Source: an uncultured Bacilli bacterium (lineage in GTDB: Bacteria; Bacillota_I; Bacilli_A; RF39; UBA660). Taken from it: DNA of 34,429 bases. A program made the position numbers and the translations under genes. Location: the NCBI GenBank assembly GCA_947629475.1, contig CANRDV010000011.1, positions 1 through 34,429 on the forward strand, read 5' to 3'. A model generated the notes under the pieces. It was not told the DNA's origin, made no database searches, and saw only the letters and a program-made list of their open reading frames with translations. Shown one piece after another: positions 1 to 34,429 of this stretch. Positions within the stretch are counted from its first letter, which is position 1; each line of letters starts with the position of its first letter.

Positions 1-245
1 TTTTCTTCTAGTTTATCTTGATAACTATCTTTATTAATTCTTTCTCCACTTAATAACTCATTAATTGAAATATCTAGCTCATAACATAAATCTTTAATAA
101 TAGAATAATCTGGTAATCTCCTACCATTTTCCCAATTAGATATAGCACGATCAGTAACATCAAGTTTTAAAGCAAGTTCTTGTTGTGTCATATTTTTTTC
201 TTTACGACATTTTGCAATAAACTTTCCTATTTTTTCTTGACTCAT
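1..245 (-). CDS. XRE-family HTH regulator, N-terminal part (runs off window)
   Basis: About 81 residues of a Cro/C1-type helix-turn-helix regulator are visible before the left edge. The reading frame starts at the ATG at 245 with a GGAG site just upstream. The HTH core (LDVTDRAISNWENG) is nearly identical to that of the 11026-11754 gene, and about 220 bp of coding start plus promoter are shared with it. The full gene probably continues into a membrane tail as its paralogues do. It presumably binds DNA as a dimer; its target is unknown. It follows the membrane-anchored protein gene at 333-947 in the minus-strand array. Confidence 0.88.
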   Translation of the reverse strand, partial: MSQEKIGKFIAKCRKEKNMTQQELALKLDVTDRAISNWENGRRLPDYSIIKDLCYELDISINELLSGERINKDSYQDKLEE

Positions 246-322
246 AATTTGCTCCTTTCATATCCAATTATAATATTTAATTATTTAAAAGTAACCAAAC
301 AGAGTGTGGAGTTTAACAAATT
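102..322 (-). repeat. Duplicated HTH start plus promoter block, copy 1
   Basis: This stretch is nearly identical to 11611-11831, at a constant offset of 11,509 bp. It covers the first ~48 codons of an XRE regulator, its ribosome binding site, the promoter (TTACTT, 16 bp, TATAAT) and part of the upstream spacer. Only a handful of base changes are visible. Identity falls away downstream in the coding sequence. Confidence 0.9.
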
Positions 323-334
323 ACTATTTATCTT
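316..334 (-). repeat. Array motif copy (AAATAGTAATTTGT)
   Basis: Minus-strand reading is AAGATAAATAGTAATTTGT, directly after the stop codon of the 333-947 gene and upstream of the partial HTH gene. Confidence 0.8.
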
Positions 335-947
335 ATTTACACATATCATCAGTTTTTTCTAATGAATAATCGCCAATATAAATATTTCTATTTCCACTTA
401 ATTTATTGCAAGTTATTAAAGTTATATCTTTATCTTTTGATTTATATATTGTTGTTCCACCATCAAATAAAGCTCCTGTTTGTTCTAATTTATCGGTTAT
501 CATTTTTATTGAATCATCTAAAGTTCTATTATAATTTGAAATAAATTCTTTCAAAATCATAGTTGTTGACCCATCAACAACATAAAATTGATTAATATTG
601 CCTGCTAAATATATTTTTCTATTATCAAAAGTAAAATAATCATTAAATCTAATATCGTTATGGATCTCTGGTTTAGATAAATAAAAATCAAATTCTTCTG
701 TATTACTTTCTTCAATAGGACAAGCATATTTAGTGCTTTTCCAAGTAGTTTTTTCATCGTTGTTTACACAATGATAATGATTAACTAATATTCCTTTATC
801 CATATATTGTACATAACCATCTTTAAAGTTTTTTCTTATTTTAATAAGTGGACTATTATCAAATATTTTAGCTTGTAAAGTATCAAGTACAACAATTCCT
901 AACAAAACACCTAGAACAATTAAAGTAATTTTTAGACCTTTTTTCAT
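333..947 (-). CDS. Membrane-anchored protein with shared N-terminal module (paralogue A)
   Basis: A 204-residue protein with one N-terminal membrane segment (about residues 6-24; uncleaved anchor, no lipobox Cys) and an outside-facing remainder. I do not recognise a named family. Residues 1 to about 79 are almost identical to the first part of the 12787-13662 protein and to the relic at 10743-10974; after the CP(I) residues the sequences diverge abruptly. The C-terminal end again resembles the other intact paralogue (GG(T/S)xIY...NGNR(N/D)(V/I)YIG). AGGAGG lies about 10 nt before the ATG. Its neighbours are membrane proteins and HTH regulators, which suggests an envelope-related accessory role, but no function is shown. 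Confidence 0.8.
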   Translation of the reverse strand: MKKGLKITLIVLGVLLGIVVLDTLQAKIFDNSPLIKIRKNFKDGYVQYMDKGILVNHYHCVNNDEKTTWKSTKYACPIEESNTEEFDFYLSKPEIHNDIRFNDYFTFDNRKIYLAGNINQFYVVDGSTTMILKEFISNYNRTLDDSIKMITDKLEQTGALFDGGTTIYKSKDKDITLITCNKLSGNRNIYIGDYSLEKTDDMCK

Positions 948-965
948 ATTTTTTTACCTCCTAAT

Positions 966-984
966 ACAAATTACTATTTATCTT
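966..984 (-). repeat. Array motif copy
   Basis: Minus-strand AAGATAAATAGTAATTTGT, immediately followed by the AGGAGG ribosome binding site of the 333-947 gene. Confidence 0.85.
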
Positions 985-991
985 ACTTTTA

Positions 992-1687
992 TTATTGATT
1001 TTCTTTTTCATATTTAATTTTCAAATATTCAGTTAAATTATTTAATAAACTTACTCTATAATATTCTTCATTTAATAATTCATTATAATTTTTAGGTTTA
1101 TACCATTTATTTCTTTTTTCTATATAATTTACAACAATTGGCTTTACAAATAATTCTAGTTCTTTAACATCATAATTGTCAGCATAAGGTTTTACATATG
1201 GTTCTTCATAATCAACATAATAAAATGTACTAGCAAAACCTTCATAACAATAATTTAAACTTTCATCATAACTTAACATTATTTCATTAAATTTCTTTTT
1301 ACTAATTTTATCATAACTTTTAAATTTCCTTATAAAATCTGTATTAGTAAAATCATTAGTACGATAATATAGATAACAATCAGAAAGTCTCATAATTGCC
1401 CAATTATATTGACTTTGAGCATCATTATCTAATTTTAATTTGTAAGTATTCCAATTATATGTTCGATTAAATTCAGGATTAGAATTTGAAATTTCTTCCA
1501 TATTATTCTTTATATTATCTAGTAATTTATTATATTTAGTTAGTATTTCTTTGTTTTCTTTCGTATCAATAATCATTGTATTAATTTTTTCATTGATAAC
1601 TATTCTCATTACTACCATTAAAAGTACTAATAATATACTAATAACAATAGGAATAATTTCCTTTCTGTTCTTTTTAAATTTTTTCAT
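992..1687 (-). CDS. Membrane-anchored protein of unknown function
   Basis: The ORF track begins at 1789, but the start supported by GGAGAA is the ATG at 1687, giving 231 residues beginning MKKFKKNRKE. A positively charged N-terminus is followed by one membrane helix (about residues 12-30), then a helical, Tyr/Asn/Lys-rich region predicted outside the cell. No known domain is recognisable. The 5' leader (TTTGTAGAAATGGAG) is shared with the 13662 gene, tying it to the same family of gene units. A sigma-A-like -10 (TATAAT, near 1726-1731) lies upstream. Confidence 0.75.
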   Translation of the reverse strand: MKKFKKNRKEIIPIVISILLVLLMVVMRIVINEKINTMIIDTKENKEILTKYNKLLDNIKNNMEEISNSNPEFNRTYNWNTYKLKLDNDAQSQYNWAIMRLSDCYLYYRTNDFTNTDFIRKFKSYDKISKKKFNEIMLSYDESLNYCYEGFASTFYYVDYEEPYVKPYADNYDVKELELFVKPIVVNYIEKRNKWYKPKNYNELLNEEYYRVSLLNNLTEYLKIKYEKENQ

Positions 1688-1751
1688 ATTTTCTCCATTT
1701 CTACAAATCGATATTTGTTTCACCATCATTATATCATACTTGGTTAAATAA

Positions 1752-1776
1752 AAAAAGAGAATTAACTTACTTTCTC
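1752..1776 (-). terminator. Weak hairpin plus T-run after the oxidoreductase gene
   Basis: GAGAA and TTCTC arms are followed on the minus strand by about seven Ts. The stem is only 5 bp, so this is a weak terminator candidate for the 1824-3626 gene. Confidence 0.35.
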
Positions 1777-1823
1777 CTTGACTTTTCAAATATTACATCT
1801 ATATTAAATTCTTTGCTTATTGT

Positions 1824-3626
1824 TTATTTTACAATTTTTTCTATAAGTTTACGAATAGTACAATAAGAAATAAAATTTTTTAATATAAAGAAATATAATT
1901 TAGATAATAATTTATACCTAAAATCTTTATATAATAACATACTCGCTATTTCATCATCTTTACCAATTGTAATATATACTTCATATCTCTTTTTTATTGT
2001 TAAATAATTACTAATAATTGATATTTCATATTCTTTAATAACTTCATAATGATTAATAGCACTTTTGCTTTCATCAAAATTTATCCTATTAGAATATTTA
2101 TTTAAATTATTTATATTAATTGGATAAATACATTTATTTTTAATTTTTATAGGAACATTTTCTTTTATTTTTGCATAATGATTATGTATACCAATAGTAC
2201 AACTATATAATATTTCAATTGCTAACTCTTGATTTCTTATATTTCCCTTTTCACAATTTCCTTTAAAGAAATTAGTTAAATATACCTCTCTTGCAAGTTC
2301 ATTATATCCAAGCATATTTTTCTTTTCTCTATCTGAATATAAACTTCCTAAAGTAATTCTTTCAAAAGGTTTGCCACCAATTATATCTACATTTCTATAT
2401 ATATCAATATCAAAATGCTCAAGTCCACCTACTTCTTCTTCTAATTTAGAATCATCCGTTCTATCTTTAATTTCTTTAGATTGATAAGAGTGTACTTGAA
2501 TATTTAAAAGACTTCCTACTTGGATATTTAGTCTTTCATGCCTAACTCTACCATTCTCTTTATAAAAATTTTTAGTTTCTATCCAACCTCTCCTAGAAAA
2601 GCCATAATGTAACAGATTCAAATTTACATGAGTTATTAATTGATTAAAATTATTATAAAAATCTAAAACTCCATAAAAATTCTTTTCACCAAATTTTTTG
2701 AACTTAGGTATACTATTCTTTTGTTTTCGTGCATGGTAAAATACAGGAATTGTTTGATTTTTAAATATTTTAAAATAATCATCAATATTACAAATATTCA
2801 TTTCATCATCTGGAGTAAAACAATTACTATATACTTCACCTTTTGTTATCTTTTTAGAACCAGATAATTGTTCATTTATCTTAATAAAATCACTTAATAA
2901 ATCTATAAAATGATATCCACTATGATATAATTTACCATACCCATATTTGTATGGATGGTTCTCTTTTAGCATATCATGAGGAAATTCCCACGATCCATCA
3001 CAATGATAGATTTCAATTTCAGTTATTGGAATTTGATATTTATTTACAATTTCATTCAATAGATTTTTTATATAGATATACCCTTTATGATATTGTCTTT
3101 GACACATTACATTACAACTAGCAGTTGATGTTTCAGCAAGTTTTAATATTTCATAATATTGATTTCTAACTTTTTCAATACTTGCTAAGCTAGTCATATT
3201 TTTAGTTACAGTTATTGGTTTATCTGTTAAAACATTTATATTATTTTTCAAAGCAAATTCTAAATACATAAAATGGGCTTTTGGTTCAGTAGAAATAATC
3301 ATATGAGTTATTTCTAATACTTGGCAAATAGAAGATAAATTGTTAAAAATTTGATTTGATAAATGCTTATCATCTTTATAAATATCATCAATAGTAAAAA
3401 GTTTTGTATTTTTGAATCCATTTTCAGATAAGTATTTTTTCGTAGCATCTTTTTGTGAATCCAATTCAACAACCAATGCTAAATTAATCTTATATTTTCT
3501 AAAATAATTCAAATAAATTCTCTTAGCATGAGGACCAACTCCGATTAATACAACGGAGATTGGTCTATTATTTTTGGGTTTAAAGTCCTTTTTTAAGTTT
3601 TCTTTTACGTAATCTTCATTATTCAT
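1824..3626 (-). CDS. Gfo/Idh/MocA-family oxidoreductase
   Basis: The start is taken as the ATG at 3626 (600 residues) because AGAAGG sits 8 nt upstream; the ORF-track start is a TTG six codons earlier. The N-terminal Rossmann fold has the dinucleotide motif IGVGPHAKR (about residues 27-36). The family's EKP motif is present as DKP (LTDKPITVT, near residue 135), where the Lys is normally catalytic. The family uses NAD(P) to oxidise or reduce sugars and cyclitols. At about 600 residues it is much longer than typical members (~350), with an extra C-terminal half I cannot assign. It lies downstream of a LysR gene on the same strand and has its own promoter with an operator-like inverted repeat. 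The substrate is unknown. Confidence 0.85.
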   Translation of the reverse strand: MNNEDYVKENLKKDFKPKNNRPISVVLIGVGPHAKRIYLNYFRKYKINLALVVELDSQKDATKKYLSENGFKNTKLFTIDDIYKDDKHLSNQIFNNLSSICQVLEITHMIISTEPKAHFMYLEFALKNNINVLTDKPITVTKNMTSLASIEKVRNQYYEILKLAETSTASCNVMCQRQYHKGYIYIKNLLNEIVNKYQIPITEIEIYHCDGSWEFPHDMLKENHPYKYGYGKLYHSGYHFIDLLSDFIKINEQLSGSKKITKGEVYSNCFTPDDEMNICNIDDYFKIFKNQTIPVFYHARKQKNSIPKFKKFGEKNFYGVLDFYNNFNQLITHVNLNLLHYGFSRRGWIETKNFYKENGRVRHERLNIQVGSLLNIQVHSYQSKEIKDRTDDSKLEEEVGGLEHFDIDIYRNVDIIGGKPFERITLGSLYSDREKKNMLGYNELAREVYLTNFFKGNCEKGNIRNQELAIEILYSCTIGIHNHYAKIKENVPIKIKNKCIYPININNLNKYSNRINFDESKSAINHYEVIKEYEISIISNYLTIKKRYEVYITIGKDDEIASMLLYKDFRYKLLSKLYFFILKNFISYCTIRKLIEKIVK

Positions 3627-3662
3627 AAAAAGCCCTTCTTTCAATAATGCTTTTTATTATAA

Positions 3663-3691
3663 ATTATATTTATCAAATAGTAAAATATCAA
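3663..3691 (-). promoter_or_regulatory. Promoter of the oxidoreductase gene
   Basis: Minus-strand TTGATA (3686-3691), 17-bp spacer, TATAAT (3663-3668), about 35 bp upstream of the chosen start. The -35 box lies inside a 9-bp inverted repeat. Confidence 0.75.
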
Positions 3692-3720
3692 TTCTACATA
3701 CTATTATGCAAAATTGATAT
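3685..3720. promoter_or_regulatory. Inverted repeat overlapping the -35 box, LysR-operator-like
   Basis: ATATCAATT (3685-3693) and AATTGATAT (3712-3720) are perfect inverted arms separated by 18 bp. LysR-family proteins bind interrupted dyads near promoters, and a LysR gene lies next door, so this may be its operator. A weak terminator role for the LysR gene is the alternative. Confidence 0.5.
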
Positions 3721-3889
3721 ACCAAATTTACTTATATAAATTTTCAGGTAATATTTTAAATAAATATTATAATCTCGCTTTATGGTAAATTTTTGAACCA
3801 ACTATATTATTTTCTGCTTCTTTTATTAATTTTATCCTTAATCCAGCATAAAGAAGCACCTTTCATTCCAATTAAAAATTGAATTAATT

Positions 3890-4783
3890 TTACTGCTTTT
3901 CTAAAACTAATTCAACAAATTTATTTGCTATATTGTTAATTGTTTTTTTTGGATAAACTATTCCAATTGGGTTTTTAGGCATTTCTTCGATTAACTTCAA
4001 CTCTTTTAAATTATAATCATTTACTTCTTCTTTTATAAAATAGCCAATACAATTATTACTTTTTATAAATTCAGCCATTAATTTAGAATCAGGCATTTCA
4101 ATTATAGGACTTAATTCTATATTTTTTGGTTGTAAAATTGAATCCAATCCCTGCCTTCTCCTTGAAGAACCCGGAATTATTAATTTATATCTTTTTAAAT
4201 CTTCAATAGATTTAATATCTTTTGATACTACATTATAAAATTCTTGCGAACAAGCAAAGCAAGTTTCAAAATAACCTATATTTTTAATTTCTAAATCACT
4301 CTTTTCAGTAAAATTAATTTGGGGTAAATAGTCAATTAATACATCTATTTTATGATTTATTAAATATTCATTTAAATTTCTAGCATTATCTGTTACTATT
4401 TTTACTTGGACATTAGGATATTTCTGATAAAATTTTGTTAAATATTCTGATAATCTATTATCAGCAATATTCCTTGTTGTTCCAATAACAATTTTTCCTT
4501 TTAAATCATCATTATTACTTAAATAATTAGTTTCATATTCAGAAAAATTTGAAAACATTTCATCTAATGTTTTATATAAATTTTCACCATCTTTAGTTAA
4601 TTTAATACCTTTGTTACTTCTATTTATTAATTTTAAATTTAACTCATCTTCGAGTTTTTGAATATTACGACTTAAATTTGATTGGGAATAAACATTTTTT
4701 TCAGCTGCATCCGAAAAACTTTTTTCTTTTGCAACTATATAAAAGTCATACAATAAAGATAAATTATTTCTCATATCAAACAT
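3890..4783 (-). CDS. LysR-family transcriptional regulator
   Basis: From the ATG at 4783 (GGGGTG 7 nt upstream) the protein has 297 residues, the normal family length; the ORF-track start at 4837 lies inside the promoter and is rejected. The N-terminal winged HTH is clear (FSDAAEKNVYSQSNLSRNIQ, about residues 20-40), followed by the linker helix and a type-2 periplasmic-binding-like effector domain. LysR regulators usually control a neighbouring gene; the Gfo/Idh/MocA gene downstream, with its operator-like repeat, is the likely target. The effector is unknown. Confidence 0.92.
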   Translation of the reverse strand: MFDMRNNLSLLYDFYIVAKEKSFSDAAEKNVYSQSNLSRNIQKLEDELNLKLINRSNKGIKLTKDGENLYKTLDEMFSNFSEYETNYLSNNDDLKGKIVIGTTRNIADNRLSEYLTKFYQKYPNVQVKIVTDNARNLNEYLINHKIDVLIDYLPQINFTEKSDLEIKNIGYFETCFACSQEFYNVVSKDIKSIEDLKRYKLIIPGSSRRRQGLDSILQPKNIELSPIIEMPDSKLMAEFIKSNNCIGYFIKEEVNDYNLKELKLIEEMPKNPIGIVYPKKTINNIANKFVELVLEKQ

Positions 4784-4808
4784 AGACTTCACCCCTAAAT
4801 TGGCACTT

Positions 4809-4837
4809 ATTATATAACAAATCCTGAAAAAAGTCAA
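4809..4837 (-). promoter_or_regulatory. Sigma-A promoter of the LysR gene
   Basis: Minus-strand TTGACT (4832-4837), 17-bp spacer, TATAAT (4809-4814), about 25 bp upstream of the chosen LysR start. Confidence 0.85.
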
Positions 4838-4937
4838 TAAAATTAATTATTTCCAGCAAAAAAGAGTAAAATTACTAAAAATTTCTTCGCAAAAAAATCT
4901 ATGATATAATTATATAGAATAGAAGGAGTTTAAAGTA

Positions 4938-6377
4938 ATGTGTAAAGAATTAAAAAAGGAAATAGAAGAAGCAAAAAATTTGCCAAGAGCAGAAAGAAGA
5001 AAGGTAGAAAGAAAATTACAAAAAAAATATAATAATAAATCAATACGAATAGAGAAAGGTACTAAATTTAAAAAGACAAAAAATGAATTAACAAGAGAAC
5101 AAAGAAGAGAACTAATCAAAGATAAAGATTTACAAAAAGAAGTTATGAAAATAATAAAAAAATATCTTCCAGAACTAACTAATTTATTTTCTAAATTAAC
5201 TGATAAAAGACATAAGTCATATGTAACATATAAAATGCGTACCATTATCTTAACTAAGATAATTGCTCTTATATGTGGAATTACTACCATGACTGAAATA
5301 TCTTCTAATAAATTTAACACCGAAGCTGCAATTAAAAATCTTTCTAGCATTTGTAATCAAGAACTCAAAGAAATTCCTAATTGGCAAACTATTCAAGATG
5401 TAATTGAAACTTTAGAATATAAAGAAATTGAAGAAATTAGAAAATATATAGTTAATGCTTTAATTAGAAGTAAAATGTTTGATCGTTTCAGATATAATGG
5501 TCATATTCAAGTTGTTGTTGATGCTACTGGTATCACAGCTTTAGATTATAATTTAAATGGTAATTGTATTAGTAAAAAAAGAGATGGAAAAATAAAATAT
5601 TATAAATATGTTTTAGAAGCAAAAATAGTCTTTGGAAATATAGTTATCAGTTTAGATACAGAATGGATTGAAAATAATGAAATTAACACTGAAAAGCAAA
5701 AGCAAGATTGTGAAATCAATGCATTTAAACGTATGGCACCAAGAATTAAAAAAAATTTTCCTAAATTAAAATTTATTATTACTAGTGATGCTTTATATGC
5801 CACTACTCCTATGATTAATATTTGCAAAGATTATAAATGGAAGTTTATTTTTAACTTGAAGAAAAAAAGACTTAAAAATGTTTGGGAACAATTTGAAGAT
5901 AATATTAATTATGAAAATGAAACTTCTAAAATTAACTATTACTTATCTCGTAATATTAAATTCAATGGAAACACTTTTCATGCCTTTAGATATATTGAAA
6001 CCAAAAATAAAAAAACTACCACTTTTAACTATATTAGTAATTTAGATGTTAAAAATAGTAATATTGAAGAAATTGTTGCTATGGGTAGACGTCGTTGGAA
6101 AATCGAAAACGAGGGCTTTAACCAACAAAAAAATGGAACTTACTGCATTTCTCATTTATGTAGCAGGAATGAAAACGCTTTAAAAATTCATTACCTATTT
6201 ATTCAGTTTGCTCATATTATTAGACAACTTTTAGAATATGGTTCTATTATTTTAAGAGAAATGAATTTATCTACAAAAAAAGAAATAAGTGACATAATTA
6301 TCAACACACTCACTTATTCCACCACAACAAATCTTAATATTTTAGAACTTAATTTTCAACTAAGATTTGATAATTAA
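4938..6377 (+). CDS. DDE-type IS transposase (IS4-like group, family not settled)
   Basis: A 479-residue protein with a basic, coiled-coil N-terminal 100 residues and an RNase H-like catalytic core. Candidate acidic residues are D195 in VVVDATG, D284 in TSDALYA, and E390/E392 in RRWKIENEGFN, which resembles the YREK-like C-terminal signature of IS4-type elements. AAGGAG lies 9 nt before the ATG and TATAAT at 4905-4910. The frame is intact from end to end. It is the only plus-strand gene in the first 16 kb, inserted between the LysR and YolD genes. No confident terminal inverted repeats were found, so element ends are undefined. Confidence 0.85.
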   Translation: MCKELKKEIEEAKNLPRAERRKVERKLQKKYNNKSIRIEKGTKFKKTKNELTREQRRELIKDKDLQKEVMKIIKKYLPELTNLFSKLTDKRHKSYVTYKMRTIILTKIIALICGITTMTEISSNKFNTEAAIKNLSSICNQELKEIPNWQTIQDVIETLEYKEIEEIRKYIVNALIRSKMFDRFRYNGHIQVVVDATGITALDYNLNGNCISKKRDGKIKYYKYVLEAKIVFGNIVISLDTEWIENNEINTEKQKQDCEINAFKRMAPRIKKNFPKLKFIITSDALYATTPMINICKDYKWKFIFNLKKKRLKNVWEQFEDNINYENETSKINYYLSRNIKFNGNTFHAFRYIETKNKKTTTFNYISNLDVKNSNIEEIVAMGRRRWKIENEGFNQQKNGTYCISHLCSRNENALKIHYLFIQFAHIIRQLLEYGSIILREMNLSTKKEISDIIINTLTYSTTTNLNILELNFQLRFDN

Positions 6378-6419
6378 ATTATACTATAAATGTTCTTTGA
6401 AATCTAGTGTGTTGATAAT
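6297..6419. repeat. 14-bp perfect inverted repeat across the transposase 3' end
   Basis: ATTATCAACACACT (6297-6310, inside the coding end) and AGTGTGTTGATAAT (6406-6419, after the stop) are perfect inverted arms 95 bp apart. They may mark a subterminal transposase-binding site or fold in the mRNA. I could not find the same sequence left of the gene. Confidence 0.7.
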
Positions 6420-6499
6420 ATTTTTTTAAATTTGACATTTGTTTACACTTGCCAAATTTTCCTTCTATTGTTTTTATCATGCAATAATTTATGTGAAAA

Positions 6500-6542
6500 A
6501 AAACTTTATGAATATTTTTTTATCTTTTATTCGTAAAGTTTT
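6500..6542 (-). terminator. Intrinsic terminator after the yolD-like gene
   Basis: Arms of 15 nt (AAAACTTTATGAATA at 6500-6514 and TATTCGTAAAGTTTT at 6528-6542) pair with one mismatch. On the minus strand a run of eight Ts follows. It may also stop the convergent transposase transcript. The rest of 6378-6616 shows no gene. Confidence 0.7.
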
Positions 6543-6616
6543 CCTTTTTAAATTAATTTACTCTTTTTTTCTGATTATTTCACTCATTATTATAAAATTT
6601 ATATATTAATATACAA

Positions 6617-7036
6617 TTATATATCTTCCTTAATAAAATCTGCTTTAATATTTAAAATATCTAATAATGAAATTATAGTTTTATCAATAAATACTATTTT
6701 CTTGCCAATCTTATCTATTCTTCTTACATTGCCAGTATATTCTTTATATTCTCCACCTGATTTTTTCATATCACTGACAAAATATATAATACTTACTTTT
6801 GGTAATTCTTTTATACGTTCATCTATCATTTGTAATTTCATATTCAATTTTGATTTCATATCTTCGGATAAAATTATTTTCTCGTTTGTAAGTCTTGTTG
6901 TTTCTTTAATGGATTCAGAATAACCTGTTAAAGCTGCAAATGGTGAAAATTGTGCAGCTCGTGATTCCATAGACATTCTTTTATGACTTTTCAGTTCATA
7001 ATGAGGTAAATTAATTATCTTATCATACTTATTCAT
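6617..7036 (-). CDS. YolD-like family protein
   Basis: A 139-residue protein with the family hallmark SMESRAAQFSPFAALTGY near residues 22-39. YolD-like proteins are repeatedly found beside Y-family polymerases of the UvrX/DinB type in Firmicutes, plasmids and phages, and are thought to act with them in lesion bypass; the biochemical role is not firmly known. Its ATG overlaps the polymerase stop by four bases (ATGA), showing translational coupling. A strong minus-strand terminator follows. Confidence 0.9.
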   Translation of the reverse strand: MNKYDKIINLPHYELKSHKRMSMESRAAQFSPFAALTGYSESIKETTRLTNEKIILSEDMKSKLNMKLQMIDERIKELPKVSIIYFVSDMKKSGGEYKEYTGNVRRIDKIGKKIVFIDKTIISLLDILNIKADFIKEDI

Positions 7037-8526
7037 CCTTTGTGTCCTCCTACCTGTCCATTTCTTTCAATGGTTGTTGCTCCTTCTTCAAGATTCATAC
7101 CCTTAAGTATAGCATTTTTTCCATATTTATTTTTTATATCAAGAATAACTCTTTGAACATTTCTTTCTTTTTTCTCATCTTCAAACTCTTTTTCTTGTTT
7201 TATCATCTCTTCATTAGTATTAGAAAAAATATCAAATTGTTTATAGATAGTTTTCGTGTTATTTTCATTAACTAAATTGCAAACAGCAATATTAATTCTT
7301 CTTGTTAAAAGAAAAGGATTAATTATTTTATCATAAAGTTTTAAAACTGCATCCATAATCAATTTTGTTGATGAAGTCTGATGATCTAACCTTATCGTAC
7401 CATGTGCAGGTTTAGGAACAAGTCTTCCATAAAAATCTTTTTTGATTTCATCATTATATTTTTTAACAATTTCAGGATTATCTAAATTTGAAGTATCATA
7501 TCCTATTGTTAAGACAATTTGGTCTGTTACAAAATGTTTATCTACCATATCTAAAGTAAGTAACTCTGTCATTTCCTTAACAATTAATTTTGTTTTCTTA
7601 TAATCGTATGGTTCGTGTAAGACTTGTCCAGAAGATAAACTATTGGATGCAGGTTTATATTTTTTTACATCATCTATTGTTACAGGTTCAAATCCCCAAG
7701 CATGATCAATTATCAATTCTGCATTTACTCCAAACAGCTTAAAAAGTTTGTTTTCATCTTGCATTGAACATAAAGCTATATCTCCCATTGTATACATTCC
7801 ATTATCTTCTAATTTCCTTGCAATTCCTTTTCCTAATCTCCAAAAATCTGTTAATGGTTTATGACTCCACAATTTTTTTCTATAAGTAATTTCATCTAAT
7901 CCTGCAATTCTAACTCCCTGTTCATTTGATTTAACGTGCTTTGCAACAATATCCATAGCAATTTTTGCCAAATACATATTTGTTCCTATACCACCTGTTG
8001 CTGTAATTCCAGTATTTTTATAAACTTCCTGAATTATCATAGTAACTAATTCTCTCGGTTTCATTTTATATAAATTTAAATAATTTGTAATATCTATAAA
8101 AACTTCATCTATTGAATATACATATATATCTTCTGGTGCAATATATTTTAAATAAATGTTATATATTTTATTACTATAATTCATATAATATCGCATTCTA
8201 GGAGATGCAATTATATAATCAAGTTCAAGCTTTGGATTCTTTTTTAATTCTGTATCATCATATGATTTACCGACAAAACTACTTCTTATTTTATATCTTC
8301 TTTGTCTATTTATATCTCTTACTTTTTGAACAACTTCATAAAGCCTAGAACGACCTGATAAACCATATTGTTTTAAAGATGGAGTAACAGCCAAACATAC
8401 AGTCTTTTCTGTCCTAGATTCATCTGCTACAACCAAATTCGTTGTTAAGGGATTAAGATTTCTTTCAACACATTCGACAGAAGCATAAAAACTTTTTAAA
8501 TCTATACAAGCATATACCTTTTTCAT
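7033..8526 (-). CDS. Y-family DNA polymerase (UvrX/UmuC-like)
   Basis: A 497-residue translesion polymerase that inserts nucleotides opposite damaged bases with low fidelity. Metal-binding D9 is in ACIDLKSFYASVE and the second catalytic pair D140/E141 is in YSIDEVFIDI. Helix-hairpin-helix and little-finger regions follow in the usual order; the length is longer than DinB (~350) and fits UvrX-type proteins. It forms a bicistron with the YolD-like gene (ATGA overlap). A minus-strand TATAAT (8557-8562) and GGGATGGGGA site lie upstream. No LexA box was recognised. It often rides on mobile DNA, consistent with the adjacent transposase. Confidence 0.93.
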   Translation of the reverse strand: MKKVYACIDLKSFYASVECVERNLNPLTTNLVVADESRTEKTVCLAVTPSLKQYGLSGRSRLYEVVQKVRDINRQRRYKIRSSFVGKSYDDTELKKNPKLELDYIIASPRMRYYMNYSNKIYNIYLKYIAPEDIYVYSIDEVFIDITNYLNLYKMKPRELVTMIIQEVYKNTGITATGGIGTNMYLAKIAMDIVAKHVKSNEQGVRIAGLDEITYRKKLWSHKPLTDFWRLGKGIARKLEDNGMYTMGDIALCSMQDENKLFKLFGVNAELIIDHAWGFEPVTIDDVKKYKPASNSLSSGQVLHEPYDYKKTKLIVKEMTELLTLDMVDKHFVTDQIVLTIGYDTSNLDNPEIVKKYNDEIKKDFYGRLVPKPAHGTIRLDHQTSSTKLIMDAVLKLYDKIINPFLLTRRINIAVCNLVNENNTKTIYKQFDIFSNTNEEMIKQEKEFEDEKKERNVQRVILDIKNKYGKNAILKGMNLEEGATTIERNGQVGGHKG

Positions 8527-8565
8527 ATCTATTCCCCATCCCTCTCTTTAGTTAATATTATACCA

Positions 8566-8596
8566 TGAAAAAGCAAATCTCATATAGAGTTTGCTT
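8566..8596 (-). terminator. Intrinsic terminator after the zinc-ribbon HTH gene
   Basis: Minus-strand AAGCAAACTC and GAG(A)TTTGCTT form a 10-bp stem with one bulge and a 5-nt loop, followed by TTTTT. Confidence 0.65.
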
Positions 8597-8613
8597 ATAT
8601 AAATTGTAATTTA

Positions 8614-9222
8614 TTATTTAGTCATGACTTTTTTATTCCAACTTCTTTTACCACATTTTGGACATTTAAAATATCTGATGGCAACAATATGGGGAGCAAA
8701 TAAAATTTGCATATAAGTTGGTGTATATTTATGATGACATTTTTGGCATTCAAAGTATCCTGCATCAACTTCAAATTTCAATGCAATAAAACCTGCTATT
8801 GAAAATATTATTGTTGAAACACATATAATTGTTCCAAGTAATACTCCTTCTTCTAAAGTATTTACTGCTAGAAGAATAATTCCTACATAAAACAATACAC
8901 TAACAATTAATATTATCCACATAGAAAACAGTAATTCTTTATTTTTAATTTCTTCTTGTCTAGACATTTCAATTAATAATTCTTCAGTTTTCTTATTATA
9001 CTCTTTCATATCAATTCTCTCACCATTCAAAAGTTCATTAACATTAATATCTAATATATTACATAAATCTAAAATCTTATCTGCATCAGGTAAAGATAAT
9101 CCCCTTTCCCATTTAGATATTGCTCTATCTGTAATATATAATTTTTCTGCAAGTTGTTCTTGTGTTAAATTTTGTTTTTTTCTACAATCTGCAATAAACT
9201 TTCCAATCTTAATCAAATCCAT
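8614..9222 (-). CDS. XRE regulator with two membrane helices and a zinc ribbon
   Basis: A 202-residue protein. Residues 5-60 form a Cro/C1 HTH (LYITDRAISKWERG). Two hydrophobic helices follow (about 98-120 and 124-148). The tail carries CxxC (ECQKCHHKY) and CPKCGKRSW, a four-Cys zinc ribbon. This is a common Firmicutes layout for membrane-tethered XRE proteins, which may sense the envelope. GAAAGGAG lies about 10 nt before the ATG. It shares HTH sequence with the 1-245 and 11026-11754 genes but has a different tail. A terminator follows. The target is unknown. Confidence 0.88.
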   Translation of the reverse strand: MDLIKIGKFIADCRKKQNLTQEQLAEKLYITDRAISKWERGLSLPDADKILDLCNILDINVNELLNGERIDMKEYNKKTEELLIEMSRQEEIKNKELLFSMWIILIVSVLFYVGIILLAVNTLEEGVLLGTIICVSTIIFSIAGFIALKFEVDAGYFECQKCHHKYTPTYMQILFAPHIVAIRYFKCPKCGKRSWNKKVMTK

Positions 9223-9297
9223 GAACTTTTTTCTCCTTTCATGACCTAAATATACTCTAAATCATCAAATATTTACACATACTAATGGTTGAGTTTT

Positions 9298-9315
9298 ACA
9301 AATTACTATTTATCT
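9298..9315 (-). repeat. Array motif copy
   Basis: Minus-strand AGATAAATAGTAATTTGT between the VanZ-family gene stop and the zinc-ribbon HTH gene promoter region. Confidence 0.8.
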
Positions 9316-9329
9316 AAATAACATATCTT

Positions 9330-10664
9330 TTACTTTAAATTATTTAAGTAATCACAACTTTTACTATTTATCTCATAATCAAGAGGAAGTGTATAACTAT
9401 TATTAGTTCCTGTATAAATATCTCCAATAGCACAAATCAACATTTGATAATATTTTCCTTTATATATTGTATAAGAATTATCTTTTGAAACAAATGCTAT
9501 TTCTGTTAAAGGATTTATATCAATTTCAACATTATTTGTTTTATTTTTAACATCATTTAAATATCCAATATAGTCATATATGATTCCATCTTGGGTTATA
9601 TTCATACTTTCAATATTATAAAAATAACTATTCCCATATTCTGTATCAGCAATTAATACTTTACCAATTTCTTTATTAGTTTTAACATCAACATTAGTTA
9701 TTATTTTTTCTTTTTTAATATTCATTTTTTTCTCTAATTCTTCAGTAATATAATTACTTTTTATAAAGTTCTCTACATCATAATTCATATCCATAACTTT
9801 TATTATTGAAGTGCCATAATTACAATCACTATAATAATGATAATTATTATAATCTGTAATATGAGTTTTTTCATATTCTATACATTTTAAATTACTTAAA
9901 TCAGCCTTTGCATTTTTTAATTGATAATCATAACTAATATCATATAAATTTTTTATACTAAATAAAAGCGATATTAATATCAAAATAATATACATTATAT
10001 TAATGGTTATTTGACCAATTTTTTTGTCTATAGTTAATTGCATAAACAATTTATTAATTAACCTAATTAACATAGTTTTTCTAATAATGATATAAAATAT
10101 AATTGCTCCTAAAAAATTAAGTAAACAATCATCTATATCAAAACTTCCTATGTTAAAAATAAATTGCATAAGTTCTATTATAATTATTAAAGTAAATATA
10201 GTAATAATATATTTTTTAATGTCTTTAAACTTCTCATTTATTAATGGTAGTAATACAGAAAGTGGAGTCAACATTAAAAAATTTCCTATAATATTATATA
10301 ATCCAAATTTTAAGCCTAGAGGACTATTTAATAGTTCTATAATTGATTTAAATGGTATAAAGTTATAATTATAATGTCGTATATTATTATTAATATAACC
10401 ACTACTACTTCTTGCATTTGAAAAAACAAATCCAATTAAAACTACAACATAAATTATTAAATATAAAATTAAATTTTGTTTTCTTTCTTTTTTATCCTTA
10501 ACCAAAAAAGAAGTAATCAAAAGCATAAAAGATGGGATAGCTAGAATATATACATATTTTAATTCTTTTAAATGATTGCTATCTAATTGGTAATAAAAGA
10601 TTAAAAGTAAATAAATAATTATACTAATAATAGTTATAAAATAATTTAAATATTTTTTTATCAT
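9330..10664 (-). CDS. VanZ-family membrane protein with large extracellular tail
   Basis: GAGGTG 6 nt upstream supports the ATG at 10664 (444 residues, not the ORF-track 454). The first ~205 residues have five to six membrane helices with VanZ landmarks: FIPFKSI, NIIGNFLMLTPLS and SFDIDDCLLNFLGA. A further helix near residue 225 leads to about 190 polar residues predicted outside. VanZ proteins modify glycopeptide/lipoglycopeptide susceptibility, but most family members have unknown roles and the extra tail is unassigned. It sits between an HTH gene and the decayed paralogue of the membrane-anchored family. Confidence 0.85.
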   Translation of the reverse strand: MIKKYLNYFITIISIIIYLLLIFYYQLDSNHLKELKYVYILAIPSFMLLITSFLVKDKKERKQNLILYLIIYVVVLIGFVFSNARSSSGYINNNIRHYNYNFIPFKSIIELLNSPLGLKFGLYNIIGNFLMLTPLSVLLPLINEKFKDIKKYIITIFTLIIIIELMQFIFNIGSFDIDDCLLNFLGAIIFYIIIRKTMLIRLINKLFMQLTIDKKIGQITINIMYIILILISLLFSIKNLYDISYDYQLKNAKADLSNLKCIEYEKTHITDYNNYHYYSDCNYGTSIIKVMDMNYDVENFIKSNYITEELEKKMNIKKEKIITNVDVKTNKEIGKVLIADTEYGNSYFYNIESMNITQDGIIYDYIGYLNDVKNKTNNVEIDINPLTEIAFVSKDNSYTIYKGKYYQMLICAIGDIYTGTNNSYTLPLDYEINSKSCDYLNNLK

Positions 10665-10729
10665 AACACACCTCATATTAATCATAGCATACAAATTTTT
10701 AGAAATATAGGGAAAATTTTGCCCATTTC

Positions 10730-10756
10730 ATAAAAGGACGAATTTTGTCCTTTTAT
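10730..10756. other. Perfect 10-bp hairpin at the broken end of the relic
   Basis: ATAAAAGGAC (10730-10739) and GTCCTTTTAT (10747-10756) pair perfectly around a 7-nt loop, exactly where similarity to the paralogues stops. It may be a terminator without a clear U-run, or a rearrangement scar. A near-palindrome GGGAAAATTTTGCCC lies just to the left. Confidence 0.55.
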
Positions 10757-10974
10757 AGGACAAGCATATTTCGTGATTTTCCAAGTAGTTTTTTTCGTTG
10801 TTTACACAATGATAATGATTTACTGATATTCCTTTATCCATATATTTCTTTAAAGTTTTTTCTTATTTTAATAATTGGACTATTATCAAAGACTTTTGTT
10901 TGTAAAATATCAAATACAACAATTCCTACCAAAACACCTAGAACAATTAAAGTAATTTTTAAACTCTTTTTCAT
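10743..10974 (-). pseudogene. Relic of the shared N-terminal module (paralogue C)
   Basis: The ATG at 10974 opens a frame MKKSLKITLIVLGVLVGIVV matching the 333-947 and 12787-13662 proteins. An ~11-nt deletion after NFK shifts the frame to an early TAA, giving about 46 residues. Out-of-frame similarity continues to the TAGGACA point where the two intact copies also diverge, and nothing of the C-terminal part remains. The usual AGGAGG is degraded to AGGAAA. Confidence 0.85.
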
Positions 10975-10988
10975 ATTTTTTTCCTAAT

Positions 10989-11006
10989 ACAAATTACTAT
11001 TTATTT
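10989..11006 (-). repeat. Array motif copy
   Basis: Minus-strand AAATAAATAGTAATTTGT, between the 11026-11754 HTH gene stop and the degraded ribosome binding site of the relic. Confidence 0.8.
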
Positions 11007-11025
11007 GACTTATATAAATTGTAAT

Positions 11026-11754
11026 TTATTTTCTTCTTAAACTTAATATTTTTTTGGGTTTATCTTCATTGTACGAAACAATAACATCTTGTCCTACTTG
11101 TGTAAGACTTTCATCCCAAGCAACTATTTTCTTTCCAACATATTCGTTATCATTGACATTATATTGGACTTGTAATGATGATGGAAATATAGCACCATCT
11201 AAAGTTGTTGTTCTAATAGTTTTTTTATTGATTTTCAACCACCATAATTTTTTTACTTTAATTATTTTTCCTATTGTTTCTTCATTACTCATAATTTGTT
11301 TACCTCCTAATAAATTACGAACTATAACCTCATTTATTATTAAAATAAATAATGCAATTATAAATGTATATTCTAATTCTTTTATACCCTTATAAAATGA
11401 ATATATAAACAAGATTAATATTAGTGTAATAGAAACATAAAAATCTAATAAATGTAATCTTTGTTTTTTCTTGCTATATAATTCATTATTTTTTAAAATA
11501 TTAACAACATTCTTATCAGACTTTTCTTTATAATCTTTATTACTAATTTTTTCACAAGCAAATAGTTCGTTTATTGTAATATCAAGTTCGTTACATAATC
11601 TTTCAATGATAGAATAATCAGGTAATCTTCTACCATTTTCCCAATTAGATATAGCACGATCAGTAACATCAAGTTTTAAAGCAAGTTCTTGTTGTGTCAT
11701 ATTTTTTTCTTTACGACATTTTGCAATAAACTTTCCTATTTTTTCTTGACTCAT
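11026..11754 (-). CDS. XRE regulator with membrane helices and C-terminal beta domain
   Basis: A 242-residue protein. The HTH spans about residues 5-60 (LDVTDRAISNWENG), two hydrophobic helices lie about 105-145, and the last ~85 residues form a beta-rich domain (GKIIKVKKLW..., QVQYNVNDNEYVGKK) resembling small DUF3592-like envelope domains. ATG at 11754 is preceded by GGAG. The first ~48 codons and promoter are nearly identical to the 1-245 gene, while the rest has diverged. It likely senses a membrane signal and controls neighbouring array genes; this is inference. Confidence 0.87.
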   Translation of the reverse strand: MSQEKIGKFIAKCRKEKNMTQQELALKLDVTDRAISNWENGRRLPDYSIIERLCNELDITINELFACEKISNKDYKEKSDKNVVNILKNNELYSKKKQRLHLLDFYVSITLILILFIYSFYKGIKELEYTFIIALFILIINEVIVRNLLGGKQIMSNEETIGKIIKVKKLWWLKINKKTIRTTTLDGAIFPSSLQVQYNVNDNEYVGKKIVAWDESLTQVGQDVIVSYNEDKPKKILSLRRK

Positions 11755-11831
11755 AATTTGCTCCTTTCATACTCAATTATAATATTTAATTATTTAAAAG
11801 TAACCAAACAGAGTGTGGAGTTTAACAAATA
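11611..11831 (-). repeat. Duplicated HTH start plus promoter block, copy 2
   Basis: Partner of 102-322. It includes the promoter (TTACTT, 16 bp, TATAAT) and the GGAG ribosome binding site. Identity fades within the coding region and upstream of the spacer. Confidence 0.9.
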
Positions 11832-11858
11832 ACAATTTATTCATATAATAAACTATAA

Positions 11859-12041
11859 CTATTTTTTATTCTTGCTTTTTTCATTAATACTTAATTGTGA
11901 AAAGATAACACTAAACAAACTTGGTATTACAGCATATCCTGCATTTACTTCTCCTTTATTTATTAGTACATAACCTGCACCAATAAAAGTTAATATACAA
12001 AATACAAATGATAATATTCTAAATATTTTCTGTTTTTGCAT
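11859..12041 (-). CDS. Small two-helix membrane protein
   Basis: A 60-residue protein with two predicted membrane helices (about residues 7-26 and 34-51) and a lysine-rich C-terminus. GGAGGT lies about 9 nt before the ATG, a strong site. It directly follows the 12073-12639 HTH gene (31-nt gap) and is probably co-transcribed with it. No known family recognised; the size and position suggest a regulator partner or immunity-like protein, but that is speculative. Confidence 0.75.
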   Translation of the reverse strand: MQKQKIFRILSFVFCILTFIGAGYVLINKGEVNAGYAVIPSLFSVIFSQLSINEKSKNKK

Positions 12042-12042
12042 A

Positions 12043-12072
12043 AAATTTTACCTCCTTCAAATTGTAACTATT
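12043..12072 (-). repeat. Divergent array motif variant
   Basis: Minus-strand AAAATAGTTACAATTTG followed by AAGGAGG, between the HTH stop and the small membrane protein start; similar to the array motif but with extra bases. Confidence 0.45.
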
Positions 12073-12639
12073 TTAATCACAAGAACCATTATTGTTTGTA
12101 AAATATTCTTCAATATTATTAACTGAATCTTTAAGATTATTAAAATCAACTATATCTTTTAATTCTTTTTCCATTTGGTTAGAACAATTATCACATTTGA
12201 AATAATTATCAATACCAAGTTCTATTTGATATTGTTCGTTATTTAAAGTACATATCATTGTTGCACTACTTAAAACATTATCCACATCTACCTTATCTTT
12301 TGTTCTAAAACTACTAAAAACAATCATAGCAATTACAATAAATATAATGTAAATGATAAATATTACTCCAAACACTTTTAGCAATTTAATAATTATACCT
12401 GCTAATCTTTCGGTATTACTTACCTTATTCAATAAAACTTCTTTTCGTTCGTTATCTAATAAGTCATCAATACTAACATTTAGGGCTTTAGATAATAATT
12501 TTAGTTGCTCTGGATTTGGTGCTGTTTCGTTTAACTCCCAATTAGAAATAGTTTGTCTTGTAACATTTACTTGTTCTCCTAATTGTTCTTGTGAAAGACC
12601 TTGTTTTTTTCTTAATTTTAAAATTTTTTCGCCTAACAT
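12073..12639 (-). CDS. XRE regulator with single membrane helix
   Basis: A 188-residue protein. The HTH covers about residues 5-58 (VNVTRQTISNWELN), a different subgroup from the other three array regulators. One strong membrane helix follows (about 88-110), then a ~75-residue outside domain with a CDNC motif that could bind metal or form a disulphide. GAAAGGAG precedes the ATG. The two-gene unit with the 60-residue membrane protein looks like a membrane-sensing regulator plus partner. Target unknown. Confidence 0.87.
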   Translation of the reverse strand: MLGEKILKLRKKQGLSQEQLGEQVNVTRQTISNWELNETAPNPEQLKLLSKALNVSIDDLLDNERKEVLLNKVSNTERLAGIIIKLLKVFGVIFIIYIIFIVIAMIVFSSFRTKDKVDVDNVLSSATMICTLNNEQYQIELGIDNYFKCDNCSNQMEKELKDIVDFNNLKDSVNNIEEYFTNNNGSCD

Positions 12640-12745
12640 ATTTTTTCTCCTTTCACATATAATTATAAATAAACTTCACTTAACAAATCTACCAAAGACC
12701 TTTTGAACTTTGTCAAAGAGTTTTAACATTTCAATAATTATTCAT

Positions 12746-12764
12746 ACAAATTACTATTTACTTT
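12746..12764 (-). repeat. Array motif copy
   Basis: Minus-strand AAAGTAAATAGTAATTTGT, just after the stop of the 12787-13662 gene. Confidence 0.78.
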
Positions 12765-12786
12765 ACTTTTTTATCTTTTTATTTAT

Positions 12787-13662
12787 TTAAATTTCTAAAT
12801 CGTTTATTGTCATATCTTTAGTACCTATATAAACATCTCTATTTCCATTTAAAGTATTACATTTAATAATTGTGTAATTACCATACTGATATATCATACT
12901 ACCACCATCTTTATATATATCGCCTGTTATATTGTTTTTATTTAAATCTTCGTTTGCTTTTTCAAGAATTTCATTCATTGTTATTTTATTTTGTAATAGT
13001 GCCTCTCTTAATGGAATACTATTTTCTGTTAATTCTGTATCACTATTAAAGTTTATAGCAATATGTCCTTCAAAAGCATATACATTATAATCTATATCTT
13101 TAATTTCATTTTTACCTATAATTAATTCTTTTTGTTTTGGTTTTATTGCTGTTTTTTGATAGAATACAAGATTAAATTGATTAATTAATTGTTTATTCTC
13201 TAAAAGTTTATCACCTGTTATACCAAGTTCGGCATCATCTCCTTGTAACGAAATTTCAATGATATATTTTCCATCAACTTCATATTTAAGAATATAAATA
13301 CCACTACCAATATCAATAGTATTTCCTAGTATTTCAACTATGTCTTTATAAGTCATAGATGGTGTGAGTTTTGATACTTGTTCAGATGTAACTTTAGACA
13401 TCGTATCTGTTACATTATTTTTTTTATAAATAGGACAGGTATATTTAGTGATTTTCCAAGTAGTTTTTTCTTCGTTGTTTCCACAATGATAATGATTAAC
13501 TAATATTCCTTTATCCATATATTGTACATAACCATCTTTAAAGTCTTTTCTTATTTTAATAAGTGGACTATTATCAAAAACTTTTGCTTGTAAAGTATCA
13601 AGTACAACAATTCCTACCAAAACACCTAGAACAATTAAAGTAATTTTTAAACCTTTTTTCAT
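12787..13662 (-). CDS. Membrane-anchored protein with shared N-terminal module (paralogue B)
   Basis: A 291-residue protein. Residues 1-79 (membrane anchor about 6-24, then DNSPLIKIRK...) match paralogue A closely. The middle (about 85-135) contains SKLTPSMTYKDIVEILG..., which resembles SmpA/OmlA-like or BLIP-like small alpha/beta domains of envelope lipoproteins; paralogue A lacks this insert. The C-terminal ~40 residues again resemble paralogue A. GGAGG lies 5 nt before the ATG. It follows a small membrane protein gene (23-nt gap) and a lipoprotein gene. An envelope role is likely; the function is unknown. Confidence 0.82.
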   Translation of the reverse strand: MKKGLKITLIVLGVLVGIVVLDTLQAKVFDNSPLIKIRKDFKDGYVQYMDKGILVNHYHCGNNEEKTTWKITKYTCPIYKKNNVTDTMSKVTSEQVSKLTPSMTYKDIVEILGNTIDIGSGIYILKYEVDGKYIIEISLQGDDAELGITGDKLLENKQLINQFNLVFYQKTAIKPKQKELIIGKNEIKDIDYNVYAFEGHIAINFNSDTELTENSIPLREALLQNKITMNEILEKANEDLNKNNITGDIYKDGGSMIYQYGNYTIIKCNTLNGNRDVYIGTKDMTINDLEI

Positions 13663-13677
13663 ATTTCCTCCATTTCT

Positions 13678-13696
13678 ACAAATTACTATTTATCTT
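13678..13696 (-). repeat. Array motif copy
   Basis: Minus-strand AAAGATAAATAGTAATTTGT; the first part encodes the end of the upstream small protein (stop TAG inside AAATAG), followed by the next gene's ribosome binding site. Confidence 0.85.
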
Positions 13697-13874
13697 TTTT
13701 ATCATTATATTTTTTAAATATTAGAGAAGTCAAAACTCCTAGCGAAATACCAAAACAAATTCCAACTCCAATTCCTGCATAACTATTTAATACTTTGCAA
13801 AAAACAATACTAAAAAGAATTGTCATTGATATTCCAACACTAAATCCAACACTTAAATATGATCCTCGTTTCAT
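13686..13874 (-). CDS. Small two-helix membrane protein
   Basis: A 62-residue hydrophobic protein with two glycine-rich helices (about residues 8-28 and 33-52) and a charged KKYNDKKDK tail. GAGGTG is 7-8 nt before the ATG. No homologue recognised. It lies between the lipoprotein gene and paralogue B in a tight minus-strand run, so it is probably in one transcript with them. Confidence 0.72.
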   Translation of the reverse strand: MKRGSYLSVGFSVGISMTILFSIVFCKVLNSYAGIGVGICFGISLGVLTSLIFKKYNDKKDK

Positions 13875-13888
13875 TTTTCACACCTCTT

Positions 13889-13904
13889 ACAATTACTATT
13901 TATT
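13889..13904 (-). repeat. Array motif copy (one base short)
   Basis: Minus-strand AAATAAATAGTAATTGT followed by AAGAGGTG, the ribosome binding site of the 62-residue protein gene. Confidence 0.78.
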
Positions 13905-13932
13905 TTTTTGATAAGCATAATTTTTTTTCTTT

Positions 13933-14469
13933 TTAATCAGCATAAGTTTCACATTTTAAATCTTTTAAAGAACATCTTAAATTTATATTTATAATATGTT
14001 CATTATTATCATCATCTGTCATGGCATAAATATAAATATAAATATAATCATTTTCTATATTATGTAGGGTTGCAGGTGAAATACTTTTATAATATTGAAA
14101 ATCTAACTTTTTTTTATCTACTTTTTCATGATTTAAACTATATTCATATATTTTATATCCATATAGAATATAAAGTTTATTATCATATAGTTCACTACCA
14201 ATTTTATCATTAAATTTTTCTAGTAAAATATAATCATCATCTTTCAATTCATAAAATAGTCCATATTCAAATCCTTCCGAATATTCAGGAGTAATATTAG
14301 CAATAGCATACGTTTGAGACCAACCTTCTGGTGTTGCCATATTATAGTAGATAGTATTTTCATTAGTTAAAAGATTATAATGTTCATAATTATCTTCTTC
14401 TTTTTTACATCCATTTGTTAATATTACTAAACTACAACATAATAAAATAGTTAATACTAATTTTTTCAT
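13933..14469 (-). CDS. Putative lipoprotein of unknown function
   Basis: GGAGG 5 nt upstream supports the ATG at 14469 (178 residues); the ORF-track start is a TTG inside the ribosome binding site. The N-terminus MKKLVLTILLCCSLVILTNGC is a signal peptide ending in a Cys with a somewhat non-standard lipobox (LTNGC). The mature part is acidic and Tyr-rich, with repeated short beta-like segments (YKIYEYSL, DYIYIYIYA). No domain assigned. It starts the run 14469-12787 of envelope genes and is preceded by an array motif copy. Confidence 0.75.
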   Translation of the reverse strand: MKKLVLTILLCCSLVILTNGCKKEEDNYEHYNLLTNENTIYYNMATPEGWSQTYAIANITPEYSEGFEYGLFYELKDDDYILLEKFNDKIGSELYDNKLYILYGYKIYEYSLNHEKVDKKKLDFQYYKSISPATLHNIENDYIYIYIYAMTDDDNNEHIININLRCSLKDLKCETYAD

Positions 14470-14482
14470 AAATTCCTCCAAT

Positions 14483-14500
14483 ACAAATTACTATTCATTT
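14483..14500 (-). repeat. Array motif copy (rightmost clean copy)
   Basis: Minus-strand AAATGAATAGTAATTTGT, just before the GGAGG of the lipoprotein gene. I found no clear copy to the right of this. Confidence 0.78.
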
Positions 14501-14538
14501 TACTAACATTAGAACATAATTTCACATTTTATATCATA

Positions 14539-15117
14539 TCAATATTTTATTTTAAATAAATCAAATACATCCAGTTTAACCTTTTTTAAGTTACTTTTTA
14601 TTTTTCTATTAGTATACTTTTTTGCATATATGTCTAAATACTTTTCTATCTTATTGATATCAAACTTCGAATTAATATAGCAATTTCTATTAAATAATTT
14701 TTGTATAATAAATATCGTAAACGTATTAGCATCTACCTCTATATCTTGTTTATAAAAATCTTCATTACCAAAATTTATATAATTATCAAAATTATGTTTC
14801 CAAATGGCTAATATATTTTTATCTTCTGATGACATATTCGGATTCAATATTTGTTGATATTGAAAGAAATGTCTATATTCGTGAGTTACAGAAAATATCT
14901 CATCATGTGTTTCCATATTATGTTTGTCTAAATTAATATATATAATATTATGTTCTGTAAAAAATTTTGCATTTATATCAATATATTTAATATCTACTTC
15001 TTGATCATTATAAATAATCTTTTTATTTTTTGCAATTACTAAATTAGGTTTAATTTTCAACCGTAATACTAATCCTAAAAATTCTATATATTTTTTATAA
15101 TATTCAACTATTTCCAT
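14539..15117 (-). CDS. Putative zinc metallopeptidase-like protein (HExxH)
   Basis: A 192-residue soluble protein with a zincin motif HEYRH (about residue 79) and, about 48 residues later, EVDANTF, which fits a gluzincin-type third ligand (ExxxDAxxF spacing). Proteins of this shape include IrrE/ImmA-like peptidases that cut repressors, but overall similarity is not enough to assign a family. AAGGAGATGG precedes the ATG. It lies directly downstream of the 67-residue acidic protein gene, and between HTH-regulator clusters, which makes a regulatory protease plausible but unproven. Confidence 0.65.
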   Translation of the reverse strand: MEIVEYYKKYIEFLGLVLRLKIKPNLVIAKNKKIIYNDQEVDIKYIDINAKFFTEHNIIYINLDKHNMETHDEIFSVTHEYRHFFQYQQILNPNMSSEDKNILAIWKHNFDNYINFGNEDFYKQDIEVDANTFTIFIIQKLFNRNCYINSKFDINKIEKYLDIYAKKYTNRKIKSNLKKVKLDVFDLFKIKY

Positions 15118-15162
15118 TTTTCCATCTCCTTAATTAACCTCATTTAATTTTCCAATATAATT

Positions 15163-15366
15163 TTAAATTTCCAAAGTATCTTCAATTTCTCCTGTTTCAT
15201 CATATTCAACAAACCAAACTTTTCCATTATCTTTTTTCTCTATTATCTCACAATCATTACAATTACCATCAGAATAATTTAAACTCACTATTAAATCTAA
15301 ATTTTGAACTTCATCGCCCATTTTCTCTTTGAATGATTTTAAAATTTTTTCTTCCAAACTTAACAA
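15163..15366 (-). CDS. Small acidic protein, TTG start
   Basis: A 67-residue acidic protein with a CNDC motif and a beta-rich C-terminus. The start codon is TTG at 15366, fixed by an excellent GGAGGT site 7 nt upstream. No family recognised. It precedes the HExxH protein by 45 nt on the same strand, so the two probably share a transcript. Confidence 0.65.
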   Translation of the reverse strand: MLSLEEKILKSFKEKMGDEVQNLDLIVSLNYSDGNCNDCEIIEKKDNGKVWFVEYDETGEIEDTLEI

Positions 15367-15437
15367 TCAAATTACCTCCCTCCTGAAAATAAGTAATTGA
15401 TATAATAACATTATACCATACTTGAATAATTATTACT

Positions 15438-15464
15438 ATAAAAAAAGATACCTTTTGAAGTATC
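15438..15464 (-). terminator. Intrinsic terminator
   Basis: Minus-strand GATACTT-loop-AAGGTATC followed by TTTTTTT. It ends transcription from the 15653-15967 gene. The remaining spacer to 15652 is AT-rich, with one small GGAC/GTCC hairpin and no gene. Confidence 0.75.
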
Positions 15465-15652
15465 ATTAATAATTTTAAAATATATTATTTAATTTTCTTG
15501 ATATCAGTTCTATCAACCAAATAATTAATTATTATTTTTTAAAAAGTTGAATAAATAAAATAAATTGAAAACACGGACAAAAAAAGTCCATAAAAAGATT
15601 TAAATTTAAAATAATATTTGATATAATAATGTTGAAAATCAAATATGTAATT

Positions 15653-15967
15653 TTATTTTAAAAACTCATCAAGAGATTTATCAAAAATCCAAGATAATTT
15701 GACTAAATTTTCAAGGCTAATATATTTATGCTTATCATTTTCATTTTCCAATCTTTTATAATGGACTATACTTATATTTAAATAATCAGCAATATTAGTT
15801 ATACTATATGGGTTTTCAGTACCCACAGCACCTCGATGCAGTTCTTTATATTTATTGTAGTACTCTAGTCTTAATTCATGTAAATTTTTACATATCTTAT
15901 GTCTAATTTTATCTATATCAAAATCATCAATTTTTTCATAAATTTGATATATCTCTAAAATTTTCAT
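15653..15967 (-). CDS. Small HTH (XRE-like) protein
   Basis: I prefer the ATG at 15967 (104 residues; GGGTGATCG upstream) over the ORF-track start at 16030, which has no ribosome binding site; the longer form is possible. The C-terminal ~55 residues form a Cro/C1-like HTH (SITNIADYLNISIVHYKRLENE). The first half is helical and charged. It lies downstream of a second HTH gene on the same strand and upstream of a terminator. It may autoregulate the divergent locus. No toxin partner is recognisable. Confidence 0.7.
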   Translation of the reverse strand: MKILEIYQIYEKIDDFDIDKIRHKICKNLHELRLEYYNKYKELHRGAVGTENPYSITNIADYLNISIVHYKRLENENDKHKYISLENLVKLSWIFDKSLDEFLK

Positions 15968-16077
15968 TTTTCGATCACCCAATATTATTATTGCATTTGC
16001 AGAATAATTTTTGGTATCATATAGAGACATTTGCTAAAAAGTGTGTTATAATTTATAGGTAAATGAATTTTATATAA

Positions 16078-16290
16078 TTATTTTTTGCGAACAATAACTT
16101 CTATGTCATGTGTTTTACAAATATTTAAAAATATTGATAAACTAACATTTGCTCTTCCATATTCATAATCTTGAATTGTTTTTGGACTTTTATGTATAGA
16201 TTTAGCAAATTCTTTTTGAGTTAATTCAGTCCATTCTCTTAGAATTTTAATTATATCTTTTACTTTATAATCATTAGCTCTTAACTGCAT
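16078..16290 (-). CDS. Small XRE-family HTH protein
   Basis: A 70-residue protein that is almost entirely an HTH domain (TQKEFAKSIHKSPKTIQDYE, residues ~24-43), similar in size to antitoxin-like or Cro-like repressors. AAGAAGGTG precedes the ATG and a TATTAT -10 lies upstream. It is divergent from the plus-strand unknown pair at 16444-18012, with a GC-rich hairpin in between, so autoregulation and control of that pair are plausible. Confidence 0.85.
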   Translation of the reverse strand: MQLRANDYKVKDIIKILREWTELTQKEFAKSIHKSPKTIQDYEYGRANVSLSIFLNICKTHDIEVIVRKK

Positions 16291-16365
16291 TTATCTATAC
16301 ACCTTCTTTCACAGTTTAACCAAACTAAATATATAATACACCAAAAGGGATTTTTAGTGTCTGAT

Positions 16366-16386
16366 TTGCCGGAACACATCCGGCAA
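16366..16386. promoter_or_regulatory. GC-rich perfect hairpin/palindrome between divergent genes
   Basis: TTGCCGGA and TCCGGCAA are 8-bp perfect arms around ACACA. It stands out in an AT-rich spacer, has no U-run on either strand, and lies between the divergent HTH gene and the plus-strand unknown gene. An operator or a recombination site fits better than a terminator. Confidence 0.6.
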
Positions 16387-16443
16387 TACAAGTTATTATT
16401 TACAAAAATAACAAAAATATACAAAGATTGGAGATGATAATTT

Positions 16444-17479
16444 ATGAATAATATAACAAAAGAAAGTTTAATTGAATTAACATTTAATTCAACAATGGAA
16501 ATTAAAAACTATCTATTAAAATTACTTGAAGACCATAAGCAAGAATTTAATAATTATTGTATAATAAAAAAAATAATAGATAATACGAGTATAGAACTAT
16601 TTGAGGCAAAAAAAAGTTGCAAAAACAGCAATGATAATAAATATTTTTTAAAAGGGTTTTATACTTGTTTATATAAATATAATTCACTTATAAATCAACT
16701 ACAGCTTATTTTTGGAAAGGATAATGACTTTAATTATGAATTAATCAGCAAATACTATTTTTATAGTAAACAAATTCAAAGGTTTATTCATTATAAATTC
16801 TTTAAAACTTATTCCAACTTATTCTAAAGAAGAGATCGAAAAAGAATTTAATACAGATATAATTCATACTATTAGTGTTTCATTATTTAATTTAAGAAGA
16901 TTTTATATTATTCATTACAAATCATACAATAATACCAAAAACTTAAATGAAAACGAAATAAGAGAAAATGACTACTATAACATATTATTAAAAATAGGAA
17001 AATGTTTAAGTAAAGAAAGTATTATTGCAATTTTTAAAATTAAAAAAGTAACTTCATGTGAATTAAAAAATAATAATTTAATAACTGAAATTGATAATAT
17101 TATTAGTGATTTAAATCATAGTAAATTAAATATAAAAATTGCTAAACAAGAAATGAATTTAGAATTTAAAAAAATTATTAATACTTTTATTTCAAACTTA
17201 GATTCATTTAAAAATACTTATAAAGATTATAGTATTAATGATGTTGATACGAATATTATTGATCAACAATTTAAAATAATTTTATTACAATTCAATATAC
17301 TTTACAAAAAAGCCAAATATAACATCAAAATTATTCAAACAAATTTAAAGCTTTACTCATATATATACAAAAATAATAGCACTCATAACATATCTATTGA
17401 TAGAATTTATAGTGCATTTGATTTCAGCAGAATTTTTTATATCATAAATGAATTAAATGAGAAAGGAGGATTATGTTGA
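16444..17479 (+). pseudogene. Unrecognised gene disrupted by a single frameshift
   Basis: A frame starts at 16444 (GGAGATGATAATTT before the ATG) and ends at 16827 after 127 residues. From about 16745 the +1 frame is open without a stop to 17479, joining the ORF-track entry at 17153. Removing one A near 16792 would give a continuous protein of about 344 residues with matching Lys/Asn/Ile-rich helical composition across the join (HYNSLKLIPTYSKEEIEK). No family recognised. The 3' end overlaps the ribosome binding region of the next gene. Mutation, assembly error or programmed shifting cannot be told apart here; the slip site does not match a classic one. Confidence 0.75.
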
Positions 17480-18012
17480 TGAAAAATAATAAATATTATT
17501 ACTACGAATTTAAAGATTTTTCAATAAATAAAGAAAATGTTTTAAATTTAATAGTAACCAACTATATGAGAAAAATTAAGTTAAATCAAGATTATTCAAT
17601 TCTTGTTTTAACAAATAGTGATAATGAATTTGATTTTTTTGTTAAATATGTAAATGATATTCTAAATAACATTACAATTAAAACTATTAATGATTATTTA
17701 CCATCTTATTTACAATATAATTTTAAACAAAAAGATTTAGATAACATGAAAAAATTAAAAATTATACAAATGACAAAAAAAGATTACAATAATTATAATA
17801 ATGAATATGATTTTGTTATTCTTAAACCAATAACAAAAAGATATTTGGAAAAAATTGTATATGATAAAACATATCATGAAAAAAGTAATAGTAATAATTA
17901 CTTATATCAAAATAATATTTATCTAAAATACTACAAAAATACTTTCGATAAAATATATAGAAAAGCATTAGGAAATTTTCATACAATTAATAATAAACCA
18001 GAATATAGATAG
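17479..18012 (+). CDS. Unrecognised protein coupled to the frameshifted gene
   Basis: A 177-residue protein from the ATG at 17479, 9 nt after GGAGG; the ATG at 17473 is only 3 nt from that site and less likely. It begins MKNNKYYYYEFKDF. An alpha/beta Rossmann-like first half (YSILVLTNSDNEF, DFVILKPI) is followed by a basic Tyr/Lys/Asn-rich tail. The upstream gene's stop overlaps this start region, so translation is coupled. A strong terminator follows. The two genes form a small operon facing two HTH genes, an arrangement seen in accessory or defence loci, but no function can be assigned. Confidence 0.72.
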   Translation: MKNNKYYYYEFKDFSINKENVLNLIVTNYMRKIKLNQDYSILVLTNSDNEFDFFVKYVNDILNNITIKTINDYLPSYLQYNFKQKDLDNMKKLKIIQMTKKDYNNYNNEYDFVILKPITKRYLEKIVYDKTYHEKSNSNNYLYQNNIYLKYYKNTFDKIYRKALGNFHTINNKPEYR

Positions 18013-18033
18013 TTCACACACTATCTATTTTTT
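18005..18033 (+). terminator. Strong intrinsic terminator
   Basis: ATAGATAGT and ACTATCTAT form a perfect 9-bp stem around TCACAC, followed by TTTTTTT. The stop codon of the upstream gene lies in the stem. Confidence 0.9.
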
Positions 18034-18164
18034 TATTATATTAATTATTTTAACAATATAAAAAAGATATGCTTTTATACATATCTCTCACAGCTAATCT
18101 CAAATCATATTTAATAATTAAAAATTTTCATTATAAATAACATTTATGAACACGACCATATTTT

Positions 18165-18299
18165 TTAAAATGCTATTGATATAATAATATTTAAATCTGC
18201 TTTATCTTCTTTATTATCTGTAGATTCGATAAGTATCTTTTTATTATCAAAATACCCCTTAAAATAAAGCAATTCAGTTATTTTTAACAATCGTGTCAT
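18165..18299 (-). CDS. Candidate 44-residue ORF overlapping the shortened surface-protein gene
   Basis: The ATG at 18299 overlaps the stop of the TasA-like gene (ATGA) and opens 44 codons (MTRLLKITELLYF...ISIAF). There is no separate ribosome binding site and no known family. It may be coupled, or part of the sequence fused in when the upstream gene lost its end. The rest of 18034-18164 shows no gene. Confidence 0.3.
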   Translation of the reverse strand: MTRLLKITELLYFKGYFDNKKILIESTDNKEDKADLNIIISIAF

Positions 18300-19336
18300 A
18301 TCGAATAGTTTTGCCACCATATGTATCCTATATTTAAATATCCACTTCCATATGCTGTATCATCATCAACAGAACCTAAATTTTTATAACTTTGATAATA
18401 TTCATATGCATTTAATAATCCTACTTTTCCGTCTATTGTTGCTCCTGTTGGTTTTGCTGAGGTTGAACAACTATCTGCTGTTGCATACCATTTTGCATCT
18501 TGTACTATTATATTTTCTTGACTTTCTAGTGTATCTAAAAAATCTTCATTTAACCATTGATATATCCAGGAACCTTTATATGTTGTATTGATATTCCATG
18601 TTATTGCTGTTATTGCATCTTGCGTTATCATTTTTATTGTATTATCGGGATTTATGGCTGTTATTCTCCATAGTTTTCCAGAATACCAAACATAATTAAA
18701 GTTTATTTGGTCATTGGTTCCTGAAAGATAGGTTGTATCACCATCATTTACAGAATTAGAATCATTTAAATCATTCTTAATAAAATCTAATAAAGGACCA
18801 GTTTTTACATAAGACTCTTGATTTGATTCAATATGAATTTTAGCATTAAATGTCTTACCCATATAAGTTTCATCTGCTTCTTCTTTAAGATAAACCTTTA
18901 CATGATAAGTTGCTTCTTTAGTTGCTTCTAAAGTAGCATTATAATCAATATACTTATTTTCACTTAATACAACAGGTTGATTATAATCTCCAGTATCCTT
19001 TTTAACTATATACTTAATAACTGATTTAAATTCTGGATTAGTTGAAGTCTCTTCAATTGAAACATTATAATAAGCTTTTACTGTTCCTTCATTTTTTACT
19101 GTAAAAACTAATTCCTTTTCAACTAAGGCTCCTTCTTCATCAGTCATTGGATACATATTAGATGCATTTAAAGATGAAGATGTTGCATCTTGAAAATTAA
19201 CCTTTAAATCTCCTACATTAATAACATAGTTATTTTGACTAGTTCTTGTACTTCTTAAAAGTGCATAACTTGATGATAATATTAATATTAAACTTAATGA
19301 TATTACCATTACTATTAATTTCTTTTGATTACTCAT
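18296..19336 (-). CDS. TasA-like surface protein, apparently shortened at the C-terminus
   Basis: AAAGGAG supports the ATG at 19336 (346 residues). Residues 5-27 form a signal/anchor segment ending near SSYALL, the style of SipW-processed TasA/camelysin proteins. A beta-rich TasA-like domain follows (about 30-165; FTVKNEGTVKAYYNVSIEE). After a linker comes a second domain (about 200-346; NFNYVWYSGKLWRI, KVGLLNAYEYYQS) resembling the WG/Trp-rich repeat-ended domain common in surface proteins of gut Bacilli. Relatives usually continue well past GYLN..YWW; here the frame stops six residues later, so the end seems lost. Its leader contains a small ORF and a terminator-like hairpin. Confidence 0.75.
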   Translation of the reverse strand: MSNQKKLIVMVISLSLILILSSSYALLRSTRTSQNNYVINVGDLKVNFQDATSSSLNASNMYPMTDEEGALVEKELVFTVKNEGTVKAYYNVSIEETSTNPEFKSVIKYIVKKDTGDYNQPVVLSENKYIDYNATLEATKEATYHVKVYLKEEADETYMGKTFNAKIHIESNQESYVKTGPLLDFIKNDLNDSNSVNDGDTTYLSGTNDQINFNYVWYSGKLWRITAINPDNTIKMITQDAITAITWNINTTYKGSWIYQWLNEDFLDTLESQENIIVQDAKWYATADSCSTSAKPTGATIDGKVGLLNAYEYYQSYKNLGSVDDDTAYGSGYLNIGYIWWQNYSI

Positions 19337-19363
19337 ATTTTTAACTCCTTTTTTTAACATAAA

Positions 19364-19408
19364 AAGACACAGAAAAGATAGTATTAATATACTATTTTCC
19401 TGTGTCTT
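19364..19408 (-). terminator. Long terminator-like hairpin in the TasA-like gene leader
   Basis: Minus-strand AAGACACAGGAAAATAGTA pairs with TACTATCTTTTCTGTGTCTT with one mismatch and one bulge, then TTTTT. It lies between the small ORF and the ribosome binding site of the surface-protein gene, with no promoter after it, so it reads as an attenuator. Confidence 0.75.
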
Positions 19409-19430
19409 AATTTGTTTGTTATTATTAAAA

Positions 19431-19523
19431 TTATATTTTGTGATAAGTTAGTAGTACCCCCCCCATAATTGACTCATTGTTAACAATATTTTCTGATACT
19501 TTTTGAATATTTTTAATTATCAT
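19431..19523 (-). CDS. 30-residue leader ORF with G8 tract
   Basis: An ATG at 19523 with AGAAAGGATG upstream opens 30 codons (MIIKNIQKVSENIVNNESIM then GGVLLTYHKI). The glycines are encoded in a run of eight Gs, striking in this AT-rich DNA. A gain or loss of one G would change the C-terminus. A promoter precedes it and a long hairpin follows, so it is placed like a leader peptide for the TasA-like gene. It is not on the ORF track and its translation is unproven. Confidence 0.5.
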   Translation of the reverse strand: MIIKNIQKVSENIVNNESIMGGVLLTYHKI

Positions 19524-19555
19524 GGAAGTTCACATCCTTTCTAACTTATATATAC

Positions 19556-19583
19556 ATAATATCATAAATTTCTAAATAATCAA
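19556..19583 (-). promoter_or_regulatory. Promoter of the leader ORF / surface-protein transcript
   Basis: Minus-strand TTGATT (19578-19583), 16-bp spacer, TATTAT (19556-19561), about 33 bp upstream of the small ORF start. Confidence 0.65.
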
Positions 19584-19605
19584 GTACTTATTTTTATTTT
19601 TTCAC

Positions 19606-20415
19606 TTAATTTGACAATTGTTTTACTTTAACTTTACTTACTTCATCATTAATCATATTCCTGTTATATTTATACATTAACCTAAGATAAGTTCTAAAGA
19701 TATCAATAGTAAAAGCAATATTTGTTAATTCTTCTAAATGTTCTTTTTTAAACTTAGTCTTACTAATATTCTCTTTTATCCTCTTCATTAATACTAATTG
19801 AACCTTTTTCTTTTCGATTAAACTTAATTCTTTAAATAATAAAGAATCATCACTATTTTTAATTTCTGTTAAGATTATATCTAAATAAATATTACTTAAA
19901 TAATAATCTATACTATCTTTTTCAGTATCACTAAAAAGAATATTTAAACTAATATAATCATTTCTTAAATAAAATATTTCTTTTATACTTAAGTTTATAT
20001 CTTCAGAATCTATTCTAAATTCCTTTACTCTTTTTAAAAAAGTATATTTTGCTAAAGTAGCATCTAAGGTTTCTAAAAATTCTCTTAAGGCTCCTAGATA
20101 GTAATTGCAATCTCTAAGATATAATTCAATCTTATCTTTACCTTTCTCTCTTTTTATTTGTCTATTGGCTTCTTCTTTTAAGACTCTATATTGTTCTTTA
20201 AACGATTCTAATTTATTAGGTTCAATAAAAGTTAATTCTAAACCTCCTAACTTAGACTCAATTTCTAACTCTAAGTTTTCAATTTTTTCATAAACCGTTT
20301 TCTTAGGAGGTATATCATTATCAATAGTAAAACTTGGTTCTTTTCTACTTACTTTATTTTTTCTAAATATATTAAATATCATTGGTAGTCCTTTTCTTTG
20401 AATTGGAATACTCAT
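19606..20415 (-). CDS. Unrecognised cytosolic helical protein
   Basis: A 269-residue protein with GGAGAG about 8 nt before the ATG. It has no signal or membrane segment. After a basic N-terminus the sequence is mostly long charged helices (coiled-coil-prone about 38-75 and 85-115). No family recognised. It follows the 20473-21282 gene by 57 nt on the same strand and is probably co-transcribed from the promoter at 21307-21335. Codon use matches the core genes, suggesting a resident lineage gene rather than recent transfer. Confidence 0.8.
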   Translation of the reverse strand: MSIPIQRKGLPMIFNIFRKNKVSRKEPSFTIDNDIPPKKTVYEKIENLELEIESKLGGLELTFIEPNKLESFKEQYRVLKEEANRQIKREKGKDKIELYLRDCNYYLGALREFLETLDATLAKYTFLKRVKEFRIDSEDINLSIKEIFYLRNDYISLNILFSDTEKDSIDYYLSNIYLDIILTEIKNSDDSLLFKELSLIEKKKVQLVLMKRIKENISKTKFKKEHLEELTNIAFTIDIFRTYLRLMYKYNRNMINDEVSKVKVKQLSN

Positions 20416-20472
20416 TTTAATCTCTCTCCTTTAACAAGTTTTTATTGTAGCACTTTCGTTATTTTTTGTCAA

Positions 20473-21282
20473 TTATCTAAAATATTTTTCTCGTTTTTTA
20501 ATAGGTACTAATCTTTTAATAGCTTTTATTTCATCATTTAACATTTCTTCTTTTTCAGATTCATATAAATTAGGTGTTTCTTCAAATTTATTAGCATTTT
20601 CATTATAAAGATATCTTGGTAATCTTGTAACAGTCCAATCCATAAGTAAATAATTGTAATATCTTTCATAAATATTTTGATAAGAACTAGTAATTATTCT
20701 AGGAACTTCTACACCTAAATCCTTAATAAAACCATTCTTATTTACTCTTTCAATAGAATCATACCCTAGATACATAACTGCTATATCTTTAAAATAATTC
20801 ATTAATTCTAATTTTAAATAATTATTTAAATAATACTTTCTTTGATAACTAATATCTTTACTTTCTAATTCTTTATTTAATTTTAAATATTCAAAGAAAT
20901 CTAATACTTCAATTCTTCTATCTAACTTCGTTTTATATAAATCCCTAAAGAATAATAATATTTGATAACTAAACTTTAAAGTAGGGTTATTAAAATCTTT
21001 ATAATTATTTATTTCTTTATTAAGTTTATCTAAAAACTCTTGATAAGTCATAGTATTACTATTACCTACTCCATATTTAATTTGTTTATCCTTACCAACT
21101 ACATAGATTAAATAAGATAAATAAGTTCTTGAAATAGGATTTTTCCATTCTAAATGTCCATTTACTCCATCTTTAATATTAAAACTTATTAAATCTCCTT
21201 CTTTGGAAAAATAACCAACGAATGCTTCCTTCGTTTCTCTTTCTTCTTTTAATATTTCATCTTCCATATATTCGATTGTCAT
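20473..21282 (-). CDS. Unrecognised soluble protein
   Basis: GGAGAG 5 nt upstream supports the ATG at 21282 (269 residues); the ORF-track start is a TTG inside the leader. The N-terminal ~75 residues look alpha/beta (EAFVGYFSKEGDLISFNI), the rest is helical with many Tyr/Leu/Lys residues. No membrane segment, no recognised domain. First gene of a two-gene unit with 19606-20415. It has a good promoter immediately after the terminator of a putative small RNA. Confidence 0.8.
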   Translation of the reverse strand: MTIEYMEDEILKEERETKEAFVGYFSKEGDLISFNIKDGVNGHLEWKNPISRTYLSYLIYVVGKDKQIKYGVGNSNTMTYQEFLDKLNKEINNYKDFNNPTLKFSYQILLFFRDLYKTKLDRRIEVLDFFEYLKLNKELESKDISYQRKYYLNNYLKLELMNYFKDIAVMYLGYDSIERVNKNGFIKDLGVEVPRIITSSYQNIYERYYNYLLMDWTVTRLPRYLYNENANKFEETPNLYESEKEEMLNDEIKAIKRLVPIKKREKYFR

Positions 21283-21306
21283 ATAAACTCTCCATAACAA
21301 TAGTAT

Positions 21307-21335
21307 ATTATAGAGGAAAACAAAATATTAATCAA
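21307..21335 (-). promoter_or_regulatory. Promoter of the 21282 operon
   Basis: Minus-strand TTGATT (21330-21335), 17-bp spacer, TATAAT (21307-21312), 25 bp before the start codon. It lies just downstream of the small RNA terminator, so that RNA is not this operon's leader. Confidence 0.8.
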
Positions 21336-21343
21336 TAGTAAAA

Positions 21344-21490
21344 TTAAAAAAGACTGGCAGTGCTTATGTGACTGAATTAATAAATAACTCTTATATTCAA
21401 TCCTTGAAAGAATCACATAAGGCTTATATGCCAGTTCTCTTTATATATAATTACTTAACCCCTCTTTTTCATTGCTACAATACTATTGTA
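21344..21490 (-). ncRNA. Putative stand-alone small RNA of about 145 nt
   Basis: A minus-strand promoter (TTGTCT 21520-21525, 17 bp, TATAAA 21497-21502) predicts a start near 21490. The body ends in a long hairpin: ACTGGCA/TGCCAGT (21353-21359 with 21429-21435) enclosing CTTATGTGA/TCACATAAG, then TTTTTT. There is no open frame and no gene it could lead into. The long interrupted hairpin recalls 6S-type architecture in shape only; sequence identity to any known RNA was not recognised. Confidence 0.6.
21476..21490. promoter_or_regulatory. Perfect palindrome at the small RNA start
   Basis: TACAATA-C-TATTGTA, 7-bp perfect arms, lying at the predicted first bases of the transcript. It could be an operator for the small RNA or for the divergent hydrolase gene. 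Confidence 0.55.
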
Positions 21491-21496
21491 TCAAAT

Positions 21497-21525
21497 TTTA
21501 TAAGATATATCTAGTATTTAGACAA
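21497..21525 (-). promoter_or_regulatory. Promoter of the 145-nt small RNA
   Basis: TTGTCT and TATAAA on the minus strand with a 17-bp spacer. Confidence 0.65.
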
Positions 21526-21607
21526 AAATTATACATTTTTTTTAATCAGTACTTTTTTAAGAAAACAAAATATTAAGCAAGTGCATACAATAAAATGGTG
21601 AAATATT

Positions 21608-22372
21608 ATGTATTTAAAAATTAATAATTTAAATATTTACTATGAAAAATATGGAAATAAGAAGTCTACTATCGTAATTTTACCTGGTTGGGGAGATACA
21701 AGATTAACTTTTAATTATTTAATAAATTATCTGAAAGATTATTTTACTATTTATATTTTAGATTATCCAGGCTTTGGTAACTCGAGTATCCCAGAATCTG
21801 ATTTAACAATCTACGAGTATGTCTCTTTAATTGAAAGGTTCTTAACTAAATTAGATATCAAAGAACCTATTATAATTGCTCATTCTTTTGGAGGAAGAAT
21901 TACATCTATTCTTTCAGAAAGAGTTAAATTAAAAAAGTTATTACTAATCGATGTTGCTGGAATAAAACATAAAGATATTAAGTTATTATTAAGAAATTGT
22001 TTATATAAATTTTTAAAGAAATTAGGTTATTTATTACCTAAAAAAGTAAGAGAGAAATATTTAAAACTATTATTTAATAAATTCTCATCAAGTGATTATA
22101 AAGCCTTAGATAAAAGACTCCTTAAAACTTTTCAAAATGTGGTTAAAGAAGATTTAACTAAATATTACAAGAATATTACTTTAGAAACTCTTATTCTCTG
22201 GGGAGAAAATGATGATATAACCCCTCTTAAAGATGGAATTAAGATTAATAAATTAATTAAAGATTCCGTTTTAATCCCAATTGCTAATACTTCCCATTTT
22301 CCTTATCTTGATAAGAATAATTTAGTTTTAAAAATTATTCTAGCATACCTAAAAAAAGATATCCGAGTTTGA
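21608..22372 (+). CDS. Alpha/beta hydrolase
   Basis: A 254-residue alpha/beta-hydrolase-fold protein of normal length. The nucleophile Ser is in AHSFGGR (about residue 95), the acid is in WGENDDITP (about 203) and the His in TSHFPYL (about 231). The oxyanion region LPGWGDTR is near residue 26. No signal peptide, so it is cytosolic. Substrate unknown; the fold covers esterases, lipases and many others. GGTG precedes the ATG by 8 nt. It stands alone on the plus strand and ends in a bidirectional terminator shared with the next gene. Confidence 0.88.
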   Translation: MYLKINNLNIYYEKYGNKKSTIVILPGWGDTRLTFNYLINYLKDYFTIYILDYPGFGNSSIPESDLTIYEYVSLIERFLTKLDIKEPIIIAHSFGGRITSILSERVKLKKLLLIDVAGIKHKDIKLLLRNCLYKFLKKLGYLLPKKVREKYLKLLFNKFSSSDYKALDKRLLKTFQNVVKEDLTKYYKNITLETLILWGENDDITPLKDGIKINKLIKDSVLIPIANTSHFPYLDKNNLVLKIILAYLKKDIRV

Positions 22373-22380
22373 TATCTTTT
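22354..22380. terminator. Bidirectional terminator
   Basis: AAAAGATATC and GATATCTTTT, a 10-bp perfect stem around CGAGTTT. T-runs follow on both strands, serving the convergent genes on either side. Confidence 0.85.
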
Positions 22381-22828
22381 ACTTTACTTTAATCATACTT
22401 TTTATTTTATTATCTAAATTATATTCAATACTTCCAAATTCACTTAAACTTATTAAATCTAAATTATCATTTATTTTTAAATAATAATAATTATCTTGAT
22501 AATAAATATTATTATAGTTTTCAATTATAAAATAATCACTTGTTTTATAATAAAAATCTATATCTTTAATAATTCGAACTTTTATGTCGATTAAATCTGG
22601 ATTAAATAATAACTCTTCTTTCTTTTCGATTTCTAGAATTGTACCATAGTCTTTATTTTCATAGACTAATACGTCATAGATACCACCTATTTTAAAATGA
22701 TAGTTTTTAATTAATCTAATAAATATTTTCTTTATTTCGCGAACTATAATATCTTTTTCTTCAGTTTTAAAGAAATAGTTATATAAATATAAAATTATTT
22801 TATCGGAATCTTGAACTTGAATTTTCAT
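22379..22828 (-). CDS. Unrecognised protein
   Basis: A 149-residue soluble protein starting MKIQVQDSDK, with GGTGAAT upstream and a TATAAT-like -10 about 20 nt before the start. It is rich in Tyr, Ile and Asp and alternates short strands, especially in the second half (YFIIENYNNIYYQDNYYYLK). No domain recognised. It follows murC by 35 nt on the same strand and could be co-transcribed with it, although a -10-like box of its own is visible. Confidence 0.75.
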   Translation of the reverse strand: MKIQVQDSDKIILYLYNYFFKTEEKDIIVREIKKIFIRLIKNYHFKIGGIYDVLVYENKDYGTILEIEKKEELLFNPDLIDIKVRIIKDIDFYYKTSDYFIIENYNNIYYQDNYYYLKINDNLDLISLSEFGSIEYNLDNKIKSMIKVK

Positions 22829-22862
22829 ACATTCACCAATGTATTATATGAACTTTCTTTAG

Positions 22863-24167
22863 TTAGGATAAAAGTTTCTTAAATTCTTCAATTAAAGGAG
22901 TTATATTAGCACAGCTCATGAAACAGATAACATCATCTTTATGTTCAAGTAAAATCTCAACATTTTCAAGACTTAGTTTCTTAGCATCCTTTATTTTACT
23001 TATTAAAGTATCACTTGAGACATTCGGATAATCTTTAGGGTCTTCTCTATCACATTTAATATCCATGACATACGAATAATCAAACTGACTTAAAACATTG
23101 GCAAAATCGTCCATGAAGTCCTTGGTTCTCGAATAAGTATTTGGTAAGAAGACTCCAACTATCCTCTTTCCTTCGTATTTTTGTCTAGCACTATCTAACA
23201 CCGTTTTAATTTCTGTTGGATGATGAGCATAATCGTCAACTATAATGGTATTCCCAATCTTGGTTTCCATGAATCTTCTTGTTGCTCCATGAAAACAATT
23301 AAGGGTTTCAACAACACTATCTTTATCTATCTTATATAAAATTGAGACCATAATAGCTGCTAAACTATCAAGTATCATATGTCTTCCAAATAAAGGTAAT
23401 TCAAAGTGTTCATAAAATTCACCATGATAATAAACATCAAAACTACTTCCATCGGGAGTTAATTTTAAATTCTTGGCTACTAAATCATTAGATTCATTAA
23501 AACCATAGTAATAGGTTTGATTATTATTACTTTTTATTTTTAAGACGTTCTTATCATCTCCACATAAAACTAAATTAGTTGCCCTATCTGCTAATATATT
23601 AAAAGTTTTAATAATATCATCAATATCCTTATAACACTCAGTATGTTCTAAATCAATATTTGTAATAATTAAAGTTTTAGGATAATATTCTAAGAAATGC
23701 TTATTGTATTCACAAGATTCAAGAACAAATAATTTATTCTTCTTATCACCATGTCCTCGTCCATCTCCAACAAAATAATTACAACCAACTTCTTTGTCAA
23801 GAATACTTGATAGCATTAGACTAGTTGTTGTTTTTCCATGGGTACCACTTACTGAGATAGTTTCAAACTCTTTCGTTAAACTTCCAATTAAGTCTTGATA
23901 TCTAATCATTTTAAGACCTAATTTTTTTAATCTTACAATTTCCTTATGATTTTCATTAATGGCATTAGAAAAACAAACTATAAAGTCAATACTTGGATTA
24001 AAGGTATCATCATGATAAACTTTAATTCCACGTTTAGTTAAACCATCCAAAGTAAATTTAATATCCGTTGAATCATCATATCCAACGACCTCATTTCCTA
24101 AATCATATAGAAGTCCTGCTAAAGCACTCATACCAGAACCTTTAATTCCAATTAAATAATATTTCAT
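22863..24167 (-). CDS. murC: UDP-N-acetylmuramate--L-alanine ligase
   Basis: A 434-residue Mur ligase that uses ATP to join L-Ala to UDP-MurNAc, the first step of the peptidoglycan stem peptide, in the cytosol. The N-terminal nucleotide fold has GIKGSGMSALA (residues ~8-18), the ATP loop is SGTHGKTTT (about 107-115), the central domain has ITNIDLEHTE, and the C-terminal ligand domain includes DDYAHHPTE. The length is at the short end for MurC. Mpl is an alternative with the same fold, but the context and length favour MurC. GAGGTG precedes the ATG and TATAAT lies at 24189-24194. Its presence shows a walled cell rather than a mycoplasma. Confidence 0.93.
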   Translation of the reverse strand: MKYYLIGIKGSGMSALAGLLYDLGNEVVGYDDSTDIKFTLDGLTKRGIKVYHDDTFNPSIDFIVCFSNAINENHKEIVRLKKLGLKMIRYQDLIGSLTKEFETISVSGTHGKTTTSLMLSSILDKEVGCNYFVGDGRGHGDKKNKLFVLESCEYNKHFLEYYPKTLIITNIDLEHTECYKDIDDIIKTFNILADRATNLVLCGDDKNVLKIKSNNNQTYYYGFNESNDLVAKNLKLTPDGSSFDVYYHGEFYEHFELPLFGRHMILDSLAAIMVSILYKIDKDSVVETLNCFHGATRRFMETKIGNTIIVDDYAHHPTEIKTVLDSARQKYEGKRIVGVFLPNTYSRTKDFMDDFANVLSQFDYSYVMDIKCDREDPKDYPNVSSDTLISKIKDAKKLSLENVEILLEHKDDVICFMSCANITPLIEEFKKLLS

Positions 24168-24234
24168 AATTCACCTCTTTTTTTCACTATTATATCATAT
24201 GCAAAGAAAAGTGAATACTATTTTTTTAATTAAA

Positions 24235-24304
24235 TTAAAAAAATGCCTGGGGGGCAGCGTACTTAACATACGCTTAACATTTAGTTACCTACCCCAGGTC
24301 TTGT
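24235..24304 (-). ncRNA. Putative stand-alone small RNA of about 70 nt
   Basis: A strong promoter (TTGACA, 17 bp, TAAAAT) predicts a start at about 24304. The RNA folds with CCTGGGG pairing to CCCCAGG, enclosing the hairpin AGCGT-ATGTTAAGT-ACGCT, and ends in TTTTTTT. A repeated TGTTAAG occurs in the single-stranded parts. murC has its own -10 downstream, so a leader role is less likely. Family not recognised. It lies just after a DUF3800 gene; conserved DUF3800-linked RNA motifs are known in bacteria, but a match was not shown. Confidence 0.65.
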
Positions 24305-24310
24305 AAGAAT

Positions 24311-24339
24311 ATTTTATCATTATAATTTTACAATGTCAA
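24311..24339 (-). promoter_or_regulatory. Near-consensus promoter of the 70-nt RNA
   Basis: Minus-strand TTGACA (24334-24339) with 17 bp to TAAAAT (24311-24316). The -35 box overlaps the TGA stop of the DUF3800 gene. Confidence 0.8.
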
Positions 24340-25055
24340 GCATTTTTTACAATATTCTCTTTTTTATTATATTCAATTTTTTGAATTCTACCACTTATTT
24401 TATGTCCTGGAAATAAACTTATTCTGAAATTTTTATTTTTCAAAACTGGTAACACATTTTTTACAATTTCTTTATCCTTATAAAAATTATAAAATGTATT
24501 AACAATTAAATCAGCCAATTGAATACCATAATTAATTGAAGAATCATAGTAAGTAATCTTAAAGTCAAAGTTTTCTAAGCAAAATTCTGTTTTCAAATAT
24601 GTCTCCAAATTATTTAAATTCCCAACTCTTATATTTCTATTATCTATACTTACTATAAACTCTATATCATCACTAATCTGATTTAAATTTAAAAGTGGTA
24701 ATATACAATCTTTAAATATTAACTTAACAGCATAATTAAAGAAAATATTAGATTCAACAATTTCCTTTTTCATAGTTTTTTTATCAAAAATCTTTACGCA
24801 GCCATAAAAACTATCAATTTCCTGAATATTATTAAAAATTTTCTTCTTTTCACTATCCTTCATATCATATGACTTAATTTCTACATTTAAAGGTATATTT
24901 CTTTTTTCTTTTATTTCTTTATTTATTTTCTTATATAATGAAACTATTTTATTTTTATCTTCCCAAAAAGAAAAATAACCACCAACTGCAAAATATCTCG
25001 TCTTACTATTTTTATGAATGGAACCACTTTCATCTAAATACACAAATATTTTCAT
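24336..25055 (-). CDS. DUF3800 domain protein
   Basis: A 239-residue protein with the DUF3800 signature at its start (FVYLDESGS, residues 3-11), a central Asp/Glu-containing core (EIKSYDMKD) and ISYG-like QLADLIVN near residue 180. The family has an RNase H-like fold with acidic residues and is commonly found in defence islands and mobile elements; its enzymatic role is not established. GGAATGTGAG precedes the ATG. Two hairpins lie in its leader and a small RNA gene starts at its stop codon. Confidence 0.88.
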   Translation of the reverse strand: MKIFVYLDESGSIHKNSKTRYFAVGGYFSFWEDKNKIVSLYKKINKEIKEKRNIPLNVEIKSYDMKDSEKKKIFNNIQEIDSFYGCVKIFDKKTMKKEIVESNIFFNYAVKLIFKDCILPLLNLNQISDDIEFIVSIDNRNIRVGNLNNLETYLKTEFCLENFDFKITYYDSSINYGIQLADLIVNTFYNFYKDKEIVKNVLPVLKNKNFRISLFPGHKISGRIQKIEYNKKENIVKNA

Positions 25056-25074
25056 AATAACTCACATTCCTTTC

Positions 25075-25120
25075 GCTCTGTTCAAAGCATACAAAGTCAT
25101 GAAAAAATATTTTTCAGACT
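25075..25120 (-). promoter_or_regulatory. Two-hairpin leader of the DUF3800 gene
   Basis: Minus-strand AGTC-TGAAAAA-TAT-TTTTTCA-TGACT (25095-25120) and GCTTTGAACAGAGC (25075-25088) sit just before the ribosome binding site. A regulatory leader or DUF3800-linked RNA motif is possible; chance folding in AT-rich DNA cannot be excluded for the first hairpin. Confidence 0.45.
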
Positions 25121-25229
25121 ATCACATCCTTATATATATAATACTACATTTTTATACTAAAATCTAGTAATATGTAAAACATTTAGATAATATTACCCAA
25201 ATTTCTTATTTTGTAGTATAATATTAATC

Positions 25230-26153
25230 GTGATTATTATGAATGTATTGAAAAAATGTAATTTATGTCCAAGAAATTGTTTAGTTGATAGATATAATAG
25301 CCTTGGATATTGCAAACAATCTAATAAAATAAGAATTGCTAAAGCAGCCTTAACTTATTTTGAAGAACCATGTATTTCTAATTCTAAAGGAAGTGGAACG
25401 ATTTTCTTTTCGGGGTGTAATTTAGGATGTGTATTCTGTCAAAATAAAGATATCTCAAAAGATAACTACGGCAAAGTTATTTCTATTAAAAGACTATCTG
25501 AAATTATGTTAGAACTTCAAGATAAAGGTGCTATTAATATTAATTTAGTTACTCCGACACCTCATGTAGTAGGAATAGCAAAAGCAATTAAACTTGCTAA
25601 AAAGAATGGTTTAGTTATTCCAATTATTTATAATACTTCAAGTTATGAAAATCTTGATACTATAAAACTTTTAGATGGTTTAATTGACGTGTATCTTCCT
25701 GATTTAAAATATTATGATGATAAATATGCTCTAAAGTATTCAAAAGCTCCTAACTACTTTGAAGTAGCAACCCTTGCTATTCACGAAATGTACAATCAAG
25801 TAGGTAAACCCCAATTTGATAAAGATGGTAATATTTTAAAAGGTGTAATTGTAAGACATTTAATGTTACCTACTTTAAAAGAAGATACAAAAAATATATT
25901 AAATTATTTATATAATACTTATCAAGATAATATTTATATTAGTATAATGAATCAATATACTGTAATTAAACCTTTAAAATATAAAGAACTAAATCATAAA
26001 GTTACTGATAAAGATTATAATGAAGTAATTGATTATGCCATTTCTCTTGGTATTCAAAATGCTTATTGCCAACTAGATAATACAAGTAGTAAGGATTTTA
26101 TTCCTAACTTTGACCTTGAAGGAGTAGAAAAAAGTGAGCTTTCCCCTGACTAG
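25230..26153 (+). CDS. PflX-like radical SAM protein
   Basis: A 307-residue radical SAM protein of the PflX (COG1313) type, related to pyruvate formate-lyase activating enzymes but with unknown substrate. The cluster motif is CNLGCVFC (CxxxCxxC, about residues 67-74), preceded by extra cysteines (CNLCPRNC, GYC). The length fits the family. The ORF-track start is a GTG at 25230; an ATG lies at 25239. A -10 TATAAT at 25217-25222 predicts transcription starting within a base or two of the GTG and there is no Shine-Dalgarno site, so the mRNA may be leaderless. The last ~20 bases overlap an antisense small RNA. Confidence 0.88.
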   Translation: MIIMNVLKKCNLCPRNCLVDRYNSLGYCKQSNKIRIAKAALTYFEEPCISNSKGSGTIFFSGCNLGCVFCQNKDISKDNYGKVISIKRLSEIMLELQDKGAININLVTPTPHVVGIAKAIKLAKKNGLVIPIIYNTSSYENLDTIKLLDGLIDVYLPDLKYYDDKYALKYSKAPNYFEVATLAIHEMYNQVGKPQFDKDGNILKGVIVRHLMLPTLKEDTKNILNYLYNTYQDNIYISIMNQYTVIKPLKYKELNHKVTDKDYNEVIDYAISLGIQNAYCQLDNTSSKDFIPNFDLEGVEKSELSPD

Positions 26154-26230
26154 ACGAGCCCACAAGTCATTGCTTGCTGGTACATGATTAACATATACCC
26201 TCCAGTAACTCAGCGAACTACTCACTCACT
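26127..26230 (-). ncRNA. Putative stand-alone small RNA of about 104 nt, antisense to the radical SAM gene end
   Basis: A promoter (TTGACT 26260-26265, 17 bp, TACTAT 26237-26242) predicts a start at 26230, exactly at AGTGAG, which pairs with CTCACT at the 3' end before TTTTTT. Inside, GGUAUAUG/CAUGUACC forms an 8-bp hairpin with one wobble, and CAAG/CTTG competes with TGACT/AGTCA. No ORF. No match to SRP, 6S or tracr RNA was recognised. It overlaps the radical SAM coding end by about 21 bases. Confidence 0.65.
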
Positions 26231-26236
26231 AAATAT

Positions 26237-26265
26237 ATAGTATCATAAATGATAACATTAGTCAA
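26237..26265 (-). promoter_or_regulatory. Promoter of the 104-nt RNA
   Basis: TTGACT, 17-bp spacer, TACTAT on the minus strand, placing the start at the first base of the closing stem. Confidence 0.75.
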
Positions 26266-26280
26266 TAATATTAACTAAAA

Positions 26281-26364
26281 TTATTTAACATAATAATAAA
26301 TTAAACATAAAATCATAAATATAACTATTAAAATAGTTGGTATAAATTCTTTAAACTTTTTCAT
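26281..26364 (-). CDS. 27-residue single-helix membrane peptide overlapping tcdA
   Basis: An ATG at 26364 preceded by AAAGGAGAAG opens MKKFKEFIPTILIVIFMILC and ends YYYVK, a basic N-terminus plus one membrane helix. It overlaps the end of tcdA in another frame (the ribosome binding site encodes GEDNE of TcdA), so it is translationally coupled. Too short for the ORF track. Small membrane peptides of this type are real in many Firmicutes, but the function is unknown. Confidence 0.6.
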   Translation of the reverse strand: MKKFKEFIPTILIVIFMILCLIYYYVK

Positions 26365-27040
26365 TATCTTCTCCTTTTATATCATTTAAAATAATACTTG
26401 CCATATAAAGACCAAACATATTAGGTATAATTGAATTAGAACCAATTACTTTATCATGATATTCTATAACTTCTTTTGAATAAACTACTCTTATATCTAA
26501 ACAATCTTTATCATCTTTCAAATTATATCTTAAAATCTTTGCTAGTTTATCATAACTAGTATTTTTTAATTTAGTAACTTCAATCATAGATGGATTAAAT
26601 TTAAAACCAGCTCCCATACTAGAAATAATATTAATTCCCCTTTTAACACTTTCTCTAATTATTATTTCTTTACTTTTAACTACATCACAACAATCTAAAA
26701 TATAATCATAATCATTATTAAAAATTACATCTTTATTATCTGCATTATAAAATATAGGATAAGTTGTAACTTTACAATTTGGATTAATATCTAAAATTAA
26801 ATCTTTTAAAACATCAACTTTTAATTTACCAATTGTTGAATGATATGCTACTACTTGTCTATTTATATTTGTAATATCTACTTTATCATAATCAACTAAA
26901 CTTATATCATCAACTCCCATTCGAGCAATGGCAAGAGCACTACTTCCACCTACTCCTCCTACTCCAAGAATTAAAACTTTTAACTTCCTTAAATCATTTA
27001 TTTTATCTTTTAATAATAATTCTAATCTTTGAAATTCCAT
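26351..27040 (-). CDS. tcdA: tRNA threonylcarbamoyladenosine dehydratase (ThiF/E1-like)
   Basis: A 229-residue E1-like protein that uses ATP to cyclise t6A at position 37 of ANN-decoding tRNAs. The nucleotide loop GVGGVGGSSALA is at about 26-37, followed by LVDYDKVDITNINRQ, typical of ThiF/MoeB/TcdA. The C-terminal GSNSIIPNMFGLYMAS resembles the TcdA end. Length is near that of TcdA (~250). AGGAAAGG lies about 11 nt upstream. A small membrane peptide gene overlaps its end. Confidence 0.88.
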   Translation of the reverse strand: MEFQRLELLLKDKINDLRKLKVLILGVGGVGGSSALAIARMGVDDISLVDYDKVDITNINRQVVAYHSTIGKLKVDVLKDLILDINPNCKVTTYPIFYNADNKDVIFNNDYDYILDCCDVVKSKEIIIRESVKRGINIISSMGAGFKFNPSMIEVTKLKNTSYDKLAKILRYNLKDDKDCLDIRVVYSKEVIEYHDKVIGSNSIIPNMFGLYMASIILNDIKGEDNEKV

Positions 27041-27216
27041 TTAATATCTAACCTTTCCTAACAAAATTTTATCATTTTTTAGAATTAAAGTAAATAATAT
27101 TATTTAATTAAGTATATTTTACACTTTATATGTCAATTTTTTAATTATTCTTTAATAAGACCTTTAAAATACTTTTATTTTAATATATAATTATTATATA
27201 AATAGAAGGTGAATAT

Positions 27217-29427
27217 ATGAAAAAGAAAGAAAAAAAAGATGTTATAAATTTAGATGATTCAACCCCTAAAGAAGTAGAATTAGTTGCTTTAGAAAATACT
27301 GTTGAAATTAAAGAAGATATTAAATCAAGAGAAGATAAGTTAAATGACCCAGATTATGATTTTTCTTTAATTGATAAAAAACAACGTAAAAGAAAGAAAA
27401 AAGAACTTAAAGAAGATAATGTTATTTCTTTACAAGAAGAAAAAGAAATAGTTCCTGATAACTCTATAAATGAAATTAAAGAAGATAATGATAATTTTGA
27501 TATTAAAGAAAATAATCAAGTTAAATCTGAAAAAAGTAAATTATCTATTTTCTTATTAATATTATCTTTATTAGTACTTATATTTTATGCTTTTAATATT
27601 TATAAAAATTTAGATAAAACTAATCTAAATATTATTTCTCTTTTAACATCTACTAATGTAATATTTACTTTAATTAGTTTTATAGTAATTCTTATTTTAT
27701 TTAAACTAAATAATAAAAAAACAACTCCATATGTATTTTTTCTTACTTTAGTTTTAATAGGTTATACAATGTTTTCTACTTCTTATTCTGCTAAAGTAGA
27801 TACTTATGTTTTAGATTTTATTAATAAAGATATTAAAGAAGTTATGAATTGGGCAAAAGATAATAACTTAGAACTTGAAATATTACATGAATATAGTGAT
27901 ACTGTAGAAAAAAATCATGTTATTATGCAACAATATGGTATTACTACTTTAGTTAAAGATATTAAAACTTCTTTTCAAGTAACTATCTCAGATGGACCTA
28001 ATTTAGATAAAGAAATAATTGTTCCTAATATGACAGGATTAACATTTGATGAAGTAATGAAATATATTAAAGATAATAGTTTAAGTAATGTAGAAATAGA
28101 ATTTATTAAATCAGATGCTACGAGAGATACAGTTATAGAACAAGTTGGAAGTGGTACTATGAAAAGAAATGCTGAAATAAAGTTTATTTTCTCATATGGA
28201 CCAGATGAACTTGAAAAAGTACCAGTTAAAGATTTAAAGAATTTAAGTGAATTTGAAGCAACTGCTTATTTAAAAAGATATAATATTCCTTATGAAATAG
28301 AATATAAACATAGTAATGATATAGAAAAAGGTTATGTAATTAGTCAAAGTATAATAGAAAAAATAGTTGAAGATAAATTAACTTTAGTTATTTCTAAAGG
28401 ACAAGAAGTAATAGTTCCTGATTTATTAAATATGACAACAAATGAAATTACTAATTGGGCTATGGAAAATAATATAGATATTAAGTTTATTGAAGAATAT
28501 AATAAAGAAATAGAAACAGGTAAAGTTATAAAAGCATCTAAAGAAAAAGGTGATACAGTAGCAGAAGATGAAGTTATTGAAATAGTAATTTCTAAAGGAA
28601 GTTTAAAGATACCTAAGATTGAAAGTCTTGCAAGTTTTAAAATATGGGCAAATGAAAATAATATTAAATATGAAGAACAATATGAATTTAGTGATATTAA
28701 AAAGGATACAATAATTAAAGTCTTTCCAGAAGAAGGTTCTAATATTACTACTCTTGATACAGTTATTATAACTATCTCTAGAGGTAAACAAGTAACAGTT
28801 CCAAATCTAACAGGTTTATCTAAATCATCAATAGAAACTAAATGTAAGGAAGCTAAACTTAGTTGTACATTTACATATGGTTCTTATACAGAATCAACTA
28901 AAAGAGATATTTCTTTATATCAATCTAAACGCCAAGGAACTATAGTTGGTGAAGGAACTAATGTTACAATTACTCTTTCAAGTGGTATCTATGAAAAAGT
29001 AAATGTTCCTAGTTTTATAGGTAAAACTAAACAATCTATTCAATCAAGTTGTAATTCAATTGGATTAACTTGTAACTTTACTTATAATAATAAATTCTCT
29101 AATGAACCTAAAGATACAGCATTAAGTCAAGATAAAACAGGAACAGTTATTAAGGGAACAACAATTAATATAACTCTAAGTAAAGGTCAAGCTCAAACTT
29201 ATAATGTTGTAATAACTGGTGAATATCTATCTCAAGGTAATCCAGATAAAACAAAAGAAACTTTAAAATCTTTATTAGAATCTAAATGTCCAGGAGTTAA
29301 ATTTACATTTACATTTAAACCATCTAATTCAGGTATTGGTTATTTAAATGAAAATAGTCAAGTTAAAGTTGGTAATAATACTCTAACAGAAGGTAATACT
29401 TATAATATAATAATAAATAGTAATTAA
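27217..29427 (+). CDS. PASTA-repeat membrane protein without kinase
   Basis: A 736-residue protein. The first ~105 residues are charged and cytosolic, then three membrane helices (about 108-128, 138-160, 168-188). Seven PASTA-like repeats of about 65 residues follow outside (e.g. VPNMTGLTFDEVMKYI, VPDLLNMTTNEITNWA, VPNLTGLSKSSIE), then a unique C-terminus of ~80 residues. PASTA domains bind muropeptides in Ser/Thr kinases and PBPs; here there is no kinase or transpeptidase domain. Repeats 6-7 contain Cys pairs (CKEAKLSC, CNSIGLTC) that could form disulphides. AGAAGGTG precedes the ATG. A likely cell-wall sensor or scaffold. Confidence 0.88.
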   Translation: MKKKEKKDVINLDDSTPKEVELVALENTVEIKEDIKSREDKLNDPDYDFSLIDKKQRKRKKKELKEDNVISLQEEKEIVPDNSINEIKEDNDNFDIKENNQVKSEKSKLSIFLLILSLLVLIFYAFNIYKNLDKTNLNIISLLTSTNVIFTLISFIVILILFKLNNKKTTPYVFFLTLVLIGYTMFSTSYSAKVDTYVLDFINKDIKEVMNWAKDNNLELEILHEYSDTVEKNHVIMQQYGITTLVKDIKTSFQVTISDGPNLDKEIIVPNMTGLTFDEVMKYIKDNSLSNVEIEFIKSDATRDTVIEQVGSGTMKRNAEIKFIFSYGPDELEKVPVKDLKNLSEFEATAYLKRYNIPYEIEYKHSNDIEKGYVISQSIIEKIVEDKLTLVISKGQEVIVPDLLNMTTNEITNWAMENNIDIKFIEEYNKEIETGKVIKASKEKGDTVAEDEVIEIVISKGSLKIPKIESLASFKIWANENNIKYEEQYEFSDIKKDTIIKVFPEEGSNITTLDTVIITISRGKQVTVPNLTGLSKSSIETKCKEAKLSCTFTYGSYTESTKRDISLYQSKRQGTIVGEGTNVTITLSSGIYEKVNVPSFIGKTKQSIQSSCNSIGLTCNFTYNNKFSNEPKDTALSQDKTGTVIKGTTINITLSKGQAQTYNVVITGEYLSQGNPDKTKETLKSLLESKCPGVKFTFTFKPSNSGIGYLNENSQVKVGNNTLTEGNTYNIIINSN

Positions 29428-29511
29428 AAATAAAACTGATAAAAATCTATATTTAATATTTTGGCTCTACAATTTCTAGTGGGGTGCCCAATTGGCTTCA
29501 AATCCATATAA

Positions 29512-29567
29512 AATAAGGGAAAAATTAAGATTTTTAGTAACTTAAAAATTTTCCCTTATTTTTTTCA
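29512..29567. terminator. Long terminator hairpin (plus-strand U-run)
   Basis: AATAAGGGAAAAATT pairs with AAATTTTCCCTTATT with a near-perfect stem, followed on the plus strand by TTTTTTT. It lies in the IS remnant and may end transcription from the PASTA gene as well as from the old transposase on the other strand. Confidence 0.75.
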
Positions 29568-29602
29568 CCTTTTTATTCTAATTTCTTAAAAAAATATATT
29601 CA

Positions 29603-29812
29603 TCATTTCTTATCTATTTTAGAAAAAATTTTTCTATCACTTGAGTAACTTGGGGATAAAATTGCTAATGCTCTTAATCTAAAAAATTTAAAATTTTTAT
29701 ATTCAAAACCACTATCTACTATTTTACTAATTATGCCATTATTTCCTTCTGTAAATACATTTGAATATATTTCATTAGAAAATTCTTTGAAATAGATAAA
29801 TAATACTTGCAA
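29603..29812 (-). pseudogene. ISL3 transposase C-terminal fragment
   Basis: The 69-codon frame (…EGNNGIISKI…GFEYKNFKFFRLRAL…) matches the C-terminal pattern of ISL3 transposases, where EGxNNxIKxIKR is followed by GYxNFxxFRxR. The upstream catalytic part is absent and no ribosome binding site is present, so it is a decayed fragment. Confidence 0.6.
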
Positions 29813-29857
29813 ATTAACCCCTTTTATGGTATTATATAGAACATTCGGAGGGGGATT

Positions 29858-30385
29858 ATGTTTAATATTTATAAGTTTTATAGTAATGATTTAGAAATAT
29901 TATTAAGTATTATTATAATAAGTTTATTATTTATAATAATCTATGATAAAGTTAAAAATAAAGGAAAGTTAGAAATATTCATTTTAAAATTAAAAGCTAA
30001 TATTTTAAATAAAGATAGTTGGCAATCTCAAGATATAAATAAAGATACTAAAGGAGTTGAACTTGATTTTATCTTAAGACTTTGTAATAATAAAAATAAT
30101 TATAATAGTTTATATGATTTTAATATAATAAAAAAAGATAAAGTAATAGAAAATAATTATTTATATCTTGCTGATACTATAAAAAGTATATCTGGTGCTA
30201 GTTCCTATGAAAAACTTAAAATAATTAATTTCTTACCTTATGAAGTTAAAGAATATCATTTAAAGATTAAATTAACTAAAGAAGAAATTAGTAATCTAAA
30301 GAAAAATCCTCTTATTATTAAATATAAAATAAGAGGAAAAACTAAAAAGATTAAACTTAATAAATATTTAATGAGTAACAAGTAA
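29858..30385 (+). CDS. Single-helix membrane protein of unknown function
   Basis: A 175-residue protein with one N-terminal membrane helix (about residues 13-31) and a lysine-rich cytosolic or outside remainder with alpha/beta character (YHLKIKLTKEEISNL, NPLIIKYKIRGKTKKIKL). GGAGGGGG is 3-8 nt before the ATG, unusually G-rich. No family recognised. It ends in a strong bidirectional terminator shared with the next gene. Confidence 0.75.
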   Translation: MFNIYKFYSNDLEILLSIIIISLLFIIIYDKVKNKGKLEIFILKLKANILNKDSWQSQDINKDTKGVELDFILRLCNNKNNYNSLYDFNIIKKDKVIENNYLYLADTIKSISGASSYEKLKIINFLPYEVKEYHLKIKLTKEEISNLKKNPLIIKYKIRGKTKKIKLNKYLMSNK

Positions 30386-30402
30386 TTTGTTACTTTTTTA
30401 TT
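30374..30402. terminator. Bidirectional terminator
   Basis: AGTAACAA and TTGTTACT form a perfect 8-bp stem around a 5-nt loop, followed by TTTTTTATTTTTTTT on the plus strand. It contains the stop codons of both convergent genes. Confidence 0.8.
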
Positions 30403-31076
30403 TTTTTTACTTTAGGATATTTTTCTTGTAAATCTTGACTATTTAAATAAATAGTTTTCATTAAATCATAATTATTATCTAACATATAATCAAATTCTTC
30501 AATACTATCTGCATCTATCATTCTTTCTCCATATTCACTTTCAACTTTTCCCATTATTCTATCCTTTAATCTTATAAAAGGATAAGTTTTATTACCAAAT
30601 GGATACTTAGTTTTATCAAATATATAAAATTCTTTATCTATTAAATAAACTCTATCTTTATCTGTTAATATTCCAAGTTCTTTAATCATATCTTTATTAT
30701 ATAAAACTATTTTACTTATTCGATTATAACTAATAAATTTACCAAAGTTATCAAAGATAATTGCTCCATTATATTCTTTATTATTATAAGAATGAGTAAA
30801 TAAAACATTAAAATCTAAATAATGATATAAAGTTAATAAACAATAATTAATTCTTAATAAATAATTACCATTTTTAAAATAAATACCTAAGTTTTCTTCT
30901 TGATTAAAATTTTTATTCTTTAAAATATAAATATCTAATATTAAACTATCACAATCAGTTACCATAGTAAATTCATTTAAACTATAATTACAAGGTATAA
31001 TAATCATTCCTGTTTCTTTATCAATTAATCCTGATTGCATTTTCTTATAATCTCTGATTATTTCAACTTTTGCCAT
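30390..31076 (-). CDS. WG-repeat-like protein of unknown function
   Basis: A 228-residue cytosolic protein with an excellent AGGAGGG site. The start (GLIDKETGMIIIPCNY, about residues 16-31) resembles a WG/KWG repeat, and weaker strand-rich repeats continue (GAIIFDNFGKFISYNRIS). No enzyme motif seen. It lies between the bidirectional terminator and miaA, 48 nt downstream of miaA on the same strand; probably the last gene of the mutL-miaA run. Confidence 0.65.
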   Translation of the reverse strand: MAKVEIIRDYKKMQSGLIDKETGMIIIPCNYSLNEFTMVTDCDSLILDIYILKNKNFNQEENLGIYFKNGNYLLRINYCLLTLYHYLDFNVLFTHSYNNKEYNGAIIFDNFGKFISYNRISKIVLYNKDMIKELGILTDKDRVYLIDKEFYIFDKTKYPFGNKTYPFIRLKDRIMGKVESEYGERMIDADSIEEFDYMLDNNYDLMKTIYLNSQDLQEKYPKVKKIKK

Positions 31077-31124
31077 ATTACCCTCCTAAATTGGTTATTA
31101 TACTAACACTTTTTATTTGTTTTG

Positions 31125-31985
31125 TCAAATTATTTTTAAAGCTTCTTTAATAGTATTATCAAAGTTATCTAAATCAACCTGCAACCAAGTAACATCCATT
31201 TGATGATTAAAAAATGTATATTGTCTTTTAATAAAATGTCTTGTATTAGTTTTAATTTGTTTAATAGCATCATCTAAACTTATTTCTTTATCTAAATATT
31301 TATATAATTCTTTATAACCAATTCCAGTTTTAATAGCTTTACTTCTTATTCCTCTTCTATGAAGTTTTCTTACTTCATCAACTAAACCTTCCTTAATCAT
31401 TTCATCAACTCTATTATCTACTACTTCATATAATTTACTTCTATCAATGGTTAAACCAATTATTTTAAAATCATACATTTTTTTATTAACATCACTTTTA
31501 TTATCGGTTTTATTTTCTATTTTATTTAATTCTCTTATTAATCTTTTTCGATTATTAACATGAATATCACAGTCTTTAACTTTTTTAATTCTATCAAGAA
31601 TTTCTTTATTAGTTAAATCATCATAAGTATTATTAATAGATTCTAAACCAAATTGATAATCATATAATAAACTTTTAATATAAAGTCCACTTCCTCCAAC
31701 AATTATGACATTACGATTTTCTTTCTTAAATTTATCAAGTAAACTTCTCCCATCTTGTTGATACCTATAAATATTATAATCTTCTCTTGGAGATACTATA
31801 TCAAATAAATAATGTTCTATCCCCTCTTTTTCACTTTCTTTAATCTTTGCTGTTCCGATATTCATATCTCGATATACTTGCATACTATCGGCATTCATAA
31901 TAACTGCATTTAGCTTTTTAGCTAAACTAATACTTAATTTTGTTTTCCCAACACCAGTTGGTCCTATTATAACTACTATTTTCAT
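31125..31985 (-). CDS. miaA: tRNA dimethylallyltransferase
   Basis: A 286-residue enzyme that adds a dimethylallyl group to A37 of UNN-decoding tRNAs. The P-loop GPTGVGKT is at residues 8-15, followed by the DSMQVYRDMNIGTAK motif that contacts substrate and the VGGSGLY motif near residue 98. The C-terminal half has the GIGYKEL motif and NTRHFIKRQ. The length is slightly short for the family (~300). AGAGGT lies just before the ATG, which follows the previous gene's stop by one base. The mutL-miaA order is conserved in many bacteria; here one unknown gene separates them. Confidence 0.97.
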   Translation of the reverse strand: MKIVVIIGPTGVGKTKLSISLAKKLNAVIMNADSMQVYRDMNIGTAKIKESEKEGIEHYLFDIVSPREDYNIYRYQQDGRSLLDKFKKENRNVIIVGGSGLYIKSLLYDYQFGLESINNTYDDLTNKEILDRIKKVKDCDIHVNNRKRLIRELNKIENKTDNKSDVNKKMYDFKIIGLTIDRSKLYEVVDNRVDEMIKEGLVDEVRKLHRRGIRSKAIKTGIGYKELYKYLDKEISLDDAIKQIKTNTRHFIKRQYTFFNHQMDVTWLQVDLDNFDNTIKEALKII

Positions 31986-31986
31986 C

Positions 31987-32520
31987 TTAACCTCTATACA
32001 TTTTTAAAACTTTCTTTTTATTATTATTTAATCTATATTTATCTAATTCTTGACTATTAATTATTTTTATTTTTCTTAATAAATCTTTATCTATATTAAT
32101 ACCATATCCATTTATAATAATTTTATCAGTATATCTATTATATAAATTAATTATTAAATCTTGATAAAATTCATTATCTAAAATACTTTCTTCTTCTTTT
32201 ACTCTAAATAAACCTTTAATATATAACATTATACTATTAGTTATTAAATCTTCTTTATCATTAACTAAACCTTCATTATTAAATAAATAATCATGATACA
32301 TATAATCTTTATATATTTTAACTTTAATATTATTATCACTAAATAAATCTCGATTAGTTATTATTAAAGGAAAAGGTACTTTATTTAAATAATCTATATT
32401 TAAATTATGAATAGTATAATTACTATCTTTAATAAAGTTATCAATAATAATATTTCTTGTTACTCTTGCTTCTTTTATCTCTTTATTTAATTTAGATAAA
32501 TTAATATAATTATAATTCAT
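31987..32520 (-). CDS. Unrecognised protein between mutL and miaA
   Basis: A 177-residue protein, Asn/Asp/Ile/Tyr-rich, soluble, with AAAGGAGG just before the ATG. It starts 10 nt after mutL and ends one base before miaA, so the three genes are one operon. Predicted alpha/beta; no motif recognised. Its place between two conserved genes suggests a lineage-specific housekeeping protein. Confidence 0.8.
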   Translation of the reverse strand: MNYNYINLSKLNKEIKEARVTRNIIIDNFIKDSNYTIHNLNIDYLNKVPFPLIITNRDLFSDNNIKVKIYKDYMYHDYLFNNEGLVNDKEDLITNSIMLYIKGLFRVKEEESILDNEFYQDLIINLYNRYTDKIIINGYGINIDKDLLRKIKIINSQELDKYRLNNNKKKVLKMYRG

Positions 32521-32530
32521 AAAACCTCCT

Positions 32531-34315
32531 TTACATAGCTCTTTTAAACATTTTTTCTAAATCATATTTAGTATATGTAATAATAGTTGGTCTTCCATGA
32601 GGACAAGTAAATGGATTTTTAGTTTTTCTTAACTCACTTATTAAAAATTCTATATCTGGCATTGTAATAACATCACCAGCTTTAATACTCATCTTACAAG
32701 CAAGAGTAATTGAAACTTTTTCATTAAATTTATCTTCATCAAAATCTTCATTATTAACTATTACTTCGATTATTTTTTTAATGGCTAGAAGTGGTGCATA
32801 TTTAGGTAACCAAGTTGGATGAGACCTAATTATAATTGTATTATTTCCAAATTCTTCAAAATTAAATCCAAGTCTTTCTAGAATATCAAAATGTTTTTCT
32901 AAAATTAAATATTCACTATTAGGTAATTCTATTTTATAAGGTATTAAAACATCAATTGTATTCTTAGAATGCGTACTTAAAGCATGATAATACTTTTCAT
33001 AATTAATTCTTTCTGCTGCAGCATGTTGGTCTATTATAAACATACCATCTGGATTTTCACAGATAATATAAGTTCCATGTATTATTCCAATTGGATACAT
33101 ATTTTTTAGTCTTGTATCTTCATATTCTATATTTTCTTTATTATCTTTATTTTCTATATTATCTATATTTTCTTTATTATTTATATCACTCTTAGTAATA
33201 TCAAAATCAAATTTAATTTCTTCGAGTTTCTTATCTTTATCAAGTTCTCTATCATTTACTTCATAATTAACTTCTAAATTATCTTCATAATAGTTATCTT
33301 CAACATTATCTTCAATTGCTTTAGGAATTAAAGTCTTATTACTCAATCTATCACTTATAACTTTATTAATTAAATTAGTCAAAGAATCCATTTTTGAAAA
33401 CTTAACTTCCATCTTGGTTGGATGAACATTTACATCTACTAAAAAGGGGTCTACTTCTATTTTTAAAACAACATATGGACATCTATCTTTAAATATATAT
33501 GTGTGATATGCGTCTAGTATACATCTTACTATTTCATTACTTTTAACATAACGATTATTAACTAGTAAAGTTATTCCACTTCGATTACTTTTACTTAGTT
33601 CTGGATAGGATATATAACCACTTATTTTATAATCATCATTTTCTCCAACTATTTCCATCATTTTACTAGCAACAACTAGTCCATAGATATTATTAATTGT
33701 TTTTAATAAATCTCCATTACCACTTGTATTAATTAATTCTTTAGAGTCATTACTTAAAATAAATTTAATTGAAGGATAACTAAGTGCCATTTTACTTAGA
33801 TAATCACTTACGTTAGCAAGTTCCGTGTATAAACTTTTTAAATATTTAAGTCTAACTGGTGTATTATAAAATAAATTGCTAACAGTTATACTAGTTCCTT
33901 TTACTAAATCACATGATTTAACATCTTTTATAACTCCTCCTTCTAAAGTTACCATAGTACCTACTTTCCCATCAGAAGTTTTTAATAAAACATTAGAAAC
34001 ACTGGCAATTGAAGGAAGAGCTTCTCCACGAAATCCTAAAGAATTAATATTAAATAAATCATCAAGTGTTTTTAATTTACTTGTTGCGTGACGCGAAAAA
34101 GCCATAATACTATCTTCTTTATCCATTCCAATTCCATCATCAGTTACTTTAATTTCTTTAACTCCACTTTCAAGTAATTCGACTTTAATTATACTTGCAC
34201 CTGCATCAATTGAATTTTCAACTAATTCTTTAACAACATTCATTACTCTTTCAACAACTTCTCCGGCTGCTATTTTATTAGCCAAATCTTCATTCATTAC
34301 TTTAATTTTACTCAT
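32531..34315 (-). CDS. mutL: DNA mismatch repair protein MutL
   Basis: A 594-residue MutL that couples mismatch recognition by MutS to strand incision. The N-terminal GHKL ATPase has NKIAAGEVVERVMNVVKELVENS (residues ~12-34), DDGIGMD and GFRGEAL. The C-terminal domain keeps the metal-binding nuclease motif DQHAAAERINYE (DQHAxxExxxxE), ACK and CPHGRP, so this is an endonuclease-competent MutL as in organisms without MutH. A low-complexity Asn/Asp/Glu linker (about 340-400) joins them. It heads the operon mutL-unknown-miaA, with a terminator just upstream. Confidence 0.97.
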   Translation of the reverse strand: MSKIKVMNEDLANKIAAGEVVERVMNVVKELVENSIDAGASIIKVELLESGVKEIKVTDDGIGMDKEDSIMAFSRHATSKLKTLDDLFNINSLGFRGEALPSIASVSNVLLKTSDGKVGTMVTLEGGVIKDVKSCDLVKGTSITVSNLFYNTPVRLKYLKSLYTELANVSDYLSKMALSYPSIKFILSNDSKELINTSGNGDLLKTINNIYGLVVASKMMEIVGENDDYKISGYISYPELSKSNRSGITLLVNNRYVKSNEIVRCILDAYHTYIFKDRCPYVVLKIEVDPFLVDVNVHPTKMEVKFSKMDSLTNLINKVISDRLSNKTLIPKAIEDNVEDNYYEDNLEVNYEVNDRELDKDKKLEEIKFDFDITKSDINNKENIDNIENKDNKENIEYEDTRLKNMYPIGIIHGTYIICENPDGMFIIDQHAAAERINYEKYYHALSTHSKNTIDVLIPYKIELPNSEYLILEKHFDILERLGFNFEEFGNNTIIIRSHPTWLPKYAPLLAIKKIIEVIVNNEDFDEDKFNEKVSITLACKMSIKAGDVITMPDIEFLISELRKTKNPFTCPHGRPTIITYTKYDLEKMFKRAM

Positions 34316-34350
34316 AACTACAACACCTACTTATATTTTATGAACAAAAA

Positions 34351-34376
34351 TGATTTTTGAATAAATTCAAAAATCA
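34351..34376 (-). terminator. Terminator upstream of mutL
   Basis: TGATTTTTGAA and TTCAAAAATCA form a perfect 11-bp stem with a 4-nt loop, followed on the minus strand by TTTTTG. A second hairpin (GGAAGCC-GTGA-GGCTTTC) lies just before it, and GGATAC-AAA-GTATCC at the right edge. They probably end the unseen upstream gene. Confidence 0.75.
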
Positions 34377-34429
34377 CTTGAAAGCCTCACGGCTTCCTTT
34401 TTCTACTTCATAGGATACTTTGTATCCTC

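What the first reader, a model, noticed from the sequence alone, without database searches (positions are those of the whole stretch)
24235..24339. 70-nt RNA with near-consensus promoter beside a DUF3800 gene
TTGACA-17-TAAAAT starts inside the DUF3800 stop and drives a compact two-stem RNA with a U7 end. This is the strongest promoter seen in the window. The GC-rich stem is exceptional here. DUF3800-linked RNA motifs are known but their function is not, so this may be a new class.
Basis: partly seen in the sequence, partly recalled or inferred. Interest (0 to 1): 0.68.

Follow-up and report, generated by a model that had tools for sequence, protein, structure and literature searches.

The report
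Mobile DUF3800 gene–RNA module
Next to a gene for an RNase-H-like protein sits a real, conserved small RNA, and the two travel through gut bacteria as one tiny mobile unit that looks most like a toxin or defence enzyme held in check by its RNA; the RNA is a divergent member of a known class of unknown function.

Summary
At 24237-24304 (-) lies a ~68-nt RNA with a TTGACA-17-TAAAAT promoter whose -35 box contains the DUF3800 stop codon. It folds as a three-way junction closed by a GC-rich stem and U7. Covariation over 14 relatives supports the fold (99.2% paired, 9 of 19 pairs with changes on both sides, 0/500 shuffles). It is not a new class: it just passes Rfam DUF3800-I (45.4 bits, cut-off 44.2), though it lacks that model's 5' hairpin and GC-rich terminator hairpin, and 12 of 13 close relatives fail the cut-off. 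Gene plus RNA form a ~0.96-kb insertion between murC and a radical-SAM gene; ten congeners have the empty site. A second RNA (DUF3800-VII) was inserted alone 1.9 kb away. Relatives share only the module, at unrelated sites; orientation varies between subfamilies; RNAs outlive the gene. The protein has an RNase-HII-like predicted fold, and one DUF3800 branch has a protein partner that PADLOC lists as candidate phage defence (PDC-M04). Best reading, inferred and untested: a mobile nuclease controlled by its RNA, working like a type III toxin-antitoxin or AbiF system.

The parts
24230..25187 (.). inserted module (DUF3800 gene + RNA + their promoters); ends uncertain by a few bases in AT-rich DNA
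   Evidence: absent in congener G007 (flanks ~94% identical) and in nine other congeners where murC and the radical-SAM gene are direct neighbours
24336..25055 (-). DUF3800 gene, 239 aa, predicted RNase-HII-like nuclease
   Evidence: PF12686 E=4.8e-14; AlphaFold2 pLDDT 85, Foldseek best match RNase HII 1eke E=3e-5; conserved D8, E59, D138, D182
24334..24339 (-). -35 box TTGACA, contains the DUF3800 stop codon
   Evidence: and direct reading; same arrangement in many relatives
24311..24316 (-). -10 box TAAAAT
24237..24304 (-). window-type DUF3800 RNA, ~68 nt; start predicted from the -10 box, end at U7
   Evidence: Rfam RF02969 45.4 bits over 24209-24325; covariation; own model R1 102 bits
24246..24298 (-). 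P1 closing helix (24298-24292 with 24252-24246; inner 24289-24287 with 24255-24253)
   Evidence: 6 of 10 pairs with compensatory changes
24276..24286 (-). P2 hairpin (24286-24284 with 24278-24276)
   Evidence: 2 of 3 pairs with compensatory changes
24257..24273 (-). P3 core hairpin GCGUAU-GUUAA-GUACGC, the most conserved element
   Evidence: near-invariant in A4; shared with other DUF3800 RNAs
24237..24243 (-). U7 tract directly after P1 (probable terminator)
   Evidence: sequence
26128..26226 (-). second RNA, DUF3800-VII, without an adjacent DUF3800 gene
   Evidence: Rfam RF02967 60.6 bits
26134..26280 (.). insertion holding only the DUF3800-VII RNA and its promoter (TTGACT-17-TACTAT, 26265-26237)
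   Evidence: empty site in G004, G005, G006, G013 with a 0-16 nt gap; same RNA cassette at unrelated sites
22863..24167 (-). murC-like ligase, flanking host gene, not part of the module
   Evidence: empty-site comparison
25230..26153 (+). radical-SAM gene, flanking host gene
26351..27040 (-). ThiF-family gene, flanking host gene

Best explanation
The RNA is one half of a compact mobile two-component module: an RNase-H-fold nuclease (DUF3800) plus a small structured RNA made from its own promoter. Shown by computation: the RNA structure is conserved with covariation; RNA and gene are inherited as a pair; the pair (~0.82-1.05 kb) is found at new intergenic sites with nothing else; RNA-only copies with intact structure are common; gene-only copies are rare in this subfamily. 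Inferred: the RNA binds the protein in trans and holds its nuclease off, as an antitoxin does. When phage infection or loss of the module lowers the RNA, the nuclease acts and stops growth or phage replication. RNA-only copies would then be harmless leftovers, or protection against incoming modules.
For: Covariation in 14 window-type RNAs. In 386 family genomes, 17 of 20 window-type DUF3800 genes have the R1 RNA directly downstream. Empty sites for both insertions in the window and for the second module on contig 49. Among 29 window-type loci all 406 pairs share the module, but only 37 of 300 share the upstream and 5 of 253 the downstream flank. The RNA lies upstream, downstream or convergent to the gene in different DUF3800-I modules, so it must act as a separate transcript. 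RNA without an intact gene: 10 of 38 window-type loci with at least 760 bases upstream, several DUF3800-I and -VII loci, and phage contigs L314, L316, L322. Protein clades largely follow RNA families. Predicted RNase HII fold with conserved acidic residues. One DUF3800 branch has a partner protein in place of RNA, and the pair is PADLOC PDC-M04A/B. Three RNA copies at one gene (L021). Modules in Streptococcus satellite phages. AbiF is a proven precedent for RNA neutralising a toxic protein (PMC12373285).
Against: No toxicity, binding or phage data. One intact window-type gene (L336) shows no RNA, although its contig ends 118 bases after the gene. Classic type III antitoxins are repeats in the same operon; here the RNA is usually single, with its own promoter, and sometimes convergent. 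RNA-only loci could be simple decay products. PDC-M04 is only a candidate defence label. The conserved P3 loop could equally serve an activating cofactor.
Confidence: 0.5

Rival explanations
1. The RNA is an activating cofactor or guide of the DUF3800 nuclease (OMEGA/TnpB-like); the pair acts on foreign nucleic acid or spreads itself.
For: RNase-H-like fold plus structured RNA; module and RNA-only copies at new sites; DUF3800 in some class 2 CRISPR loci (PMC10910872, PMC12669027).
Against: No guide-like variable segment: unpaired parts are among the most conserved (A4), and in the contig-49 type the main variation is in one hairpin. The RNA ends at a terminator, not in flanking DNA. No common target motif was recognised at the three empty sites of this genome.
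Confidence: 0.2
2. The RNA is a cis-regulator or terminator of the DUF3800 mRNA.
For: P1 followed by U7 can terminate; the -35 box overlaps the gene's stop codon.
Against: In relatives the RNA lies upstream, downstream or convergent; it has its own promoter; it persists without the gene.
Confidence: 0.1
3. The RNA acts on host genes (a regulatory sRNA), and DUF3800 processes or degrades it.
For: RNA-only copies persist with intact structure and promoter; a nuclease partner.
Against: Protein clades largely follow RNA families and linkage is tight, which favours direct pairing; patchy presence argues against a housekeeping target.
Confidence: 0.1

Closest known systems
DUF3800-I RNA (Rfam RF02969)
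   Same: P1, inner helix, P3 core hairpin UUAAGCG...UAAGUACGC, adjacency to DUF3800; 45.4 bits against a cut-off of 44.2
   Different: lacks the 5' hairpin and the separate GC-rich terminator hairpin of the model; 12 of 13 close relatives fall below the cut-off; its protein lies outside the main DUF3800-I clades
DUF3800-VII and -VIII RNAs (RF02967, RF03075)
   Same: small RNA next to a DUF3800 gene, found as a unit at unrelated sites
   Different: different RNA structure models; convergent with the gene in the loci seen here
AbiF with ncRNA RCd22 (PMC12373285)
   Same: structured small RNA paired with a protein on mobile DNA; neutralisation in trans is shown there and proposed here
   Different: AbiF belongs to the Abi_2/AbiD/F family with links to Cas13; here an RNase-H-like protein; no experiment yet
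Type III toxin-antitoxin (ToxIN)
   Same: nuclease plus RNA partner, mobile, spread patchily
   Different: ToxI is a repeat array co-transcribed with the toxin; here usually one RNA with its own promoter, in any orientation; different protein fold (my knowledge of ToxN)
PDC-M04 candidate defence system (PADLOC)
   Same: PDC-M04A is a DUF3800 protein
   Different: its partner is a protein, PDC-M04B; the window protein itself does not match the PDC-M04A models

Membership tests
Rfam DUF3800-I (RF02969) | score above the curated cut-off | tested here: met
   45.4 against 44.2 bits, E=0.00058 for the window; 4.2e-5 on 2.5 kb
Rfam DUF3800-I (RF02969) | P1 and P3 core with compensatory changes | tested here: met
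Rfam DUF3800-I (RF02969) | 5' hairpin of the model | tested here: not met
   non-pairs in the cmscan alignment; that stretch is the promoter here
Rfam DUF3800-I (RF02969) | separate GC-rich terminator hairpin | tested here: not met
   replaced by P1+U7 and an AT-only repeat
Rfam DUF3800-I (RF02969) | adjacent DUF3800 gene | tested here: met
   PF12686 in window 24336-25055
Type III toxin-antitoxin | protein is toxic and RNA neutralises it by binding | not testable with these tools
   needs experiment
Type III toxin-antitoxin | tandem RNA repeats in the same operon upstream of the toxin | tested here: not met
   single RNA with own promoter downstream of the gene; three copies only at L021, on the opposite strand
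OMEGA-like RNA-guided nuclease | RNA carries a variable guide taken from flanking DNA | tested here: not met
   no variable unpaired segment; RNA ends at U7 inside the module
PDC-M04 candidate defence | PDC-M04A and PDC-M04B proteins together | tested here: not met
   window protein has no PADLOC hit and no partner gene beside it
riboswitch / known cis-regulator | match to a riboswitch family above cut-off at this place | tested here: not met
   only DUF3800-I passes at 24209-24325

The most novel reading that the evidence does not exclude
DUF3800 modules are a broad, so far unrecognised class of toxin-antitoxin or abortive-infection systems: an RNase-HII-like nuclease restrained by a small junction RNA in most branches and by a protein (PDC-M04B) in one, spreading as units under 1.1 kb, with RNA-only copies, including some on phage contigs, acting as antidotes.
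Probability: 0.35. Interest if true: 0.85.

Novelty: new variant of a known kind. Interest (0 to 1): 0.58.

Why it matters
Several DUF3800 RNA families are catalogued in Rfam without a known function. Evidence that gene and RNA are one mobile pair, that the RNA can outlive the gene, that the protein is predicted to be RNase-HII-like, and that a sister branch with a protein partner is a candidate phage-defence system turns an orphan class into a directly testable hypothesis. It also shows that the current Rfam model misses a coherent subfamily seen in about 50 species genomes.

Tried and rejected
The search for related loci with the single window protein found nothing; too divergent for that method. 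The MAFFT alignment of all DUF3800-I RNAs misplaces P1, so only its P3 counts were used; a clean alignment of the window type was made instead. The joint alignment of the window type with the contig-49 type misaligns P1 and was not used. Apparent broken genes in small genomes of other families (L117, L122, L124, L126) turned out open under genetic code 4 and were removed from the list of decayed genes. A fixed insertion target was considered: the contig-49 insert is flanked by a ~25-bp copy of a resident terminator, but the two window insertions show no clear duplication, so no target rule is claimed. Flanks of two other DUF3800-VII modules gave no clean empty sites. Window-type RNA in viral contigs: none. 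The SAM-II hit at 25278-25352 is below cut-off and inside a gene. The profile search of PDB sequences gave only weak matches; the fold comparison was used.

Full report
The observation. The window has GC 22.8%; the RNA has 44%, and only four regions of that length are as GC-rich. The promoter TTGACA-17-TAAAAT lies at 24339-24311 on the minus strand. Its -35 box contains the TGA stop of the DUF3800 gene at 24336-25055 (PF12686, E=4.8e-14). Ten sites in the window tie at 11 of 12 promoter matches, so 'strongest' is overstated, but a perfect TTGACA is rare. The predicted RNA runs from ~24304 to 24237, 68 nt, ending in U7. The 117-nt Rfam hit folds at -27.8 kcal/mol, z = -3.2.

Identity. Rfam calls 24209-24325 (-) DUF3800-I at 45.4 bits, just over the cut-off of 44.2. 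The match is partial in structure: P1 and P3 fit, the model's 5' hairpin does not form because that stretch is the promoter, and the separate terminator hairpin is replaced by P1+U7. A scan for the P3 core in 386 family genomes gave 18 hits, against none for the reversed control pattern. Most are window-type RNAs, two are ordinary DUF3800-I RNAs, and at least two (L232, L234) look like chance. Fourteen window-type RNAs align cleanly. Their three-way junction is supported by covariation: 99.2% of cells paired, 9 of 19 pairs with changes on both sides, no shuffle as high, and slid controls at 31-45%. Only one of the 13 relatives passes the Rfam cut-off. A stricter pattern found 50 loci in the one-genome-per-species collection, nearly all titled as Bacilli, Tenericutes, Erysipelotrichaceae or other Bacillota metagenome assemblies. 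The RNA is therefore a divergent subfamily of a known class.

Linkage. In the same 386 genomes, 20 window-type DUF3800 genes (48% identity or more) were found. Seventeen have the RNA directly downstream, at 76-105 bits with the new model R1. Of the other three, one is partial, one holds stop codons, and one (L336) is intact but its contig ends 118 bases after the gene. In a protein tree the RNA types mostly fall into their own clades (DUF3800-I with the RNA upstream, DUF3800-I convergent, VII, VIII), and the window protein groups with G310 apart from the main DUF3800-I clades (several deep branches are weak and long branches are flagged). Many DUF3800 genes without an Rfam hit nevertheless have a small RNA with a promoter beside them: the contig-49 type of this same genome, the L019, L022 and L027 types, Streptococcus satellite phages Javan276 and Javan529, and a Fusobacterium record. 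Several share the P3-like core hairpin. These RNAs rest on sequence reading and single-sequence folding and deserve their own models.

Mobility. Ten congeners have murC and the radical-SAM gene as direct neighbours, without the module. Against G007, whose flanks are ~94% identical, the insertion is ~24230-25187. At 26134-26280 a second insertion holds only a DUF3800-VII RNA and its promoter; four congeners have the empty site. The same RNA cassette sits next to a DUF3800 gene in G010 and G063, and alone in G023 and G038, at unrelated sites, with homology running from about 40-70 bases upstream of the RNA to its 3' end. The second DUF3800 module of this genome (contig 49) is also an insertion, flanked by ~25-bp copies of a resident terminator. 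Among 29 window-type loci with an intact gene, all 406 pairs share the module at a mean 78% identity, but only 37 of 300 share the upstream and 5 of 253 the downstream flank. How the unit moves is unknown; no transposase or fixed target was seen.

RNA outlives gene. Of 38 window-type RNA loci with at least 760 bases upstream, 28 have an intact gene, two a broken or truncated one and eight none; four of the eight share one site. In DUF3800-I the gene is missing or decayed at several loci after allowing for genetic code 4. In viral contigs L314 and L322 the promoter-RNA-terminator cassette of L295 recurs at 99% identity but is followed by a KilA-N gene instead of DUF3800. L316 carries a 70.5-bit DUF3800-I RNA and no DUF3800 gene in 10 kb. 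These are the asymmetries expected if the RNA is safe alone and the protein is not; they are also compatible with plain decay.

Protein. AlphaFold2 gives pLDDT 85 and pTM 0.85. The best solved match is RNase HII 1eke (E=3e-5, probability 1.0, TM 0.48-0.58), and the best viral match is another DUF3800 protein. D8, S10 and D182 are invariant and E59, K61 and D138 nearly so in 35 proteins. A published prediction also found an RNase H fold (PMC10910872), and DUF3800 is described as an RNase H fold nuclease encoded in some type VI-F and V-A2 CRISPR loci (PMC12669027). In the branch with L018, L023 and L031 a second protein takes the place of the RNA; PADLOC labels the pair PDC-M04A/B. Another branch (L016, L020, L033) is followed closely by a YdcF-like gene (my reading) with no RNA seen in the flanks read.

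Mechanism. Shown: conserved RNA, tight pairing, mobility, RNA-only copies, predicted nuclease fold. Inferred: the RNA binds and restrains the protein in trans. The invariant P3 loop, the lack of a guide-like variable stretch, the freedom of orientation and the retention of RNA without gene favour recognition of a fixed RNA by its protein. AbiF with RCd22 (PMC12373285) shows that such an RNA can neutralise a toxic partner. An activating cofactor role remains open. The antitoxin-like reading is given 0.5.

Limits. No expression, binding or phenotype data. The original paper describing the DUF3800 motifs is not in the library, so I cannot say what its authors noted about orientation or RNA-only copies. 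Genomes are mostly metagenome assemblies; the window's flanks match congeners well, which argues against misassembly.

Noticed in passing
window 26128-26226: A second DUF3800-class RNA (DUF3800-VII) inserted without a DUF3800 gene between the radical-SAM and ThiF genes.
   Followed up: yes
L128 (contig 49 of the same genome) ~5010-5140: A DUF3800-associated RNA with no Rfam match; relatives L024, L029, L343-L348 carry it with different terminator hairpins; the module is flanked by ~25-bp copies of a resident terminator.
   Followed up: partly
L021 2160-2500: Three tandem copies of a DUF3800-type RNA, apparently each with its own promoter and terminator, opposite a DUF3800 gene.
   Followed up: partly
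L018, L023, L026, L031: DUF3800 genes followed by a partner protein; PADLOC PDC-M04A/B.
   Followed up: partly
L222 ~3195-3310 and L223 ~3030-3145: Streptococcus satellite phages with a DUF3800 gene and an unlisted RNA behind a TTGACA/TATAAT promoter.
   Followed up: partly
L295, L314, L322: A promoter-RNA-terminator cassette 99% identical in three viral contigs, followed by DUF3800 in one and by a KilA-N gene in two; L295 also holds three sRNA-Xcc1 copies.
   Followed up: partly
L296 around the core motif (5662-5680): A DUF3800-like RNA directly upstream of what reads as a tmRNA gene in a 192-kb contig listed as viral.
   Followed up: no
L019, L349, L350, L352: Another unlisted RNA type (GACCGGCAUAU...GCCGGUC) right after DUF3800 genes, behind TTGACA-type promoters.
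   Followed up: no
L016, L028, L029, L033, L009, L012: tRNA genes near several DUF3800 genes or RNAs; possible insertion preference.
   Followed up: no
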